Translations under genes and position numbers: made by a program | Part shown: piece after piece, positions 1-64,000 of the stretch | How the letters are laid out: every line of letters starts with the position of its first letter | Position numbering within the stretch: the stretch's first letter is position 1 | Notes under the pieces: generated by a model | Databases searched by the model: none | The model's input: the letters and a program-made list of their open reading frames with translations, nothing else | What the model was told of the DNA's origin: nothing | Assembly (NCBI GenBank): GCA_964017185.1 | Contig: OZ024877.1 | Span: 630,501 to 694,500 of the forward strand | Source: Rugalucina vietnamica | Taxonomy: Eukaryota > Mollusca > Bivalvia > Lucinida > Lucinidae | Direction of reading: 5' to 3' | Length of the DNA stretch: 64,000 nt

Positions 1-51
1 TTTCTATTTCGGTTTTACTGCAGTCACAAGAACCAATTTGAATCATTTTGT

Positions 52-57
52 TTTATT
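52..57 (-). terminator. Poly(A) signal AATAAA overlapping a stop codon
   Basis: On the minus strand AATAAA overlaps the TAA stop of the 144-aa gene. It is the first canonical poly(A) hexamer noticed downstream of the gene chain that starts at 3955, so it may end all transcripts from that block. Confidence 0.5.
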
Positions 58-487
58 TACTTAAAAAATCTGGTGGAAATCTAAGATTTTTTCTTGTAAG
101 TGTTCTCCTGCCTTTGTGAACAGGTCGATGTCTAGATTTGGACTGAGGCTTTTTGGATTTCTGATTTGATTTTATACCCTCTGAGAACTGATCGATTGTA
201 GACTGACCAAAAGATTTCAATGCTGATTTTCCTCTGTGTTTTAAAACTTGTTTGACATTCTGACCTTTAACAATTTCTCTCAAAGCTTTAATTCCATGAT
301 CTTTTGCTACTTTTTTCGCACTCTGTATGCCAACTTTTGCTAAAGGTTTTAAAATTGGAGTAACTGTTCTCAAAGCAGCTTTAAAGATTGATCCTAAACC
401 ATTTCCATATTGTCTTGAAACGCCACGATAGACGGGATAATCATTGAATCCCGACCCATATTGACAAATTGTTCCACGCGTACGCAT
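53..487 (-). CDS. Small basic amphipathic virion protein (pX/pVI-like candidate)
   Basis: The product is 144 aa. The N-terminal 30 residues are Gly/Tyr-rich (QYGSGFN, RQYGNGLG). A predicted amphipathic helix follows (about residues 32-75, GSIFKAALRTVTPILKPL), and the last 50 residues are strongly basic (KSKKPQSKSRHRP). From memory, Polintons and adintoviruses often encode such a Gly-rich plus amphipathic-helix protein, compared with adenovirus membrane-lytic or core peptides. The start lies 9 bp after the stop of the upstream penton-like gene, and no TATA box is present between them. On the coding strand AATAAA overlaps the stop codon (57-52). Function is inferred from composition and position only. 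Confidence 0.55.
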   Translation of the reverse strand: MRTRGTICQYGSGFNDYPVYRGVSRQYGNGLGSIFKAALRTVTPILKPLAKVGIQSAKKVAKDHGIKALREIVKGQNVKQVLKHRGKSALKSFGQSTIDQFSEGIKSNQKSKKPQSKSRHRPVHKGRRTLTRKNLRFPPDFLSK

Positions 488-496
488 TATTTTTTA

Positions 497-1342
497 TTAT
501 TCTTTGGGTCTGAAATGTAACTTGATCAACGTCTTTCCAGTAATAAATGGAATATCTTCACCTGTATCGCCTTTTATACTGATGTGAACTTGATCAATGT
601 AAGATTTTGCAACAGGCACATAATGCAAATTCAAAAACTCTTGATGGAAATGAATTTCTCCTTGGATGTATTTGAAAGGAATAACTCTCAGTATAGGTGC
701 AGTAACGTCTCCGATGTAAGTGTAGTTTGCCACATCTGAGTATACATAGAAACGATTGCTATGTGTATTTAAATCTACGCCATATTTAAACTGATACTTA
801 TCGTTTCCTATGGGTTTGCCAAAGAATGTTTTATCCACGCCTAGAATTTCTGCCAAAGGTTGTGGAAACATCAAGTGCATTTCATTTTTATATTCTCCCA
901 CGAAACGTACTTTTGTACGTTTGCTATTATTTCCATATGACAGAGTGACTGAGTGATTAGCTGTGTCCAATGCAGTTTTGAAACTAGCATCGATCACTTT
1001 TTGCATCTCATGGATTAAGTGATGTGCAGAGGTGTAATTAGAATTTGGAATTTGTAGTCGATATTCTACACATAAATCTTTTTCCGTACATACTTCTGTT
1101 TCATTACTGGACAATTTGAGTCTCTTTGCAGCTTGTTCGGTTAATCTTAGAAAGAAAAAATTGTTGGCATCCGAAATATTTAAAATTTCTGCAGGAGTGA
1201 TAATTTCTGCAAGAGCAACTTCCCAATTTTCTTTGTCAATTTGTATTGGATGATCTAAGCGTACCGTAAAATTGGATTGTTTGTTACTTGGAAAAGTGTT
1301 CAAACAACTATCGCTGAGTAATGTCAAGTAAAAATCTTTCAT
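497..1342 (-). CDS. Penton-like minor capsid protein candidate
   Basis: The product is 281 aa. The N-terminus (FYLTLLSDSCLNTFPSNK, then NWEVALAEI) resembles proteins I recall as conserved in invertebrate Polintons: a Ser-rich first strand, a PSN/PDN turn and a W-E-V-A/G-L-E-I motif. The length fits the single-jelly-roll minor capsid (penton) protein, about 250-300 aa, and is far too short for the double-jelly-roll major capsid protein. The rest is beta-rich with no other motif I recognise. Its ATG overlaps the stop of the upstream 105-aa gene as ATGA. A structure prediction showing one jelly roll would settle the call. Confidence 0.55.
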   Translation of the reverse strand: MKDFYLTLLSDSCLNTFPSNKQSNFTVRLDHPIQIDKENWEVALAEIITPAEILNISDANNFFFLRLTEQAAKRLKLSSNETEVCTEKDLCVEYRLQIPNSNYTSAHHLIHEMQKVIDASFKTALDTANHSVTLSYGNNSKRTKVRFVGEYKNEMHLMFPQPLAEILGVDKTFFGKPIGNDKYQFKYGVDLNTHSNRFYVYSDVANYTYIGDVTAPILRVIPFKYIQGEIHFHQEFLNLHYVPVAKSYIDQVHISIKGDTGEDIPFITGKTLIKLHFRPKE

Positions 1343-1656
1343 GGTTTTACTTCTTTTGAAAGTTCGTCACTAGAAGAAGACAGAGATTGTTGTTTTCTGA
1401 ATTTTAGGCCAGGTGATGGCAAAATGTACCCTATCGAACTGCTGAGTAAAATCAACCACAATTCTTTATCTGGACTTCTCAAACTGATATGAACTAGGGA
1501 TGTGATGATTATCATGTACACTACAATGATCTGAGTGAAAAATGTTAAAGGATTTTTAGCTATTTTGGTTTTACTGTCTGCAGATGATTGCACAGAAGTG
1601 TTATCACCACTGCGATTGAATGAACTTCTAAAATCCATTTTCATGCTTTTATACAA
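1339..1656 (-). CDS. Small single-pass membrane protein, unknown
   Basis: The product is 105 aa if the first ATG is used; Met5 and Met7 are alternatives. A Ser/Lys-rich N-terminal half precedes one clear transmembrane segment (about residues 38-58, TFFTQIIVVYMIIITSLVHI) and a second weaker hydrophobic stretch near residues 66-78 (LWLILLSSSIGYI). The C-terminus is polar (SSSSDEL). Its 5' end overlaps the integrase stop by 8 bp and its 3' end overlaps the penton-like start by 4 bp. No family is recognised; a small membrane protein would fit a virion or egress role, but that is inference. Confidence 0.55.
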   Translation of the reverse strand: MYKSMKMDFRSSFNRSGDNTSVQSSADSKTKIAKNPLTFFTQIIVVYMIIITSLVHISLRSPDKELWLILLSSSIGYILPSPGLKFRKQQSLSSSSDELSKEVKP

Positions 1657-2719
1657 GATCAGACTCTAGAATCCAACTGTCAAATTTAGATGGATATCCT
1701 TTCCAGTGTACTTTGATTTCTTTAACCCACTTTTTTCCAACTTTGCGTTTTCTGTGAGCTAAGACCGAATCGATTTCAAAAATCTGATCTTTTTCGACAC
1801 GTTGTAACTCTTGAGAGTAGAATGTACCACTGACAGATTCACCATCGAGATCTCTTATTTTATAGGTGGTGGGAAACTGAGTTTTCACCACATCAGAAAT
1901 CTGAAACAATTCCTGTGTCCAATTTGGCAGATATCCTTTGTCAAATGTGCGTTTAGTTTTATTGATCCTAACATAATCACCTACTTTGAATTTAGTTTGT
2001 TTTTGCAGTTTTTTAGGTTTACCAAAAAGAATTTCAGACACTTGAGGTTCATTCTCTTTTGTCACAGAAACAGGTGCACGTTTGATACTTCTGTGATATG
2101 CATGATTGTAACCTTCGACTAATTTTGGAAGAACATCGACATATCGCAAAGTGCGATTGTGTGTGAAATACTTCCACATGCGACTTTTCAAAGTTCTTTG
2201 GAATCTTTCAACAATACTTGCTTTTGTTTCTGGGTTTTCAGTTGTGAAGAAATGAATTTTCTTAGATTTTAAAAACCCTTGAAAGTCTCTGTTTTTGAAT
2301 TCTGTACCTTTGTCAGTTTGCAAACTTTTTGGTTGACGCCCATTTTTCAACACAAGTTTAAATGCATTTACTAAAGTTTTTCCCGTCTTGTCTGCAATGG
2401 GTACAACCCATGCAAATTTTGAAAACACATCGATAATGCAAAGCAGATATCTAAACTTATCATTGGACTTTGACATTTTTGACATGTCTGCTAGATCGGC
2501 TTGCCATTGATGATCAATTCCTGCAACAACAGTCTTACGACGTAAAAATTTTCTTCTGATAGGTTTATGTAAAGTGTAGGTCTGTTGTTTTTTCAACCAA
2601 TTTCTGACATCTTTCAATTTGACATTTTTAGAAGATGATCTAGCAAGCTTGTACAAAGCTTGTTCACCAGCATAACCTGCAGGACTTTTTGGATCATAAT
2701 ACAATTTGTCGAAATTCAT
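1649..2719 (-). CDS. Retrovirus-like integrase with C-terminal chromodomain
   Basis: The product is 356 aa and inserts the element into host DNA. The DDE catalytic triad is visible: Asp in HQWQADLADM (near residue 75), Asp in LQTDKGTEFKN (near 135) and Glu in KASIVERFQRTLKS (near 170). An SH3-like segment follows (FKVGDYVRINKTKRTFDKGY). The last 45 residues form a chromodomain (VHWKGYPSKFDSWILESDLV). This is the standard Polinton integrase layout. No HHCC finger is evident in the short N-terminal region. The ATG overlaps the preceding stop by one base (TAATG). All catalytic residues are present, so the protein could be active. Confidence 0.93.
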   Translation of the reverse strand: MNFDKLYYDPKSPAGYAGEQALYKLARSSSKNVKLKDVRNWLKKQQTYTLHKPIRRKFLRRKTVVAGIDHQWQADLADMSKMSKSNDKFRYLLCIIDVFSKFAWVVPIADKTGKTLVNAFKLVLKNGRQPKSLQTDKGTEFKNRDFQGFLKSKKIHFFTTENPETKASIVERFQRTLKSRMWKYFTHNRTLRYVDVLPKLVEGYNHAYHRSIKRAPVSVTKENEPQVSEILFGKPKKLQKQTKFKVGDYVRINKTKRTFDKGYLPNWTQELFQISDVVKTQFPTTYKIRDLDGESVSGTFYSQELQRVEKDQIFEIDSVLAHRKRKVGKKWVKEIKVHWKGYPSKFDSWILESDLV

Positions 2720-3549
2720 TATTGATCATCGTAAGTGAGCCACTGTTTAGGTTGGAACTTTGGCGTAGACATTTCTTCTTTTATATAACTTTTTGTGGCA
2801 GACAAAGGAGAATACAACTGCTTTTTAATTTTTGCTAGCTCGGACGGTGTAAATTCTGATTTGACTTTTCTTTTAGTTGTTTTCTGTGTTTTAGAAACGG
2901 GAATACGACTTGCACGTTTACGTGCTGTCGAAACACGTTTTTGGGCTGGTGTGACATAATTGTCATCTGGAGTTCTAGGAGATACGCCCCGATGCATCCA
3001 CTCCCACCTTTCCCTATTTCCAATTACATCTTGAGGAATATTCATTTCTCTTAACCCTTCAGCAAACGGTTGCCATCCCGTGGGTTCACTGCCTTTTCTA
3101 TGTCTTAAAACATCATTGACCAAGTCAATGATATTAGATCCTTCAATAGCTTTACCATAAAGTTTTACGGTACCATCATCATCCCAAGTCATGTTAGGAT
3201 TATCTTTTAAAATGTTAAGTAAAAGTTGTGCTTTTCGTTTCATCGTGCTAGGTACACTATCTAATACAAGTTGGTTCATTCTAGAGGAACTGGATGTTAC
3301 ACTTGGTAATTTTAAAGATTGATCTTGCAAAGCTTTTTTGTGAGCCGATTGAAATTTGTGTAAAGTTTCACCAAATAATTGAGCTTTTTCAGCTTCGGAC
3401 ATGTCTTCGTCAGCCATGACCGAAGATAAGTCTCTCTGAAGACTTGCTGTGGCAGACACATTTGGATTAGGTGGTAATCTAGGTTTTTGAATTTGTTCTT
3501 CTTTCCAGCGTTTCATGTCTTCCCAAAGTTTAAATGGAACAATGGCCAT
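2719..3549 (-). CDS. Conserved Polinton-type hypothetical protein
   Basis: The product is 276 aa with the start at 3549. The frame is open upstream to 3612, but I prefer the internal ATG because it lies one base after the upstream stop (TAAAATGG) and has a strong Kozak context (A at -3, G at +4). The N-terminal half is charged and helical. A middle block (residues about 125-190) contains WDDDGTVKLYGKAIEGSNI, which I recall from hypothetical proteins in other invertebrate Polintons. The C-terminal third is Lys/Arg-rich (TARKRASRIPVSKTQKTTKR). It may be a DNA-associated virion protein; that is inference. Confidence 0.6.
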   Translation of the reverse strand: MAIVPFKLWEDMKRWKEEQIQKPRLPPNPNVSATASLQRDLSSVMADEDMSEAEKAQLFGETLHKFQSAHKKALQDQSLKLPSVTSSSSRMNQLVLDSVPSTMKRKAQLLLNILKDNPNMTWDDDGTVKLYGKAIEGSNIIDLVNDVLRHRKGSEPTGWQPFAEGLREMNIPQDVIGNRERWEWMHRGVSPRTPDDNYVTPAQKRVSTARKRASRIPVSKTQKTTKRKVKSEFTPSELAKIKKQLYSPLSATKSYIKEEMSTPKFQPKQWLTYDDQ

Positions 3550-3550
3550 T

Positions 3551-3955
3551 TTACGCCCTTCCATGATGAGGATTGAGGAGACTTCCAAGTACTGAACCAA
3601 CAATGGGAGCAAGCAAAGGTTTTAGTAATAAACCGAGCAATGCACCTCCTTTCTGATTGATAATTTTCTTTTTATCTGGCACAGACACTTGCTTTGAACT
3701 CAGTAATCGTATGTGACGTTGTCGAGCTTGCAATTTTTGTTTTTGAGCTTTTGTCAAACGGACATTGCCTTTTATAATGTTCAGGCAACATTCACCGACT
3801 GAGTCGATGACTTCTTTAGGGGAATCATTGATCATTTTTTGACGACATCTAGGTGGTAAATGAGTTAGTCCTTCAAGAAAAGAACCATACGATTTGATTA
3901 AACTTTTTTTCTTTAATATTTTTCTAGTACGACGCTTTGTTTTAGTAGCTGCCAT
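3551..3955 (-). CDS. Small virion-precursor-like protein with Gly-Gly site and hydrophobic tail
   Basis: The product is 134 aa from the ATG at 3955 (MAATKTKRRTRK). An ATG six codons upstream (3973) lies close to the expected transcription start of the TATA box at 4003-4009, so the internal start is preferred. The N-terminus is basic. A helical domain (residues about 24-85) precedes a linker ending IINQKGG, followed by a very hydrophobic Gly/Leu/Pro tail (ALLGLLLKPLLAPIVGSVL). A basic domain, GG and a hydrophobic peptide resemble adenovirus-type precursor proteins cut by adenain-type protease. Cleavage is not shown by the sequence, and the protease gene is not in the window. Confidence 0.5.
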   Translation of the reverse strand: MAATKTKRRTRKILKKKSLIKSYGSFLEGLTHLPPRCRQKMINDSPKEVIDSVGECCLNIIKGNVRLTKAQKQKLQARQRHIRLLSSKQVSVPDKKKIINQKGGALLGLLLKPLLAPIVGSVLGSLLNPHHGRA

Positions 3956-4002
3956 GCTGATGCAATTTTGCAAACTGTGTCAAAATTTAGCTGACATTGA
4001 GC

Positions 4003-4009
4003 TTTTATA
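4003..4009 (-). promoter_or_regulatory. TATA box (TATAAAA) for the six-gene chain 3955 to 53
   Basis: TATAAAA on the minus strand lies about 48 bp before the ATG at 3955 and only about 10 bp past the stop of the preceding gene. I found no other TATA box before the starts of the next five genes. Confidence 0.55.
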
Positions 4010-4018
4010 GTTTTTTTT

Positions 4019-4816
4019 TCAAAATAAAAGTCGTTTCTTAGCAGTTCTTCTTACAAGTTCTTGTTTTGCTCTTTTTATTCTTTCAACATCAGATGGAAAT
4101 GCAGTTTGATCATTCATGACAAACTCTTTTGGATCTAACAAGTGCATGTACGGAATAGTCCCGTGTCGTTTCTGAAATGTAGGACTGTTTTGCATGATGT
4201 AACGTTGTTTTGAATTCAGAGGTGAAACAATTGGTTTTGGTGAAGTTCTAAGTGGTGAAAATCTTGCAATTGACAAAGACATTCGTCTTGCATTGGCATC
4301 AGGTGAAGACATTCCTAGATTTTGCCAACTTGTACCTACTGCTGGCGAATTAGGACTTACAGATTTACTTTTTTTATTTCTTCTTTTGGTCACAAATTTA
4401 TCATTGATGCGTTTTTTGGATTTTTTGGCAGGCCTTTTTTTAGATTTAGATTTCTTTGGAGTTGATCTTTTACGTCTCAAGAGTTTAGTACCATCCCATC
4501 TAATCAAACTTCTGATAATTACACCACCAAAGAAACCACCACCGCCTGGTTTTAGAATGATACTACGTTTGACTTCTGGATCTGTCATTGCACTTGCTAA
4601 TTTTCTTACATCATCTTTATGTCTATCCATGAAGTTTTTAGTTTGTTTAGGCAATTTCATTTTTCCCTCAATGATTTTACGAGCTGCTAATGAAAACCAT
4701 TTGATCATTTCAGCTAAACCTGCATTAAGCAAAGTTTTTCGTTTTTGAGCATCGTGTTCTTTGCTCAAATTGTAAAGTGCACGAATCAAGTTAGCAGATG
4801 TTTTTCCTACAGCCAT
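4019..4816 (-). CDS. Basic virion/core-like protein with GGGG motif
   Basis: The product is 265 aa. Residues 1-90 are a helical domain (SANLIRALYNLSKEHD, DVRKLASAMTD). A KPGGGGFFGG segment follows (about 92-101) and may be a Gly-Gly protease site. Residues about 110-150 are a Lys/Arg/Ser tract (RRKRSTPKKSKSKKRPAKK) that could bind DNA or act as a nuclear signal. The C-terminus is basic (KRAKQELVRRTAKKRLLF). The layout of helical domain, GG and basic region resembles the neighbouring 134-aa protein, so the two may be related or share a processing route. No family is recognised with certainty. Confidence 0.5.
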   Translation of the reverse strand: MAVGKTSANLIRALYNLSKEHDAQKRKTLLNAGLAEMIKWFSLAARKIIEGKMKLPKQTKNFMDRHKDDVRKLASAMTDPEVKRSIILKPGGGGFFGGVIIRSLIRWDGTKLLRRKRSTPKKSKSKKRPAKKSKKRINDKFVTKRRNKKSKSVSPNSPAVGTSWQNLGMSSPDANARRMSLSIARFSPLRTSPKPIVSPLNSKQRYIMQNSPTFQKRHGTIPYMHLLDPKEFVMNDQTAFPSDVERIKRAKQELVRRTAKKRLLF

Positions 4817-4853
4817 GATGACTTAACTGATCAATGTCAAACCAAACACACCC

Positions 4854-4860
4854 TTTTATA
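4854..4860 (-). promoter_or_regulatory. TATA box overlapping the ATPase stop codon
   Basis: TATAAAA on the minus strand lies about 38 bp upstream of the 265-aa gene's ATG. The TAA stop of the ATPase gene (4858-4856) is inside this TATA box, so one sequence serves both genes. Confidence 0.6.
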
Positions 4861-5545
4861 CGCTTGGAAAATAAACCACTGGTCCCGATTGATCTGATTT
4901 TGTAAACCAGTATTGAAAAATATTTGTTCTCAATCTCAAGTAATTTGGTGTGCTTGGTTTCAAATCGACCAGTAAGTAACCATGAGGTTTTGATGTTGCA
5001 TCGTTAAAGGCTGGAATCATATGTGGTGTTTGCAGTTGATTGGAAAGAACTTTGATCTGCATTTTGTCCCTTGGACTTTGGAACAAAACCAGATAATGTG
5101 CATTCAAACTAATTGTTCGAGATGATTTGCTTTGTTGAAATAAGTTTTGTGTGATGTAGACCAAACTCGCATTTCTATGGTGTCCTTTTCTCGTAAACCA
5201 TAACTTTATCTTTTCTTCATCTTTGTCTCCCAACATATCGTCAAAGATGACTAAGTGTGGTACACTGACATCAGTGACGATGTCATCCTCGTCATCTGGG
5301 ATGCCGAGAATGAATTTTATGTTTGATCCTTCACGTTCTTGCAGGATATTGTAGGCAGATTGCCATTCTTTGTAACACCACACAATTTGTTGTGGTTGAA
5401 TGTCAAACAAATCTTCTTTGTATTCAATCATTTTCTTAACAAATTCCGTTTTTCCAGAACCACTAGGACCAGATATAAAGATATTGGCAGTATGTTTGAA
5501 GAACATACTACCAATATCTTGTTGTAAAACTTGTATAGCCGACAT
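4856..5545 (-). CDS. A32-like/FtsK-HerA genome-packaging ATPase
   Basis: The product is 229 aa, typical for Polinton packaging ATPases, which drive DNA into the capsid. Walker A is FISGPSGSGKTEFVKK (residues about 23-38). Walker B is HLVIFDDML (about 95-103), with a following acidic patch. A conserved YITQNLFQQSK motif (about 129-139) is the sensor-like segment common in A32 family members. The start is supported by a TATA box 57 bp upstream. The Walker motifs are intact, so activity is plausible. Confidence 0.9.
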   Translation of the reverse strand: MSAIQVLQQDIGSMFFKHTANIFISGPSGSGKTEFVKKMIEYKEDLFDIQPQQIVWCYKEWQSAYNILQEREGSNIKFILGIPDDEDDIVTDVSVPHLVIFDDMLGDKDEEKIKLWFTRKGHHRNASLVYITQNLFQQSKSSRTISLNAHYLVLFQSPRDKMQIKVLSNQLQTPHMIPAFNDATSKPHGYLLVDLKPSTPNYLRLRTNIFQYWFTKSDQSGPVVYFPSV

Positions 5546-5895
5546 GATCTTAACTGTTTAACTGTGTAACAAACTGATGAAAGAACAAGAAAGACATGTG
5601 TTTTTATATGTTTTTTAATTGCATGACAAAACAAATGTGTGCAAAAAAAATTGACAACTTGTCACCTAGAAAAAGTTTTGCTAAAAAATTTACAACTTGT
5701 CACCTAACAATATTTTTTTTAATTAACATCAAACAATTGCAAAAACTTTTGTAGAAACAACTTTGTGAAACATTATTTAACATTTGCAAAAAAGTTTGAA
5801 CAAAAAAAACCTTTTTGTCAACTTGTATACTTTCTGTGTTCAAGTCATATCATTCTGTTCAACTTTTTTACTTCAGTTCATTTTTGTTCAGTCTC
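5546..5895. promoter_or_regulatory. Intergenic promoter region with direct repeats
   Basis: This AT-rich gap separates the polymerase 3' end from the ATPase start. It holds a minus-strand TATAAAA at 5602-5608 for the ATPase. The 15-mer ACAACTTGTCACCTA occurs twice (5654-5668 and 5692-5706), 38 bp apart upstream of the TATA box, and a related CAACTTGTAT lies at about 5819. The repeats are candidate factor-binding sites for ATPase transcription. No coding sequence is seen. Confidence 0.45.
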
Positions 5896-8800
5896 TTACA
5901 AGTCATATCCATAGGGTACCGTGTATCCTTTAACGAGAACCACGCGTTTATTGTACGTGAATTTATAAGTCTTTGTTTGTTCCTCAGTGGTCACCTTCCT
6001 ATCGCTGTGCTTTCTGATTCTATTGTACTTGGCAGTCACTGAAAAGTTCCTACTTTCAGACTTTGACCATTCCAACATCTGATGGAAATGTATCAGCTGA
6101 GACGTGTTATAGTCCAGTGTCAATCCTTTCACTTTACATGTAGATTTCCTTTGTCCGTCTTTCTCCACATACTCATACCCATAGTTCTTAGGTCCCATAC
6201 CAACAAATTTCACAATTCTTGCATCTGGTACTTCATCAGTCCATTCACCAAGACGATCCCCAATTTCTGGATTCCATTCGTCTGGTTCGTGAACGTAGAT
6301 GATTGAGTCCGTGTCAAAGTACAATACTCTTGATCCTAGTTTATCTAACTTATCGTACAATCTCAACCTAGCTTGTGCCGTCACAAATGCACCTACAACC
6401 ACATTGCTACAAGTGTGAGGTTCAACAAGATTGTCTGTTTCTTCCCAGTTCACGTGTACAAATCTTTCTCCGTATATGTCTACATTCTTCACGATCTTAG
6501 ATGGATTTGTTATCAGTTCAAAATATTTGGCTGGATCAGATATGTATTCAGTCTTTGTCATTTTTTCACGCTGTGCCAGCTTACCCCACAAACTATTCAA
6601 CATAATCTTGGCTATAGCTCTCAGTCCGGGATTCTTTTCTACTTCTTCTAATGAGATTCCTTCTGCTTCGAAGTAATCACGTATGAATTTTTCCTTGTCA
6701 GCTTCGGTCTTGCACCATTCGGGATAGCCACTCGATTCTTGTTTGACTTTCAAGAAGACATCGATGTACTTCGTGAAGATACCACCCTCGCCAGTTTTCT
6801 TGTCATACTGTGTCGTCTCCGGGAAATGCCACACTTCATACACGTCCAGTAATTCATATCCTTTTTCTAATGCAGCCTTTAACTCAATGCTAACCCAAGT
6901 TCCTACTAGAGCCCTTTCATCATCTTCTGAATGTGTACACTTTTGTGAGGGATCACATCTTTCTGCACAAGTTCTGCACAAGGGAAACATGAGTTTATTG
7001 TTACATTTGTAAGGGAGTACGGGATGAAACAAGTCTCTAGGAGGCAATACCTTACATTTGATTAGTCCTTCATATTGCTTAATATTATCTTTGTCCACAT
7101 TTTCTTGAGATAGGATGGTTGGATGACCCAAGGGAAACAGTCCATACTTGCATACGGTTGGATACAAGGAACAAACATCAATGTACTTGATTTCATCCTG
7201 TGATGTCTCGTCGATTTCATGGTAGAGTTTTGTTGAATTGGTCCGCCCACCAAACAAAGCATCTCTTGGTCTCAGTGGATCTAAGTTGGTAAAGTGAGAG
7301 TCTACAGTCTTTCTGAATTCTTCGTCCTCTTTGTACCTTTTGTCATATTCACATTCCCACATCTCGATCACGAGGTATCCATTGTCTTTGAATTTCTGCA
7401 TCAGGTAGTTGGTGTTAGTGTACAGTTGTCCCATGGTCTGACAGCTTTGTTTGTGAATCGTCTCTCTATCTGGAAAATGTGTTGGACAACCATGCCAGTA
7501 ACATCCATGGAACTCGTAGATAGTTCTAGATTCTCTGTGATAACCATCCACGCAGTGTCCACAAATCCTAGCTTCTCCTCCATTCAATGCATGCTGTATC
7601 TCGATTCCCTGTTCCTCTGCTATACTTTGAATCCATCTCACCGCTTTGATCGAGTAGTTTTTCTGGTTTGGATATCCTTCTGGAGGAATGATGGCCACAC
7701 AGTTTTCTGGCATGTAGTTCTTTCTCCAGACTTTGGAACAGGCTTGGGCAATCGTACAGGATTCCATCAAAGGATCTAAACCACTTATATCTTTCAAGAT
7801 CTTTCTGAAACTCCCGCATCCACGTCTTAAGATATCCACATCACTCCGACAATATTCTTCCATCTCTCGTCTAAAGTCAAAGATCGTTCCAGACTCTACC
7901 TTTTCGTTGTACCATTTGTAAAATTCGGTCCTATCCTTTTCTGACATCTGTCCAGGCATGTACATCTCTGCAGGGAAGTAAGGTCCTACATAGTCCTGAT
8001 TGGCTTCTGTATTGGCAAGATGAGGAAAATAGCCTTTCTTCATTTCTTTCAATCCAAATGTCTTTGGGAAATTGGCAAGTCTCATGTGCAGGAACAAGTA
8101 GGAGTCCAGAAAAGTCACTTTGCCTATTCTCATTCTCATAATAGTATTTCCATTCATGATCACGTCAGGTTTCATTGTCCCATTCTCCAAGATGTGCCTC
8201 AAGATAAACTGTCCATCGTATCCGCCAAAGTTATGAGCAATGCATGTCACTCCTTTGTTATCGTCTCCCAGTATCCAAGCGCAAAATCTAGATAACGTAT
8301 CTGTTCCCTCAAAGATAACTTCTCGTCCCCCTGGTAACGTGCTGCAACCTGGACAGTATTCATCGCTAGGCAGATCTATGCAGTAATCGCAAGCTCTTTG
8401 TGCCACGCAAAAGTTGACTTGATGTTCTCCAGTTTCTTGAGATGACTCGAAATCGAAGAAGACGAATTTCGGACCAGTAGTGGTTTTCTCTTCATCTTCG
8501 CTTTCCTCGGCATCTGAATCTGCAGCTCTAGATGCATTTTTCTTAGATACATATTTCTGAATGTAACATTGATGATTTGGACCTACAATTTCCTTACAGA
8601 TCTTACACTTTCTATTACCAGGACATACATGATTCTTTTTGTTACCAACGATACGACGTGAACACTTTTCACAATTGTATACAAGTTGACAAATAGATTT
8701 CTGCTGATTACCCTTAATTGCCTTATGATTATCAAAACAACTTTGACTCTTAAAAGTTCTCTTACAATCAACACATTTGATTTTCTGTCCAGGTATACAT

Positions 8801-10024
8801 GGAATGTCATTATAGCAACCATCACATCCATCGTTACATCGGTGATCTCCTCTGTTAGTGTAGCCGACATCACAATACTCGCAGTAGTAAGCACATCCCA
8901 TCAGTCCCGTCACCTTGGTTACTGTATCGTAGTGTTTGTCTCCATTCCAGTACAGATGAATGACTTTCGTCTCTCGTTTTTTCTTGAACTGTAGTGGAAA
9001 GATCAGTCCATCCTTAGGATGTTGTGAATGGACTTTGATCAGGTAGTCTGGTTTCAATACATCTTGGATTTTCTTGTATTCCTCAATGCCACAGACTTTG
9101 TCATGAGGAATCTTAGCTTGGTCCAGTAACTTCTTTGCTTCCCGTGTCTGCATCGGACGATCAGAATGTCTGATGTGATTCCAGTTTTTCTGCCAAGTAT
9201 CTGAAAGTAGAAAGTGGAAAAAAAACTAAACAATCAAGTACTAAGTAAACATATGTTTGGATATCTTTTCATAATAGGTCTTAGTTACTCAAAACTTATG
9301 AAAACGTACATAAGATGCAAACATATGAACATGTTAAAGGATTAAAGTAGTTTTTAACAAGATTCTAACCTGAATCATCTTTGTCAGCATTACATTTCCC
9401 CACCACCACAGCTCTGGCCATACACATGACATCATCTGTGTTGTTGATCTGGACAATACTTCGTTTATTCTGTCTCATGGTCTCTGACTCGAAATACAGT
9501 CCATGATGAAGTGGTTTTCTTCCAGCACCAGTAGGGAGACTACACGTTGTCACGTCAATCCTCATCTGTCCATCGTTGATCTTGAAATTGTCATTGGATT
9601 GCATCACTTTCTCAATTTCTTGTAGGATGATTTCACCAGTCAACGAGGACACATCACGCCATGTCACAAAGACTCCCAACTTCAAGCCTGGATGGTTGAC
9701 AGTCATACGGATTTTGTCATCGCCCGCCACTTTACACTGTATCTTGATAGCTTCCACCAAGTCGTCAAACAGCTTTGGAACAAACTCTAATGGTGACACA
9801 TCTTCAGGAAATTTCTTCACATCCACTTCGTAAATTTTGGCTTTCGATCTGAACAATCTCGATTCAGTCTCTCTCTTCAGCTTGATATCAAAATATTTGT
9901 CATCAGATACTTTCTGCCTTTTGCCGGGTGGTGGCCTCATCATCTCATCTTCACTCTCCTCACTATCGGAATAATCTACCAGTCTTCGTTTATTTACCAT
10001 GTTGACTCTTCGAAGTTTATTCAA
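5896..10024 (-). CDS. Protein-primed family B DNA polymerase, two exons
   Basis: Exon 1 is 9370-10024 and exon 2 is 5896-9200; the intron removes 169 bp in phase 1, giving about 1,319 aa. It replicates the element from protein-primed ends. Exon 1 has an acidic start, a basic nuclear-signal-like PPPGKRQKV and an N-terminal domain usually fused to Polinton polymerases. Exon 2 has Cys-rich zinc-binding clusters (CEYCDVGY, CVDCKRTF, CKICKEIV). Exonuclease motifs follow (FFDFESS; HNFGGYDGQF; YCRSDVDIL), then palm motifs A (DVCSLYPTV), B (KIMLNSLWGKL) and C (YFDTDSI). All catalytic acids are present. Two starts are possible, 10024 and 10000; a TATATAA at 10057-10063 fits either. Confidence 0.92.
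9201..9369 (-). other. Spliceosomal intron in the DNA polymerase gene
   Basis: The minus-strand donor is CAG|GTTAGA and the acceptor is TTTCTACTTTCAG with a pyrimidine-rich tract before it. Read without splicing, exon 1 stops two codons after the donor. With splicing the phase-1 junction restores one frame and links two parts that are contiguous in Polinton polymerases I recall. The 15 codons between the acceptor and the first ATG of exon 2 are open and in frame. Confidence 0.8.
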
Positions 10025-10982
10025 TGAATGAATTCAGAATATCAGATTGTCTCAGCTTATATACCTAGGGACGCGACATGACAAATTTTTAGTCAAATGT
10101 TGTCTCGCCTGACAGCAAGAAATATGGCCAGTCTCACAACTGATCGACCTTGTTGGTCTACCACAAATCCCCAGCTATCATATTGGGATTACCCTGCACT
10201 TCAGAATCCCTGGCGAGATGAAGATATCCACTGCAAGTGAAACACCCGAATGTGAACCATGCACCGGACTGTTTCTGAGGCGGGGCCTATTACAATTCTC
10301 TAGCCAAGCTAGCGCCCTTAGATGTGGCCTGATATATCATTCCACACCCCTGCCTCTAAATGCTTGTTCAATATCTTCATATCTACGGGCTGAAGCGGTA
10401 TAACCTTCCAAATAACTGGTAACTCTGAGCTGAGCTAATTTTGAGAAGTTGTGAAAAACTATATATAGGGATCACTTTGTCCTACGTAGTAAAATTGGGT
10501 TTGAGTATTTGCATGGACTAGTAATACATATTTTTTTTCTACGAAAGTAAGTCAACAGCTATGATGGTTTACATAAAATAAATATGACAATAAGTTTAAA
10601 ACATGTTACAAAAAATTTCATGTTGATACAAAGTCAAATGGTCAAGTTATTAAGATACTAAAGTTAATATTGACATATAACGTTTACAAGGGGAACAACT
10701 GTGTTGTAACTGAAAATAACAAGTATGAGCTTTTTAAAAAAGCCTAACTTCTAAACTACTGATCCGATTTACATAATTCTTTTTGCATATGGTAGGACAT
10801 CTCAAATACGTTAATTTTTAAATTTAAATTTCGCGCCACTGCGCATGCGCGAAATAGAAAAGTAAAATCTAGAAATTAAAATCTACAGTAACTTTATTAT
10901 GACTTGATCGATTCTCGAAATTCTTTTTTGCACATGTTTCAGTATTTAGTAACGTTCATATTTTGAAAATAATTATTACGTA
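10025..10982. promoter_or_regulatory. Divergent regulatory region between polymerase and F-box-like gene
   Basis: A minus-strand TATATAA for the polymerase lies at 10057-10063. From 10,829 to 10,854 two E2F-like TTTCGCGC sites in inverted orientation flank the palindrome GCGCATGCGC (10,841-10,850), an NRF-1-type site. A second, perfect 14-bp palindrome TTGCGCATGCGCAA lies at 10,983-10,996. Both GCGCATGCGC copies are close to the plus-strand gene's TATA box. The 10,100-10,440 part is more GC-rich but I see no credible gene in it. Confidence 0.45.
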
Positions 10983-11021
10983 TTGCGCATGCGCAAACGT
11001 ATACATAAGTATTATTACTGC

Positions 11022-11028
11022 TATATAA
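11022..11028 (+). promoter_or_regulatory. TATA box for the F-box-like gene
   Basis: TATATAA lies 33 bp before the ATG at 11,061, so the leader would be only a few bases. This spacing argues for the 11,061 start over an upstream in-frame ATG at 10,983, which lies upstream of the TATA box. Confidence 0.6.
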
Positions 11029-11060
11029 GACAATTTCCCACTATTCATTTTTGTAGAATC

Positions 11061-11765
11061 ATGGCTCAAGTCTACATACCACCAGAAATCCAAGAAAATA
11101 TTTTCAGCTACTTGATGTTTTCGTCTGCAAAAGGACTTGCATTCAAATGGAACATACAGGAGGCGTGGTTTAAAGTCAACTTCCCAAGACTACAGAGAGC
11201 TTTGACTACACGATCTCGGGAAACTTATCACAGAGAATTGGTGCGAATGTTATTGGACATAGATCAATTGCCAAATCTGACCGATGAAATGAGAACGAAG
11301 TTCCACACGGCGATTTATGACTTACATAAACGTAAGGTATTTACGCTGACATCATCCAGACTGTGGAGAATAACATGGTCATTTTATCGTGATCTGGGTA
11401 TAGACCCATTACTTCATCACGACTTAAAGGACCATTTCATGACAGGATATATTTCTGCAGAAGGTAGTACGTACCATGGATATGTGTTACTCAATCGTGA
11501 AATGAATAGATATCATGTCCATAAACTATTAGGTGGCACACAGTTATTGTTCTTAAGAATGTTGGGAATAACCAAATCAACATTTCATATTAGACCTGAG
11601 AGTGAACTTTGCTTGAATTGGAGACTGTTAGACAATATAAAGCAAGAAGACGGAGAAGTTGTATCATTTGGAAACTGGAAGTTGTTCGAGACACAAGCAA
11701 ATAATCAAGTTACTTTGCAGTATCCAACAAGTTATTCCAGATACCTGCTCGGATATACATCATGA
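11061..11765 (+). CDS. F-box-like protein, unknown role
   Basis: The product is 234 aa from the ATG at 11,061, chosen because it follows the TATA box and has a good Kozak context (AATCATGG). The N-terminus YIPPEIQENIFSYLMF resembles the first helices of an F-box (LPPEIxxxIFSYL), which would recruit an SCF ubiquitin ligase. The rest is helical and Trp/Arg-rich with no second domain I recognise. Its stop overlaps the next gene's start as ATGA. In a viral element an F-box protein could redirect host protein turnover; this is inference from a short motif. Confidence 0.45.
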   Translation: MAQVYIPPEIQENIFSYLMFSSAKGLAFKWNIQEAWFKVNFPRLQRALTTRSRETYHRELVRMLLDIDQLPNLTDEMRTKFHTAIYDLHKRKVFTLTSSRLWRITWSFYRDLGIDPLLHHDLKDHFMTGYISAEGSTYHGYVLLNREMNRYHVHKLLGGTQLLFLRMLGITKSTFHIRPESELCLNWRLLDNIKQEDGEVVSFGNWKLFETQANNQVTLQYPTSYSRYLLGYTS

Positions 11766-12148
11766 ATAGCATTACAAAGAGTCTACCCGTATGTTTAGAT
11801 CAGATCTTACAGTTTGACGTGTACAAGTGTGCTTTGCAACACACTTTGTCATTAGAACCAACCGAAGCCGAATTTTTGAAAACAAGAGAAGGTATCAATA
11901 TGTGGTTGAACAGATTGGAAACATTTGGGACTTTCAAATATTGGTGCAGAAAAATTGCGAATGAAATGTGGAGACTCATTGATGACAGTCCGATAACTTA
12001 TCTCCACTGGCTAACTCACGTTGCCAATAACGACGGCGTGATTTCTCATCTAGAATCTATACTGACAGATATTCGAAGAGATTGTGAGGAGGAAGATATG
12101 GAATATGAAGATCTCATTTCTGCGATCGACAAACTGACGCTGAACTGA
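11762..12148 (+). CDS. Unknown helical protein ending in KLTLN
   Basis: The product is 128 aa. Its ATG overlaps the preceding stop (ATGA), which suggests termination-reinitiation or a shared transcript. The sequence is helical, with Trp/Cys residues in the middle (FKYWCRKIANEMWRLI) and an acidic stretch (DCEEEDMEYEDLIS). The C-terminus AIDKLTLN matches the C-terminus of the next gene (SLSKLTLN). No family is recognised. Confidence 0.5.
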   Translation: MNSITKSLPVCLDQILQFDVYKCALQHTLSLEPTEAEFLKTREGINMWLNRLETFGTFKYWCRKIANEMWRLIDDSPITYLHWLTHVANNDGVISHLESILTDIRRDCEEEDMEYEDLISAIDKLTLN

Positions 12149-12151
12149 ACG

Positions 12152-12158
12152 TATAAAA
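12152..12158 (+). promoter_or_regulatory. TATA box for the zinc-knuckle gene
   Basis: TATAAAA starts 4 bp after the previous stop codon and lies 48 bp before the ATG at 12,206. Confidence 0.6.
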
Positions 12159-12205
12159 ACTGGAAGAACAGACTCACATTATCATTTCAAATCTGAACAA
12201 GCAAC

Positions 12206-12955
12206 ATGTCACAAGATCCAAGAAAAGAAAAATTCAATGACTCAAAGAGTATCTACTATCAACAAAGATCATTGATGAAAGGCACCTTTACACATGCTGC
12301 GCCAGGGTATAAAGTCGACGACACAGACTCACAGAATCATTCTACTTCAAATCGTCAAAGAGTAAACATGGATTCAACTATGAGCAGTGAGACTAAGAGT
12401 ATCTACTACCACTTCATATCTTTGAAGAAACTTCTCACTACAGATGAAATTCAAAAGCTGAAACCATTAGAAGATACACTGAAGGCACAAGGAAAACTTG
12501 TTCCACCTTTTGGACAATGTTACTACTGTAAAGAAACAACACACTGGGCCAGCGATTGTTTGAAACTAAAGCTTGCTAGAGAACAACCAGATGGAAAACC
12601 AGCATATGGACAATGTTTCAAGTGCGGTTCGTTCGATCACTGGGCTTCAAAGTGTCCACAGACAGATGAGACAAAACCAGAGAAAATTTCAACATCAACT
12701 GAATCAACTGCAGTGGTGGAAAAGACAAACAAACGAAAGCGAATGTGTGACGAAGATGTGCCAGAGCCAACTCCAAGCAAGCAGCGAAAAGTAGAGAAGA
12801 CAGCTGAGCCAAAGAAGACGAAAAGAAGGATTCCTAAGAGGAAATATTGCTTCATCTGTAAATCAGAGACTCATGATGCTAAGAACTGTGACGAAATTGT
12901 TCTTGATCCAGAAGAAGAGCTGAAGAAATCATTAAGTAAATTGACATTGAACTGA
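12206..12955 (+). CDS. Protein with three CCHC zinc knuckles
   Basis: The product is 249 aa. Three CX2CX4HX4C knuckles are visible: CYYCKETTHWASDC (about residue 102), CFKCGSFDHWASKC (about 137) and CFICKSETHDAKNC (about 215). They would bind single-stranded nucleic acid. The N-terminal half contains two copies of a KSIYY...SL motif (KSIYYQQRSL and KSIYYHFISL), a small internal duplication. A basic region (KKTKRRIPKRK) precedes the third knuckle. The C-terminus ends KLTLN, like the upstream gene. It may coat or package nucleic acid; this is inference. Confidence 0.6.
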   Translation: MSQDPRKEKFNDSKSIYYQQRSLMKGTFTHAAPGYKVDDTDSQNHSTSNRQRVNMDSTMSSETKSIYYHFISLKKLLTTDEIQKLKPLEDTLKAQGKLVPPFGQCYYCKETTHWASDCLKLKLAREQPDGKPAYGQCFKCGSFDHWASKCPQTDETKPEKISTSTESTAVVEKTNKRKRMCDEDVPEPTPSKQRKVEKTAEPKKTKRRIPKRKYCFICKSETHDAKNCDEIVLDPEEELKKSLSKLTLN

Positions 12956-13068
12956 TTTTTAAGTTATGAACTGTGACTGTTGTCAAAATGTTCTAAGAGA
13001 CTGTATTAGTAAAATAATTCTAGAGACTATATTATTCAAATGTGTTCACTTAAAAATTATTTGTACAA

Positions 13069-13105
13069 ATTAAAATTGAAAAACTGTTTTTGTGTTTGTT
13101 GTTTC
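13069..13105 (+). terminator. Conventional poly(A) site (ATTAAA plus GT-rich element)
   Basis: ATTAAA at 13,069-13,074 is followed about 15 bp later by a GT-rich tract (TTTTTGTGTTTGTTGTTTC). It fits the 3' end of the zinc-knuckle gene and contrasts with the hairpin-type 3' ends of the three neighbouring small genes. Confidence 0.45.
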
Positions 13106-13116
13106 TTACAATGGTT

Positions 13117-13299
13117 TTCTTTCTGAAGATTTGGTCAGTAACAGTATTACAAAGATATTCTTTCTTAAGAAATGGTCAGCAAATTTCTTACAAACATATT
13201 CTTTCTGAAGATATGGTCAGCAAATGTCTTACAAAGATATTCTATCTGAAGATTTGGTCAGTAACAATATTACAAAGGTATTCTTTCTGAAGATTTGGT
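13117..13299. repeat. 41-bp tandem array of a histone-downstream-element-like motif
   Basis: TTCTTTCTGAAGAT or a close variant starts at 13,117, 13,158, 13,199, 13,240 and 13,281, an exact 41-bp period. On the minus strand each unit reads ATCTTCAGAAAGAA, and four of the five are preceded by ACC(A/T/G)A-like sequence. The fifth unit sits directly beside the hairpin at 13,300-13,315, where a purine-rich downstream element would be expected. Confidence 0.75.
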
Positions 13300-13315
13300 A
13301 GTCCTGAAAAGGACT
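13300..13315 (-). terminator. Histone-type 3' stem-loop, copy A
   Basis: The minus strand reads AGTCCTTTTCAGGACT: a perfect 6-bp stem and a TTTC loop. It is preceded by AAAAC and followed by ACCA, as in metazoan histone mRNAs. It begins 27 bp after the stop of the 58-codon gene. A purine-rich CAGAAAGAATA lies about 12 bp further downstream. Confidence 0.75.
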
Positions 13316-13342
13316 GTTTTGGTCATGAGAGACAAGAGATCC

Positions 13343-13519
13343 CTAAGGTTTTCGAGGCATTGGTCTTACAATGGCCACTGGTTTGCAGTAACCAATACCT
13401 CTTCTGGCCAAAAATATCTGTATCCCCATCTTGTTTTGTTGCCTCTCAATTTCCCGATAATCTTTTTTGTGAAAAGCAGCACACAATTTCCTCAAGCTGA
13501 ATTTTTCAAAGAACCCCAT
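13343..13519 (-). CDS. Small 58-aa protein, unknown, histone-type 3' end
   Basis: The ORF starts MGFFEKFSLRKLC and ends RPMPRKP. It is short, but a TATA box lies at 13,556-13,562, a promoter motif shared with two neighbours lies at 13,574-13,585, and a histone-type stem-loop follows the stop by 27 bp. The protein is basic (many Lys/Arg), with two Cys residues and no domain I recognise. Its convergent neighbour is the zinc-knuckle gene. The matched promoter and 3' end make it much more credible than an ORF of this size alone would be. Confidence 0.6.
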   Translation of the reverse strand: MGFFEKFSLRKLCAAFHKKDYREIERQQNKMGIQIFLARRGIGYCKPVAIVRPMPRKP

Positions 13520-13555
13520 AGTTCCAAAATGTACTGAGAGGCACAGAACACGATG

Positions 13556-13650
13556 TTATATAGTCGATGAGTAGGATTGACCTACATTTTCACTGGAACC
13601 AATCAGAAGAGTTAAAGTCAGAACCAATGAGAAGTTCACATACGATCACG
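13556..13650 (-). promoter_or_regulatory. Promoter of the 58-aa gene (shared module, copy A)
   Basis: Read on the minus strand: two CCAAT-type boxes written on the plus strand as AACCAATCAGAAG and GAACCAATGAGAAG (about 13,598-13,635), then GTAGGTCAATCC (13,585-13,574), then TATATAA (13,562-13,556). The order and spacing match the promoters of the 152-aa and 140-aa genes. Confidence 0.6.
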
Positions 13651-13737
13651 CCACAAAGATCACACCATAACCGTAAGATAACATATATACAACAAAGACA
13701 CATTAATAAAAGTTATTTCAATCGGAAAGAAGTGTGT

Positions 13738-13753
13738 GGCCCTGAGAAGGGCC
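13738..13753 (-). terminator. Histone-type 3' stem-loop, copy B
   Basis: The minus strand reads GGCCCTTCTCAGGGCC: a perfect 6-bp stem with a TCTC loop, which fits the UYUN loop rule. It begins 27 bp after the stop of the 152-aa gene. The downstream sequence is ACACACTTCTTTCC, so a purine-rich element is less clear than in copies A and C. Confidence 0.7.
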
Positions 13754-13780
13754 GTTGGGTGGAACTATAGCCACAGATAA

Positions 13781-14239
13781 TTAGGAGCAGGCACAGTATC
13801 TGCTCCCACAGGCAGGACAGCGCTGTCCCCAACGATCAAACTTGACCGTTCTGTAGGCAGGAATCGAAAGATTCCTGCCTTCAAAACTATAGGACGGCTC
13901 GTTAGCCTCGTCGTCCCAATCTTCTGTCTTTTCGTTGTAGTTATGACTGGGTCTGTCATCATCCCAGTCCTCTTCTGACACAATTGGTGACAGTGTTTCC
14001 CTCTTTATCTCCACCTTTTCAACTACACGATCACCGTGAGCCAAATTCATGGCTCGTCTTGTCATACCAATCATGGTCTTTAAGTTAGCCACAGTCCGCT
14101 GCAAGGACTCAGCGCTGTTCCTGAAAGTGTTGATAGCTTCTAACATGCTAGTAGCTGCCCCACCAATACTGTCTGCCTGCTCCTCCAAAGCCCTCAAGTA
14201 GCATTCACAGTCAAACTGTTTTGCCATTTTGTTGTACAC
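13781..14239 (-). CDS. Unknown 152-aa protein with C-terminal Cys cluster, histone-type 3' end
   Basis: The N-terminal half is helical and heptad-like (residues about 14-60, ALEEQADSIGGAATSM, TVANLKTMIGMTRR), probably a coiled coil. The middle is acidic with repeated EDWDD motifs. The C-terminus has CPACGSRYCACS, four cysteines that could bind zinc. The start at 14,239 lies 35 bp from a TATA box; Met5 at 14,227 is an alternative. It is divergent from the 140-aa gene and shares its promoter motif. No family is recognised. Confidence 0.6.
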   Translation of the reverse strand: MYNKMAKQFDCECYLRALEEQADSIGGAATSMLEAINTFRNSAESLQRTVANLKTMIGMTRRAMNLAHGDRVVEKVEIKRETLSPIVSEEDWDDDRPSHNYNEKTEDWDDEANEPSYSFEGRNLSIPAYRTVKFDRWGQRCPACGSRYCACS

Positions 14240-14273
14240 GAGAAAAGTGTACAGATCTGCAAAATGCGTTTGC

Positions 14274-14406
14274 TTTTATACTCTCTGAGGGGATTGACCT
14301 ACTTTAAACTTCAAACCAATCAGAAGTTCTAGTATAAGTAACAAATCACAGCCGACTTTACAAACATGAGACAGAAAGTAGGTCAATCCTCCCAGTGAGT
14401 ATAAAA
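14274..14406. promoter_or_regulatory. Mirror-image divergent promoter (shared module, copies B and C)
   Basis: The left half on the minus strand has GTAGGTCAATCC (14,302-14,291) then TATAAAA (14,280-14,274). The right half on the plus strand has GTAGGTCAATCC (14,378-14,389) then TATAAAA (14,400-14,406). Both have AAA before the motif and GAG just before TATA. A CCAATCAGAAG box lies between them at about 14,313. The arrangement drives the 152-aa gene leftward and the 140-aa gene rightward. Confidence 0.7.
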
Positions 14407-14447
14407 GCTTAGCTCAACAGTCCAAGTTTTCACATTCATGTTCAGTC

Positions 14448-14870
14448 ATGGCTTCGAATCAAATCAGCTTCGATGATATGATTAACAACCCAGACATATT
14501 ACTGCAAGCATGTAATGAAGTCTTTACTAATGACACGGCAACTACACAACAGCAGTACTATCAACAACCAGTACAAGCGACTTCTCAGTACCAGCAACAG
14601 ACATCACAGTTGCAGCAACAACTGCATAGAACACAAATTATAGATGTCTTGGTTAAAGAACTCAATGAGTTGAAATCCAAAGTCAAACAACTGGAAGAAG
14701 AAGTACAGCGACAAGCGCTAATGCCAAGTATACAGTTTCCAGCGATCAGAATGCCTATCAGATTAGACATCATCAATACCGACCAACCGGTTACATCATC
14801 TCCAGCTGTAGGATTAGGCATAGCTAAGAAAGAAATACAAGCAACCAAGCGTAAAAAGACTACAAAATAA
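14448..14870 (+). CDS. Unknown Gln-rich coiled-coil protein, histone-type 3' end
   Basis: The product is 140 aa. After an acidic N-terminus (ISFDDMINNPDILLQ) comes a Gln/Tyr-rich tract (residues about 32-65), then a coiled coil (IIDVLVKELNELKSKVKQLE). The C-terminus is basic (KRKKTTK) and could be a nuclear signal. An out-of-frame upstream ATG at 14,438 opens a 12-codon ORF that overlaps this start and could lower translation. The stop is followed 30 bp later by a histone-type stem-loop. Domain order resembles a small transcription or nucleoprotein factor, but no family is recognised. Confidence 0.6.
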   Translation: MASNQISFDDMINNPDILLQACNEVFTNDTATTQQQYYQQPVQATSQYQQQTSQLQQQLHRTQIIDVLVKELNELKSKVKQLEEEVQRQALMPSIQFPAIRMPIRLDIINTDQPVTSSPAVGLGIAKKEIQATKRKKTTK

Positions 14871-14900
14871 AATTCAGACTTCACAAAACAACACTTAAAC

Positions 14901-14916
14901 AGCCCTTTTCAGGGCT
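14901..14916 (+). terminator. Histone-type 3' stem-loop, copy C
   Basis: AGCCCTTTTCAGGGCT has a perfect 6-bp stem and TTTC loop, differing from the metazoan consensus GGCYCTTTTCAGRGCC only at the stem's outer pair. It is preceded by an A-rich stretch and followed by ACCA, then CTGAAAGATAA at about 14,928-14,938, a plausible downstream element. Confidence 0.8.
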
Positions 14917-15034
14917 ACCAACTATTTCTGAAAGATAAACTTTATTTGCACATTACTTAAAGTCCCTGTCTTAACTCAAGGATACTTACCTACACATGCA
15001 ACTTAGCTAGTTCATAAACTGAGACCCAGGGTGC

Positions 15035-15161
15035 GCACTATGGGCACATTTTCTGAAAACTTATGGGTACATTTTTATGGGTACATTTCTAGCGCTACGC
15101 TTATCTGAAATGTACCCATAAAAATGTACCCATAAGTTTTCAGAAAATGTGCCCATAGTGC
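15035..15161. repeat. Perfect 55-bp inverted repeat with 17-bp loop
   Basis: Arm 15,035-15,089 is the exact reverse complement of 15,107-15,161 and the spacer is TAGCGCTACGCTTATCT. Each arm contains the doubled motif ATGGGTACATTT. It could be a small foldback/MITE or belong to the terminal region of the Polinton; it is 120 bp past the last hairpin-ended gene. Confidence 0.85.
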
Positions 15162-15169
15162 CACCCATT

Positions 15170-15520
15170 ACTACTCACATACGTTGCAGATACGAAAGGT
15201 ACGCTGTACATACGTCACGGTTACGTGGCATGTTAACCGCGACGTACGTGTTGCGTATCAGGAGTATGAGCTACGTATCTACGGCGTACCTGCCACATTG
15301 CTTTCGTGTGTACCACGTATGTGTGACGTATGTACGGCGTATCGGACCTGCTACTTACGTGCTACGAATTTTTAAACGTAGCACCTCGGCGTATGAGGAG
15401 TATGAGTTACGTATCGAGGAATATGAGCTACGTATGCTCACGTATGTACGACGTACGCGTGACGTACCTTTCGTATCTTGATACGCCGTAGATACGCGAG
15501 TCGATACGCAATAGTGTGAC
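15170..15520. repeat. ACGTA-rich low-complexity region
   Basis: Dense copies of TACGTA, GTACG and GAGCTACGTAT with many short palindromes. ORFs here are by-products of this composition and are not reported as genes. Confidence 0.6.
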
Positions 15521-16136
15521 AGCGGTTTAAAGATTTGCAGACTTAAATTGGCTTCGATAGACCTGATGCGATTTTTCTAACATCCCTGCAAAGTTCGCTT
15601 CAGTATCTCAAATATAGCAAAAAAAATAAAAAAATAAATAAAATAAAAAATAAAAAAAAAAAAAAGAAATAAAAATAAACAAAAAAAAAAAAAAAAACTC
15701 TATCGGTAGCGTTGGAAGTGTCGTTAAGTTTATATAGTTTAAACAAAGGTTAAATCGAGATTATCGACAAGCGTTATTTGTTTGTTTGTTTGTTTGTTCT
15801 TCTATCTCCTCGGCAATTTCAGGCCGCCGCTTCGTTATACATGTAATATATTGCCGGATGACACGATAATCGCTATATGCTTATTGCATACGGAAAAGCA
15901 TGAATTAAAAATACCCAGTATATTATATATATATATATGCAAGGATTGAATTACATAATGCATCAATAAGCCTTTATGGCTTGGTTGGATGGTTGTTATA
16001 TTTCAAGCACTTGTTGGATGTCATGACATCCTCATTTTGGGTAAAAGTCCCATAAAGTTGAGGCAGCGTCCCGACATGACCTTGGCTGTTGACTGGGACG
16101 TAAAGCATCAACTCAAATAAACAAACATAATGCATG
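15521..16136. other. Non-coding: A-rich tract and repeat fragment
   Basis: An A/AAT-rich tract lies at about 15,616-15,697, and (TTTG)n at about 15,778-15,797. A short interspersed repeat at about 16,040-16,110 contains CCCGACATGACCTTGGCTG, which recurs reversed at about 25,325-25,400. No gene is seen. Confidence 0.5.
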
Positions 16137-16883
16137 TGTGACGGGATAGCCTCCCTTGGAAAATTACGTTGGTGCAACGTATTAGCGGCATATTGAGTGC
16201 TTGTCATATGTAAATTTCAAACTTGAAACTTTGTGAAGCGAGTAAATGTTGAGTATATAGCGCAGTAAACTACCCTTGGTGGATGAGCATGCTTTTCCAC
16301 TGACGGGGTTTGCTGCGGCTCGGCTCGGCTGTTCGCTACATTTGGTGGCAGCGGTGGGATAATGACAACTGCCAGACTCATGTAGTTTCCAGTCCAAGAC
16401 TCGGGACGAGTCTTCTCGGAGGGGGAAGTAATGTGACGGGATAGCCTCCCTTGGACAAATACGTTGGTGCAACGTGTTAGCGGCATATTGAGTGCTTGTT
16501 ATATGTAAATTTCAAACTCGAAACTTTGTGAAGCGAGTAAGTGTTGAGTATATAGCGCAGTAAACTACCCTTGGTGGATGAGCATGCTTTTCCACTGACG
16601 GGGTTTGCTGCGGCTCGGCTCGGCTATTCGCTACATTTGGTGGCAGCGGTGGGATAATGACAACTGCCAGACTCATGTAGTTTCCAGGCCAAGACTCGGG
16701 ACGAGACGGGATAGCCTCCCTTAGAAAAATACGTTGGAGCAACGTATTAGCGGCATATTGAGTGCTTGTTATATGTAAATTTCAAACTCGAAACTTTGTG
16801 AAGCGAGTAAGTGTTTAGTATATATAGCGCAGTAAACCACTCTTGGTGGATGAGCATGCTTTTCCACTGACGGGTTCGTTACA
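16137..16883 (+). mobile_element. Miniature LTR retrotransposon (TRIM-like) tandem: three LTRs
   Basis: LTR1 is 16,137-16,340 and LTR2 16,432-16,635, each 204 bp, starting TGTGACGGG and ending CGCTACA. LTR3 (16,705-16,883) lacks its first bases and an internal GC-rich piece. The 91-bp internal part (16,341-16,431) has a primer binding site TGGTGGCAGCGGTGGGAT, complementary to the 3' end of tRNA-Leu(AAG), and a purine tract GGAGGGGGAAG before LTR2. The second internal part is only 69 bp. CATG flanks the array on both sides (16,133-16,136 and 16,884-16,887), a possible 4-bp target duplication. No coding capacity, so it would need another element's enzymes. Confidence 0.8.
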
Positions 16884-16889
16884 CATGTA

Positions 16890-17006
16890 ATGAAACTTCT
16901 CGAAAAATGAAATAGAATGTTAACTTCTTGAAAAGTGAATCTGAAAGTTAACTTCTACAAAAGTGAAACTGAAAGTTAACTTCCACAAAGTGAAACTGAA
17001 AGTTGA
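16890..17006. repeat. Minisatellite of about 30 bp, four units
   Basis: Units of the form GTTAACTTC...AAAAGTGAAACTGAAA repeat four times directly after the LTR array. The repeats are imperfect and non-coding. Confidence 0.6.
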
Positions 17007-17399
17007 ACATAAAATGAGACTTTTTGGACCGGAAACAGTTACTCATAACTGTAATTGTAACAGAAGGTCGTTAATAGAAGTATCAGGGATAAAAGTAAGT
17101 AATTTTCGTTGATTATTTTCATAGATCTATACTTCTGTGATAACCGCTTTCTGTCGTTTTAAAAGTAGGTCATTTTAATATTTCGATAGTTTACATAGTT
17201 ATATGATTATCGATTTTAATATATTGAATTGCAAAACAAAGCTAAAAGTATAAAGGATTTCTACAATGGATTTCAAATTTCATTGGCATGTGATAACCGT
17301 AAATGTGAATTTTATCTGTAAAATATTCTCTTGATTGCTTAAACTGTCAAACTAATGAGTAATATACCTAAGCAAAAGCAAAGTATCGTTTATTAATTT

Positions 17400-17570
17400 G
17401 AGCCACTGCATGAGAAAACAAACAATTGCATACTAGGCGAAAACAAAGCCGCAGATCAGCTGTGCACTGCTCGGATAGTACAATTCTTCTTCTTAAATCC
17501 GAAATTTCAAGATTCTAGCCTGCTTCTGTGACTGTACAGGCCGGTTTGTGCCAGACCTGGTCGGAATCCA
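17400..17570 (-). repeat. Interspersed repeat (GAAAAC...CCGGTTTGTGCCAG family)
   Basis: Reverse-complement relatives occur at about 25,135-25,265 and 30,870-31,080. At about 24,815-24,835 its end is interrupted by a copy of the reverse-transcriptase tail repeat. Class unknown. Confidence 0.45.
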
Positions 17571-17714
17571 AATTGTTGGGTTTCTCATGTATAGGCTCAT
17601 TATTTTTATCGTGTTAAGTACAGTGTAGTCGTTTCAAAACCATGGAAAGTTTGATTCGAAAGTTTTATTCAAGCTTTGCCTATTGGAATGTTTTACAGAC
17701 ATTAAAACAACAAG

Positions 17715-19942
17715 ATGCCACGGTCACAGACTTATGCAAACAACTCCTATAACCGGAGTGTTGGTAGGGTCGGGATGCCGATGGGAAGCTGTGTCATATC
17801 TCGAGGAAGCTCGAACGGCGGTTGCGGTGGCGGTGGGTCTTACGGTGGATATTCGACGGGATCTACCGGAAGTCCCGGGTCGTACGGTTTGAACGTCGGG
17901 AGTAGCAGCGGCGGTACGAAAACCTATGTCGACAACGCCTATAACAGACGTGTAGGTAGGGTCGACATGCCAGTAGGTAGCTGTGTCATATCGAAAAGCA
18001 GGTCGGGTGGCGGTGATAGTGGCGGCTCCTTTGGATATCATAGCGCTAGCTCCGTGTCATACGTTGCAAAATCCGTGGCAGATATCAGCGTCAGAACATA
18101 CGTCAACAATGCTAGCAACAGACGTATTGGTCGAGTGGGAGAACCAGTAGGCACCATGCCAGTTTCTAAAACTAGCTATTCTCCGACTTCCAGTTCGCAT
18201 GAGCACTCTGAAACCAAAACGTATGTGGATAATGCTTACAACAGGAAGCATGGTCGAGTTGGTCTTCCTGTTGGTACTGCGGTGGTCTCGAAAAATGGAT
18301 CGATGTCGAGAGCAAGCGAGCGTCCTGTGACGAGTGGAGCCGACGTTAGGGTTTACGTTGATAATCCATTCAACAGGAGACTTGGTCGTGTCGGTAAAAC
18401 AGTCGGTACCATGGTCTACTCGAGAAAATCCAACAGTTCCGACGGAAAACCGAGCGTGAGCATGCGAACGTACGTTGACAACGCCGCAAATCGGCGTCTG
18501 GGTCGGGTTGGGAAACCACTGGGTTGTATGCCTAGTTCGAGGAAGAGCAAAGATACAGTGTCCACGAAAGAATGGATTGACAAGATCCAGAGAGACGATG
18601 AAGAGGTAAGTTACAGCTCTGCGGCTTAGTCATAGACTCGCATATAACTTGTAAGTCAAAGAGAATAATTAAAAATTGTTCACGATCAAATCATTGTCAA
18701 TTTTCAACTTGAAACATAATTTCATGGGTACCTGATGTCCTGATCGATATTCTGATACAGTGTATATTTTTAGGGAATTGTGCTCCTTGTGCCATATCTA
18801 AGCAATCAATGTAAATACATGTAGATCGAAATTGTTGAAAGGCATGCCATGCTTAAGAAATATTTAGTCTTTTTATAGCAGTATCTATTCAGATGTATTT
18901 TACGTTCTGATTGCAGCTCTTTGATCTTTCTGACACTTATTATGATGCACCGTATCCTGACACGGACTATACAGCCGAGAACAACCTAGCCTTAGAAGAA
19001 GCCATCTTGTATCTCAACAGAAAGCTCGAGGGAGTAAAATGGGAAAGTCAGGCACGGTCTCAGTCGAGCAAGCGCACCATGTCTCCTAAATCGTTAGCCA
19101 GTGATTATAATGGGGAGAAAATCAACTTCCAGGAGATCGAGCTAGGGTTACAGATCGGCCAAGGAGGGTTTGGTGATGTTTACTCCGCTACGTGGAGAAA
19201 TGCCACCGTCGCTGTGAAGAAGCTAAGGGTTCAGAGGGTGTCCAAACGACGACTTCAAGATTTCACATCCGAGGTCCTGAAGTTCTGCCAACTTGACCAC
19301 CCCAACATCGTCAAGTTTATCGGCGCATGCGTCGTGACCCCTAATCTCGCTATCGTAATGGAATACATGCAGACGAACCTTTTCGACGCTTTGCACTTTG
19401 ATGCTGTTGATTTCTCTGACGCAGCACGTTGGTCCATTTTGCGTCAGACCACATCCGGTCTATCGTACCTCCACGAAGGAAAGATGGCTCATTGCGACCT
19501 TAAGTCACAGAACGTCCTGTTGAATGATGTTCAGGAAGAGAATGTTGTCGCTAAAATCACAGACTTCGGCCTCAGTATGGTCAAGAACGACACGGAGACA
19601 TCGCAGTCACAGCGACCGGAAGAGCTAGTCCGCAACATCGGAACACCTCGGTGCTCTGCACCGGAAGTGCTTCGTGGTGAGTTTCTGTCACTACGGGCGA
19701 TGACGCAAGCCGACATCTACTCGCTGGCTCTCATAATTTACGAGGTAATGACCGAAGAGGAGCCTTTCTACAACATGTCATACGCCCAGTTGCAGAGACA
19801 GGTCGGGGATGGCGGCAGAACACCGGATATCCCCGATGACGTCACACTCGATGGGGATCTCCAAGAGATCATGGAAGCGTGCTGGAATTTTGATCCTCAG
19901 AAGCGTCCAAATGTGGAAGATGTGCTTGACGTGTTAAATTGA
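17715..19942 (+). CDS. TKL-type protein kinase with six N-terminal YVDN repeats, two exons
   Basis: Exon 1 is 17,715-18,605 and exon 2 18,917-19,942, phase 0, about 638 aa. Exon 1 holds six repeats of about 45-55 aa built on TYVDNAYNRRxGRVGxPVG. Exon 2 holds a kinase domain: glycine loop GQGGFGDVYSATW, Lys in VAVKKL, Glu in FTSEVLKF, catalytic loop HCDLKSQN, DFGLS, APE (SAPEVLRG) and a C-lobe DIYSLALIIYE. The HRD arginine is replaced by Cys, making it a non-RD kinase, though the catalytic Asp is kept. It looks like a host gene, probably for signalling. AATAAA lies 16 bp after the stop. The true start could be further upstream if more exons exist. Confidence 0.82.
18606..18916 (+). other. Intron of the YVDN-repeat kinase gene
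   Basis: Donor GAAGAG|GTAAGT and acceptor TTCTGATTGCAG|CTC, 311 bp, phase 0. Without splicing exon 1 stops seven codons past the donor. Confidence 0.8.
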
Positions 19943-19957
19943 GAATTTAATGGCAGT

Positions 19958-19963
19958 AATAAA
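19958..19963 (+). terminator. Poly(A) signal of the kinase gene
   Basis: AATAAA begins 16 bp after the stop codon. Confidence 0.5.
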
Positions 19964-20191
19964 CAGTTAGTTCCTGACATATGACAAGTTTCTTAACAAA
20001 CGTAGATCTTCAAAATTGTATAGGAAAACAAAAACACGATCTTAAATGCCATTGTCAATCCATTTTAAAAATGAGCATTATTTATTAATATTGATCAGGG
20101 ACAATTCGAAAAAATGTACATATACTTGTTTACTCAAAAGCCAATTTTCCCGTTGTGGCATGAAGTCCCATTGGTGTCATTAAATCTATGA

Positions 20192-20450
20192 GAAGGTACA
20201 AGTACGCAACGCTCAGGAAAAGGCGCAATCAGAAAAAGATTCCCACTCCAAAAACCGAGACGGGGAAAATCAAACTAACAATACGGTACTTATACCATGA
20301 AAACATTTCGTAAGCCGAATGAGCAGCTACTTTACCAATAGGTGGCCACTCAGTTACCTAAACTTAACTAAAAATATGATAACATGCATAAGGCACCAAC
20401 AGCACAAAAATTTAAAACACCAAGACATAAAACAATAAGAACCACCACAG
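20192..20450 (-). mobile_element. RT-element 3' tail repeat, minus copy
   Basis: Contains the hallmark CAGGAAAAGGCGCAATCAG and GGTGGCCACTCAGTTACC of the repeat shared with the reverse-transcriptase element at 36.1-37.9 kb. A more diverged related piece follows at about 20,620-20,715. Confidence 0.7.
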
Positions 20451-21197
20451 AAGCCGTATTTGATTTTTTTTTTCAAAATACTCGTGATTGGTACTAATGA
20501 AACTGGCGCTATGAACCTGTATAGATTACCGATTGTGATTCGGAGGGTTTTATTTTTAAGTATACTGTGCCAGATAAAAAGTGGTGACATCAGAGCTAAA
20601 GCCCAACATTGAAAGTCCAGTTGGGAAACAACCAAACTGGGTAAAACATACTCATACAATGAGAACATACGATAAGCAGAGCGAGAGGCTGGCCAGCTAC
20701 CGTCTCTTAAGGTGCCGCTTTCAGTCTGGTTCAGATAATTTAAGAATTGGTTTATAAAAGATAATGTGGTTGTGGCAGGCATCGCCAGTCATTTTTCATT
20801 CATGTCGAGATAGAATCACCGCACTCTATAGACCAAGTGCCTGTCTATTTTCTGACACTCCTGAAGTATATAGAGAAAACACTGTGATAGCTTTGTTTTA
20901 AAAATAAACACATTCTAGTCTGAGTCATCTATGATATCATGCTGTTTATAACCAAAAACGCAGAAAACCAAACAACAACAAAAAAAAAAAAAACAATTTA
21001 TTTAATAATAACAGATCTAATATCAAGCTAACTTGTAGCAGAGTAATTACAAAATTCTGATATTGAAACCAAAATATTTAGGGTTAAATGATCTCAGTTT
21101 TATCTTAAATGATCTCAAATCTTAAATGATCTTAAATGATCTCAGTTTTATTTTTATTTGCTATTACTGCAGCTGGTGTTGTGCCGTATGGCGGCCC
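20451..21197. other. Non-coding, repeat remnants
   Basis: AT-rich sequence with an A-tract near 20,980-20,994 and short duplications of AAATGATCT near 21,085-21,150. No gene is supported. Confidence 0.4.
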
Positions 21198-21520
21198 TAA
21201 AATGTCTCCCCGTACATCATCCATAGTGCAGATTATATTTTCCTTTTGATTTTTTGAGATCGGAGAGGGTATTTTGAGAAATTAGAAAATTATTATCGGT
21301 TTAGATTCATATTCTAACCAACGTTTAATAAATTTGGCCCCATTTTGATTACTGGTCTTTCTATCGACAACCCTGTTGAAAGTTGTAAAATAACAGTAAT
21401 TCCCTTTGTCGCAAAGTTGCCAAATCTAAAGGGTCACTGAAGAAGCTTGAATAGTCGAAACCGCGGTATGGCCCATCACCTTTATTATAAATATTCTCAT
21501 TGCTCTTAAATGATCTCAGT
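21198..21520 (+). repeat. Interspersed repeat ending GAAACCGCGGT
   Basis: About 320 bp beginning CATCATCCATAGTGCAGAT and ending with a GAAGAAGCTTGA...GTCGAAACCGCGGTATGG block. Other copies lie at 28,445-28,735 (minus), 29,100-29,425 (plus) and a short piece at about 54,095-54,150 (minus). Confidence 0.65.
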
Positions 21521-21912
21521 TTTAGTTTTATTAATTAACAAATATGTCCGGTAGACGAAATATTTCCATCGGTATTCCGTTAGGCCTGTCACGGGAGTGG
21601 AGCGAGGTCACTAACGTGTATCGGAGTGCAGCCCAGAATTTCAATCATTCCTTAAGTTAAGGCCTCTTTAGCGGTTTAAGTTAAGTTTATACCTTAGCTA
21701 GGATTTTCCTTAAAAAGTGCATTTGTAATACACTTCATGACCGTCCTTTACTAAGGAGAAGTTTCCGTAAAAACTTAACGAACCGTTCCGGGAACAGTCG
21801 AAAACCTTACCGGAGCAACACGAAAATTTAATAATTTTACATCGCGTAAGCGGCATAATACATAGACAAAAGATTTTGAATATCAACATTGGTTTATTAT
21901 ATATTCCACGTT

Positions 21913-21998
21913 AGACTTTGTGGTGCAGTGGATAACACGCCCGTCTCGCAATTGCAACTTGTAACGTGGGGTCTGAGTTCGAAACCTGCTAGTGTTGA
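21913..21998 (+). tRNA. tRNA-like sequence (pseudo-tRNA or SINE head)
   Basis: An A-box match TGGTGCAGTGG (21,921-21,931) and a B-box match GTTCGAAAC (21,977-21,985) are spaced as in a tRNA. A T-run follows at about 22,001. The acceptor stem does not pair well, so this is not a functional tRNA. The 5' half resembles tRNA-Arg. Confidence 0.4.
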
Positions 21999-22348
21999 TT
22001 TTTTTTCTTGTCATTTTTATTTTTGTTTCTTTATTACCCTTATACATTCCTTATGTTTTGCTTTTAAATTGAGTAATTTTCGAGCCGTACTTGTGCCCTG
22101 CAGTGAAAATACATCATAGCAACACACACACATATATGTACACAGCCTCTCGAAGACAAATGTGGTGATGGAAATAACCCAAGGAAACATGATTTCATCA
22201 TAATAATAATGATGACTGCAAACAAAATATAAAGGTTAGATCCTTCGGAAAGCAGCGAAAACACTCAAAAAGAGAAGTAGTAAGGATTGTATTGCGCTAT
22301 TTCGGGTGATGAACCCTCATCAGTGAATTTATAAACCGACAACGAAAT

Positions 22349-22672
22349 CTAGACAAGGCTATAAAGTTCGATATGTGCGATATAGTTTTTCCTCTCAGAT
22401 TCTAATTTTGCAAACGCGCGCCCGGGTAGCCCGAGTGCATTGATTGCTGTAATCTGTGGCGAGAGGCCATAGATTAAGAACCTTCTCCCGCCGTTTTGGT
22501 TTCGAAACCAGACACATTCAGTACGGGACCCCGCCGATTCAAGTGGGGCCGTGAGAAATAGATGTTCTGCTGTACCTCCAGGTTTAGCTTTTAACTGAGT
22601 GACCGACCACCCGATGATTGGTTGATTGCTATATGTACGTAGGTCTGGGCATGCCCAGAAAAAGTGGTCCAT
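22349..22672 (-). other. Unidentified 107-codon ORF
   Basis: A GC-richer island in AT-rich surroundings gives an open frame starting MDHFFWACPDLRTYS. I recognise no family and see no splice or promoter support. It may be a transposon remnant. Confidence 0.2.
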
Positions 22673-22752
22673 ACATATAAGCTTAAGTCATTTATTTGGG
22701 TGGTGATATTTTGAAGCACATGTCTCCAGTCATGACATTCAAATGTTAGGTA

Positions 22753-23339
22753 GAAAGGACTAGGGCATTTAACGCCTGATTTTGGCCTCAGATTTTGCTA
22801 AAAAATAAATTTTGGAATTTAGGTGAGAAAACTATTCCTTAAAACAGCCATACGTCTCCTCTATTAAAAACAAGAACAAGTACTTCATTTATCCTACAAG
22901 CGTTGCCATGGCAACGCCCAGAAGAACCATAGATAGAGCACATTCTGCAATTTTTGGTCTATTTTGGACCATTTCTGAACACATTTTTTAATTTTTAAGT
23001 GCCAGCCCAAACTCCGAACAAAATTATACTCAGCATACAATATCTCTGGATGATACTTCATAATTATTTCACAATAAGAAATTGTTCGTCGCGTGGGCCG
23101 GTAGTTGAAAACAATGTTGAATGGTGAAAAATAGACCCAAAATTGCAAAAAGTGATATTTCTATGGTTTTCGGAGCGTTGCCATGGCAACACCTGTAATT
23201 TGAATGTGATAGTTGTGCTAGAGTTTATAAGCAGGGACCTATACCTGCTATTTGCAATACGTTTCTCCTCAAATTTCCAAAATTCAGTTTTTTATCAACA
23301 CATGAGGCCGAAATCAGGCCTTAAATTCCCTAGGCCTTT
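22753..23339. repeat. Foldback element with two GTTGCCATGGCAAC palindromes
   Basis: The outer arms (AAAGGACTAGGGCATTTAA left; AAAGGCCTAGGGAATTTAA for the reversed right end) are imperfect inverted repeats of about 70-80 bp. Each arm also carries CGTTGCCATGGCAAC (near 22,902 and 23,177), which matches the palindromic RFX X-box. Confidence 0.55.
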
Positions 23340-23541
23340 CATAAAACTGAAGCAACGTACCAACGTACCAACGTAAACATATCTGTTGAGAGGGACGTAG
23401 ATCTAAAGCAACATGTCAAATAATCAAATGAAAAGGCAAATTTAGTCAACACATTACCGGTAAAGGTCCATGGAAGCAATGCTAATATCCCGACATGACT
23501 AAAAACTGTTGACTGAGTGGTTAAGCCACTGAGTGGTTAAG

Positions 23542-23545
<4 letters not shown>

Positions 23546-23581
<36 letters not shown>
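23546..23581. repeat. (CA)n microsatellite
   Basis: Uninterrupted CA dinucleotides followed by an A-run. Confidence 0.9.
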
Positions 23582-23586
<5 letters not shown>

Positions 23587-23893
23587 AAAAAAAGTAAAAT
23601 CGGCGAAAACTGTGATACGTATGTTACGTAGCGTTGCCCGGTTACATAAGGTGCTTAAATATATTGTCAAAACTCCGTGAATAATGCATAAATTGGGCAC
23701 TTTTTGTATTGCCTAAGTAAAATCTTAACTTAAGGTAGCTATCGAGTAACCTTAAATATTTAAGGATTTCCTCAAGTTAAGGTCTACCTTAAAGTAAAAA
23801 AATCGATTGTAATGCACTTTTCTCGAATTTAAGGAAAATCTTAAGTTAAGGTCTACCTTAAGAGTTAAGGAAGCATTGTAATTCTGGGCCCAG

Positions 23894-24381
23894 ATTAGCT
23901 AGCTGATCTAAATGTCAGGGTGTTGATTAAAATGTTGGTGGTGGGGGGATTTATGGGCTCATACCTGATCTCCTCGAAGAATTTAGTCTTCTTAGTGAAG
24001 GCTTCCTGTGATGTACTACACAAGGGCACAACCCGGAGGAAGTAGGACTTTAAGGTCTTTTTAAAACAACAGATAACGTTTGGAGTTCATGGATGTTAAA
24101 TAGCGAGGCTGCCGTGACATAGCATACCTTCCCATTGTGAAATCTTACCCAAAACAAACAGTTTTTATCAGCCTTTTTCATAACATTTACTTCCGGGTTC
24201 ATAAAACACACTATGGGATCGACAATGGTTATGGCATGGACAGTAGATGTTTAGAAAAACATTTCCAAGAAAGGGACAAATTCTAAATTGTGCACGTTGT
24301 ATTATATAAAACAGCATTGCCTATTGACACGGCTGTCCACATGCGCTCGACGACTGGGGCATTTATTTTTTTTTATTTAGT

Positions 24382-24424
<43 letters not shown>

Positions 24425-24842
24425 TTTGTATTTTTACCCTTTTGAAGACCCAAATGATAAGTTCATGCAATTACTTAACCCTTACAACCTTTTCTATCAA
24501 TCCTCAATTAACCCTCGTCTATGGGCTACTATATAAATAAGGCCGGAAACGCGGTGTCCTAGTTTTATTGAGATCAGGGGATTCCCCGCATCTGAAACTC
24601 ATACTTCTCCATAATGCTGGATTTAATCTCATGAGCACCTTTGTAAAAGGTCTCATCCATTGCCTTCAGCAGAAGAATCAATCCAGATGTTTTTGTGGAC
24701 AACATATTAAGAAACTCAGATCTTCAGAACACATGGTCTTCTTGTGTAACGCAAATGCTCAAACGGCAAACTTGAGTGAAAGGGGCTATATCTCGTGATA
24801 TTGTGTGTAATATTTGAGCCGCTTCGTGAGAAAACCAACAAT
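23894..24842. other. Non-coding; (TTTA)n microsatellite
   Basis: (TTTA)n at about 24,380-24,428. Remaining sequence shows no supported gene. Confidence 0.5.
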
Positions 24843-25127
24843 GTCGATACTTCTGTGGTGGTTCTTTTTGTTTTTGTTTTATGTCTTGGTGTTTAAAAAA
24901 AAAATTTGTGCTGTTGGCGCCTTATGTATGTTTTCTTATTTTTAGTTAAGTTAAGGTAACTGAGTGGCCACCTATTGGGAAAATAGCTGCTCATTCGGCT
25001 TACGATATGTTTCATGGTATAAGTACCTGACTGTTAATTTGTTTTTTTCCCACCTCGGTTTTAGGAGTGGGAATCTTTTTCTGATTGCGCCTTTTCCTGA
25101 TCTTTGCCTACTTGTACCTTTTTTTTA
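24843..25127 (+). mobile_element. RT-element 3' tail repeat, plus copy
   Basis: A 5'-truncated copy from GTCGATACTTCTGTGGTGG to GCCTACTTGTACC, inserted into the interspersed repeat family seen at 17,400. Confidence 0.75.
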
Positions 25128-26546
25128 ACAGGTCCGACACAAACCGGGCTGTACAGCCATAGAAGGCAGCTAGAATCTTGAATCTTCGGATTTAAAAAGA
25201 AGAGGGTTACCGCGAAGCTGATCTGCGTCTTTGTTTTCACCTATCAAATTTTTGGTTTTCTCCTGAGGCGGCTCCTTTATCATGTACGAGATAGAATGGG
25301 TAGATGGAACATACAAATCTAGGTTGGTTGGTTGATTGGGGTTTTACGTCCCACCAACAGCTAAGGTCATATGGAGATGGGACCTCGGTTTATAGTCCCA
25401 TCCGATGTACTGGAGGAGCCCGGGATGTATGTAACCTGAAAAATACTTTTGACATCTTAATGCTTTATTAGTGGCAAATCATTATTAGACTTATTTGGAG
25501 TAATTCCGAATTTCAGATATTTCGGACCAGGTGTGCACTGTCACTTAGGCCCTATAGTGTCTGGGAAGTGACGTCATTGTTTTTACTGCAGCGTTGATTT
25601 TGTACACTCAACCTCACCAGCGCGATTTAGAATCTTAGATACACATTTCATTTGCCTTAATGACAATTTTACAAAGTCCCATTTTTGTCTCCGGAGTCTG
25701 TTTGGTGTTGTGTAATTTCGAATTCGATTTTTTTTTTATTTTAATGCAATCCTACATGGCAGTAACGTAGCGCTCTGACATCGGTATCAACCGACTTAAT
25801 AAATTGGAACGATCAAATAATCTTATTGTTTCAGAACAAAATACGTTAGCCAATAACTGATTTAAGAGCCCTTAAATATTTTATAAGTGCAGAGCGCAAA
25901 TAAAAGGACATCCCGGATGCACGTAACGATGACAAATTAAATGAGATCGCGCACTACAGTATAAACGGTAGGAATTCCAAAACAAAATGATACGTATATA
26001 ATTTATAACCATGTTAACACTTGTGAGCTTTTAACGACATAAGTCTACCTTATTTATGATCAAACCAAGTACATTTGAAGTACCAACCCAGACACCAGGC
26101 GGCAAAGAAAAAGACAATAAGAGGGACAACGAGATAAACAAACAATATAAACAGCAGTACGATAAGTTTCTTCCCAGCAAGGCAAATATGGCAGTAGGCG
26201 AAATATGAAAGTATAAAGCTTTTGAAGGGTCAGTTAAGAAAGTATTGTATATATTGGAAGACTGGGACTGGCGTGTTTATGGATGTTTCCTTCATAATGG
26301 GAATCTCAGATATAGATATCTCACGACGCATTTCATGTTAAATATATATGTTATGATGAAAACCGTTACAACCAAATAAAATAGACTCGTTTCCGTTTTA
26401 TTATACATGAAATGTTTATTTGACGCATTCACGTGACTTGCAGTGTCCCGTTTACTTCTAACCTTTGACACGAATATAGACCATGTTCAGTCATCAATAT
26501 CAACATGATAAATGAATCTTTTATAATAACCGAATGTTAAAGTTAA
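25128..26546. other. Non-coding repeat remnants
   Basis: Holds the second half of the interrupted repeat (25,135-25,265), and a GGGGTTTTACGTCCCACC-type repeat piece (25,325-25,430). No gene is seen. Confidence 0.4.
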
Positions 26547-26559
26547 ATGAATGTTCAAC

Positions 26560-26805
26560 CGACTGCCACATTAACTCCCCTAGTCACTGAGATGCATGTC
26601 GACTGCTTACATATGGCGCCACAAGCAGGCGCAGTTCGCTGGAATATATCCCTCACAGGTACCCATTTATACACCTGGGTGGAGAGGAGCAATGTTTGTA
26701 AAGTGACTTGCTCAAGGACACAACCAAACAACTAAATGGCCGAGCTGGAATTCGATCCTGGGTCCTCCGTATCCGAAGACCAACGCTCTACTAGCCTTGT
26801 AATCT
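26560..26805 (-). mobile_element. tRNA-derived SINE with conserved central domain
   Basis: On the minus strand a tRNA-like head (A-box-like TAGTAGAGCGTTGG; B-box-like GGATCGAATTCC, about 26,745-26,800) leads into CAAGTCACTTTACAAACATT and CACCCAGGTGTATAAATGG. I recall this central segment as shared by several metazoan SINE families. It is diverged and probably inactive. Confidence 0.6.
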
Positions 26806-28444
26806 TATCTTGTCCGTTGCCCTTCCACCAGGATACGTAATTGATTTGTAGAAGGAGCTCTATGCATAAGATGTTAAAAGTCTCTAAATCGGGAGGACGA
26901 AATTTTCATGTACAGACTATAGCGCTGAATTTAGCATTTATATGAGAAGAAATACGTACATACACTTTCGTTTATAAAACAAGTTGGCTGATTTAACAGA
27001 ATCTAGACAATGAAACTAACTATTTTCACAACCCACACCATCTTTGGCAAAAATGAATCATAAGATTATGGACTGATTTACAGTTGTTTGTCAAAAGCAC
27101 TTTTTCAAGCAAACAAATATGGGCTTGTTTGCCATATGAATACTGAATAATGTCCACACATTGATTGTTTAGTATTTTTAAGTTTATTTTGAAAAAAAAT
27201 GTTAGCTGAGTGCAAAAGATCTTTAATTAACAATCTTATAGTTGTTTTCTAGGTGTGTTCCCCCGGGACCCAGCATGTCCTTTCGTCAGTTTGTGTGTTT
27301 TTTCACATTCACATATCAACAAAACTGCATCCTGGGTCTAGGGGGAGGGGCAGGGTCAACAAGGCGAAAATGTATAATTTCCTGAAAATTTCCACGAACT
27401 AAAATAAGCACAGTTGTTATGGACAATTTTAAAGACATCAGCTGTAGAATTGTAAACATTCATGGTCGTATTTCTTGACAAACGGTTGTCGGGGGGGGGG
27501 GGGGTATATTTAAGAATTTATCAATATTGACATGAGTGGGTGGGGTATGTTAAACATACATCTACTGTTTTCTTCAATCTGTCAATCAAATGACGATGTG
27601 CATTTATTGCTAATAGACGTCACAGATACAAGGAATGGCTCAATATTGTTATTCTTTTAAAATTTTAAATAGCTTGGTTTAGAATTTGAAATGTAACTAG
27701 TTTTCGTTGGACCCATTTCCTGGAAAATGGAATGCATTTGAATAAAAATTACACAAAGCCTACATGTCTAGGAGACATAATCTGCAAAATTAAGGATTAT
27801 TTTGGTGTCATGGAAATGTATTTCTATGGGAAAAGTTAGTGTAAACATGTTTTTTTTTCTGGAAAATTCTCAAAGTGGGTAAGTTGGGGCGCCTCGTGTG
27901 CGCTTATTGTTTGCTGAAAGATGACATACCTTTTGTTTCAGGTTCTTATATGATTGAAGTCAATGACTACATCGAAAAATCTGGCTTATTTTTTTCAAAA
28001 AGCTAAGAAAAATGGGTCCCATGATTTCAACACGAAAGTAACTGAAAAATGACTCACTTGCTCTGAGCTGACCACTCATTTCACAACAATGTATACGCAA
28101 ATCCATGTATTTGCAACTTATTCAACAGCCACATGATAAAGCATGCTAAAGAATGTAACATTGTTGACAAAGATAAACAATGCTTTTTTACACACATGTA
28201 TATGCAGTGACTGCACATAAGTCCTTAAGTTTTGTAGACGCAGTACATATAAAGTAAATTTGCTTTCAATCTATGCGTACTGCATTAATTCTTAGAATTG
28301 TGATTACCATACTAATGTAAAATTGACATAAATTGTGTCATTGACATTCAAAATATACAAGTACACATTCATATAAAGAGTTATGCATTTTCGTGTTTGA
28401 AAGTGACATATGTGTCAATTAGGGATTTAAGAGCAATCATATTA
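26806..28444. other. Non-coding intergenic sequence
   Basis: AT-rich, with a G-run at about 27,490-27,503. No ORF, RNA gene or repeat with clear boundaries is seen. Confidence 0.4.
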
Positions 28445-28735
28445 ATGAGAAAAGGGTGGGTCATACCGCGGTTTCGGCTACTCAAGCCTCATCAGTGTCC
28501 CTTTAGATTTGGCAACATGGAGCCAAAGAGGCTCACTGTTGATTTCAATTTTCAAGAGGGTAGTCAACACAAAGACAAGTATTATCCAAAGAAGGCCAAA
28601 ATACATTAAACGTAGGCTGGAAAAATAATCTAAACCGAAAAATTTCTGATTTCTCTGAATATCTTCGCTGATCTCAAAAGACCAAAAGAAAAATATAATC
28701 TGCACTATGGATGATGTACGGGGAGACTTTTTAAT
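28445..28735 (-). repeat. Interspersed repeat ending GAAACCGCGGT, minus copy
   Basis: Reverse copy of the 21,198 family, with ACCGCGGTTTCGGCTACTC at one end and CTGCACTATGGATGATG at the other. Confidence 0.65.
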
Positions 28736-29099
28736 CTAATGCATAGATCTCCTTTGTAGATCACAAGAACCCTTTATATATAAATACGCTGTGCTGTGAG
28801 ATTTGCAGTTTTGTATTCATTTTACATCGCTTTCAATCCATACAAATTTTGAATCCTAGGCCACTGAGTATCCACCTTATCGTGGGTTATAAACGGAGTT
28901 TTAGCCGCTTATCTTTATGTTATTTGATTATTGACTTAAAATGTATTTTGTTATCTTTTAAACAAGAATGTGGGAACCCCGTACGAGTTTTATTACGCAT
29001 TATAATTCACGTACTTCAAACAGAAACACGTAACGCATAGGATTCTTTTCATTTTGATAGTGGATGAGGTTTGACTTGGTAAGTGAATTCGTCTAGATG

Positions 29100-29425
29100 C
29101 TCAAACATCATCCATAGTGCAGATTATATTTTCCATTTGGTCCTTTGAGATCAGCGAGGGTATTCTGAGATATTAGAAATTAATTATCTGTTTAGATTCA
29201 TTTCCAAACCAATATTTTATATATTTGGCTCTATTTTGAAAATACAAGTCTTTGTTTGGACTATCCTGTTGAAAGTTTCAAAATCACAATATTTCTCTTT
29301 GGCTCCATTCTGCCAAATCTAAAAGGTCACTGAAGAAGCTTAAGTAAAGTTGCCGACACCGTGGTATGGTCCATCTCCTTTCTCATTAATATGCTCGTTG
29401 CTCTTAGAGGATCTCAATTGTATTT
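29100..29425 (+). repeat. Interspersed repeat ending GAAACCGCGGT, plus copy
   Basis: Same family as 21,198-21,520, from CATCATCCATAGTGCAGAT to a diverged ACACCGTGGTATGGTCC. Confidence 0.65.
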
Positions 29426-29938
29426 TATTTCCTACATGTGTATCGTATATTCTGATAAAATATCAAGATATAGCAAATTTCATAATTCAAGCACTTGACA
29501 TAACACCTGGATGATGTCTCACCATAAGATCAAAGAATCCGGACCACCACTGCTCTCACATAAGTTCCAAAAATAGTATCAGTATAAGGGTTCAAGTTCA
29601 GTACATTTAGACAGGACAAGTTTAGCTCCGCCCACCACTGAAGGAGGAACTACATCTGATATTAACAGTAGCTGAACTATGAGGACAGGTACAAAAACAA
29701 ATTAAAACAAATTAGATCAAATGTATGCCTCGCAATCTGTTTTAACCATCCCCTTAGACTGCATATTTTGAAGCATGGATATTTGTTTGAACAGATAATG
29801 ATCCTTGTAATTTATTCAAGATAGAGTGTTGAGTGGGATGAAAGAGTATTATGTTCACATTTTGATTTATTTTAAGGTGTTCAGCAGGAATTTTATTGTG
29901 ACTTGATCTTTGAAATTGAAATGTTAACTTCTATGTGT

Positions 29939-30405
29939 AAGGTAAAACTGTAGGCAGTGATCAGGAAATGGTGCAATCAGAAAGAAATTCCCACTCCAAA
30001 AATTGAGATAGAGGGGAAAAATAGGTATTTATACTAAGAAACCATATCAAAAGCTGAGTGAGCAGCTCTTTCTCAATAGGTGACCACTCAATTACCAGAA
30101 CTTAACCAAAAATATGACAACATACAAAGGTGCAAACAGCACAAAAATTCAATGCCAAAACATAAAACAATAAGAGCCACAACAAAGGTATCGCCTTGGA
30201 TTTATAAGTAATATAAAATTACTGGGGGCTTTATAAAACTGGTTTTACAGAATCCTAACCTCACCATCCGCCTCTGAAGTTGTTCACAACATTTAATTAA
30301 TTGTTCGATCCTATCGGTGCATCTCAAACTAGTCAATGAATCATCCGGGACAAACAGATAAATTATGATAACCACCATGATGAACTGGGACAATGACATT
30401 TGTCA
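29939..30405 (-). mobile_element. RT-element 3' region, minus copy
   Basis: Includes the short tail repeat plus the adjoining untranslated region (CTAACCTCACC...GTTCACAACATTTAATTAATTG) that lies just after the reverse-transcriptase ORF in the 36-38 kb copy. Confidence 0.65.
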
Positions 30406-31919
30406 CAAAGTGTTGGACTCTGGTTCGTTGTTCATTGTGGCATTGAGCAAAAAGTCACATTTTCCTCAATGTGATCGACAGTTTCTCTAAAGCTAGTATC
30501 TCAATGGAATGTGATGGTTAATGGACACTAGTTTGTGACAAGTAAGCGACAGCAGCCAATTTGCCATAAAACACAAATTTGACATTGGGGTATCGTTGAG
30601 TGGAACTGTCTGTTGACCAGTTTGGACTCATGCAAATCATTGTGATAAATAACCGTTAAATGACATCACACAATTGTCGATTTGTAATTTGAAAAAACAG
30701 CCGCATGACAGTGAGATTCTATCAAAATCTAGAAAATCACACAACCAGGAAAGAGCTGTCCAGACCCACTATCAATATAAATCTGACTTACATGTTAGGG
30801 AAGATTAGACTAGTCCAACTGACTTCCACTTTAAATAAAGTTATGATTAAATCATGCCGAGAAAACAGGTCTTCAGGGTTTCATACCATGTCAGACGAAA
30901 TTCGGGCTGTGCAGTCATAGAAGAAAGCTAGAAACTTGAAACTTTAGATGCAAGTAGAAGGGGAACTGTACTGGGCCAGCCGTGTAGCAAAACAAAAGAC
31001 AAATAACTGCACAGCTGATCTTTACCTTTTTTTTTCGCTTGAGCGAAAATCCGGTTTTCTCATGATGCAGCTCATGTGTCCATTAACTTGGGAAATAAAT
31101 TAGGAATTTCATAGGGGAAAATAGTTTGAAGAGAGCAGACCCTGTTCATTCTGTCTTGAGTTTTGGCTTGCTTAGTGCAATGCTCTGCGTTCCATTAAGG
31201 GACAAGTCTAACAAACCCCACCTCAGTCATGTTGTTTCACTGAACAAGATGCATGTAATTGAGCTACCCCTAAGTACTATTTCTTACCTAGGAAACAAAG
31301 TCTCAGTCCAGAAATGATTGGAAAATTGTTTTCTTGGGTATAAAACAAAACAACCCAAAGCCAATTCAAATAACTATCCACTCACTGGTAAAACATGAAA
31401 TATGCTACATATAACTCCTTGCATTAAGGCCAATTTTGTTACGCACTGAAGATATGTTTAATTCAGCATGGTTTTATATCAAAAACCAAAACAACATGGG
31501 ATCTAAGATACAATAATTGTTTATCAATTTGAAATGCAAATAGATATACTTTCTGTTGCCCTTTAGGTGTAATCTTGGTCAATTTTGTGAAAATACATCA
31601 ACCCTTCGTCATTTATGACATATTAGATTACAATTGACAGGTCAAAAATCTTTTCAGCAGCCAAAACAAACCACTCTAAAACATCATAAAATTTACAATT
31701 GCTTTAAACGGCATGTTATCCATTATTAATTTCAATTAAACTGGTCAGCTGTCATACAAATTATATGGGCGGGACTTAGGTTTATCTACCAGCTTGAGCA
31801 TTGGCTAATCATTGGCTATGCTCAGTCAGATGCTGCTGTCTTGAGGTTAATTTAGTTCAAACTTTTATACTACAAAGGTTTACATAGACTTTGAAGTCCT
31901 GATTTAGAAACACTTGATG
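30406..31919. other. Non-coding; one interspersed repeat copy
   Basis: A third copy of the 17,400 repeat family lies at about 30,870-31,080. No gene is supported. Confidence 0.4.
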
Positions 31920-32297
31920 TTAGCCTCTTTGTTTGATGTAGCAATGCCAGTTTAAGGGACTAATGCGTAAGAAAGTTTGATGGCGTGCTCCTATTTTGAA
32001 TTCGGCTAAAACCAGGACTTCTTTGTAGTCGTCGCACAATTTCATATTAGAAAGAGATTCAGCACTTAGTATAATCGACTCGAAGACAATCGGTGTTGAC
32101 TCGTCTTTCCTCTTTGAGGTATTTATACGAGGCTGGCAGATCCGTTCTATAACTTCCAAATTCAGAAATTTATTCTGCCTTCTATTTGTAAGCCAAACTC
32201 TTTTGATATTCAGCTGCACTGAAGAAACTACTGTAAAAACGTCAAAAGAAAAACACAAAGTCATAATATAATAGTCATTTATCACTGACCGTTCCAA
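31920..32297 (-). other. Possible exon of an unknown gene
   Basis: An open frame of 125 codons encodes a polar sequence (VIERICQPRINTSKRKDEST). On the minus strand a pyrimidine-rich tract ending TTTTTACAG (about 32,230) could be a splice acceptor, which would make this a 3' terminal exon. No family is recognised and there is no other support. Confidence 0.25.
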
Positions 32298-32721
32298 TAA
32301 TTTTGTTCTATTGTGATTTTCGATTCGATGTCAAGTTTTCAGTAGTTTTTTATTCTTTGTGTGTAGATAATATTTTGTTTAATGAAGGGTTCTATTGAAT
32401 GGAAGAGCTGTTCTTGCACACCAGATAGAGATTGCGGTATGTTAGATCTTTTTCTGCACATATGGCTTAAAGATTATACCGACGCCCAGGCCGGAAATTC
32501 GCAAAAAAACTGTCGAAACTGGAGGATTTATGCATAACAAACTTATGTACTAATTGTCTAAATAGCTTCTGTGTAATTTGACGCATTTTCTAGGGGTTTA
32601 TTATTGAAGTTATGAGATTTCATGTACTTAAGATTCTCTAATTGACTAAGTATCATAATTATTCTATATTAATTAAATAAATAAATAAAATCAATAAATT
32701 CTAAGTATAAATAATTTTATT

Positions 32722-33830
32722 ACCCAACCTCCTATATTCAGAGTAATTGCATATTTTTCGCTATATCAGGAGTTGGTCTCTGACCGGTCCATAGTTTTGG
32801 ATATAACATGGGACTATACCATGGCCTGGTACCCAGCTCAAAAGACATCAGAGCTATAACAGTGTTTGGCTATGTCATGAGTTGGCCCTAACTACACATG
32901 CTGGGACCGGTCCATAGTTTTGATTATTACCCAACCTACTATATACAGAGTAATAGCATATTTTTCGCTATTTCATGAGTTGGCCTCTGACCGGTCCATA
33001 GTTTTGGATATAACATGGGACTATACCATGGCCTGGTACCCAGCTCAAAAGATAATATACAATGGCCTGGTACCCACCTCAATAGATATCAGAGCTATAG
33101 CAATGTTTCACATGTTCACCAGTTGACCTCAACTACGCATGCCCAAACTGGTCCATAGTTTTGGATATAACATGGAACTATACCATGGCCTGGTACCCAG
33201 CTCCCAAGATTTTATAGAATAAGCTGCTAAATGTTATAAAATAACTAAATCAGAGAATAGATAGGTGATAATTGAAAACACAAATGCAGTTGACGATTTT
33301 GGACAGACTGAACAGCTTTTTGATAGCAAATTGTCGACTTCTTCCAGTCCAATTTGATTTTGAACTGGTATGAAGATCAAACGTATTCAATCGCCATGGT
33401 CTCTAGTGTATCAGTTATGGTTGGGTAATAAAACAGTTATTTCATGGGTGTTTGATAGATAGTCAAAACAATTGCCCCTCGGTACCTCGGATGACCATGG
33501 TGGACTATTGCCCTCGGCCTTCGGCCTCGGGCAATAGTCCACCATGGTCATCCTCGTCACCTCGGGGCAATAGTTTTGACTATTTACCAAACACCCATGA
33601 AATAACTGTTTAATATAACATGGGACTATACCATAGCCTGGTACCAAGCTCAAAAAAGATAATATACAATGACCTGGTACCCAGCTCAAAAGATGTCAAA
33701 GCTATAGCAATGTTTCACCATGTCAGGTTGGCCTTAACTGCCTCAACTGCGCATGCCTGGACTGGTCCATAGTTTTGGATATAACATGGGACTATACCAT
33801 GGCCTGGTACCCAGCTCACAAGATAATAAG
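32722..33830. repeat. Degenerate tandem repeat (ACCATGGCCTGGTACCCAGC units)
   Basis: Units of about 160-210 bp contain GGTCCATAGTTTTGGATATA and ACCATGGCCTGGTACCCAGC. At least five copies occur (near 32,790, 32,995, 33,150, 33,610 and 33,765). A foldback sits inside the array and, with part of the flanks, recurs at 34.07-34.27 kb. Confidence 0.65.
33431..33611. repeat. Foldback element, copy 1 (181 bp)
   Basis: Ends are AAACAGTTATTTCATGGGTG and its reverse complement; nearly the whole 181 bp pairs with itself around a CCTCGGCCTTCGGCCTCGG centre. AATA flanks both ends. Confidence 0.75.
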
Positions 33831-34081
33831 GAAAAAGCTGGTAGATGCAATAGACGAACTAAATCAGAGGACAGATAGGTGATAATTGAAAACACAAATG
33901 CAGTCGATGAATGTGGACCTAAAATACACTGAACAGTGTTTTTGATAGCAAATTGTCAACCTCAGTGTATCTTTTAAAGATGTTAGAATTCCAATTTGAT
34001 TTTGAACTGATATGGAGCGTCAGACGAATTTAATCTTCATGGTTTCTAGTATATACATGAACATGTTATTGTTGGGTAATA

Positions 34082-34262
34082 AAACAGTTATTTCATGGCT
34101 GTTTTGGTGAATAGTCAAAACCATTGCCCCTCGGTGCCTCAGATGACCCGATGGACTATTGCCCGAGGCTGAAGGCCTCGGACAATAGTCCACCATGGTC
34201 ATCCTCGTCACCTCGGGGCAATAGTTTTGACTATTCACTAAAACACCATGAAATAACTGTTT
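34082..34262. repeat. Foldback element, copy 2 (181 bp)
   Basis: Same ends and same length as copy 1, also flanked by AATA. The shared flanks suggest duplication of a larger block, not independent insertion. Confidence 0.75.
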
Positions 34263-34610
34263 AATATTCAAAATTGATAGGGACTATTCCGTTATAGGTG
34301 ATAAAATTGATTGCAATCTACCGCGACGGACACGAAATAATCAGTCATGCAATGGTTCGCCTTTAAAAGAAAGGTCACTTGTCATATTTAATAGCAGTAC
34401 AGAGCTATGTCAAATTTGCCAACAACCATTTTTGACTGGACAGCTTATATCATTCAATCGCAAATTACTATGATAAATTTACACTATAATTGATCTTCTT
34501 CTCATTGATTACATCTAAAGTTTACGATAATGATGTAATCCAAGGGTAAACACTGATGAGGCTTGTATAGGGTATTTTCGGATACGGGATATTGGCCTAT
34601 GTTTTTTGCT

Positions 34611-35249
34611 CACCTGAGCCGAATGCTCACCGGTGAGCTTATAGGATAGGCAGGCATCTGGCGTCCGTCCGTCGGCATCCGTCGTCGTCGGCGTCCACCA
34701 TTTTCAAAGATCTTCTTCTCTAAAATCCCTTGGCCAATCAAAGCCAATTTTTATATGAAGCATCTATAGGAAGGGTGAACCAATGTGTATATTAATAATA
34801 CAGGTCACATGACCAAGATGGCTGCCATGCCCATATATAGTAAAAACCCTTCAAAAATCTTTTTCTCCGGAACCGTTGGACCCATTTCAAAGAAACTTGG
34901 CATGAAGCATCGATGGCTCAAGCACTACAATGTATATATAAATCATGACCCTGTGATGACCTTGACCTATTTAACGGCAAGGTCAACATAGGTCGCCAAT
35001 GCATTTGAAGGGTGAAAACTTTTAAAATGTCATTTAAAGTGATTGTCTTGCAGGAAATGGGCAGTAGCACTGAATATTAATGATTCTGAAAAAAAAAGGT
35101 AACCAGGGGCTCATCCGCCCCACCCTGGGGCAATATACATGTATATTTTCATAATATTCAAACTTATTCTCCTCTGAAACCGCTTGGCCAATCAAAGCCA
35201 AATTTTATGTGAAGTATCAATAGGAAGGAGTAACCAATACAATGTGTAT
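34611..35249 (+). repeat. Tandem interspersed repeat (GGTCACATGACCAAGATGG family), copies 1 and part of 2
   Basis: A unit of about 500 bp starts near a GCTCACCTGAGCC motif, contains GGTCACATGACCAAGATGG and GACCTTGACCTATTT, and ends with CCCTGGGGCAATATACATG. It repeats in tandem to about 39.5 kb and again reversed at 63.5-64.0 kb. Confidence 0.7.
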
Positions 35250-35720
35250 ATGTTACAGCCAATCTGTGAAATCAGCCTTTTCATGAAATGCCTAAAAATT
35301 TTAGCCTTTTCGTGAAATGACTAATTCACTCAGCCATTTCATGAAACGGCTAAATATTTCAGCCTTTTCATGAAATGACTAAAAATTTGCTCTAGTCATT
35401 TCACGAAATGGCTAAACTAAGAATGGCACCTTTAAACCAAGACAAAGACTGAAGTTTATTCTTATTAAAAGCTCTGATCATTGGTTAAACATGATAAAGC
35501 ACATAATGTAAGCACATCAAATGATCAATTGTCTTGGGAAAATTCCAAGTTATTGAATCACACAATATAAGATACTAAGCATTTACTTGTAAAATCGTAA
35601 AACATCAGCAACATGCCATTAGTTACACGTATGAATAGTATACATTTTCAATACCATACATAATGTTCAGTTTAATTCACATACATTGTCTGCTAGACTG
35701 TTAATACAGTTTACCAGCCT

Positions 35721-35936
35721 TTAAACACTTACATCTGTTGGTTTGACATTGTTTATTTTAGCTTTTCCACAATCACATCGAAACAAACCTTGACCACCTG
35801 AAGTTGTTGCTTTCACAGCTTGGCGAAGTGTCACTGTACAAAACCATGTGTTAACATCACGATTAGTCTGGAGCTTTTGTGGACATAAATCAAATTGAAT
35901 CCTTGCATATTTAGAATTGACAGCAATAGTGTGCAT
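35721..35936 (-). pseudogene. Remnant of Ginger-type transposon protein C-terminus
   Basis: A 71-codon frame whose end (TTSGGQGLFRCDCGKAK) resembles a Cys-rich motif following the integrase region in Ginger/KRBA2-like proteins. Truncated at both ends. Confidence 0.4.
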
Positions 35937-36116
35937 ATTATGTTCATCACAAACCAGAATTACACCAAGAATGTTTCATGGGTCACCTCTACCTCTGTCA
36001 ACCAGAGGTATAGGAATAGCAACATTCTCTCCCATTTCAAATCAAAGGGTAGTCGAGTAGGATTTATCACACATTTTAATTAGCTTGCAAACTGCTTTAA
36101 TTAGCCTTTTTTTTGA

Positions 36117-37945
36117 CTATGATCAAAGGAATGGTTTAAACGTTTTGGTCAATAAAAAATTCTGGTGAGGTGCTCAGTAAATTGAAGTGTAGAGGGTTCC
36201 GTGCGACAAGCTTGTCCACATATGATTTTTCTACTCTGTATACAACATTACCACATAATCTAATTAAAGAAAAACTTCTGGATTTGATAGAGTGGACCTT
36301 CAAAAGGGCATTAAAAAACTATGGTTCACTTTATTTGACATGTAATGACAGAAAGGCTTTTTTCACTTCCTCTGACCAAAGTCGGTATACCCTTTGGTCA
36401 TGTCAGAATGTGTGCGACGCCTTATCCTATCTCCTTGATAATATTTATATTAGATTTGGGACCAAGTTATACAGACAAATTGTTGGAATTCCGATGGGTA
36501 CAAATTGCGCACCTCTCGTAGCTGATTTATTTTTATACTGCTACGAAAGAGATTTCATGGATTCTCTTAACCATGATAATCAAGCTGATGTTATCGAGGC
36601 TTTTAATTCCACATCTAGGTACCTCGATGACCTTTTGAACATAGACAACCCTTATTTTGAAGGTATGGTCAATCAAATTTATCCACCTGAACTTCAGTTG
36701 AACAAAGCTAATATCTCAGATACCGAAGCCCCCTTTTTAGATCTACATCTTTCTGTTGCAAATGGATTTGTTTCTTCTAAAATTTATGATAAGCGCGATG
36801 ACTTTGATTTTGATATAGTAAATTTTCCTTTTTTGGATGGTGACGTTCCTCGTCGTGCTTCTTATGGTGTATACATTTCGCAACTTATTAGGTTTGCTAG
36901 AGTCTGCAATCATGTTACAGACTTCAACGCTCGAAATAAATGTTTAACGGCAAAACTTCTCCAACAGGGCTATCGGTATCATAAACTTCGAAAAACCTTT
37001 TCTAAATTTTATCGTAGACACTATGAATTGATTTCCAAATATAATGTTGGGTTAAAGACACTTCTAAGTGAGGGCCTTTCGGAACCTGAATTTTATGGTG
37101 ACTTGGTTTACAAATTAAAGAAACTTAAAGGAATAAATGATTTTTCTCTTCAGTTCGGAAAAATCATATCACGTTACAGACGTATAGGTTATAACTTGAA
37201 TGTTATGCGACAGTCTGCATGCTTAGTTTTTAACCCAATCATGGTTGATAACTATGCTGCCTTCTTTAATTGCACGCCGGTGGGTCGGGCGTCAGACTCT
37301 ATGATGGCCCCGACTTAAAGCTATTCATTTTAGTTGGTTGGGGCCGGAGCTTCTTGTCTGTTGCTTGGCCCACCGGGGTCCAACTGGTGTTTTTCTTTTG
37401 CTCCGGAGTTAGTAGGTTATTCGGCGCCCAGGGATCTCCATCGTCGGGCAGCTTACTCAATCTGTGAGTCCTGGTTTTTGATTCATCAGGATGTTTATCA
37501 TGATTTATTTGTTTGTTCTTGATGATTCATTGACTAGTTAGAGATTCACCACGAGGACCGAAGAACTAACTAAATGTTGTGAACCACTGCAGAAGCTGAG
37601 GGTGAGGTTAGGTACCTGTAAAACCGGTTTAAGCCCGCCAGTAACTTTGTGTTACTGATCGTTCCAAGTCGATACTTCTGTAGTGGTTCTTTTTGTTTTA
37701 TGTCTTGGTGTTTAAAATTTTTTGTGCTGTTGGCGCCTTATGTATGTTTTCATATTTTTAGTTAAGTTAAGGTAACTGAGTGGCCACCTATTGGGAAAAT
37801 AGCTGCTCATTCGGCTTACGATATGTTTCATGGTATAAGTACCTGATTGTTAGTTTGGTTTTTTCCCACCTCGGTTTTTGGAGTGGGAATCTTTTTCTGA
37901 TTGCGCCTTTTCCTGATCTTTGCCTACTTGTACCTTTTTGTTTTC
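36117..37945 (+). mobile_element. Reverse-transcriptase retroelement, 5'-truncated, with 3' tail
   Basis: This is the longest copy of the family. It carries a reverse transcriptase ORF followed by about 630 bp of untranslated sequence ending TTTTCCTGATCTTTGCCTAC and TTGTACC. That tail recurs about 19 times in the window, mostly without coding sequence, as expected for 5'-truncated retrocopies. A minus copy at about 55,960-56,880 also includes the post-ORF region. It lies inside the Ginger-like element. Confidence 0.75.
36140..37318 (+). CDS. Reverse transcriptase (Penelope-like or related), N-terminus missing
   Basis: The frame is open from 36,140 and begins without an ATG, in the middle of a domain. 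Reverse-transcriptase motifs are LSTYDFSTLYTTLPHNLI, VGIPMGTNCAPLVADLFLYC and SRYLDDLLNIDN (YLDD active site), followed by IVNFPFLDGDVPRRASYGVY and a basic thumb-like region. I see no endonuclease. I recall this RT type as abundant in molluscs and fish; its short motif spacing suggests the Penelope group, but the class is not certain. The ORF has no internal stop. Confidence 0.75.
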   Translation, partial: TFWSIKNSGEVLSKLKCRGFRATSLSTYDFSTLYTTLPHNLIKEKLLDLIEWTFKRALKNYGSLYLTCNDRKAFFTSSDQSRYTLWSCQNVCDALSYLLDNIYIRFGTKLYRQIVGIPMGTNCAPLVADLFLYCYERDFMDSLNHDNQADVIEAFNSTSRYLDDLLNIDNPYFEGMVNQIYPPELQLNKANISDTEAPFLDLHLSVANGFVSSKIYDKRDDFDFDIVNFPFLDGDVPRRASYGVYISQLIRFARVCNHVTDFNARNKCLTAKLLQQGYRYHKLRKTFSKFYRRHYELISKYNVGLKTLLSEGLSEPEFYGDLVYKLKKLKGINDFSLQFGKIISRYRRIGYNLNVMRQSACLVFNPIMVDNYAAFFNCTPVGRASDSMMAPT

Positions 37946-38352
37946 TTATTGTGTTTAACTTATAATCATAATCATAACAATTACATGTATACTTATCTTT
38001 AACTTTATTATTATTATTATTATTATTATTATTTAGGCCTACAATAATATTCTTTTAAAAGTGAAAATGGAAGATATATGCACTATCATATTCATTTTTG
38101 TGGTTTAATCAAATGAATTATTCCAGTTATGATATCAAAGGCATAAATAAAACTCAATGACTTATTACATAGATTGGCTGAAACTGAACCAGTCAATCTG
38201 TGTAACAATGACATGGATATTTTAGTCATTTCATGAAAAGGCTGAAATATTTAGCCTGTTCATGAAATGGCTGAGTGAATTAGTCATTTCACGAAAAGGC
38301 TAAAATTTTTAGCCATTTCATGAAAAGGCTGATTTCACAGATTGGCTGTAAC

Positions 38353-39470
38353 ATATATAAATAATCCAGGTCACATGACCAAGATGGCCGCCATGCCCAT
38401 ATATGTTAAAAACCCTTCAAAAATCTTCTTCTCTAGAACCGGTGGACCGATTTCAATGAAACTTGGCATGAAGTATCGATGGCTCAAGTACTCAAGTACT
38501 GACCCTGTGATGACCTTGACCTATTTTACGGCAAGGTCAACATAGGTCACCAATGCATTTGAATGGAGCAAAACTTTTAAAAAGTCATTTAAAGTAAAAG
38601 TCTTGCAGGAAATGGACAGTAGGACTGAATATTAATGATTCTGAAAAAAATTTGACCCCAGGGCTAATATGGCCCCACCCTGGGGCAATATACATGTATA
38701 TTGCCATAATATTCAAGCATCTACTCCACTGAAACAGCTTGGCCAATCAAAGCCAAATTTTATGTGAAAAGGTACAAGTAGGCAAAGATCAGGAAAAGGC
38801 GCAATCAGAAAAAGATTCCCACTCCAAAAACCAAGGTGGGAAAAAACCAAACTAACAATCAGGTACTTATACCATGAAAACATTTCGTAAGCCGAATGAG
38901 CAGCTATTTTCCCAATAGGTGGCCACTCAGTTACCTTAACTTAACTAAAAATATGAAAACATACAAAAGGCGCCAACAGCACAAAAATATTTTAAACACC
39001 AAGACATAAAACAAAAAGAACCACCACAGAAGTATCGACTTGGAACGATCAGTGACACAAAGTTACTGGCGGGTTTAGCATCCATAGAAGCATCCATAGA
39101 ATGGGGAAATCAATGTGTATATAAATAATTTAGGTCACATGACCAAGATGGCCGTCATGCCCATATACAGTAAAAACCCTTCGAAATTATTCTTCTCTGG
39201 AACTGGTGAACCGATTTCAAAGAAACTTGGCATGAAGCATCAATGGCTTAAGTACTACAATGTGTAAATACATCATGACCCTGTGGTGACCTTGACCTAT
39301 TTTAGGTCGCCTATGCATTTGAATGGGGAAAACTGTTCAAATGTCATTTGAAGGGGTAAGCCTGCAGGAAATTGGTAAATGGACAGAATATCGATTATTT
39401 TGTAAAAAGAAAATGGCCCAAGGGCTTCATCTGCCCCTGCACTGGGGTTAAATACAAAAATATTCAAACA
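38353..39470 (+). repeat. Tandem interspersed repeat (GGTCACATGACCAAGATGG family), continued
   Basis: Resumes the copy split by the Ginger-like element, then gives another copy (GGTCACATGACCAAGATGG near 39,130) itself split by an RT tail at 38,769-39,085. Confidence 0.7.
38769..39085 (-). mobile_element. RT-element 3' tail repeat, minus copy
   Basis: Runs from GGTACAAGTAGGCAAAGATC to AAAGTTACTGGCGGG, inserted in the tandem repeat. Confidence 0.8.
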
Positions 39471-39529
39471 TGTTGTTTGGTATATGCAGCAAATCTCAGG
39501 TGAGCGTTTACAGGACCATTGGTCCTCTG

Positions 39530-39690
39530 GTTAAGGGATACTGGGATATTTGTGTTTTTTTTATTTTGGGATATGGGATATTCAGGAATTTTGGGATATG
39601 GGATATTGGAATTTATTTTGGGATACGAGTCAAATCAATTTTGGGATATGGGATATTTTGGACGGTTTATTTTTGGATACGGGATATTGC
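39530..39690. repeat. GGGATAT minisatellite
   Basis: Irregular copies of TTTTGGGATATGGGATAT. A single related piece lies at about 34,572-34,592, at the other side of the tandem-repeat block. Confidence 0.65.
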
Positions 39691-39719
39691 CTTTCCCCCT
39701 AACCAAGCCTCACTGATAA

Positions 39720-41149
39720 ATTCATTATGCCATATTTCCTTTTCTCCTTTTAGTTACTGTTATTGTGTGGCTTTGATAGTACCAAAATAGATATTCTGGC
39801 CCAAGAGCGGATAACAAAGAAAAAACTTCAATCAATATTGTTTGATATTTAAATTTTGACCTCCTGAATTCAAGTACATATGATCTCGTGACCCAAAAAT
39901 ATTTCATTGACAGGACGTGTTTTCTCTTATTTGCATAGTGGCTTTCGCCGTGCAATCGTTTTTAAATTAAAAGGAACTATGTCTTGAATTAATTTGATTA
40001 AAGAAAATGAATTCAAACTTGTTAAAGACATTATATGGATTCTTTTTAAAGTGACATTACATTTCCACGTTGTTTTCAGCATTTATTTGATTGTATACAC
40101 ATGGAAATAAGTTAGCGAACACCTGTAATAATGTGACTACCAACTTTGGACTGTATATATCCTTCCTTGTGAAAATTAGGAATATTTTTCGACAATTTGT
40201 CAGAATCTGTAGACCCCAATGTTGCTTCTATGTGAAAATGGTTAGCATCAAACGTAAACTGCGGCGGAGAGCGGCTATCTTTGATTCAGAAAATGTTTGC
40301 TAAATTTAAGAAACGCACTGCTAGTCTTTGAGATAACTTCATTATTTGAACTCACGTTGTCGCAATTTTTCGTAAGCATAAAGCTGAGACTTTGCTTGTG
40401 GAACTTTGATCATAATTTTCTTACCGACTGTCGGCGGTAGGCCCATACTTTTTCGGGGGAAGGTTCCATGTCCCCGTTTTCTTCTTTGGGTATACATTTT
40501 GCAGGTTGTAAACGTTGGGCCAGATATTCGATATGACCCTTTAGGAATATAAACATGTACATTCTGGTTATAGTGTCCTAGCGGAATTATTTTTTACGGC
40601 TTTATTTGCAAAATATCCAAGAATTTTGCTTTCCATAGAAATCAATGCAAACTGTAGATTTTGTATGATTAGTTGGATTATAGATGAAGCGTGAAGTTTT
40701 AGGTCCGAAGTAGTTTATTCATTCAGAATGATCAGATTCAACATTTTATTCTTGTTTTGCTTTCAAAAATTGAGTTTTGCGGAGGGCAGAAGCAAAAAGG
40801 CAAACTTGTAATCAGTAAAAGTAGAGTTTTTCGCATATGGCATATTGTATCCTCCGTAGCACAAAGACAAAACGTTGTGAATTTTCATAAATTGGTCTGT
40901 AGCTAGGCAAAGGTATGATATATATGTGATAAAAATTTCAGTATCGCCAGAAAAAAAGGAAAATGGATTAGTTCAGTCTTTCCCCAAGGGCTAAAAGTGT
41001 TCCCTAACTTATTCCCATGTGTATAATTACTTACTAGTAGGTTAATGAAAGCTTTGCCATATAACCTGACACCCCTTACACTATAATTATGGGATAAATC
41101 AATTGACAAACTTATTACGGTAATACCTGGTGGTGTTGAGAGATTCCAG
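39720..41149. other. Non-coding intergenic sequence
   Basis: No supported gene, repeat boundary or RNA gene seen. Confidence 0.35.
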
Positions 41150-41299
41150 TGGCTATATAGCTGCTCATTTGGCTTACGATATGTTTTCATGTTATAAGTA
41201 CCTGATTCTTAATTTAGTTTTTTCCCACCTCGGTTTTTGGAGTGGGAATCTTTTTCTGATTGCGCCTTTTTCCTCATCTTTGCCTACTTGTTCTTTTTT
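41150..41299 (+). mobile_element. RT-element 3' tail repeat, short plus copy
   Basis: Only the last 150 bp, from ATATAGCTGCTCATTTGGC to the CCTACTTGTTC end. Confidence 0.7.
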
Positions 41300-41379
41300 C
41301 TAGAATATAAAGACAATTTCACTAAACCCATACTAATCATATGCGTTTATTTACCTACGGGCTGAGCAAATACAGACAA

Positions 41380-41600
41380 TGAATATATGGATTGTATCTC
41401 AAAACTGCAAGAAATTCAGCAGCACATGAAATACTGATAGGTGGTGATCTAAATATTGACCTTAACAAGTGTAGAAGTAATAAGAAAAATACTTACCTCA
41501 CAAATTGTCTAAAATACTTTGATTTACAATAACGTTTGATAACCAAACATATGTTAACCCACAGGGGCAAGACTGTTCCGAAATAGACTATTTATAATAA
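41380..41600 (+). pseudogene. LINE endonuclease fragment
   Basis: One frame reads LIGGDLNIDLNKCR, the GGDLN motif of APE-type endonucleases of non-LTR retrotransposons, then continues with a polar stretch. It is truncated at both sides. Confidence 0.5.
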
Positions 41601-42019
41601 TAATAATAATAATAAATTCTTTATTTTAAGAGGATGGCATATTAAGCAAATACAATTACTTATCTAACATATGGTCCTCTGCAACTAAAAACAGAACAAT
41701 AGAACAAAAATATTAACAATTTGTACAATATATACATACGTTTTAAAATAAGTCTAGGAAACAGGATATGAGTAGATCTCTGACATTGATAGAATAATGC
41801 AAATGTGCTTAAGACATTCGGCTAAAAAGTTAAAATATTTGTTGTGAATTAAACTTAAATTGATAGAAAGATCCTAAAGTGTTTTAAAAGTTATGCTTTA
41901 AAATGGGAAAAGCTTCTTCTTGAATTAATAAATTTATCTAAAATGAAAACATGATGAAAATATTTATAAAGCAGAGATCAATATTGAGTTAAAATCTTAT
42001 ATAATTCATTAAAGGTGTT

Positions 42020-42640
42020 AAGATGAGTGAATCATATGAAAACGACAATTAAACTGAATGTGCGTGTCAGAAAACTGTCTGATTGGGCTTTCCCTACCTA
42101 GGTCGTTTCTGACACGCATATAAAATGTTATATTGAGTTTAATACCCTGAAGAAATATACAGCAGATCCTGTCAGGCAACTCACAACCAGTTGAGTGTGA
42201 ACATGAATAATAAAATAAACGAACAGTCCATCTTTTTTGTATAAATCCATGCAAAGAGAATAAGGCACTATGTTGAATAATTTTACCTACGCTAAAGGTG
42301 CGTGTGTTTAAGTTGATAAGAGATGCATTTTAACTTTGTGTTTGAAACTAGTAAGCGAAGGTAACGACAATTAAACTGAATGTGCGTGTCAGAAAACTGT
42401 CTGATTGGGCTTTCCCTACCTAGGTCGTGTCTGACACGCATATAAAATGTTTTATTGAGTTTAATACCCTGAAGAAATATACAGCAACTCACAACCAGTT
42501 GAGTGTGAACATGAATAATAAAATAAACGAACAGTCCATCTATTTTTTGTACATACAGTGGCCTCATTGCAAAGAGAATAAAGCACTATGTTGAATAATT
42601 TTACCTACGTTAAAGGTGCATGTGTTTAAGTTGATAAGAG
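42020..42640. repeat. Tandem duplication (about 315-bp unit) with internal hairpin
   Basis: Two units contain GTGCGTGTCAGAAA...TTTCTGACACGCAT (the second arm has one mismatch in unit 2) around CTACCTAGGTCG. They sit at the 3' end of the minus-strand CR1-like element and may be its untranslated tail duplicated. Confidence 0.6.
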
Positions 42641-44010
42641 ATGCATTTTAACTTTGTGTTTAAAACTAGTAAGCGAAGGTGCATGTCTTATGTCTATCGG
42701 TAGAGAGTTCCATTGTTTGGCACCTTGAATTGCAAATGATCGATCATAATAACGAGTTTTAGACAACGGAATAGACAGTAGATCGTTGCTTACGGATCGT
42801 AGATTTCTGCTATGAGACTCCGATACTTTATTGAAAAGATCATTCATGTAATCCGGTGCTAAATTATTTAGTGATTTGTACATCATAATAGAGACATGAT
42901 ACTGAATCCGTTTGGGAAAAGACAGCCACTTTAATTGAGAAAACATTGATTCAGAAGGTGTCATTATATCTACTCGAAGGATGATGCGAGCGGCACGTTT
43001 CTGCAGTTTTACGAGCCTATTAGATTGAGCTGTTGTATTGCCTCCCCAAATAAGACAGCCGTAGTCAAAAATCGGCAATATGTATGAGCTATAATATTGG
43101 CAAAGACAGTCTTTTCCGACATATTTTGAAAGTAATTTTAGTAAGGTGATTCTTCTGGATATGTTTAGAGCTACCATATCTATCTGTTTATCCCAACTCA
43201 GGGTTTGATCAATTATTATACCAAGAAGCTTTTGGTTGTCTACCTGTTTTATAATTTCATTATCGATAAAGATCTCAAATGATTCAATTTCTGCTATATT
43301 TTGAAAAGAGAACCAAGAATCATGAGTGAAGTTTTTCCTACATGAACATACATTTTATTTTGTTTTCAATATATCTTAAAGTCATTGGAAGAGATCTGAA
43401 GTTTTGTTTTAATAGTGTCAGGCACTTTGCTTGCCGTGTGGACTGTTGTGTCATCTGCGTAACTGTCTAGATAAGTTTCCTTAATAAAGAGAGGCATATC
43501 GTTTACAAATAAAAGAAAAAGGACTGGACCTAAGACAGAACCTTGAGGGACTCCAGACTTAACATTTTGCATAGAGGATCTGGTTGACTTCTGTATGATG
43601 CACTGTTTTCTCTCGGATAAATATGACTTGATCCAACAAAGTGAATTTGCATTGAATTTATAAGCAGATAGCTTTTGAATCAATAGATCATGGTCCACTA
43701 CGTCAAAAGCTTTCCGGAGATCGAAAAAGACTGCCCCAACTATTTCGCCATTGTCAATGCTCTTCAGCCATTTATTCATAAGGTTTATTAAGGCAGTATT
43801 ACACGAGTATTTCTGTCTAAAACCGGATTGTGATTTGTGAAGAATGCTATATTTATTCATAAATGCAAATAAATGTTTGGTAACATGTTTTTCAATGATT
43901 TTTGATAAAACAGATAAAATCGAAATCGGTCTGTAGTTGGCCGGATCATCTTTAGGCCCACTTTTATATATTGGATTTACTTTTGCAACTTTAAGGGTAT
44001 CTGGAAACAC
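42626..44010 (-). pseudogene. LINE ORF2 reverse transcriptase, broken
   Basis: The first piece has SGFRQKYSCNTALI, VFFDLRKAFDVVDH, GVPQGSVLGPVLFLLFVND and the active site YADDTTVHT. The second piece (43,177-42,626) has the typical ILPIFDYGCLIWGG and KLQKRAARIIL segment. Indels between 43,180 and 43,360 break the frame. Confidence 0.8.
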
Positions 44011-44057
44011 TCCGGTTGATATGCTTATATTGATTATTTCAAGTAGGGACGGGCAAA

Positions 44058-46071
44058 TTACATGTACTGCTTTTTTAATAATTTAGCGCTAATGCCATCT
44101 ATACCTGTCGCTTTATTTGGATCTAATGAATTTATGATAGAGAGCAAATCGTTTTCTTTCATCAAAGGAATTTTGAAAGTGACGTTTTGAGGAATTTTGG
44201 ATTCCACATATGAATTCAGTTTTGAAACGTCATATGGCAAGGAGTCATCGCCAGATTCTTCTTTGAGTTTATCACTGATAGATGTAAAATAGTCATTTAA
44301 TTCATTTAACAAATCGGAAGTGCAACCACTTTCGGGACTACTGCTGGTGGCGTTTGTTGGCAACGATCCTTCATTAGATTGTTCTTTTAGGGCCTTGACA
44401 TGTTTCCAGAGAAATGAGTTATCCTTGTTTTCTGCAATTGATTTGGAAAATAGGTTGCTTTTAGCTTTTCGTATTAAGGTGTTTGTTTTGTTTCGCCAGA
44501 TTTTATATTGATGCCAGTTGTTTTGCTTATGGTAAATGTCACGTTGTCGGGCTGCAGATTTAATATCATCGTTGATCCATTCCGGCTGGGTTTCATGCTT
44601 AATACGTTTACGTTTTACTGGGGCGTGTTTATCAAGTATGTCCGAAAAAATTGAGCACCACTTATTAAAGTTATGGTTGCAGTCAGTGTCTGATGTTTGT
44701 ATTGTATTTATTGCGATTGCTAATTCATTGCAAAAATCATCATCATTAAAACTTTTAAAACATCTGTAATCCATTGATCTATGTTCGTGCCTTTTTAACT
44801 GCCGCTTTGCCGTGCAACGAGTAAAGCAAATTGGGTAATGGTCGCTAATTGCAGTCTTCGGGACAAAACATTCTGTAACTTTATCAGGGTGTGAGACGTA
44901 CAGATGATCAATCAAAGTAGAAGAACGCGCAGTGACTCTGGTAGGTTCGTGTATAAGTTGATGTAGATCGTGCAGCTCGGTAATATGTTTCCATTTTGTA
45001 CAATTTAAAGTGGCGTTTTGGCGGTTCACATTGACATTTAAATCCCCCATTATATAAATTTCATCTGATACTTCAAGGGATTTTTCAAGGGAAGCTGAGG
45101 GTGAGGTTATGGCCATGTAAAACCGGTTTAAGCCCGCCAGTAACTTTGCGTTACTGATCGTTCCAAGTCGATACTTCTGTGGTGGTTCTTTTTGTTTTAT
45201 GTCTTGGTGTATAATTTTTTTTGTGCTGTTGGCGCCTTATGTATGTTTTCATATTTTTAGTTAAGTTAAGGTAACTGAGTGGCCACCTATTGGGAAAATA
45301 GCTGCTCATTCGGCTTACGATATGTTTCATGGTATAAGTACCTGATTGTTAGTTTGGTTTTTCCCACCTCGGTTTTTGGAGTGGGAATCTTTTTCTGATT
45401 GCGCCTTTTCCTGATCTTTGCCTACTTGTACCTTTTTCAATTTGTGTCGAAAAAGAGTCATACCATTCCGATTTAGATGTTGGTGGTCGATAAACAGAAC
45501 ATAAGAGGAAAGATCTGCTATTTATTATTTTGATTTCTAGCCAAATTGACTCGATATTAGACGACTCAAGATCATGTCTACGTACATAATTAATATGATT
45601 ACTTATGTAGACAAGTATACCGCCGCCGCTTGTTGATGTATCATTCGCTGATTCAGCTTTATCTTTTCTCTCGAAAACGTAATCTGGCATGTTTAGTATG
45701 TCATCGGGTATAGAAATATTCAAAAATGTTTCGCATGTACCTAAGATGTTTATATGTTGTGAACTGCTCAGCATCATTTTCATATGATCAAGTTTTGGCT
45801 TTAAATGCCTTATGTTGAGATTTGCGATGTGGAGACCTCGTTTAGAGAAACGTAGATCGGTCTCCGTATTATTTTGCGGAGCATGCTCATTAGCGGGACT
45901 ATACTTGTTACAATGGCTTTGTATCGACGTGTTTAGACTATCAGATACAGAAGCCGGGGTATTGGACAATGGTGCTTGGGTTTGTGAGAGATTCTGAGAT
46001 ATAGAAAATGAGACTGTTTGCTCTTGAATTTGGTTTTCGGTGACTAAATTAAAAGAAGTTTTATCGCACAT
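44058..46071 (-). pseudogene. LINE ORF2 endonuclease, split by an insertion
   Basis: The N-terminal part has LHIANLNIRHLKPKLD and SGGGILVYIS, typical of APE endonucleases. After the inserted repeat come IYIMGDLNVNVN and SDHYPICF. The frame is continuous on each side of the insert, so the insertion was the main disruption of this part. Confidence 0.75.
45089..45432 (+). mobile_element. RT-element 3' tail repeat inserted in the LINE, with target duplication
   Basis: TTTTTCAA flanks the insert on both sides (45,081-45,088 and 45,433-45,440), giving an 8-bp duplication. The insert starts GGGAAGCTGAGGGTGAGG and ends ACTTGTACC, so it is a 5'-truncated copy with a precise 3' end. Confidence 0.8.
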
Positions 46072-46170
46072 ACATGCAATATTGTTGCATTCACTGCATA
46101 CAGTTTCAAGTACCTGGAAAACGTTTGTGCTTGTTTCATGCTTCGGTAAATGTTCCCCAGACTCTATTTC

Positions 46171-47757
46171 CTAATGTTTCCGTGCGCCCCAGTGACTTAC
46201 AACGTTGTATCGACGTCGACCGGGTCTGGCAGCTTGGCCATTCTGTGTAGGTGACCATGTCGGGAGAATGTGGCATTTGTCGTTGATATTTTGAATTAGC
46301 CTTCGGGCCCCAGGAAATTTCAGGTTTACTTGATCTGCATGAAAGAAATCAAACGGGAGTTCTCCAGATGCCATAATGAAGGAATTGTGATTATCTATGT
46401 AGCTAGCTTTGTACTTAATGCTGAGACTTTTGAGTATGTCATTGAAGGGTTTCATGTCTGTGCCGCCTCTCGGCAGTAGGCCCGATATAAATATCTTACA
46501 GCCGGAGGATTCAAGAGAATCCAACAAAGAATCATATTTTCTACGGAAAGAGGCTAAGCCGATATGATTATCAACGTCATGTCCCCCTACATGTAAGATT
46601 ATGCTCTGGTAACGGGACAGGTCCATATTCGACAACGAGTCTTGGAGGTCATCAATTTTGGCATTTTGATAACTTTTAACCCTGACATTTTGATCTAAAA
46701 ACTTGGTTTCTATTGCTTTTAAAAGACAAGAACCGGTAACGAAAGTCAAATCTCGCTTGGGCAGTGGCCGAGTGACTTGTTTTTCTTGCGACTGTTTTGG
46801 CGTCGATCCTAGGTTTGCGTGTTCGCTATTTTCCATGGTATTTAATGTTTGCTCAGTGGTTATTGTGTTTGATGTTTGATGTTGAGTGTTTTTGTCTTTA
46901 TGTTGGTTTTTTGGTTCATTTGATGTTTTAGTGGATTGTTTACTTTGGTGAGTGCTACCAGATTTATTGCCCATGGGTACACTAGCTGAGGCCCGACCAA
47001 CAAGATCTGCTGTAGATTTGACTGTTTCCATGATTGTTTGAGATTTTGAAATCATAACGTTTGTTTTCTTGTCCAGGTCAGATTTGACAGTACTAATTTC
47101 GTTTGTGATAGTGGAAAGAGTGTCCGTGGTGGCTTGTTGACAGGTTTTGTTTTGGTTTGAAAGAGCTGTAAGCTTATCATTGAGCCCTTCATATTTTCGT
47201 TCCATGTTATCTTGAAAATTTGTGAAACTTTGAATTAATTTGTTAGTTGTATCCAAAAGTAAATCAACTTGTGATTTCATTTGATTTACAGCCAACGGTA
47301 ATACTCTACAAGTACCACAGACCCAGGCCACTATCACATCCAAGTTCTTAATGCCTACACAATGTGTATGAAACCATGTCATACAGAAATTGCATCTGAC
47401 ACTGCCAGAATTTGTGTTTGTTTTGTCACATCCCTCTAAGCACGATATTTCATCTTCATCGTCATTTTGTCCCTTGTCCGAATTATTTGTAGATCCATGT
47501 AATGGAGTTTGTTTGTCTTTCTTTTTTCGCTGTCCTTTATTGTTTTTAGTTTTGTCCTTGTTTTGTTCTTGTGCTACTGTCTTTTGTTCTGTAATGCTAT
47601 CATCGACAATGCTGTCGTATGTTTTATCAAACTGAGACGCCGTCACAGTTGAGTTGAGGGTATCATCTGAATCAAGTAGGGTATTATCCAGATCTCTCAC
47701 AAAAGTGTCCGAAAGCATATATTGTTGAGTTGATTCAGTAGTTAAGTCTATTTGCAC
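46171..47757 (-). CDS. CR1-type LINE ORF1 protein with PHD finger and SGNH esterase domain
   Basis: The product is 528 aa. A PHD-like finger lies at about residues 105-155 (CLEGCDKTN, CNFCMTWFHTHCVG, WVCGTCR). A coiled coil follows (about 160-255). The last 190 residues form an SGNH/GDSL-type domain: Ser in VTGSCLL, Gly/Asn-block equivalent LHVGGHDVDN and a C-terminal FFHADQVNL with the catalytic-type Asp/His. PHD plus esterase is the ORF1 layout of CR1 elements. It binds RNA and helps retrotransposition. Confidence 0.75.
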   Translation of the reverse strand: MQIDLTTESTQQYMLSDTFVRDLDNTLLDSDDTLNSTVTASQFDKTYDSIVDDSITEQKTVAQEQNKDKTKNNKGQRKKKDKQTPLHGSTNNSDKGQNDDEDEISCLEGCDKTNTNSGSVRCNFCMTWFHTHCVGIKNLDVIVAWVCGTCRVLPLAVNQMKSQVDLLLDTTNKLIQSFTNFQDNMERKYEGLNDKLTALSNQNKTCQQATTDTLSTITNEISTVKSDLDKKTNVMISKSQTIMETVKSTADLVGRASASVPMGNKSGSTHQSKQSTKTSNEPKNQHKDKNTQHQTSNTITTEQTLNTMENSEHANLGSTPKQSQEKQVTRPLPKRDLTFVTGSCLLKAIETKFLDQNVRVKSYQNAKIDDLQDSLSNMDLSRYQSIILHVGGHDVDNHIGLASFRRKYDSLLDSLESSGCKIFISGLLPRGGTDMKPFNDILKSLSIKYKASYIDNHNSFIMASGELPFDFFHADQVNLKFPGARRLIQNINDKCHILPTWSPTQNGQAARPGRRRYNVVSHWGARKH

Positions 47758-47836
47758 CTCCTGCTGATTGTCAAAATGTTGTTTTACGTGTGTTTCTGTA
47801 TGATAGTTCGTCTCTCACTAATGAGAAAGAGCATCA

Positions 47837-48763
47837 TTATTTCTTGAATAGTGCTGATGTGTGTTGGTGAGTTCTTTGATGGCTGACTAGGCCAATTCTG
47901 GCTCTAAACTGTCGGTTGCAAGTAGAGCAAGTCAATGTCATAGAGTCTGATGGTGGCACATTTGATTTGGCTTTGCGCTCTCTTCGCTTTCTTTCAGCTT
48001 CACAGATTCTCTTCTTTTCATAAAGAGCTGCTCCTTTGTTGATGAGACCTCGCCACTTTGATCGCTCCTGTGCAGTCTGTTCCCAGGACCCCATTGGTAT
48101 TTCGAAATCCTTCAGAGAGGCTTTGATTGTGTCTTTGTAGCGTTTCTTCTGGCCACCTTGAGAGCGCTTTCCCTCCTGTAGTTCTCCATAGAAAACTTTC
48201 TTTGGAAGTCGCGCATCAGGCATTCTTATAACATGGCCAGTCCATCTTAGCTGTGCTAGCTTTAAGACAGTATGCATGCTTTGCATCCCTGCTTTCGTCA
48301 GGACCTCTGTGTCTGGAATCTTGTCCTGCCACTTGATTTTTAACAACTTTCTCAAACAGCTTAAGTGGAAATGGTTAAGTCACTTTGCATGGCGTTGGTA
48401 TACTGTCCAGGTCTCACATGCATACACGAGGGTTGGCAGTACCACAGCCTTGTAGACTTTCAGCTTGGTGTCAAGCTTGATTCCATTTCGCTCCCAGACA
48501 TTTGCACGGAGTCGTCCGAATGCCACACTAGCCTTTGCAATTCTGGCAGTGATCTCATCATCAATATGCACTGCTCTGGAGAGAGTGCTTCCCAGGTAGG
48601 TGAACTTGTCAACAACTTTCAGTTTTTGCCCATTCACAGTGATGGTTGGTTCATTATATGGCTTTCCGGGCGCTGGTTGGTGTACAACCTCTGTCTTTTT
48701 TGTGCTGATTGTGAGATCATAGTTATCACATGACTGTGAGACTTGATCCATGGCTCTTTGCAT
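47837..48763 (-). pseudogene. Second LINE: reverse transcriptase C-terminus and C2H2 finger, frameshifted
   Basis: The first piece (48,763-48,380) has [23 protein letters not shown] and [15 protein letters not shown]. The second (48,355-47,837) has LRWTGHVIRMPDARLPKKV and ends with a C2H2 finger (CSTCNRQFRARIGLVSHQRTH). They are one protein split by a frameshift near 48,360. It is a non-LTR element different from the CR1-like one. Confidence 0.75.
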
Positions 48764-49042
48764 TTTTGCCTCTGTATACAGATTTAAGTAAACGCCAGAT
48801 TACAAAAATACTGTTTTTAAAGAAATGGAGTCAAACCTATCGGATCATTACCCAATTAGTGTATCCATATTCAGTTCTAAGGAGACGCAAAAGCGTGAAC
48901 CTAAAGAAACAGCCCAAAATATATCCTCTGCGACTCGAATAAACTGGACTTAAGTTTACAAAGAAAAAATATGCACAAATAGTATCTTAAGACATACAAC
49001 ATGTTGTTAACCATTAAAAGGACACAAACCTAGATAAAGAAA

Positions 49043-49280
49043 AGTACAAGTAGGCATCGATCAGGAAAAGGCGCAACCAGAAAGAAATTCCCACTTCAAA
49101 AACCGAGGTGGGGAAAACTTAATTGACATTTAGGTACTTACATGTATACTCAGAAATCAAACATATCGTAAGCCGAGTGAGCAGCTATATCGTAATAGGC
49201 GGCCACTCAGTTTCCCGAACTTAAATAAATGTATGAAAAAGTTCAAACAGCACAAAATTCGACTCTAAAACATAAAATAA
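49043..49280 (-). mobile_element. RT-element 3' tail repeat, minus copy
   Basis: Carries GATCAGGAAAAGGCGCAACC and GGCGGCCACTCAGTT. Confidence 0.7.
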
Positions 49281-49394
49281 ATGTTATCAACTCAGTAGGC
49301 AATATACTAGTAAACGCTGCAAAGAAGTGTCACTCTCAAAAAAAAAAAATAAAAAAATAAAAAAAATAAAAAATAAAAATAAACCGAAGTTAAG

Positions 49395-49850
49395 AGTTTG
49401 GAACTCGGACATTTCTAACGCCCTAAAAAGAATTGAGGAATGTATAAACTTTGGAGACAAGCTGTAAAATCAGATCATCCTGATGACACAATCTGTGTTC
49501 AAAAGAAAGAACGTAAGAGAAATTTCCGTAGCTGCTGTAGGACTGAAGCGGCAAAACGGTTTATCAAACATAAAGAACATATAATGGAGGCAAACTGCTA
49601 TGACAGTAAACATTTCATAAATTTCATGAAAAAGAATAGGGGATCAAACTCAGCAACCATAAGGGATTTAAATGCTCAGAATAAAAATACAGTGTTAGAG
49701 AGAATTTTATTGATGGATTCAAGTATCATTTTGAAAATTTAGCAACTATGAAAGATGATTCTGACTATGACATAGAATTTAACAACCTTGTGGACTATGA
49801 TTACGATATAATTAGTGAGTTAACTCCCTTGAAAAAATATGCCAGGTGTT
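49395..49850 (+). pseudogene. LINE fragment upstream of the RT domain
   Basis: A frame with CCRTEAAKRFIKHKEHIMEA and KHFINFMKKNRGSN resembles the spacer between endonuclease and RT of non-LTR elements. It may come from the same element as the fragment at 41,380-41,600. Confidence 0.45.
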
Positions 49851-49981
49851 TCACACGAAGAATTTGAAAACGCTATAAAATCATTGAATATATGAAAATA
49901 TGGAGATACATATTGATTAATTATTGGTAACATATTATATGACGGGCCAGTCTTTAAATACTTATTGCTTGAACTGATAAA

Positions 49982-50160
49982 AAAGGTACAGTAGGCAAAG
50001 ATCAGGAAATGGCGCAATCAGAATAAAATTCCACTCCTCAAACCGAGGGTTGGGAAATAACTAAAATGGCACTTAGGTACTTTTACCAAGAAAACATCGT
50101 AAGCCGAGCAAGCAACTATTCTCCAATAGGCGGCCACTCAGTTACCCGAACTTAACTATA
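49982..50160 (-). mobile_element. RT-element 3' tail repeat at the edge of the kinase fragment
   Basis: Ends at ACTTAACTATAA, immediately before the kinase pseudogene begins, so it may mark the junction where the N-lobe was lost. Confidence 0.7.
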
Positions 50161-50164
50161 ACCG

Positions 50165-50726
50165 TTTCGATGCTTTGCACTTTGATGCTGTTAATTTCTC
50201 TGACGCAGCACGTTGTCTATTTTGCGTCAGACAACATCCGGTCTATCGTACCTCCACGAAAAAAAAGATAGCTCATTGCGACCTTAAGTCACAGAACGTC
50301 CTGTTGAATGATGTTCAGGAAGAGAATGTTGTCGCTAAAATCACAGACTTCGGCCTCAGTATGGTCAAGAACGACACGGAGACATCGCAGTCACAGCAAC
50401 CGGAAGAGCTTGTCCACAACATCGGAATACCTCGGTACTCTGCACCGGAAGTGCTCCGTGGTGAGTTTCTGTCACTAAAGGCGATGACGCAAGCCGACAT
50501 CTACTCGCTGGCGCTCATAATTTACGAGGTAATGACCGAAGAGGAGCCTTTCTACAACATGTCGTACATCCAGCTGCAGAGACAGGTCGGGGATGGCGGC
50601 AGAACACCGGCTATCCCCGATGACGTCACACTCGATGGAGATCTACAAGAGATCATGGAAGCGTGCTGGAATTTTGATCCTCAGAAGCGTCCACATGTGG
50701 AAGATGTGCTTGACGTGTTAAATTGA
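50165..50726 (+). pseudogene. Truncated copy of the YVDN-repeat kinase (C-lobe only)
   Basis: Nearly identical to 19,380-19,942. It begins inside the kinase domain, at the segment FDALHFDAV, and lacks the repeats, glycine loop and catalytic Lys. A 1-bp deletion near 50,216 and a 1-bp insertion near 50,262 shift the frame over about 15 codons, then restore it. HCDLKSQN, DFGLS and the C-lobe remain. No intron falls in the copied part, so gene duplication and retrocopy cannot be separated. It should not be an active kinase. Confidence 0.8.
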
Positions 50727-51113
50727 GACTATTATGACTATAACACACAGTTACAATCTTTCTTAATAAAATAACACATTTTCTTAAAAACAAAATTAAA
50801 AAGATAACAAATCACGATTAACTGAAAACTGTGAAGGCGTATCATTATCAGATACATTGTTAATAATGGGGTCATCGATTTTATCATTGTTAGTTTTAAA
50901 CTAACGATATTATGCCAAAAATCTATTGTATTGATCACATTGTGTTTATTATTTTAATCTAACGAGAAAGAAATGTTGAAAAAAAATCAACCAATTACAT
51001 GTAGCTCTTATGCCATTCTTCACAACAGTGTGCTGTGTATTGAAAAAAAAAGTAATCGTCGGTCTGGGAGTCCTCGTTTCTTATTCATAATGGTATGATA
51101 ATTTGTCTGTTTG

Positions 51114-51420
51114 TGATCGTTTGTCCTTGATGATTCATTGACTAGTTAGATATTCACCTCGACGACCGAACAACTAAATTCTGACGAAACCGATGGTGAT
51201 GTTAGACGCCTGTAAACTCGATTTAAGGCCCCCCAGTAATTTCTATATTACTGATCCTTCCAAGGCGATACATTTGTTATTGTTCACTCGGCTTTAATAC
51301 GATATGTTCTCTTTGTATAAGTACCTGTTGCCATTTTAGTTTTTTCCCCACCTCGGGTTTTATAGTGGAAATTCCTTTCTGATCGCGCAATTTACTGACC
51401 ATTGCTTACGCGGATCTTTT
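51114..51420 (+). mobile_element. RT-element 3' region, diverged plus copy
   Basis: Begins in the post-ORF sequence (GATGATTCATTGACTAGTTAG) and continues to a diverged tail. Confidence 0.65.
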
Positions 51421-51856
51421 TGGGCAATTCGTATCATTCGCATAAATTCGGAGGGAAATTCATATTATTTGCATAAATTCAAAAGGCTGAGCTATGTTTA
51501 GTAAATATGTTAGTCTGATATATTTTCCTCAATTTACAAACGTTTACATACGAGTAGAGCATGCTAAGACATCATTCTTATTTACAATACCTACAGTTTT
51601 AAGTTTTTGTTTCTTTAACTTAATGCTCAACGTCAACAGCTATGATCATGTCGGGACGTTGCCTCCGTCTTACTGGAATTTACCTTCATTAAACACTTCA
51701 TTATTCACCTTCAATAGCTGCACACCCTGTTTCCGTTATACACGTTGCTTGTGGGTATATTATAAATGGTTTCCTTATTTCTTGTTTATATTTACGTATA
51801 ATTAAACCACTGTCCCAGTGGTTTAATTATACGTAAATATAAACAAGAAACAAGGA

Positions 51857-52211
51857 CTGACTGCAGAAGCTGAGGGCGAGGTTAGGATCCTGTCAAACTG
51901 GTTAAAGACCGCCAGTAATTCTATATTACTGATCGTTCCAAGGCAATACTCCTGTTGTTATTCTATTTGTTTTATGTTTTGGAGTCGATTTTTTGTGTTA
52001 TTTGAACCTTATAAATGTTTTATAATTTTAGTTAAGTTCGGGTAACTGAGTGGCCACCTATTAGGAATTAGGAATAGCTACTCACTCGGCTTACAGTGTG
52101 TTTTCTTAGTACAAGTGGCTAACTGTTTTAGTTTTTCCCATATCGGTTTTCAGAGTGGGACTTTCTTTCTGATTGCGCCATTTCCTGATCATTGCCTACT
52201 ATTGCCTACTA
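51857..52211 (+). mobile_element. RT-element 3' tail repeat, plus copy
   Basis: From GAAGCTGAGGGCGAGGTTAG to CATTTCCTGATCATTGCC. Just before it lies a short inverted repeat at about 51,768-51,850 (TTATATTTACGTATAATTAA and its reverse complement). Confidence 0.7.
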
Positions 52212-52589
52212 TGAGTATGTCATGACATCCAACACTAGCTTCAAATGATACCATCCAAGTAAGCCACAAATGTTTATAAATATGGATGATTGGACTTGAA
52301 CCTCGAGCGGTAACCAGTAATGAGATGGTCAGTCAGTAGCTGATTTCGAGTGTGCTCCTCAACCATTCATCAAGGAAGATGTATGATAAACCCGGCTAAT
52401 AGCTGCTACATGATGCCGATAACCTTGCAAAGTGGTATTCATGTATCACTCCCTCTGTGTTGTTATTAAACGAACACTTACTGTACTTAAGGACTTTGAA
52501 AAGGACTCGGCATAAATTGACACTCTTCTTTTTTAGAATATTATATTTCGGCAAAAATATTTTCGAACAGAAAAGTACAATCAGACTTT

Positions 52590-53935
52590 ATCAAAAACAG
52601 AAACAGTGATATACTAAAGAAAAATTCTAAAGAATAGAAGGAATATGTCTTCAACATTGTCTTAAATGAATGCCGTCGCAGTCAATTTACTTTTGATTGT
52701 CATCTAAGGGGATGACCTAACTCTACCAAATTAAATACACAGACAATGAAGAAGGTCTGCTTAAACCGAAACGTCAATTTAAGTGATTTACGTCATATAT
52801 TATGATTTTAAACGTTACCCAAACTTAAAACATGAAGACGAAAAATATTCATCAGGTCCAACATAATCTCTGAAAAAAATGTTTCAGTTACGTTACTTTA
52901 ACGTTTACTTAAAAAATTTAACTTTTGCTCGTAAACTGAAACGAATTCGAAAGCTATCAGACACAATAATTAGGCATGCACATGTTTCAAATTACCATGA
53001 CACTGTAATCAAATGTCTGTAATTTGACCACTTTACGCTTAAAGTCCACCAGCAAAAACGCTAGCACCTTAAAACGGCATTGGAAGAAAGTCCCCAGTTC
53101 TATTTTGTTTGCTTTTTCTTGTACTTGTTAGCGTTCACGGGAGATGGTTTGATTTTGTTTCTGTGTTTTGTTTTTAAGCCTTTTTTTGTTCTTCAGAAAA
53201 CGTTACGTCTCAAGAAAACAGACTTAATAAGAGTTAGCATTTGTTTTTAAGCCTTTTTTGTTCTTCAGAAAACGTTACGTCTCAAGAAAACAGACTTAAT
53301 AAGAGTTAGCAAACAATTCAGCCAACAAATCTTTTTATCGTGTTTAAGATAAGATACACAATATTATGATTATTTTGTAAATCAGCACAGTTTTCAACCA
53401 GTTATATAAGCATACAGTGCGTCGTTTTCAAAGTTCTTTACTATATTTCAGTATGGTATTAGCTGTTGGTATGACTGTATTTGTTTAAAATGTACAAGTA
53501 GGTCAAGTAGTAAGTGTTCTTTTTTTTTCACTCCCTCCATCAACTTATGCAGTAATCTGTTAGTTTGTATCAATTACAGAAGTCAGTAGAAGAATTAAAA
53601 AAAAATAATAAATATCATTGTCTGCTCCTGTCAATATGAAGGTTTTTATCAATGGGTTTAGTGATCAGTGAAATTGGTTTTATTTGACAATGAATAAAAG
53701 ACAATTACTAAGCTTATTTGTTAAAGAATAAGGTGGACTACGCCAAGAACAAAGACAAAGTTGAAACAGAAACATTGATATAATTACGAAAAATTCTAAA
53801 GAAAAGAAGGAATATGTCTTCAACATTGTCTTAAATGATTCCCGTGGCAGTCAATTTACTTTTGATTGTCATCTAAGGGGATGACCTAACTCTGCCAAAG
53901 CTAAATACGCAGACAATGAAGAAGGTAAGTTCAAT
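52590..53935. repeat. Long direct duplication and a tandem 70-bp repeat
   Basis: About 160 bp containing GAAGGAATATGTCTTCAACA and CATCTAAGGGGATGACCTAA occurs at 52,610-52,770 and 53,780-53,930. Between them, about 70 bp with CAGAAAACGTTACGTCTCAA is repeated head to tail (53,172-53,312). No coding sequence is supported. Confidence 0.65.
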
Positions 53936-54297
53936 TTTCAAATATTCTTTATAGTATTTAAGGATTCAACTTAAGATTGTTAGCTTTCACTGGATGATCA
54001 AAAACATTTGGCTGTTTAAATGCCTGTGATGCCAGAATGGCTTCTCGAAAACATTAAATAAAAATTCAAACTGAGAATCTTTAAGAGCAGTGAACACATT
54101 AATGAGAAAGGGAATGGGCCATACCGCGGTTTCGACTATTAAAACATCTAATAACTATTTAAACATCTAATAGTTTTCATCACCAAAAGAAAACAAAAAT
54201 CTGTATTTAAATGCTTATATTTACATTTTGAATTATCAATCAAATGTCAGATTTTTATTTGCACATATCACCACTAATGTCAAAAGTAGATGAATAG

Positions 54298-54565
54298 GAA
54301 AAGGTACACGTAGACAAAGATCAGGAAAAGTCGCAAACAGAAAAAGATTCCTACTCCAAAAACCGAGGTGGGAAAACAAACTAACAATCAGGTTGTACTT
54401 ATACCATGAAACACATCGTTAGCAGAATGAGCGGCTATTTTCCCAATAGGTGGCCACTCAGAGCCTTCATAGGCTTTTGCTTATGTTTAGGTTATTTGAC
54501 ATAAAAAGGTACAAGTAGGCAAATATCAGGAAAAGGCGCAATCAGCAAAAGATTTCCACTCCAAT
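54298..54565 (-). mobile_element. RT-element 3' tail repeats, two minus fragments
   Basis: One copy at 54,298-54,465 and a shorter one at 54,505-54,565, both beginning AAAGGTAC. Confidence 0.65.
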
Positions 54566-54911
54566 TTGTGATAGTAATAGTTGGGAGTTCTGTGTTGATA
54601 CTGCCAAAAGAAGCGCGACACTCATACCGGTTATAGAATAAATAATGCACTTTACCGTAATGCAAAATCTTTCAAATGAAAGAAAAAGGTATAACCGAAA
54701 CCCATGTCTAATACAAGTCCATAATTAAAAACGTAAGAAACGCTTAAATACAACGAGATACGCGTGACGGTCAACTAATGACCTTCAATACGGTATCGAA
54801 GAGTTGTGGTAGTTAGTGATAGGACAATACAAACTGATTAAAACCCGACTTTATGGAATTAAGGTAGGCCAAAAATCGCGCTTAACAGTATAACATCAAA
54901 AGGACCAGCAA

Positions 54912-55128
54912 ATCTGGCAGTAAACGCATCATCAATATGTGCTGCTCTGGAGAGGGTGCTTCCCAGGTAGGTGAAGTTATCAACAACTTTCAACAACGAT
55001 TGTAAGGTTTTCCAGGTGCTGGTTGGTATACAGCATTTTTTCTTTGTGCTGATTGTGAGATCATAGTTATCACATTATTGTGACTTGATCCATGGCCCTT
55101 TGTATTTTTGCGCCTGAGCTAGCATTCT
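54912..55128 (-). pseudogene. Second-LINE reverse transcriptase fragment
   Basis: Matches the 48,480-48,763 segment on the same strand (CAATATG(T/C)(G/A)CTGCTCTGGAGAG, ACTTGATCCATGG), with internal deletions. It is the C-terminal RT region. Confidence 0.65.
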
Positions 55129-55959
55129 CATTCATTGGAAAAGGTCCCTCTGGACCTTTTCCACAGTGTTTACTTTGAATATGAAGAAAATTCTACCCAT
55201 GATCGACTGCTCTCTCTCAATTACGCGTTTTGTCACATAAAGCGCTTAATAAAAACTAGTGAACCCGTCTATACTGACTAGACAGTTAACCGCAATCAAT
55301 TAAATTTATCCATTTTTGACACTCCCCGTCAATATCCCCGGTAAAATCTAGCAAGCAGTCTCGATCGTGGTGACTGCTTATCATAGCGAATCTAGGTTTA
55401 GATCGTAGATACCCTGACGAGGGGTACAGAAATTATAGGAACTCTATATGGCTGACTTTTAGTCCATCACATCGGTCCCATGGGTCTGTTTCTGGTAGTG
55501 TGGCTGCAGGTCAAAAATTCAGAACTCTGTCACAAATTGACTGCACTGCAAAATGGTTTTCTACACATCGACATATTGATTGTAATCGTGTTCCCTTTAG
55601 TATTGGCTTTGGTTCCATAACATCAGAAATTTTGGTCAATGCCTTGAGTGACAGATACACACACTGGTCAAGCGTTCATAACAAGAAACGACATTCATGT
55701 ATAGGAAACGAAACTGAAACGTAGAGAATCGAAATTAATGACAAACCAGAGAATCAACAACACTGAAATCTAGATCAAAAGGAATCTCTTATAACAAACG
55801 GCTGCAGACCTTTTCATTGGTTTCTTTTTAAAGAAGCCAACTTGTATCATCTATCACCACACTTTGCAGTTTAGTTTTGCCTTTCGGCCGTCTAAGGTTG
55901 ACTTAGTTGTCATAAAAGCGCTAGTGCTATTTCTAAAACCAGTATCACTGTCACTAAAA

Positions 55960-56880
55960 GTTACATGTAGCCAAAGATTAGGGAATGGCGCAATTAGAAA
56001 GATATTCCTACTCCATAAACCGAGGCGGGAAAAACCTTAATTACCAATCAGATACTTATACCTCGAAGACATATCGTAAGCCGAGTGAGCAGCTTTTCCC
56101 CAATAGGCGTCCACTCAGTTACCCGAACTGAACTAAACATATGTAAACGTACAGAAGGCTGAAACATTACAAAAGTCGACACCAAAACACAAAACAATTA
56201 GAACCACAACAGAAGTATCGCATTGGAACGATCAGTAATATAAAATTACTGGGGTGGGGGGGGGCTTAAACCGGTTTTATGTCTTGGTGTTTAAAAATTT
56301 TTTGTGCTGTTGGCGCCTTATGTGTGTTTTCATATTTTTAGTTAAGTTAAGGTAACTGAGTGGCCACCTATTGGGAAAATAGCTGCCCATTCGGCTTACG
56401 ATTGTTTCATGGTATAAGTACCTGATTGTTAGTTTGGTTTTTTCCCACCTCGGTTTTTGGAGTGGGAATCTTTTTCTGATTGCGCCTTTTCCTGATCGTT
56501 GCCTACTTGTACTTTTTTACAGAAGCCTAACCTCACCTTCACCTTCTGCAGTGGTTCACAACATTTAGTTAGTTGTTCGGTCCTCGTGGTGAATCTCTAA
56601 CTATTCAAAGAATTATCAAGGTCAAACAAATAAATCATGATAATCACCCTGATGAATCAACAGCGAGGATTCAACATATTCAGTAAGCTGCCCGACGATA
56701 GAGATCCCTGGGTGCCGAATAACTTACGGAAACCCAGTCCAGTTGAAACTGGGCGGGCCAGGCAACAGACAAGAAGCCCCAGTCCTATTAAACCAACAAA
56801 AATGAATAGCTTCATAGAGTCTGACGCCCAACTCACTGGCGTGCACTTAAAGAAGACAGCATAATTATCAACCGTGATTG
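55960..56880 (-). mobile_element. RT-element 3' region, minus copy, split by a nested plus copy
   Basis: 55,960-56,271 is the tail and 56,521-56,880 the post-ORF region including the end of the RT ORF (reverse of 37,240-37,600). Between them a plus-strand tail copy (56,275-56,519) is inserted at a T-run after CCGG. Confidence 0.7.
56275..56519 (+). mobile_element. RT-element 3' tail repeat nested in another copy
   Basis: Starts ATGTCTTGGTGTTTAAA and ends CCTACTTGTAC; a run of T flanks both sides. Confidence 0.75.
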
Positions 56881-57374
56881 GGTTAAAAAATTATGCATGC
56901 GCACTGTCGCATAACATTTAAGTTATATCCTGTACGTCTGTAACGTGTAATGATTTTTTTCTGAATTGAAAAGAAAAATCATTCCTCCCTATAAGTTTTT
57001 AAAATTGTAAACCAAGTCACCATAAAATTCTGGTTCCGAAAGGCCATCGCGTAAAAGGGCTGGTAAAATCCAAATAGGGCCAAACATAATAAAAGGTGGT
57101 TAGAAAATGAATCTAAACAGATCAAAATAAGTAATTAATAGAATTATTGCTGAAATATAAACCTGAGAGGTCTAAAGTTATTATAAAGTAAGAAAAGTGA
57201 ATAAAAAAAGAAACTGAGTTTTTTGTCACAAGTGTGCTATGCAACACAAATATCAACTCTGATCTTGATTTGGCCGATGAGCATAACAAAAATCATCATG
57301 CTGAACAATGTTGTTGCCATAACACAGCCTTGTGTGACCCCATTTGTCACGTAAAATGGTTTAGATGACTCTCT

Positions 57375-57770
57375 TTAATATTTCACACGTGCAAGCATGC
57401 CATAAATTATCGAACCATTACTATGAATCTTGGTGGAAAGCCAAACAAGGCTATGATTTTCGACCAGTCCACCACAACTGACTATATCGAAAGCTTTGGT
57501 TTCGTTATGAGAAGATCTACGCACATTTATTCTTGACATTTCTTGTGAAACTGTCTTGCTGTGAAAATCAAGTCCATTGTTCCTCTGTCCTTTTTGAATC
57601 CACATTCAATTTGACGTTTTGGGATAAGTCCCGTCTGATCAAGATGGACATTCAGGCGATTAAACAGAATTTTTCCAGTATCTTCCCAGAAATTATAGGC
57701 GAGAGATTCCTCTCTGTGGTTGTCGCAGAGGATTTCCTTTCCACTTGTAAAGTTTGATTATGGATGCATC
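57375..57770 (-). pseudogene. Second-LINE reverse transcriptase core fragment
   Basis: Frames read FNRLNVHLDQTGLIPKRQ, CGFKKDRGTMDLIFTARQF and KAFDIVSCGGL, the RT finger and palm of the LINE type found at 47.8-48.8 kb. Frameshifts are present. Confidence 0.65.
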
Positions 57771-57804
57771 TTTAAATTATTGTTTGGAAGCTTCCTTCCT
57801 CCAG

Positions 57805-58241
57805 AAGGGTGAGGTTATGGCCATGTCAAATCGATTTAAGCCCCCCACCCCCAGTTATTTATAACTGACCGTTCCAAGGCAGAACTGCTGTTGTAGTTCA
57901 CATTTATACATGTTATTTCAATAATGAGTTTTATGTTGTATGACTTTGTGGCCACCCGAATATCATTTGGCTGTTCACTTAACCCTCTGCATTTTTGTTC
58001 TGTCCAAGCTAGCACTGTGACCACCTCGCTTCAATAGCTGCTCACCCTGCTTTCCGATATACAGGTTATACATTGGTATCTCTGTTTTATATGTCTTAAC
58101 ATTAATTTCCTTATATATATTTTTATTTGTGTATATTAGAGACACTGCAGAAGCTGAGGATGAGGTTATGGCCATTGTAAAATCCATTTTAGCCCGCCAG
58201 TAACTTTGAGTTACTGATCGTTCAAAAGCGATGATACTTCT

Positions 58242-58283
<42 letters not shown>

Positions 58284-58545
58284 TTAATGTTTTTGTTTTG
58301 TTTTTTGTTTTGTTTTGTTTTTGTTTTGTTTTAGTTTTATGTCTTGGTGTTCAAAATTGTTTTGCTGTTGGCGCCTTATATATGTTTTCATATTTTAGTT
58401 TTGTTTAGGTAGCTGAGTGGCCGACTATTTGGAAAATAGCTGCTCATTCGGCTTACGATATGTTTTCGTGGTATAAGTGCCTGATTGTTGATTTAGTTTT
58501 TTCCCCACCTCGGTTTCAAGTTAGGAGTGGGAATCTTTTTTGTCA
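57805..58545 (+). mobile_element. RT-element 3' tail repeats, two plus copies
   Basis: A diverged copy at 57,805-57,990 and a better one at 58,143-58,545. The latter holds a poly-T tract (about 58,240-58,282). It seems to resume at 59,255-59,282, so about 710 bp were inserted into it. Confidence 0.6.
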
Positions 58546-59254
58546 AAGACATCTCAGATCATTTTTGACCTGCATCCGGGGTTTTTCCATATGGAAGATG
58601 AAAAAGGCAACAAACTGCATCTGTTTAAAAGTACTTTAAGATGATGTTTTTTTTTTTTTTTTTTTTTTTACTATACAAGTCATCATTGATCCTTATTGTT
58701 ATTCACTTTAATCGCTTTTTCTGTGACGAAAGCTTTTGCAAAGAAAATTAAAATAAAAAATCTGTGGATTTTGAAATTTTATGATCCATGCAGGCCACCG
58801 TAGATAAGATGCGTTCGGATTTTCTCCATTGAATATAGGCGTGTTCGGATCAAAGGCTCTGCTTCACAGAACGAGTTGTTTCCGCCAGTAAGGGCTCACC
58901 GCACATATTTTTACGACATTTTTTTTTAGGAATTTTGGGGTAGGTATATATGCATTAAAACTGTCAACGTCAAAACGAATAGGTACAGTTTTTTTTTCAC
59001 TGAGCGTTTAGCTGTCAGGCTAAGGTAGTGATGTCATTTCAACAACAGATCAAACTAGACTTGTGTCCGTCAAAGATGGATTTCAGTCCCAAAACTATAT
59101 ATCTTGTGCTTAGGTATCACTACTACATCACTGATCTTCTATGCACTGTCAACAATTTATATTTTAGAATAAAGCATAAATAAAATGTACATCATGCATC
59201 CTGTACCCTATTGCAGAACAGATATTAATCTTCGACAATTATCTTTTTTTTAAA
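58546..59254. other. Unclassified insertion within a tail repeat
   Basis: AT-rich, with a poly-T tract near 58,647-58,669. Its edges fall between the body of the tail repeat and the tail's last 28 bp. No coding sequence or clear terminal repeats seen. Confidence 0.35.
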
Positions 59255-59283
59255 GATGTTCCTTTTTCTGATTGAGCCTATCC

Positions 59284-59576
59284 CTACTTGTACCTTTCCA
59301 AACACAGTGAAACAACTTTGTCAGTTTCTCTGCCACGGGTAGCCCCAGCCTTAAAGACCTCTCAGGAATTACATCTGCATCTGGAGCTTTGACAGATGAC
59401 AGTTGTTGAACTGCTTTTCTTGTTCCCATAACGGTTGGAAATTCATCTAACAGACCATTGCAGTCTGATGGTCTGATCGCTATTGAAGTGTTCTGCCCAG
59501 CTTTCCAAGATAGTGAGAAGAGTGCTTCAATCGCACTGAGCAATGTGGTGGCTCCAGAACTCTTTGAGCCATACAC
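59284..59576 (-). pseudogene. Second-LINE fragment before the RT domain
   Basis: Contains LLDEFPTVMGTRKAVQQLSS, KAPDADVIPE and PVAEKLTKLFHCVWK, the conserved block just before the RT of this LINE type. With the 57.4-57.8 and 54.9-55.1 kb pieces it keeps LINE order on the minus strand, so all three may be one interrupted copy. Confidence 0.65.
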
Positions 59577-60147
59577 TTACGTTTAGAAACATACTTCTAA
59601 GCAATGTTTTAATTACTTGACCCAGTTTATGAATGTGTCTTTGATTTAGACTTCTCGTATAAATTCTCGAAATTACATCACTATAGTCTGGCTTTCGTTG
59701 CCGGTTTAAAGAGAGCTACTGATGAGGATTCGATGCCCGAAATTGCGCCATATAGTCCATACTGCCTCTCTTAGAATATTTTACTGCTTCCAAAGGATCA
59801 AACCATTATATTTTATTCAGTGTATCATGATATTCCTTCATGTCCTTTCTGTCCGCAGAGGACTGAATTACTTCTATTTCTTTCTCAGCCAGGAATTTCC
59901 CATGTCCCTAAGCTTGGACCGGACTGTCCTACAAATGTTGTTGTAGGCTGCTTTCTTGGATACTTAGCTAGTATCATTTTGATGCGCCTTGTGCAATCGG
60001 TGCTTTTCTTCAAGAAGCCTGTGAAATTCGTCACCGAAAACTGTCAGTTCATTTCATTCCTTTGTGGCTTAGATAGAATGTAATTATGCTCTTGCCTTAA
60101 ACTAATATTCTAATTGTTTAAAATGGTGGCTTAGCTAAGATAAAGGT

Positions 60148-60405
60148 ACAAGTAGGCAAAGATCAGGAAAAGGCGCAATCAGAAAAAGATTCCCACTCCA
60201 AAAACCGAGGTGGGAAAAAAACAAACTAACAATCAGGTACTTATACCATGAAACAATCGTAAGCCGAATGGGCTGCTATTTTCCCAATAGGTGGCCACTC
60301 AGTTACCTTAACTTAACTAAAAATATGAAAACATACATAAGGCGCCAACAGCACAAAAAATTTTTAAACACCAAGACATAAAACAAAAAGAACCACCACA
60401 GAAGT
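60148..60405 (-). mobile_element. RT-element 3' tail repeat, minus copy
   Basis: One of the best-conserved copies, from GGTACAAGTAGGCAAAGATC to AACCACCACAGAAGTA. Confidence 0.8.
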
Positions 60406-60796
60406 ATTAGAGGCAACTGATTTTTGCTGTGTAGTCGATTAGTCTAAGTTCCGGGTTGGAATGTCATGAACCCCTCCGAAGACACACCCACATAGCCAAA
60501 CATGGTTTCTGATAGTGCTTCCGTTCCGGTTTCTAAGCAAAAACACTTATCCCCATCGTGACAAGACGAAACAATATAAAGCATGCATGTACTGTAGCTT
60601 TTAAGGCATATATATGGATAGTTGACGTCACAAAAATGACATCGAAAGGGTGAAAAGTAACGTCACGCTAACTCGCCCAATGAATTGTTGCACAATATAA
60701 CATTTTTTTCTTACCCTAAAAAATTAAATTATTATTAGTAATACAGGCGAGGTGTTTTAGAATCTTTTTATATGGGATAACAAGGCTCTAGAAGAT

Positions 60797-61112
60797 GCAG
60801 AAGATGAGAGTGAGGTAAGTGCTCTGTAAAATCGATTTAAGCCCCTCTCTAATTTTATATTACTGATCGTTCCAAGGCGATACTTCTGTTGTGCCTCTAT
60901 CTGTTTAGTCGAATATTGTGCTGTTTGAACCTTATGTACATTTTCTAAGTTTTAGTTAAGTTCGAGTGGCAGCCTATTGGGAAATAACTGCTCACTCGTA
61001 TTATGATATGTTTTCTAAGTATTATTATCTAATGGTCAATTTAGTTTTCCCACCTCGGCTTTTGTAGTGCGAATTTCTTTCTGGTTGCGCCTTTTCCTGA
61101 TCATTAATACAT
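60797..61112 (+). mobile_element. RT-element 3' tail repeat, diverged plus copy
   Basis: From GCAGAAGATGAGAGTGAGG to CCTTTTCCTGATCATTAAT. Confidence 0.65.
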
Positions 61113-61489
61113 ACTTTTAGCTTTTTCTACCAGCCAGGTAGAGCCTTGTTGCCCTCATAATAGGTCCATTATTTGATCTTAAGTGATCTATAAGGTCTGT
61201 AATATTTGTGATGGTCATGTCAGGCCTCCTCATCTATAGAAGCAGAAAAAAGTGACATTAGTTAAAAATCACAGCAATAAATGTGTGACATTTGCATTTA
61301 TTTGAAGACATTCGCTTCTTGAGTTTACATGGCAGAAACGCACACACACACATGAGCGTTCTCTCTGTCGTTTTGCACCTTAGGGATTGTCGAAAATTCA
61401 TAGATACAAACGAAGATTTGCATAATAAAATAAAGACGCTGCATGCATGCATGATACCCCGCCACCTAGATTTAATTTAGTACAAACGC

Positions 61490-62175
61490 ACAAAATATCT
61501 TGGTCAATAAAAGCTCAAGATAAAGAGCAGAACGAAATTTGGACATACGTAAATCAAGGACCACTGAAGGAATTTGACAAAAATAAAAAAGCACTCCTTC
61601 CAAATATGAACTATTATACAAAATTTGAAGAGAATTCGTCAATAATTGCACAACATAGTGAGGAAACAAAATTTTAACATGAAACAAGGGCCATAAGTCT
61701 GTACTTATTTCACAAAAATTACCCATCTTCAACCCCAAACCACTCCTTCCTAATATAAACTCCTTAGAAAATTTGAAGAAAATTGGTCAATAAATGCCCA
61801 AGATAGAGCATGGAAAAGAAATTTTACTCTGAATCAAGGGTCATAACTCTGTACTTTTTTACGAAATCTACCCATCTTCAATCCCAACCAATCCTTCCTA
61901 ATATAAAATTGGTCAATAAATACTCAAGATAGAGCCGGGAAAGAAATTTTAACGTAAATCAAGGGCCATTACTCTGAAGGTATTTGACGAAATTTACCCA
62001 TTGTCAATCCCAAATCACTCCTTCCTGATATGAAATACAAAGTTTGAAGAAAATCGGTCAATAAATGCTCAAGATAGAGCCCTGAAACGAAATTTTAACG
62101 TAAATCAAGGGCCATAATTCTGTAGGTATTTGACGAAATTTACCCATCGTCAATCCCAAACCACTCCCTCCTACG
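61490..62175. repeat. Tandem repeat of about 125 bp, about five units
   Basis: Units contain AATCAAGGGCCATAACTCTG, GAAATTTACCCATC and GGTCAATAAATGCTCAAGAT. Short ORFs here are by-products of the repeat. Confidence 0.75.
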
Positions 62176-62181
62176 AAATCC

Positions 62182-62675
62182 GGATAGGGACTTCTTATTT
62201 CTGACTTCTTAGTTCCGACTTCCAACTTCCGAATTCCAAGTTCCGACTTCCGACTTCTTAGTTCTGACTTCTAAGTTCTTACTTCTAAGTTTTTTTTTTC
62301 CGAGTGAAAATTCCTGAGATTGAGAAAGACATACACACACACACATACACGCACTGACGGACACACGCACGTATAAGCATGTATGTATGTATGTACGTGT
62401 AACTTGCATAGGTACGTTCACCCGGGCGTGCGCGTGTCCGTCGGTGCGTGCGTGCGTTTGTGTGTGTCTTTCCTAAACTCAGGAATTGCCACTAGGAAAT
62501 TAGTACTTAGAAGTAAGAACTAAGAAGTCAGAGCTAAGAAGTCGGGAGTTGGAAGTCGGAACTCGAATCTTGGAAGTCGGAACTCTGCACTTGGAAGTCG
62601 GAACTCGGAACTTGGAAGTCGGAACTCGGAACTTGGAAGTCGGAACTAAGAAGTCAGAAATAAAAGTCCCTATCC
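62182..62675. repeat. Foldback built from an inverted minisatellite
   Basis: The left arm begins GGATAGGGACTTCTTATTTC and is made of about 10-12-bp units (TTCCGACTTC, TTAGTTCTGACTTC). The right arm is the reverse complement, ending AAGTCCCTATCC. The centre contains CACA/TGTG-rich sequence. Confidence 0.75.
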
Positions 62676-62714
62676 TTGCCGTGACGTCACATGACCTGAC
62701 CTATATGTATTTGA

Positions 62715-62835
62715 CTGTCTGAATGACTGTCTGTCTGTCTGTCGGTCTGCATGTCTGTCTGTCTGTCTGTCGGTCGGTCGGTCTGAATGTCTGTCTGTTT
62801 GTCTGGCTGACTGTCAGTCTGTCTGTCTGTATGTA
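62715..62835. repeat. (GTCT)n microsatellite
   Basis: Imperfect GTCTGTCTGTCG units. Confidence 0.85.
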
Positions 62836-62859
62836 TGTACACTCCCGCTTGCGTAAATG

Positions 62860-63135
62860 TACTCATTAATTACGCGTAACGTACGCGCGTATTACGCACG
62901 TAATACGCACCTTATTTATACGCGTATGTTTCAATAGCCAATCATAATTCAATTCCTCTTACACGTATGATGCGCGTAATGTGCGTATATTACGCGTAAT
63001 GATTTTAACCAATAAGCTGGCAATTCATAAAGCCAGTCATTACGCATATTTAAGTATATACGATTATTTTTGTAACCAATCGGGACTGAAACAGTCTTAC
63101 GCAAAGAATACGCGTAACATACGCGTAATGCATCA
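62860..63135. repeat. TACGCGTAAT-rich region
   Basis: Many copies of ACGCGT/TACGCGTAAT and CGTAATACGC palindromes, with interspersed CCAATC/CCAATA motifs. No gene is supported. Confidence 0.55.
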
Positions 63136-63184
63136 GCCATTGATGAATGAATATCTTATTCTTTGCTGATATCAACTGACAGTA

Positions 63185-63480
63185 CTTCTTTTGCTTGGCT
63201 GTCCATTTCAACTGAAGCCTATGCTTCTTGATGGTTTACGGGGAGAAACAGATGTCCATGTCTTTCTGAAAGAGCTTTTGAATGTCTCTTGCTGCCAAGT
63301 CATTGTTCTGCGACATCCACAAATTCAACACCTTTCTGTAGCCATCAGTAAATTTCCGTCCTCTCGGTTTCCTATCTTTGCAACCAGAGTATGTTCTTCG
63401 AATAAATTTGTACACACCAAATCGGGTAACAGAATATCCGTATACTTCACTTAATGTCTGACTTATCTGTCCACTTGTTT
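63185..63480 (-). pseudogene. Tc1/mariner-like transposase N-terminal fragment
   Basis: One minus-strand frame reads RFGVYKFIRRTYSGCKDRKP, then GRKFTDGY and LAARDIQKLFQ, the paired helix-turn-helix of Tc1-like transposases. A stop follows CFSP, and the same frame continues IKKHRLQLKWTAKQKKY. The catalytic DDE part is absent. Confidence 0.6.
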
Positions 63481-63533
63481 TCCCCGAGACGCTTCAAATC
63501 TAAAACCAGAAGACCAATGATCATGTAAACGCT

Positions 63534-64000
63534 CACCTGAGATCTGCTTCATATACAAATAAACATATTTGAATATTATGGTATTTAACCCCAGTGCAGG
63601 GGCAGATGAAGCCCTTGGGCCATTTTCGTTTTTCAGAATATTCATTATTCTGTCCATTTGCCAATTTCTTGCTTACTTTCCCCTTCAAATAACATTTTAA
63701 AAGCAGATGAGCCCCTGGGGTCCATTTCTTTTTCAGAATCATTAAATTTCAGTCCTACTGCCCATTTCTTGCAAGACTTTCACTTAAAATGACATTTTAA
63801 AAGTTTTCCCCATTCAAATACATTGACGACCTATGTTGACCTTGCCATAAAATAGGTCAAGGTCACCACAGGGTCATGTTATATATATACATTGTAGTAC
63901 TTGAGTCATCCATACTTCATGCAAAGTTTCGTTGAAATTAGTTCACCGGTTCTGGAGAAGAAGATATTTTAAGGGTTTTTACCATATATGGGCATGGTGC
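63534..64000 (-). repeat. GGTCACATGACC-family repeat, minus copies at window edge
   Basis: Carries the reverse of GACCTTGACCTATTTT and the CAGGGGC..AGATG(A)AGCCC(T/C)TGGG block of the 34.6-39.5 kb repeat. It runs off the window. Confidence 0.7.

Follow-up and report, generated by a model that had tools for sequence, protein, structure and literature searches.

The window, a 64-kb stretch of the genome of the bivalve Rugalucina vietnamica, contains a virus-like mobile element of the Polinton type, at whose right end lie three small genes, here called A, B and C (Table 1). By Pfam, the element carries a protein-primed-type family B DNA polymerase, a retroviral-type integrase and an A32/FtsK-type packaging ATPase, all three being Polinton/Maverick hallmarks; the combination of a B-family DNA polymerase, an rve integrase with chromodomain and an A32-like ATPase on one element is shared with Polinton/Maverick and adintovirus-like relatives. 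Terminal inverted repeats and a 6-bp target duplication are further features of the Polinton/Maverick family. No Pfam match to capsid proteins or an adenovirus-type protease was obtained among the scanned ORFs, and the element apparently continues beyond the left edge of the window. Its length is ~15 kb or more, and many copies are dispersed in the host genome; in a comparison with 29 copies, BLAST similarity ends at 15175-15181 for 15 of them, whereas for the other 14 it breaks off sooner, at 15036-15135. What distinguishes this element from Polintons/Mavericks is the three-gene cassette with histone-type signals at its right end; to judge by titles and the opening lines of abstracts, none of the papers listed in our literature searches seems to describe such a cassette.

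Table 1. Genes of the element and signals of its right-end cassette, in window coordinates
Feature	Position	Strand	Remarks
Integrase with chromodomain	1649..2719	-	PF00665, E 6.5e-13; PF00385, E 6.6e-7
Pox_A32-like packaging ATPase	4856..5545	-	PF04665, E 3.1e-5 (24.0 bits, cut-off 22.8)
B-family DNA polymerase	5896..9153	-	PF03175, E 2.7e-48
41-bp tandem repeat, 4.7 copies	13106..13299	-	repeats HDE-like sequence downstream of gene A
Gene A downstream element CAGAAAGAA	13281..13289	-	resembles host H3 element CAAGAAAGAA
Gene A hairpin AGTCCTTTTCAGGACT	13300..13315	-	then ACCA (13299-13296); RF00032 28.6 bits at 13274-13320
Gene A, 58 aa	13343..13519	-	no Pfam match; pN/pS 0.11 between copies
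Gene A TATA box	13556..13562	-	
Gene A GTAGGTCAATCC box	13574..13585	-	11 bp before TATA
Gene A CCAAT-type element TGATTGGTT	13597..13605	-	
Gene B hairpin GGCCCTTCTCAGGGCC	13738..13753	-	then ACACA; RF00032 31.5 bits at 13713-13758
Gene B, 148 aa	13781..14227	-	pN/pS 0.11 between copies
Gene B TATA box	14274..14280	-	
Gene B GTAGGTCAATCC box	14291..14302	-	10 bp before TATA
Single CCAAT element between divergent B and C	14314..14322	.	
Gene C GTAGGTCAATCC box	14378..14389	+	10 bp before TATA
Gene C TATA box	14400..14406	+	
Gene C, 140 aa	14448..14870	+	pN/pS 0.16 between copies
Gene C hairpin AGCCCTTTTCAGGGCT	14901..14916	+	then ACCA (14917-14920); RF00032 33.3 bits at 14896-14941
Gene C downstream purine element GAAAGA	14930..14935	+	weak profile match, E 4.4
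Right end of element, approximate	15174..15176	.	from BLAST similarity to other copies

Proteins encoded by the cassette

The reading frames of A, B and C are short and uninterrupted. Protein B has a predicted long helix (residues 8-64), an acidic middle modelled with low confidence and cysteines at its C-terminus (CPAC..CAC); protein C has a Gln-rich N-terminal half, a predicted long helix (47-90) and a basic C-terminus (KRKKTTK). In agreement with the preliminary description, in which none of the three proteins looked like a histone, no Pfam histone match was found for A, B or C, and structure prediction for B and C gave long helices with no histone fold (low confidence, mean pLDDT 65); the idea that these are diverged histones is unsupported on both counts. 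We found 76 homologues of protein B (34-95% identical where aligned) and 28 of protein C including the window's own (67-100%), nearly all from ENA contigs, and gene C has 56 matches across the host genome, fragments among them. A viral contig collection scanned with protein B, the polymerase and the hairpin+ACCA pattern returned no match.

Histone-type signals at both ends of the genes

Each gene ends in a perfect hairpin with a 6-bp stem and a 4-nt loop, and we reproduce both the positions reported for these in the preliminary description and their distances from the stop codon (27 nt in A, 27 nt in B and 30 nt in C). Strict hairpins, defined by the perfect stem [AG]G[CT][CT]CT and the loop TYTN, number three in the window, whereas 300 dinucleotide shuffles average 0.003. 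When up to 3 mismatches are tolerated, the search returns 5 versus 5.14 expected, no enrichment, so the signal lies in the stem being perfect. Full-length matches to RF00032 (Histone3) at A, B and C are the sole matches up to E 5 within the 64 kb, all of them under the curators' cut-off of 34, and a default 'gathering' scan therefore lists none of these hairpins. When the ends (63-70 nt) are folded and their energies compared with those of shuffles, z is 0.13 (A), -1.73 (B) and -2.23 (C). The polymerase gene has neither the hairpin nor the GTAGGTCAATCC box.

Downstream of the hairpins the genes are more varied. The ACCA is followed by AGAAAGAA in A and by TGAAAGA in C; gene B has ACACA, as do host H2A and H3, and a weak purine element. 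With a downstream-only profile built from 9 host 3' ends, A is the best match in the window (E 0.0011), C and B following at E 4.4 and 5.2; with a profile from the four histones alone, A comes second (E 0.83), B drops to E 15, and the best 15 matches do not include C. The 41-bp tandem repeat beyond gene A contains four more matches of the host-derived downstream profile (E 0.011 to 0.53). Two hairpins had been described as followed by ACCA and a purine element: this is clear for A, and for C the ACCA stands and the purine element is visible but matches the profile weakly.

No AATAAA or ATTAAA occurs within 300 nt downstream of A, B or C, which says little because these signals are also missing in 9 of 13 other element frames checked. 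Both points bear on a reading in which the hairpins bind SLBP, whether for stability, export or translation or as an SLBP sponge, and cleavage and polyadenylation of the mRNAs normally take place further 3'. Such an arrangement has a parallel in histone pre-mRNA, which, according to PMC6303110, can be polyadenylated at downstream signals upon processing failure, and it would suit the weak downstream element of B. We nonetheless judge it unlikely, given the downstream elements of A and C, each with ACCA, and the missing poly(A) signals, with the caveat already given on the other element frames.

At the 5' side, the only three exact copies of the 12-base GTAGGTCAATCC in the window precede A, B and C. 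Host H2A and H2B have an identical box, 10 and 11 bp ahead of TATA; the exact box is absent from host H3 and H4. A CCAAT element lies before host H2A as in A and B/C, and none is found within 160 bp of H2B. The promoters of A, B and C are of the H2A/H2B type. Genome-wide, the box+TATA pattern returned 191 rows versus 3 for the reversed control pattern; among 100 matches listed, which correspond to 89 distinct places, 78 lie near gene C, 7 near histones and 4 elsewhere. These promoter boxes did not feature in the preliminary description.

For the comparison with the host's own histone stem-loops, the true host histone repeat was located with PF00125. Stop-to-hairpin distances there are 27 (H2B), 29 (H2A), 28 (H4), 33 (H3) and 34 nt (H1), so that the 27-30 nt of A, B and C are host-like; the 3' ends in the histone-repeat loci L047 and L076 score 35.2-37.2 with RF00032, versus 28.6-33.3 in the cassette. 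Host H2A and H4 are alike in their first eight residues. Searching the genome for SLBP gave no Pfam domain match, with a search that cannot join exons and whose controls gave none either; for U7 there was no Rfam match, and an Sm-site pattern gave 19 matches versus 27 in the control, no signal.

Conservation among copies of the element

In 20 further copies, RF00032 matches at 59 of 60 possible places, the sixtieth belonging to a copy without the A end, and 2 of the 59 (34.6 and 34.3) pass the cut-off. Across 27 copies the hairpins vary at 4/48 sites versus 37/84 in the spacers that separate stop codon and hairpin (Fisher 1e-5); the GTAGGTCAATCC boxes vary at 3/36 sites versus 27/93 in the intergenic stretch (Fisher 0.011); the gene A counts leave out two copies without the A end. 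Between copies, A, B and C have a mean pairwise pS of 0.12-0.31 and pN/pS of 0.11-0.16. Furthermore, an old broken copy, in which gene C is 61% and a polymerase piece 82% identical, has kept two boxes as well as a hairpin with ACCA and CAGAAAGAA. Loss of the hairpins from the same genes in related elements had been named as evidence that would speak against host-type processing; within this genome we find them retained.

Part of this conservation reflects recent shared descent, as most copies are closely related. That kinship, together with the modest z-scores of the folded ends, could be taken to mean that hairpins and boxes are DNA-level features, serving replication, packaging or recombination, or a neutral family resemblance with no link to histone expression. 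We consider this highly improbable: each of the three hairpins sits 27-30 nt past a stop codon in sense orientation, the genes occupying both genomic strands, and loops and flanks follow the rules known from histones; host H2A and H2B have the identical box at the same spacing; and the older copy retains its signals, synonymous sites having diverged where hairpins have not.

Host non-histone genes and interpretation of the cassette

The preliminary description held such 3' ends to be almost confined to histones, which does not survive the comparison with this host: a family of 106/122-aa proteins and SGNH hydrolases are non-histone genes carrying histone-type 3' ends, and the 'histones only' rule fails here because of them. 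The tandem array on C5 was considered as a host histone cluster and rejected, its gene encoding a 106-aa non-histone. The hairpin test on SGNH genes gave 16/42 (all 88 rows on C1-C10, out of 110 SGNH rows). These host genes resemble A, B and C in combining a non-histone product with a histone-type 3' end; unlike A, B and C, they were not seen to belong to the element and, in the SGNH and array loci read (L039-L042 and L044), the exact GTAGGTCAATCC box is absent, so hairpin and promoter are separable. By coordinates alone, the SGNH match at C5:64726804 is flanked by a box (~115 bp upstream) and by a hairpin (79 bp downstream).

Taken at the level of DNA, A, B and C have an H2A/H2B-type promoter, a short frame and a histone-type 3' end, and we think it likely that they are imitation replication-dependent histone transcription units. 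With metazoan replication-dependent histone genes they share the hairpin sequence and its distance, the ACCA/ACACA flank, a purine downstream element (clear in A, visible in C), the H2A/H2B-type box, the TATA spacing and short uninterrupted frames; unlike those genes, they encode non-histones and reside on a mobile element. This organisation suggests that the element may time A, B and C to host cell DNA replication. The earlier proposal, host replication-phase RNA processing for some of the element's genes, gains support in the same terms, from RF00032 (a little under its cut-off), the distances, the downstream elements (clear in A, visible in C, weak in B), the conservation and the boxes. Counted against reading the cassette as imitation histone units are the RF00032 scores below the cut-off, the folding z-scores of the 3' ends, the weak purine element of B, the fact that, with the hairpin left aside, A alone matches the host-derived downstream profile confidently, the separability of hairpin and promoter in the host, and the share of recent common descent in the conservation.

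In such a scheme, the host factor behind H2A/H2B would also drive these three genes, chiefly during S phase. Their hairpins would be bound by SLBP and their downstream elements paired with U7 snRNP, and the cut made by the histone cleavage complex would fall a few bases 3' of the hairpin. The products would be capped mRNAs without poly(A), translated during host replication and then destroyed. Their purpose might be to supply a few auxiliary or regulatory proteins while host replication machinery and nucleotides are on hand, resources that the element's own DNA polymerase presumably needs; the polymerase, integrase and packaging genes would use other signals.

The histone stem-loop is generally taught to be the sole departure from the poly(A) tail, one reserved for histones. 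We lean towards a wider view, and rate it somewhat better than even: that three genes of the element wear, 5' and 3', the full regulatory dress of replication-dependent histone genes and so belong to the host's S-phase histone programme, and that bivalves generally use histone-type 3' ends on a wider set of non-histone genes, the tandem-array family and SGNH among them, the 'histones only' rule failing in the lineage. If so, this would be a new route by which a virus-like element keeps its genes in time with DNA replication in the host, and it would allow the signals sufficient for S-phase coupling to be identified in a natural test; with host non-histone genes under the same control, membership of the histone mRNA regulon would become testable in ordinary bivalve RNA data.

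As to the origin of these signals, an ancestral element may have taken up host H2A/H2B genes, or others with such a hairpin, from which the regulatory ends now on A, B and C would derive, the coding parts having been replaced or having diverged past recognition and the signals being either at work now or relics; we hold this as a tentative possibility, short of an even chance. In its favour, the H2A/H2B box and spacing are exact, and the 44 nt after each hairpin align best with a host gene: after B with H2A (z 6.9 versus composition shuffles), after A with the 106-aa array gene (z 7.5) and after C with an SGNH gene (z 8.3). Yet these best matches are three different host gene types, which convergence on one consensus fits equally; the three proteins have no histone match, those of B and C being modelled as long helices at the low confidence given above; and the strong conservation between copies argues against mere relics. 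Should captured signals work as histone signals now, capture would be the origin of the imitation histone units, no alternative to them.

Histone-type signals at genes A, B and C

Genes A, B and C, three small non-histone genes of the Polinton-type element, carry the DNA signals of histone-type units. The hairpins that the preliminary description had placed behind their stop codons are present exactly as claimed, beginning 27, 27 and 30 nt past the stop codon of A, B and C, respectively. Under a strict definition the hairpin occurs 3 times in the window, where 300 dinucleotide shuffles average 0.003, and a looser definition, which accepts every perfect 6-bp stem with a T-A closing pair around TYTN, yields 5 against 1.1; a consensus permitting three mismatches gives no excess over chance in the window. 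In a whole-window search, the Rfam Histone3 model RF00032 matches all three ends at full length (E 8.6e-6 for C, 4.1e-5 for B and 4.9e-4 for A), with scores all slightly below the curators' cut-off of 34 bits, and has no other match in the window up to E 5. Folded alone, the 63-70 nt ends have shuffle z values of 0.13 (A), -1.73 (B) and -2.23 (C); stability above that of shuffles is not general.

Set beside the host's own histone stem-loops, the element hairpins prove to be of the same type. The host histone repeat measures 6.58 kb, and its genes end in the hairpins GGCCCTTTTTAGGGCC (H3, H2A and H2B), GGCCCTTATTAGGGCC (H4) and GGTCCTTTTCAGGACC (H1), with downstream elements such as CAAGAAAGAAAG of H3. 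A profile of the 44 nt after nine host 3' ends (four histones and five others, hairpin excluded) has the gene A end as its top match in 64 kb (E 0.0011). The 41-bp tandem repeat behind gene A holds additional matches (E 0.011 to 0.53), and the B and C ends match only weakly, though in register (E 5.2 and 4.4). When built from the four histones alone, the profile ranks A second (E 0.83) and gives B an E of 15, with C absent from the 15 matches listed.

A promoter box, absent from the preliminary description, was found by this analysis. The window has three occurrences of the 12-mer GTAGGTCAATCC, one ahead of each gene: 66 bp from the start codon of A, 75 bp from that of B and 70 bp from that of C. 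It is missing from the 200-bp stretches ahead of all 13 other element frames checked. Host H2A and H2B carry the 12-mer as well, 97 and 85 bp from their respective start codons, and each of the five genes has 10 or 11 bp between box and TATA box; no exact box was found within the 160 bp inspected at host H3 and H4.

Conservation across copies of the element

Within the window, the element encodes a B-family DNA polymerase, an integrase with a chromodomain and an A32-like ATPase, and it appears to continue beyond the left edge. Its right limit lies at about 15175, as seen in 15 of 29 copies, which puts the A-B-C cassette at the element's right end. In the host assembly (1.09 Gb, 47 contigs), a gene C match lies at most 16 kb from the polymerase in 33 of the 36 places compared, out of 46 polymerase matches.

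Features of the window and of two host-genome (G000) regions
Feature	Position	Strand	Length	Remark
Gene A	13343-13519	-	58 aa
Gene B	13781-14227	-	148 aa
Gene C	14448-14870	+	140 aa
Element gene	12206-12955			CCHC zinc knuckles, retroviral Gag-like
Palindrome-like stretch	15058-15138		~80 bp	Just inside the element's right limit; fold-back matches at this position also in several other copies
Open reading frame	36494-37318		274 aa
Rfam SECIS_1 match	37293-37360			39 bits, above cut-off; overlaps the end of the 274-aa frame
Possible selenoprotein exon	36494-37360
Gene C to nearest polymerase match	G000:C3:3397789-3430181		~29 kb	~5 kb in the window; hairpins between the two at 3404191, 3412311 and 3420121, perhaps insertions
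SGNH match	G000:C5:64726689-64727405			H2A/H2B-type box upstream and histone-type hairpin downstream, by coordinates; no gene C match nearby

Related elements, which the preliminary description had named as a check on the hairpins, keep them at A, B and C in the copies of this genome. Of 29 copies surveyed, the window's own excluded, 27 have a place for the A hairpin, which is perfect in 26 of them and carries a single mismatch in the other; the B and C stems are intact in 29/29 each; loops other than TTTC number two in B (TCTC, TTTT) and one in C (TTAT). RF00032 matches 59 of 60 places in 20 of these copies (cmscan), two of them above the curators' cut-off. The boxes are likewise kept, three per copy in 24 and two in 5, and all 82 retain the 10- or 11-bp distance to TATA. 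Across 27 copies (the window's own dropped, as well as two without A's end), variable sites number 4/48 in the hairpins, 3/36 in the boxes, 2/13 in the post-hairpin bases (ACCA/ACACA) and 37/84 in the stop-to-hairpin spacers. Mean pairwise pS in this set is 0.22 (A), 0.31 (B) and 0.12 (C), with pN/pS of 0.11, 0.11 and 0.16; the three genes are thus under selection, and the copies are more than mere recent duplicates. An older broken copy (C 61% and a polymerase piece 82% identical) retains boxes and hairpin; a polymerase match at C11:51695640 is more diverged still (43%).

Putative expression and products

Histone mRNAs, as described in two papers, have their hairpin bound by SLBP and their downstream element paired with the U7 snRNP, and end a few nt past the hairpin without poly(A) (PMC1924863, PMC6303110). 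The A, B and C mRNAs would most likely undergo the same SLBP/U7 processing, likewise ending without poly(A), and be transcribed by the factors of H2A and H2B. Genome searches did not locate host SLBP and U7, which does not imply their absence. The predicted products resemble small helical proteins; B has a C-terminal cysteine cluster and C a basic tail. That they act in S phase as regulators or auxiliaries would be our guess.

Histone-type signals on other host genes

Genome-wide, box plus TATA gives 63 + 128 matches, against 3 + 0 for a reversed control. The first 100 matches in contig order represent 89 places, 78 near gene C, 7 near host histones and 4 others. These four include C4:24003433, in the neighbourhood of an element polymerase, and C5:64726689, ahead of an SGNH match with a hairpin of its own.

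The exact hairpin pattern GGYYCTTTTCAGRRCC is found 142 times in the host genome versus 2 in a control. Among the first 100 places in contig order, 26 are near gene C (the site of B's hairpin), 4 at histones and 70 elsewhere, these last including SGNH-hydrolase genes. On contigs C1-C10, a listed hairpin lies just downstream of 16 of the 42 SGNH matches reaching residue 190 of 195; the remaining 26 have no downstream hairpin of this exact pattern, which covers one hairpin form, among those listed. Taking all 88 SGNH matches there (of 110), 25 have a listed hairpin, amounting to 23 of the 94 hairpins listed on these contigs. Two SGNH ends exceed the Rfam cut-off with RF00032 (35.7 and 36.0 bits). 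Dispersed single-frame SGNH-hydrolase genes with histone-type hairpin ends occur at loci L042 and L044 and at roughly 20 more places.

A tandem array on C5, from G000:C5:38078161 (locus L039), repeats a 106-aa non-histone gene in units mostly of ~1.2-1.5 kb. Its 3' end comprises CCAAAT, the hairpin GGCCCTTCTCAGAGCC with one C-A mismatch in the stem, ACCCA and the downstream CAAGAAAGA, and scores 22.8-30.2 with RF00032, below the cut-off. Relatives of the protein come from bivalves and many short contigs, the named ones being Mya arenaria and Mizuhopecten yessoensis. Small clusters of related genes of 122-124 aa, at loci L040 and L041, have the hairpin GGTTCTTTTCAGAACC and the downstream element AAGAAAGAA or AGAAAGAA.
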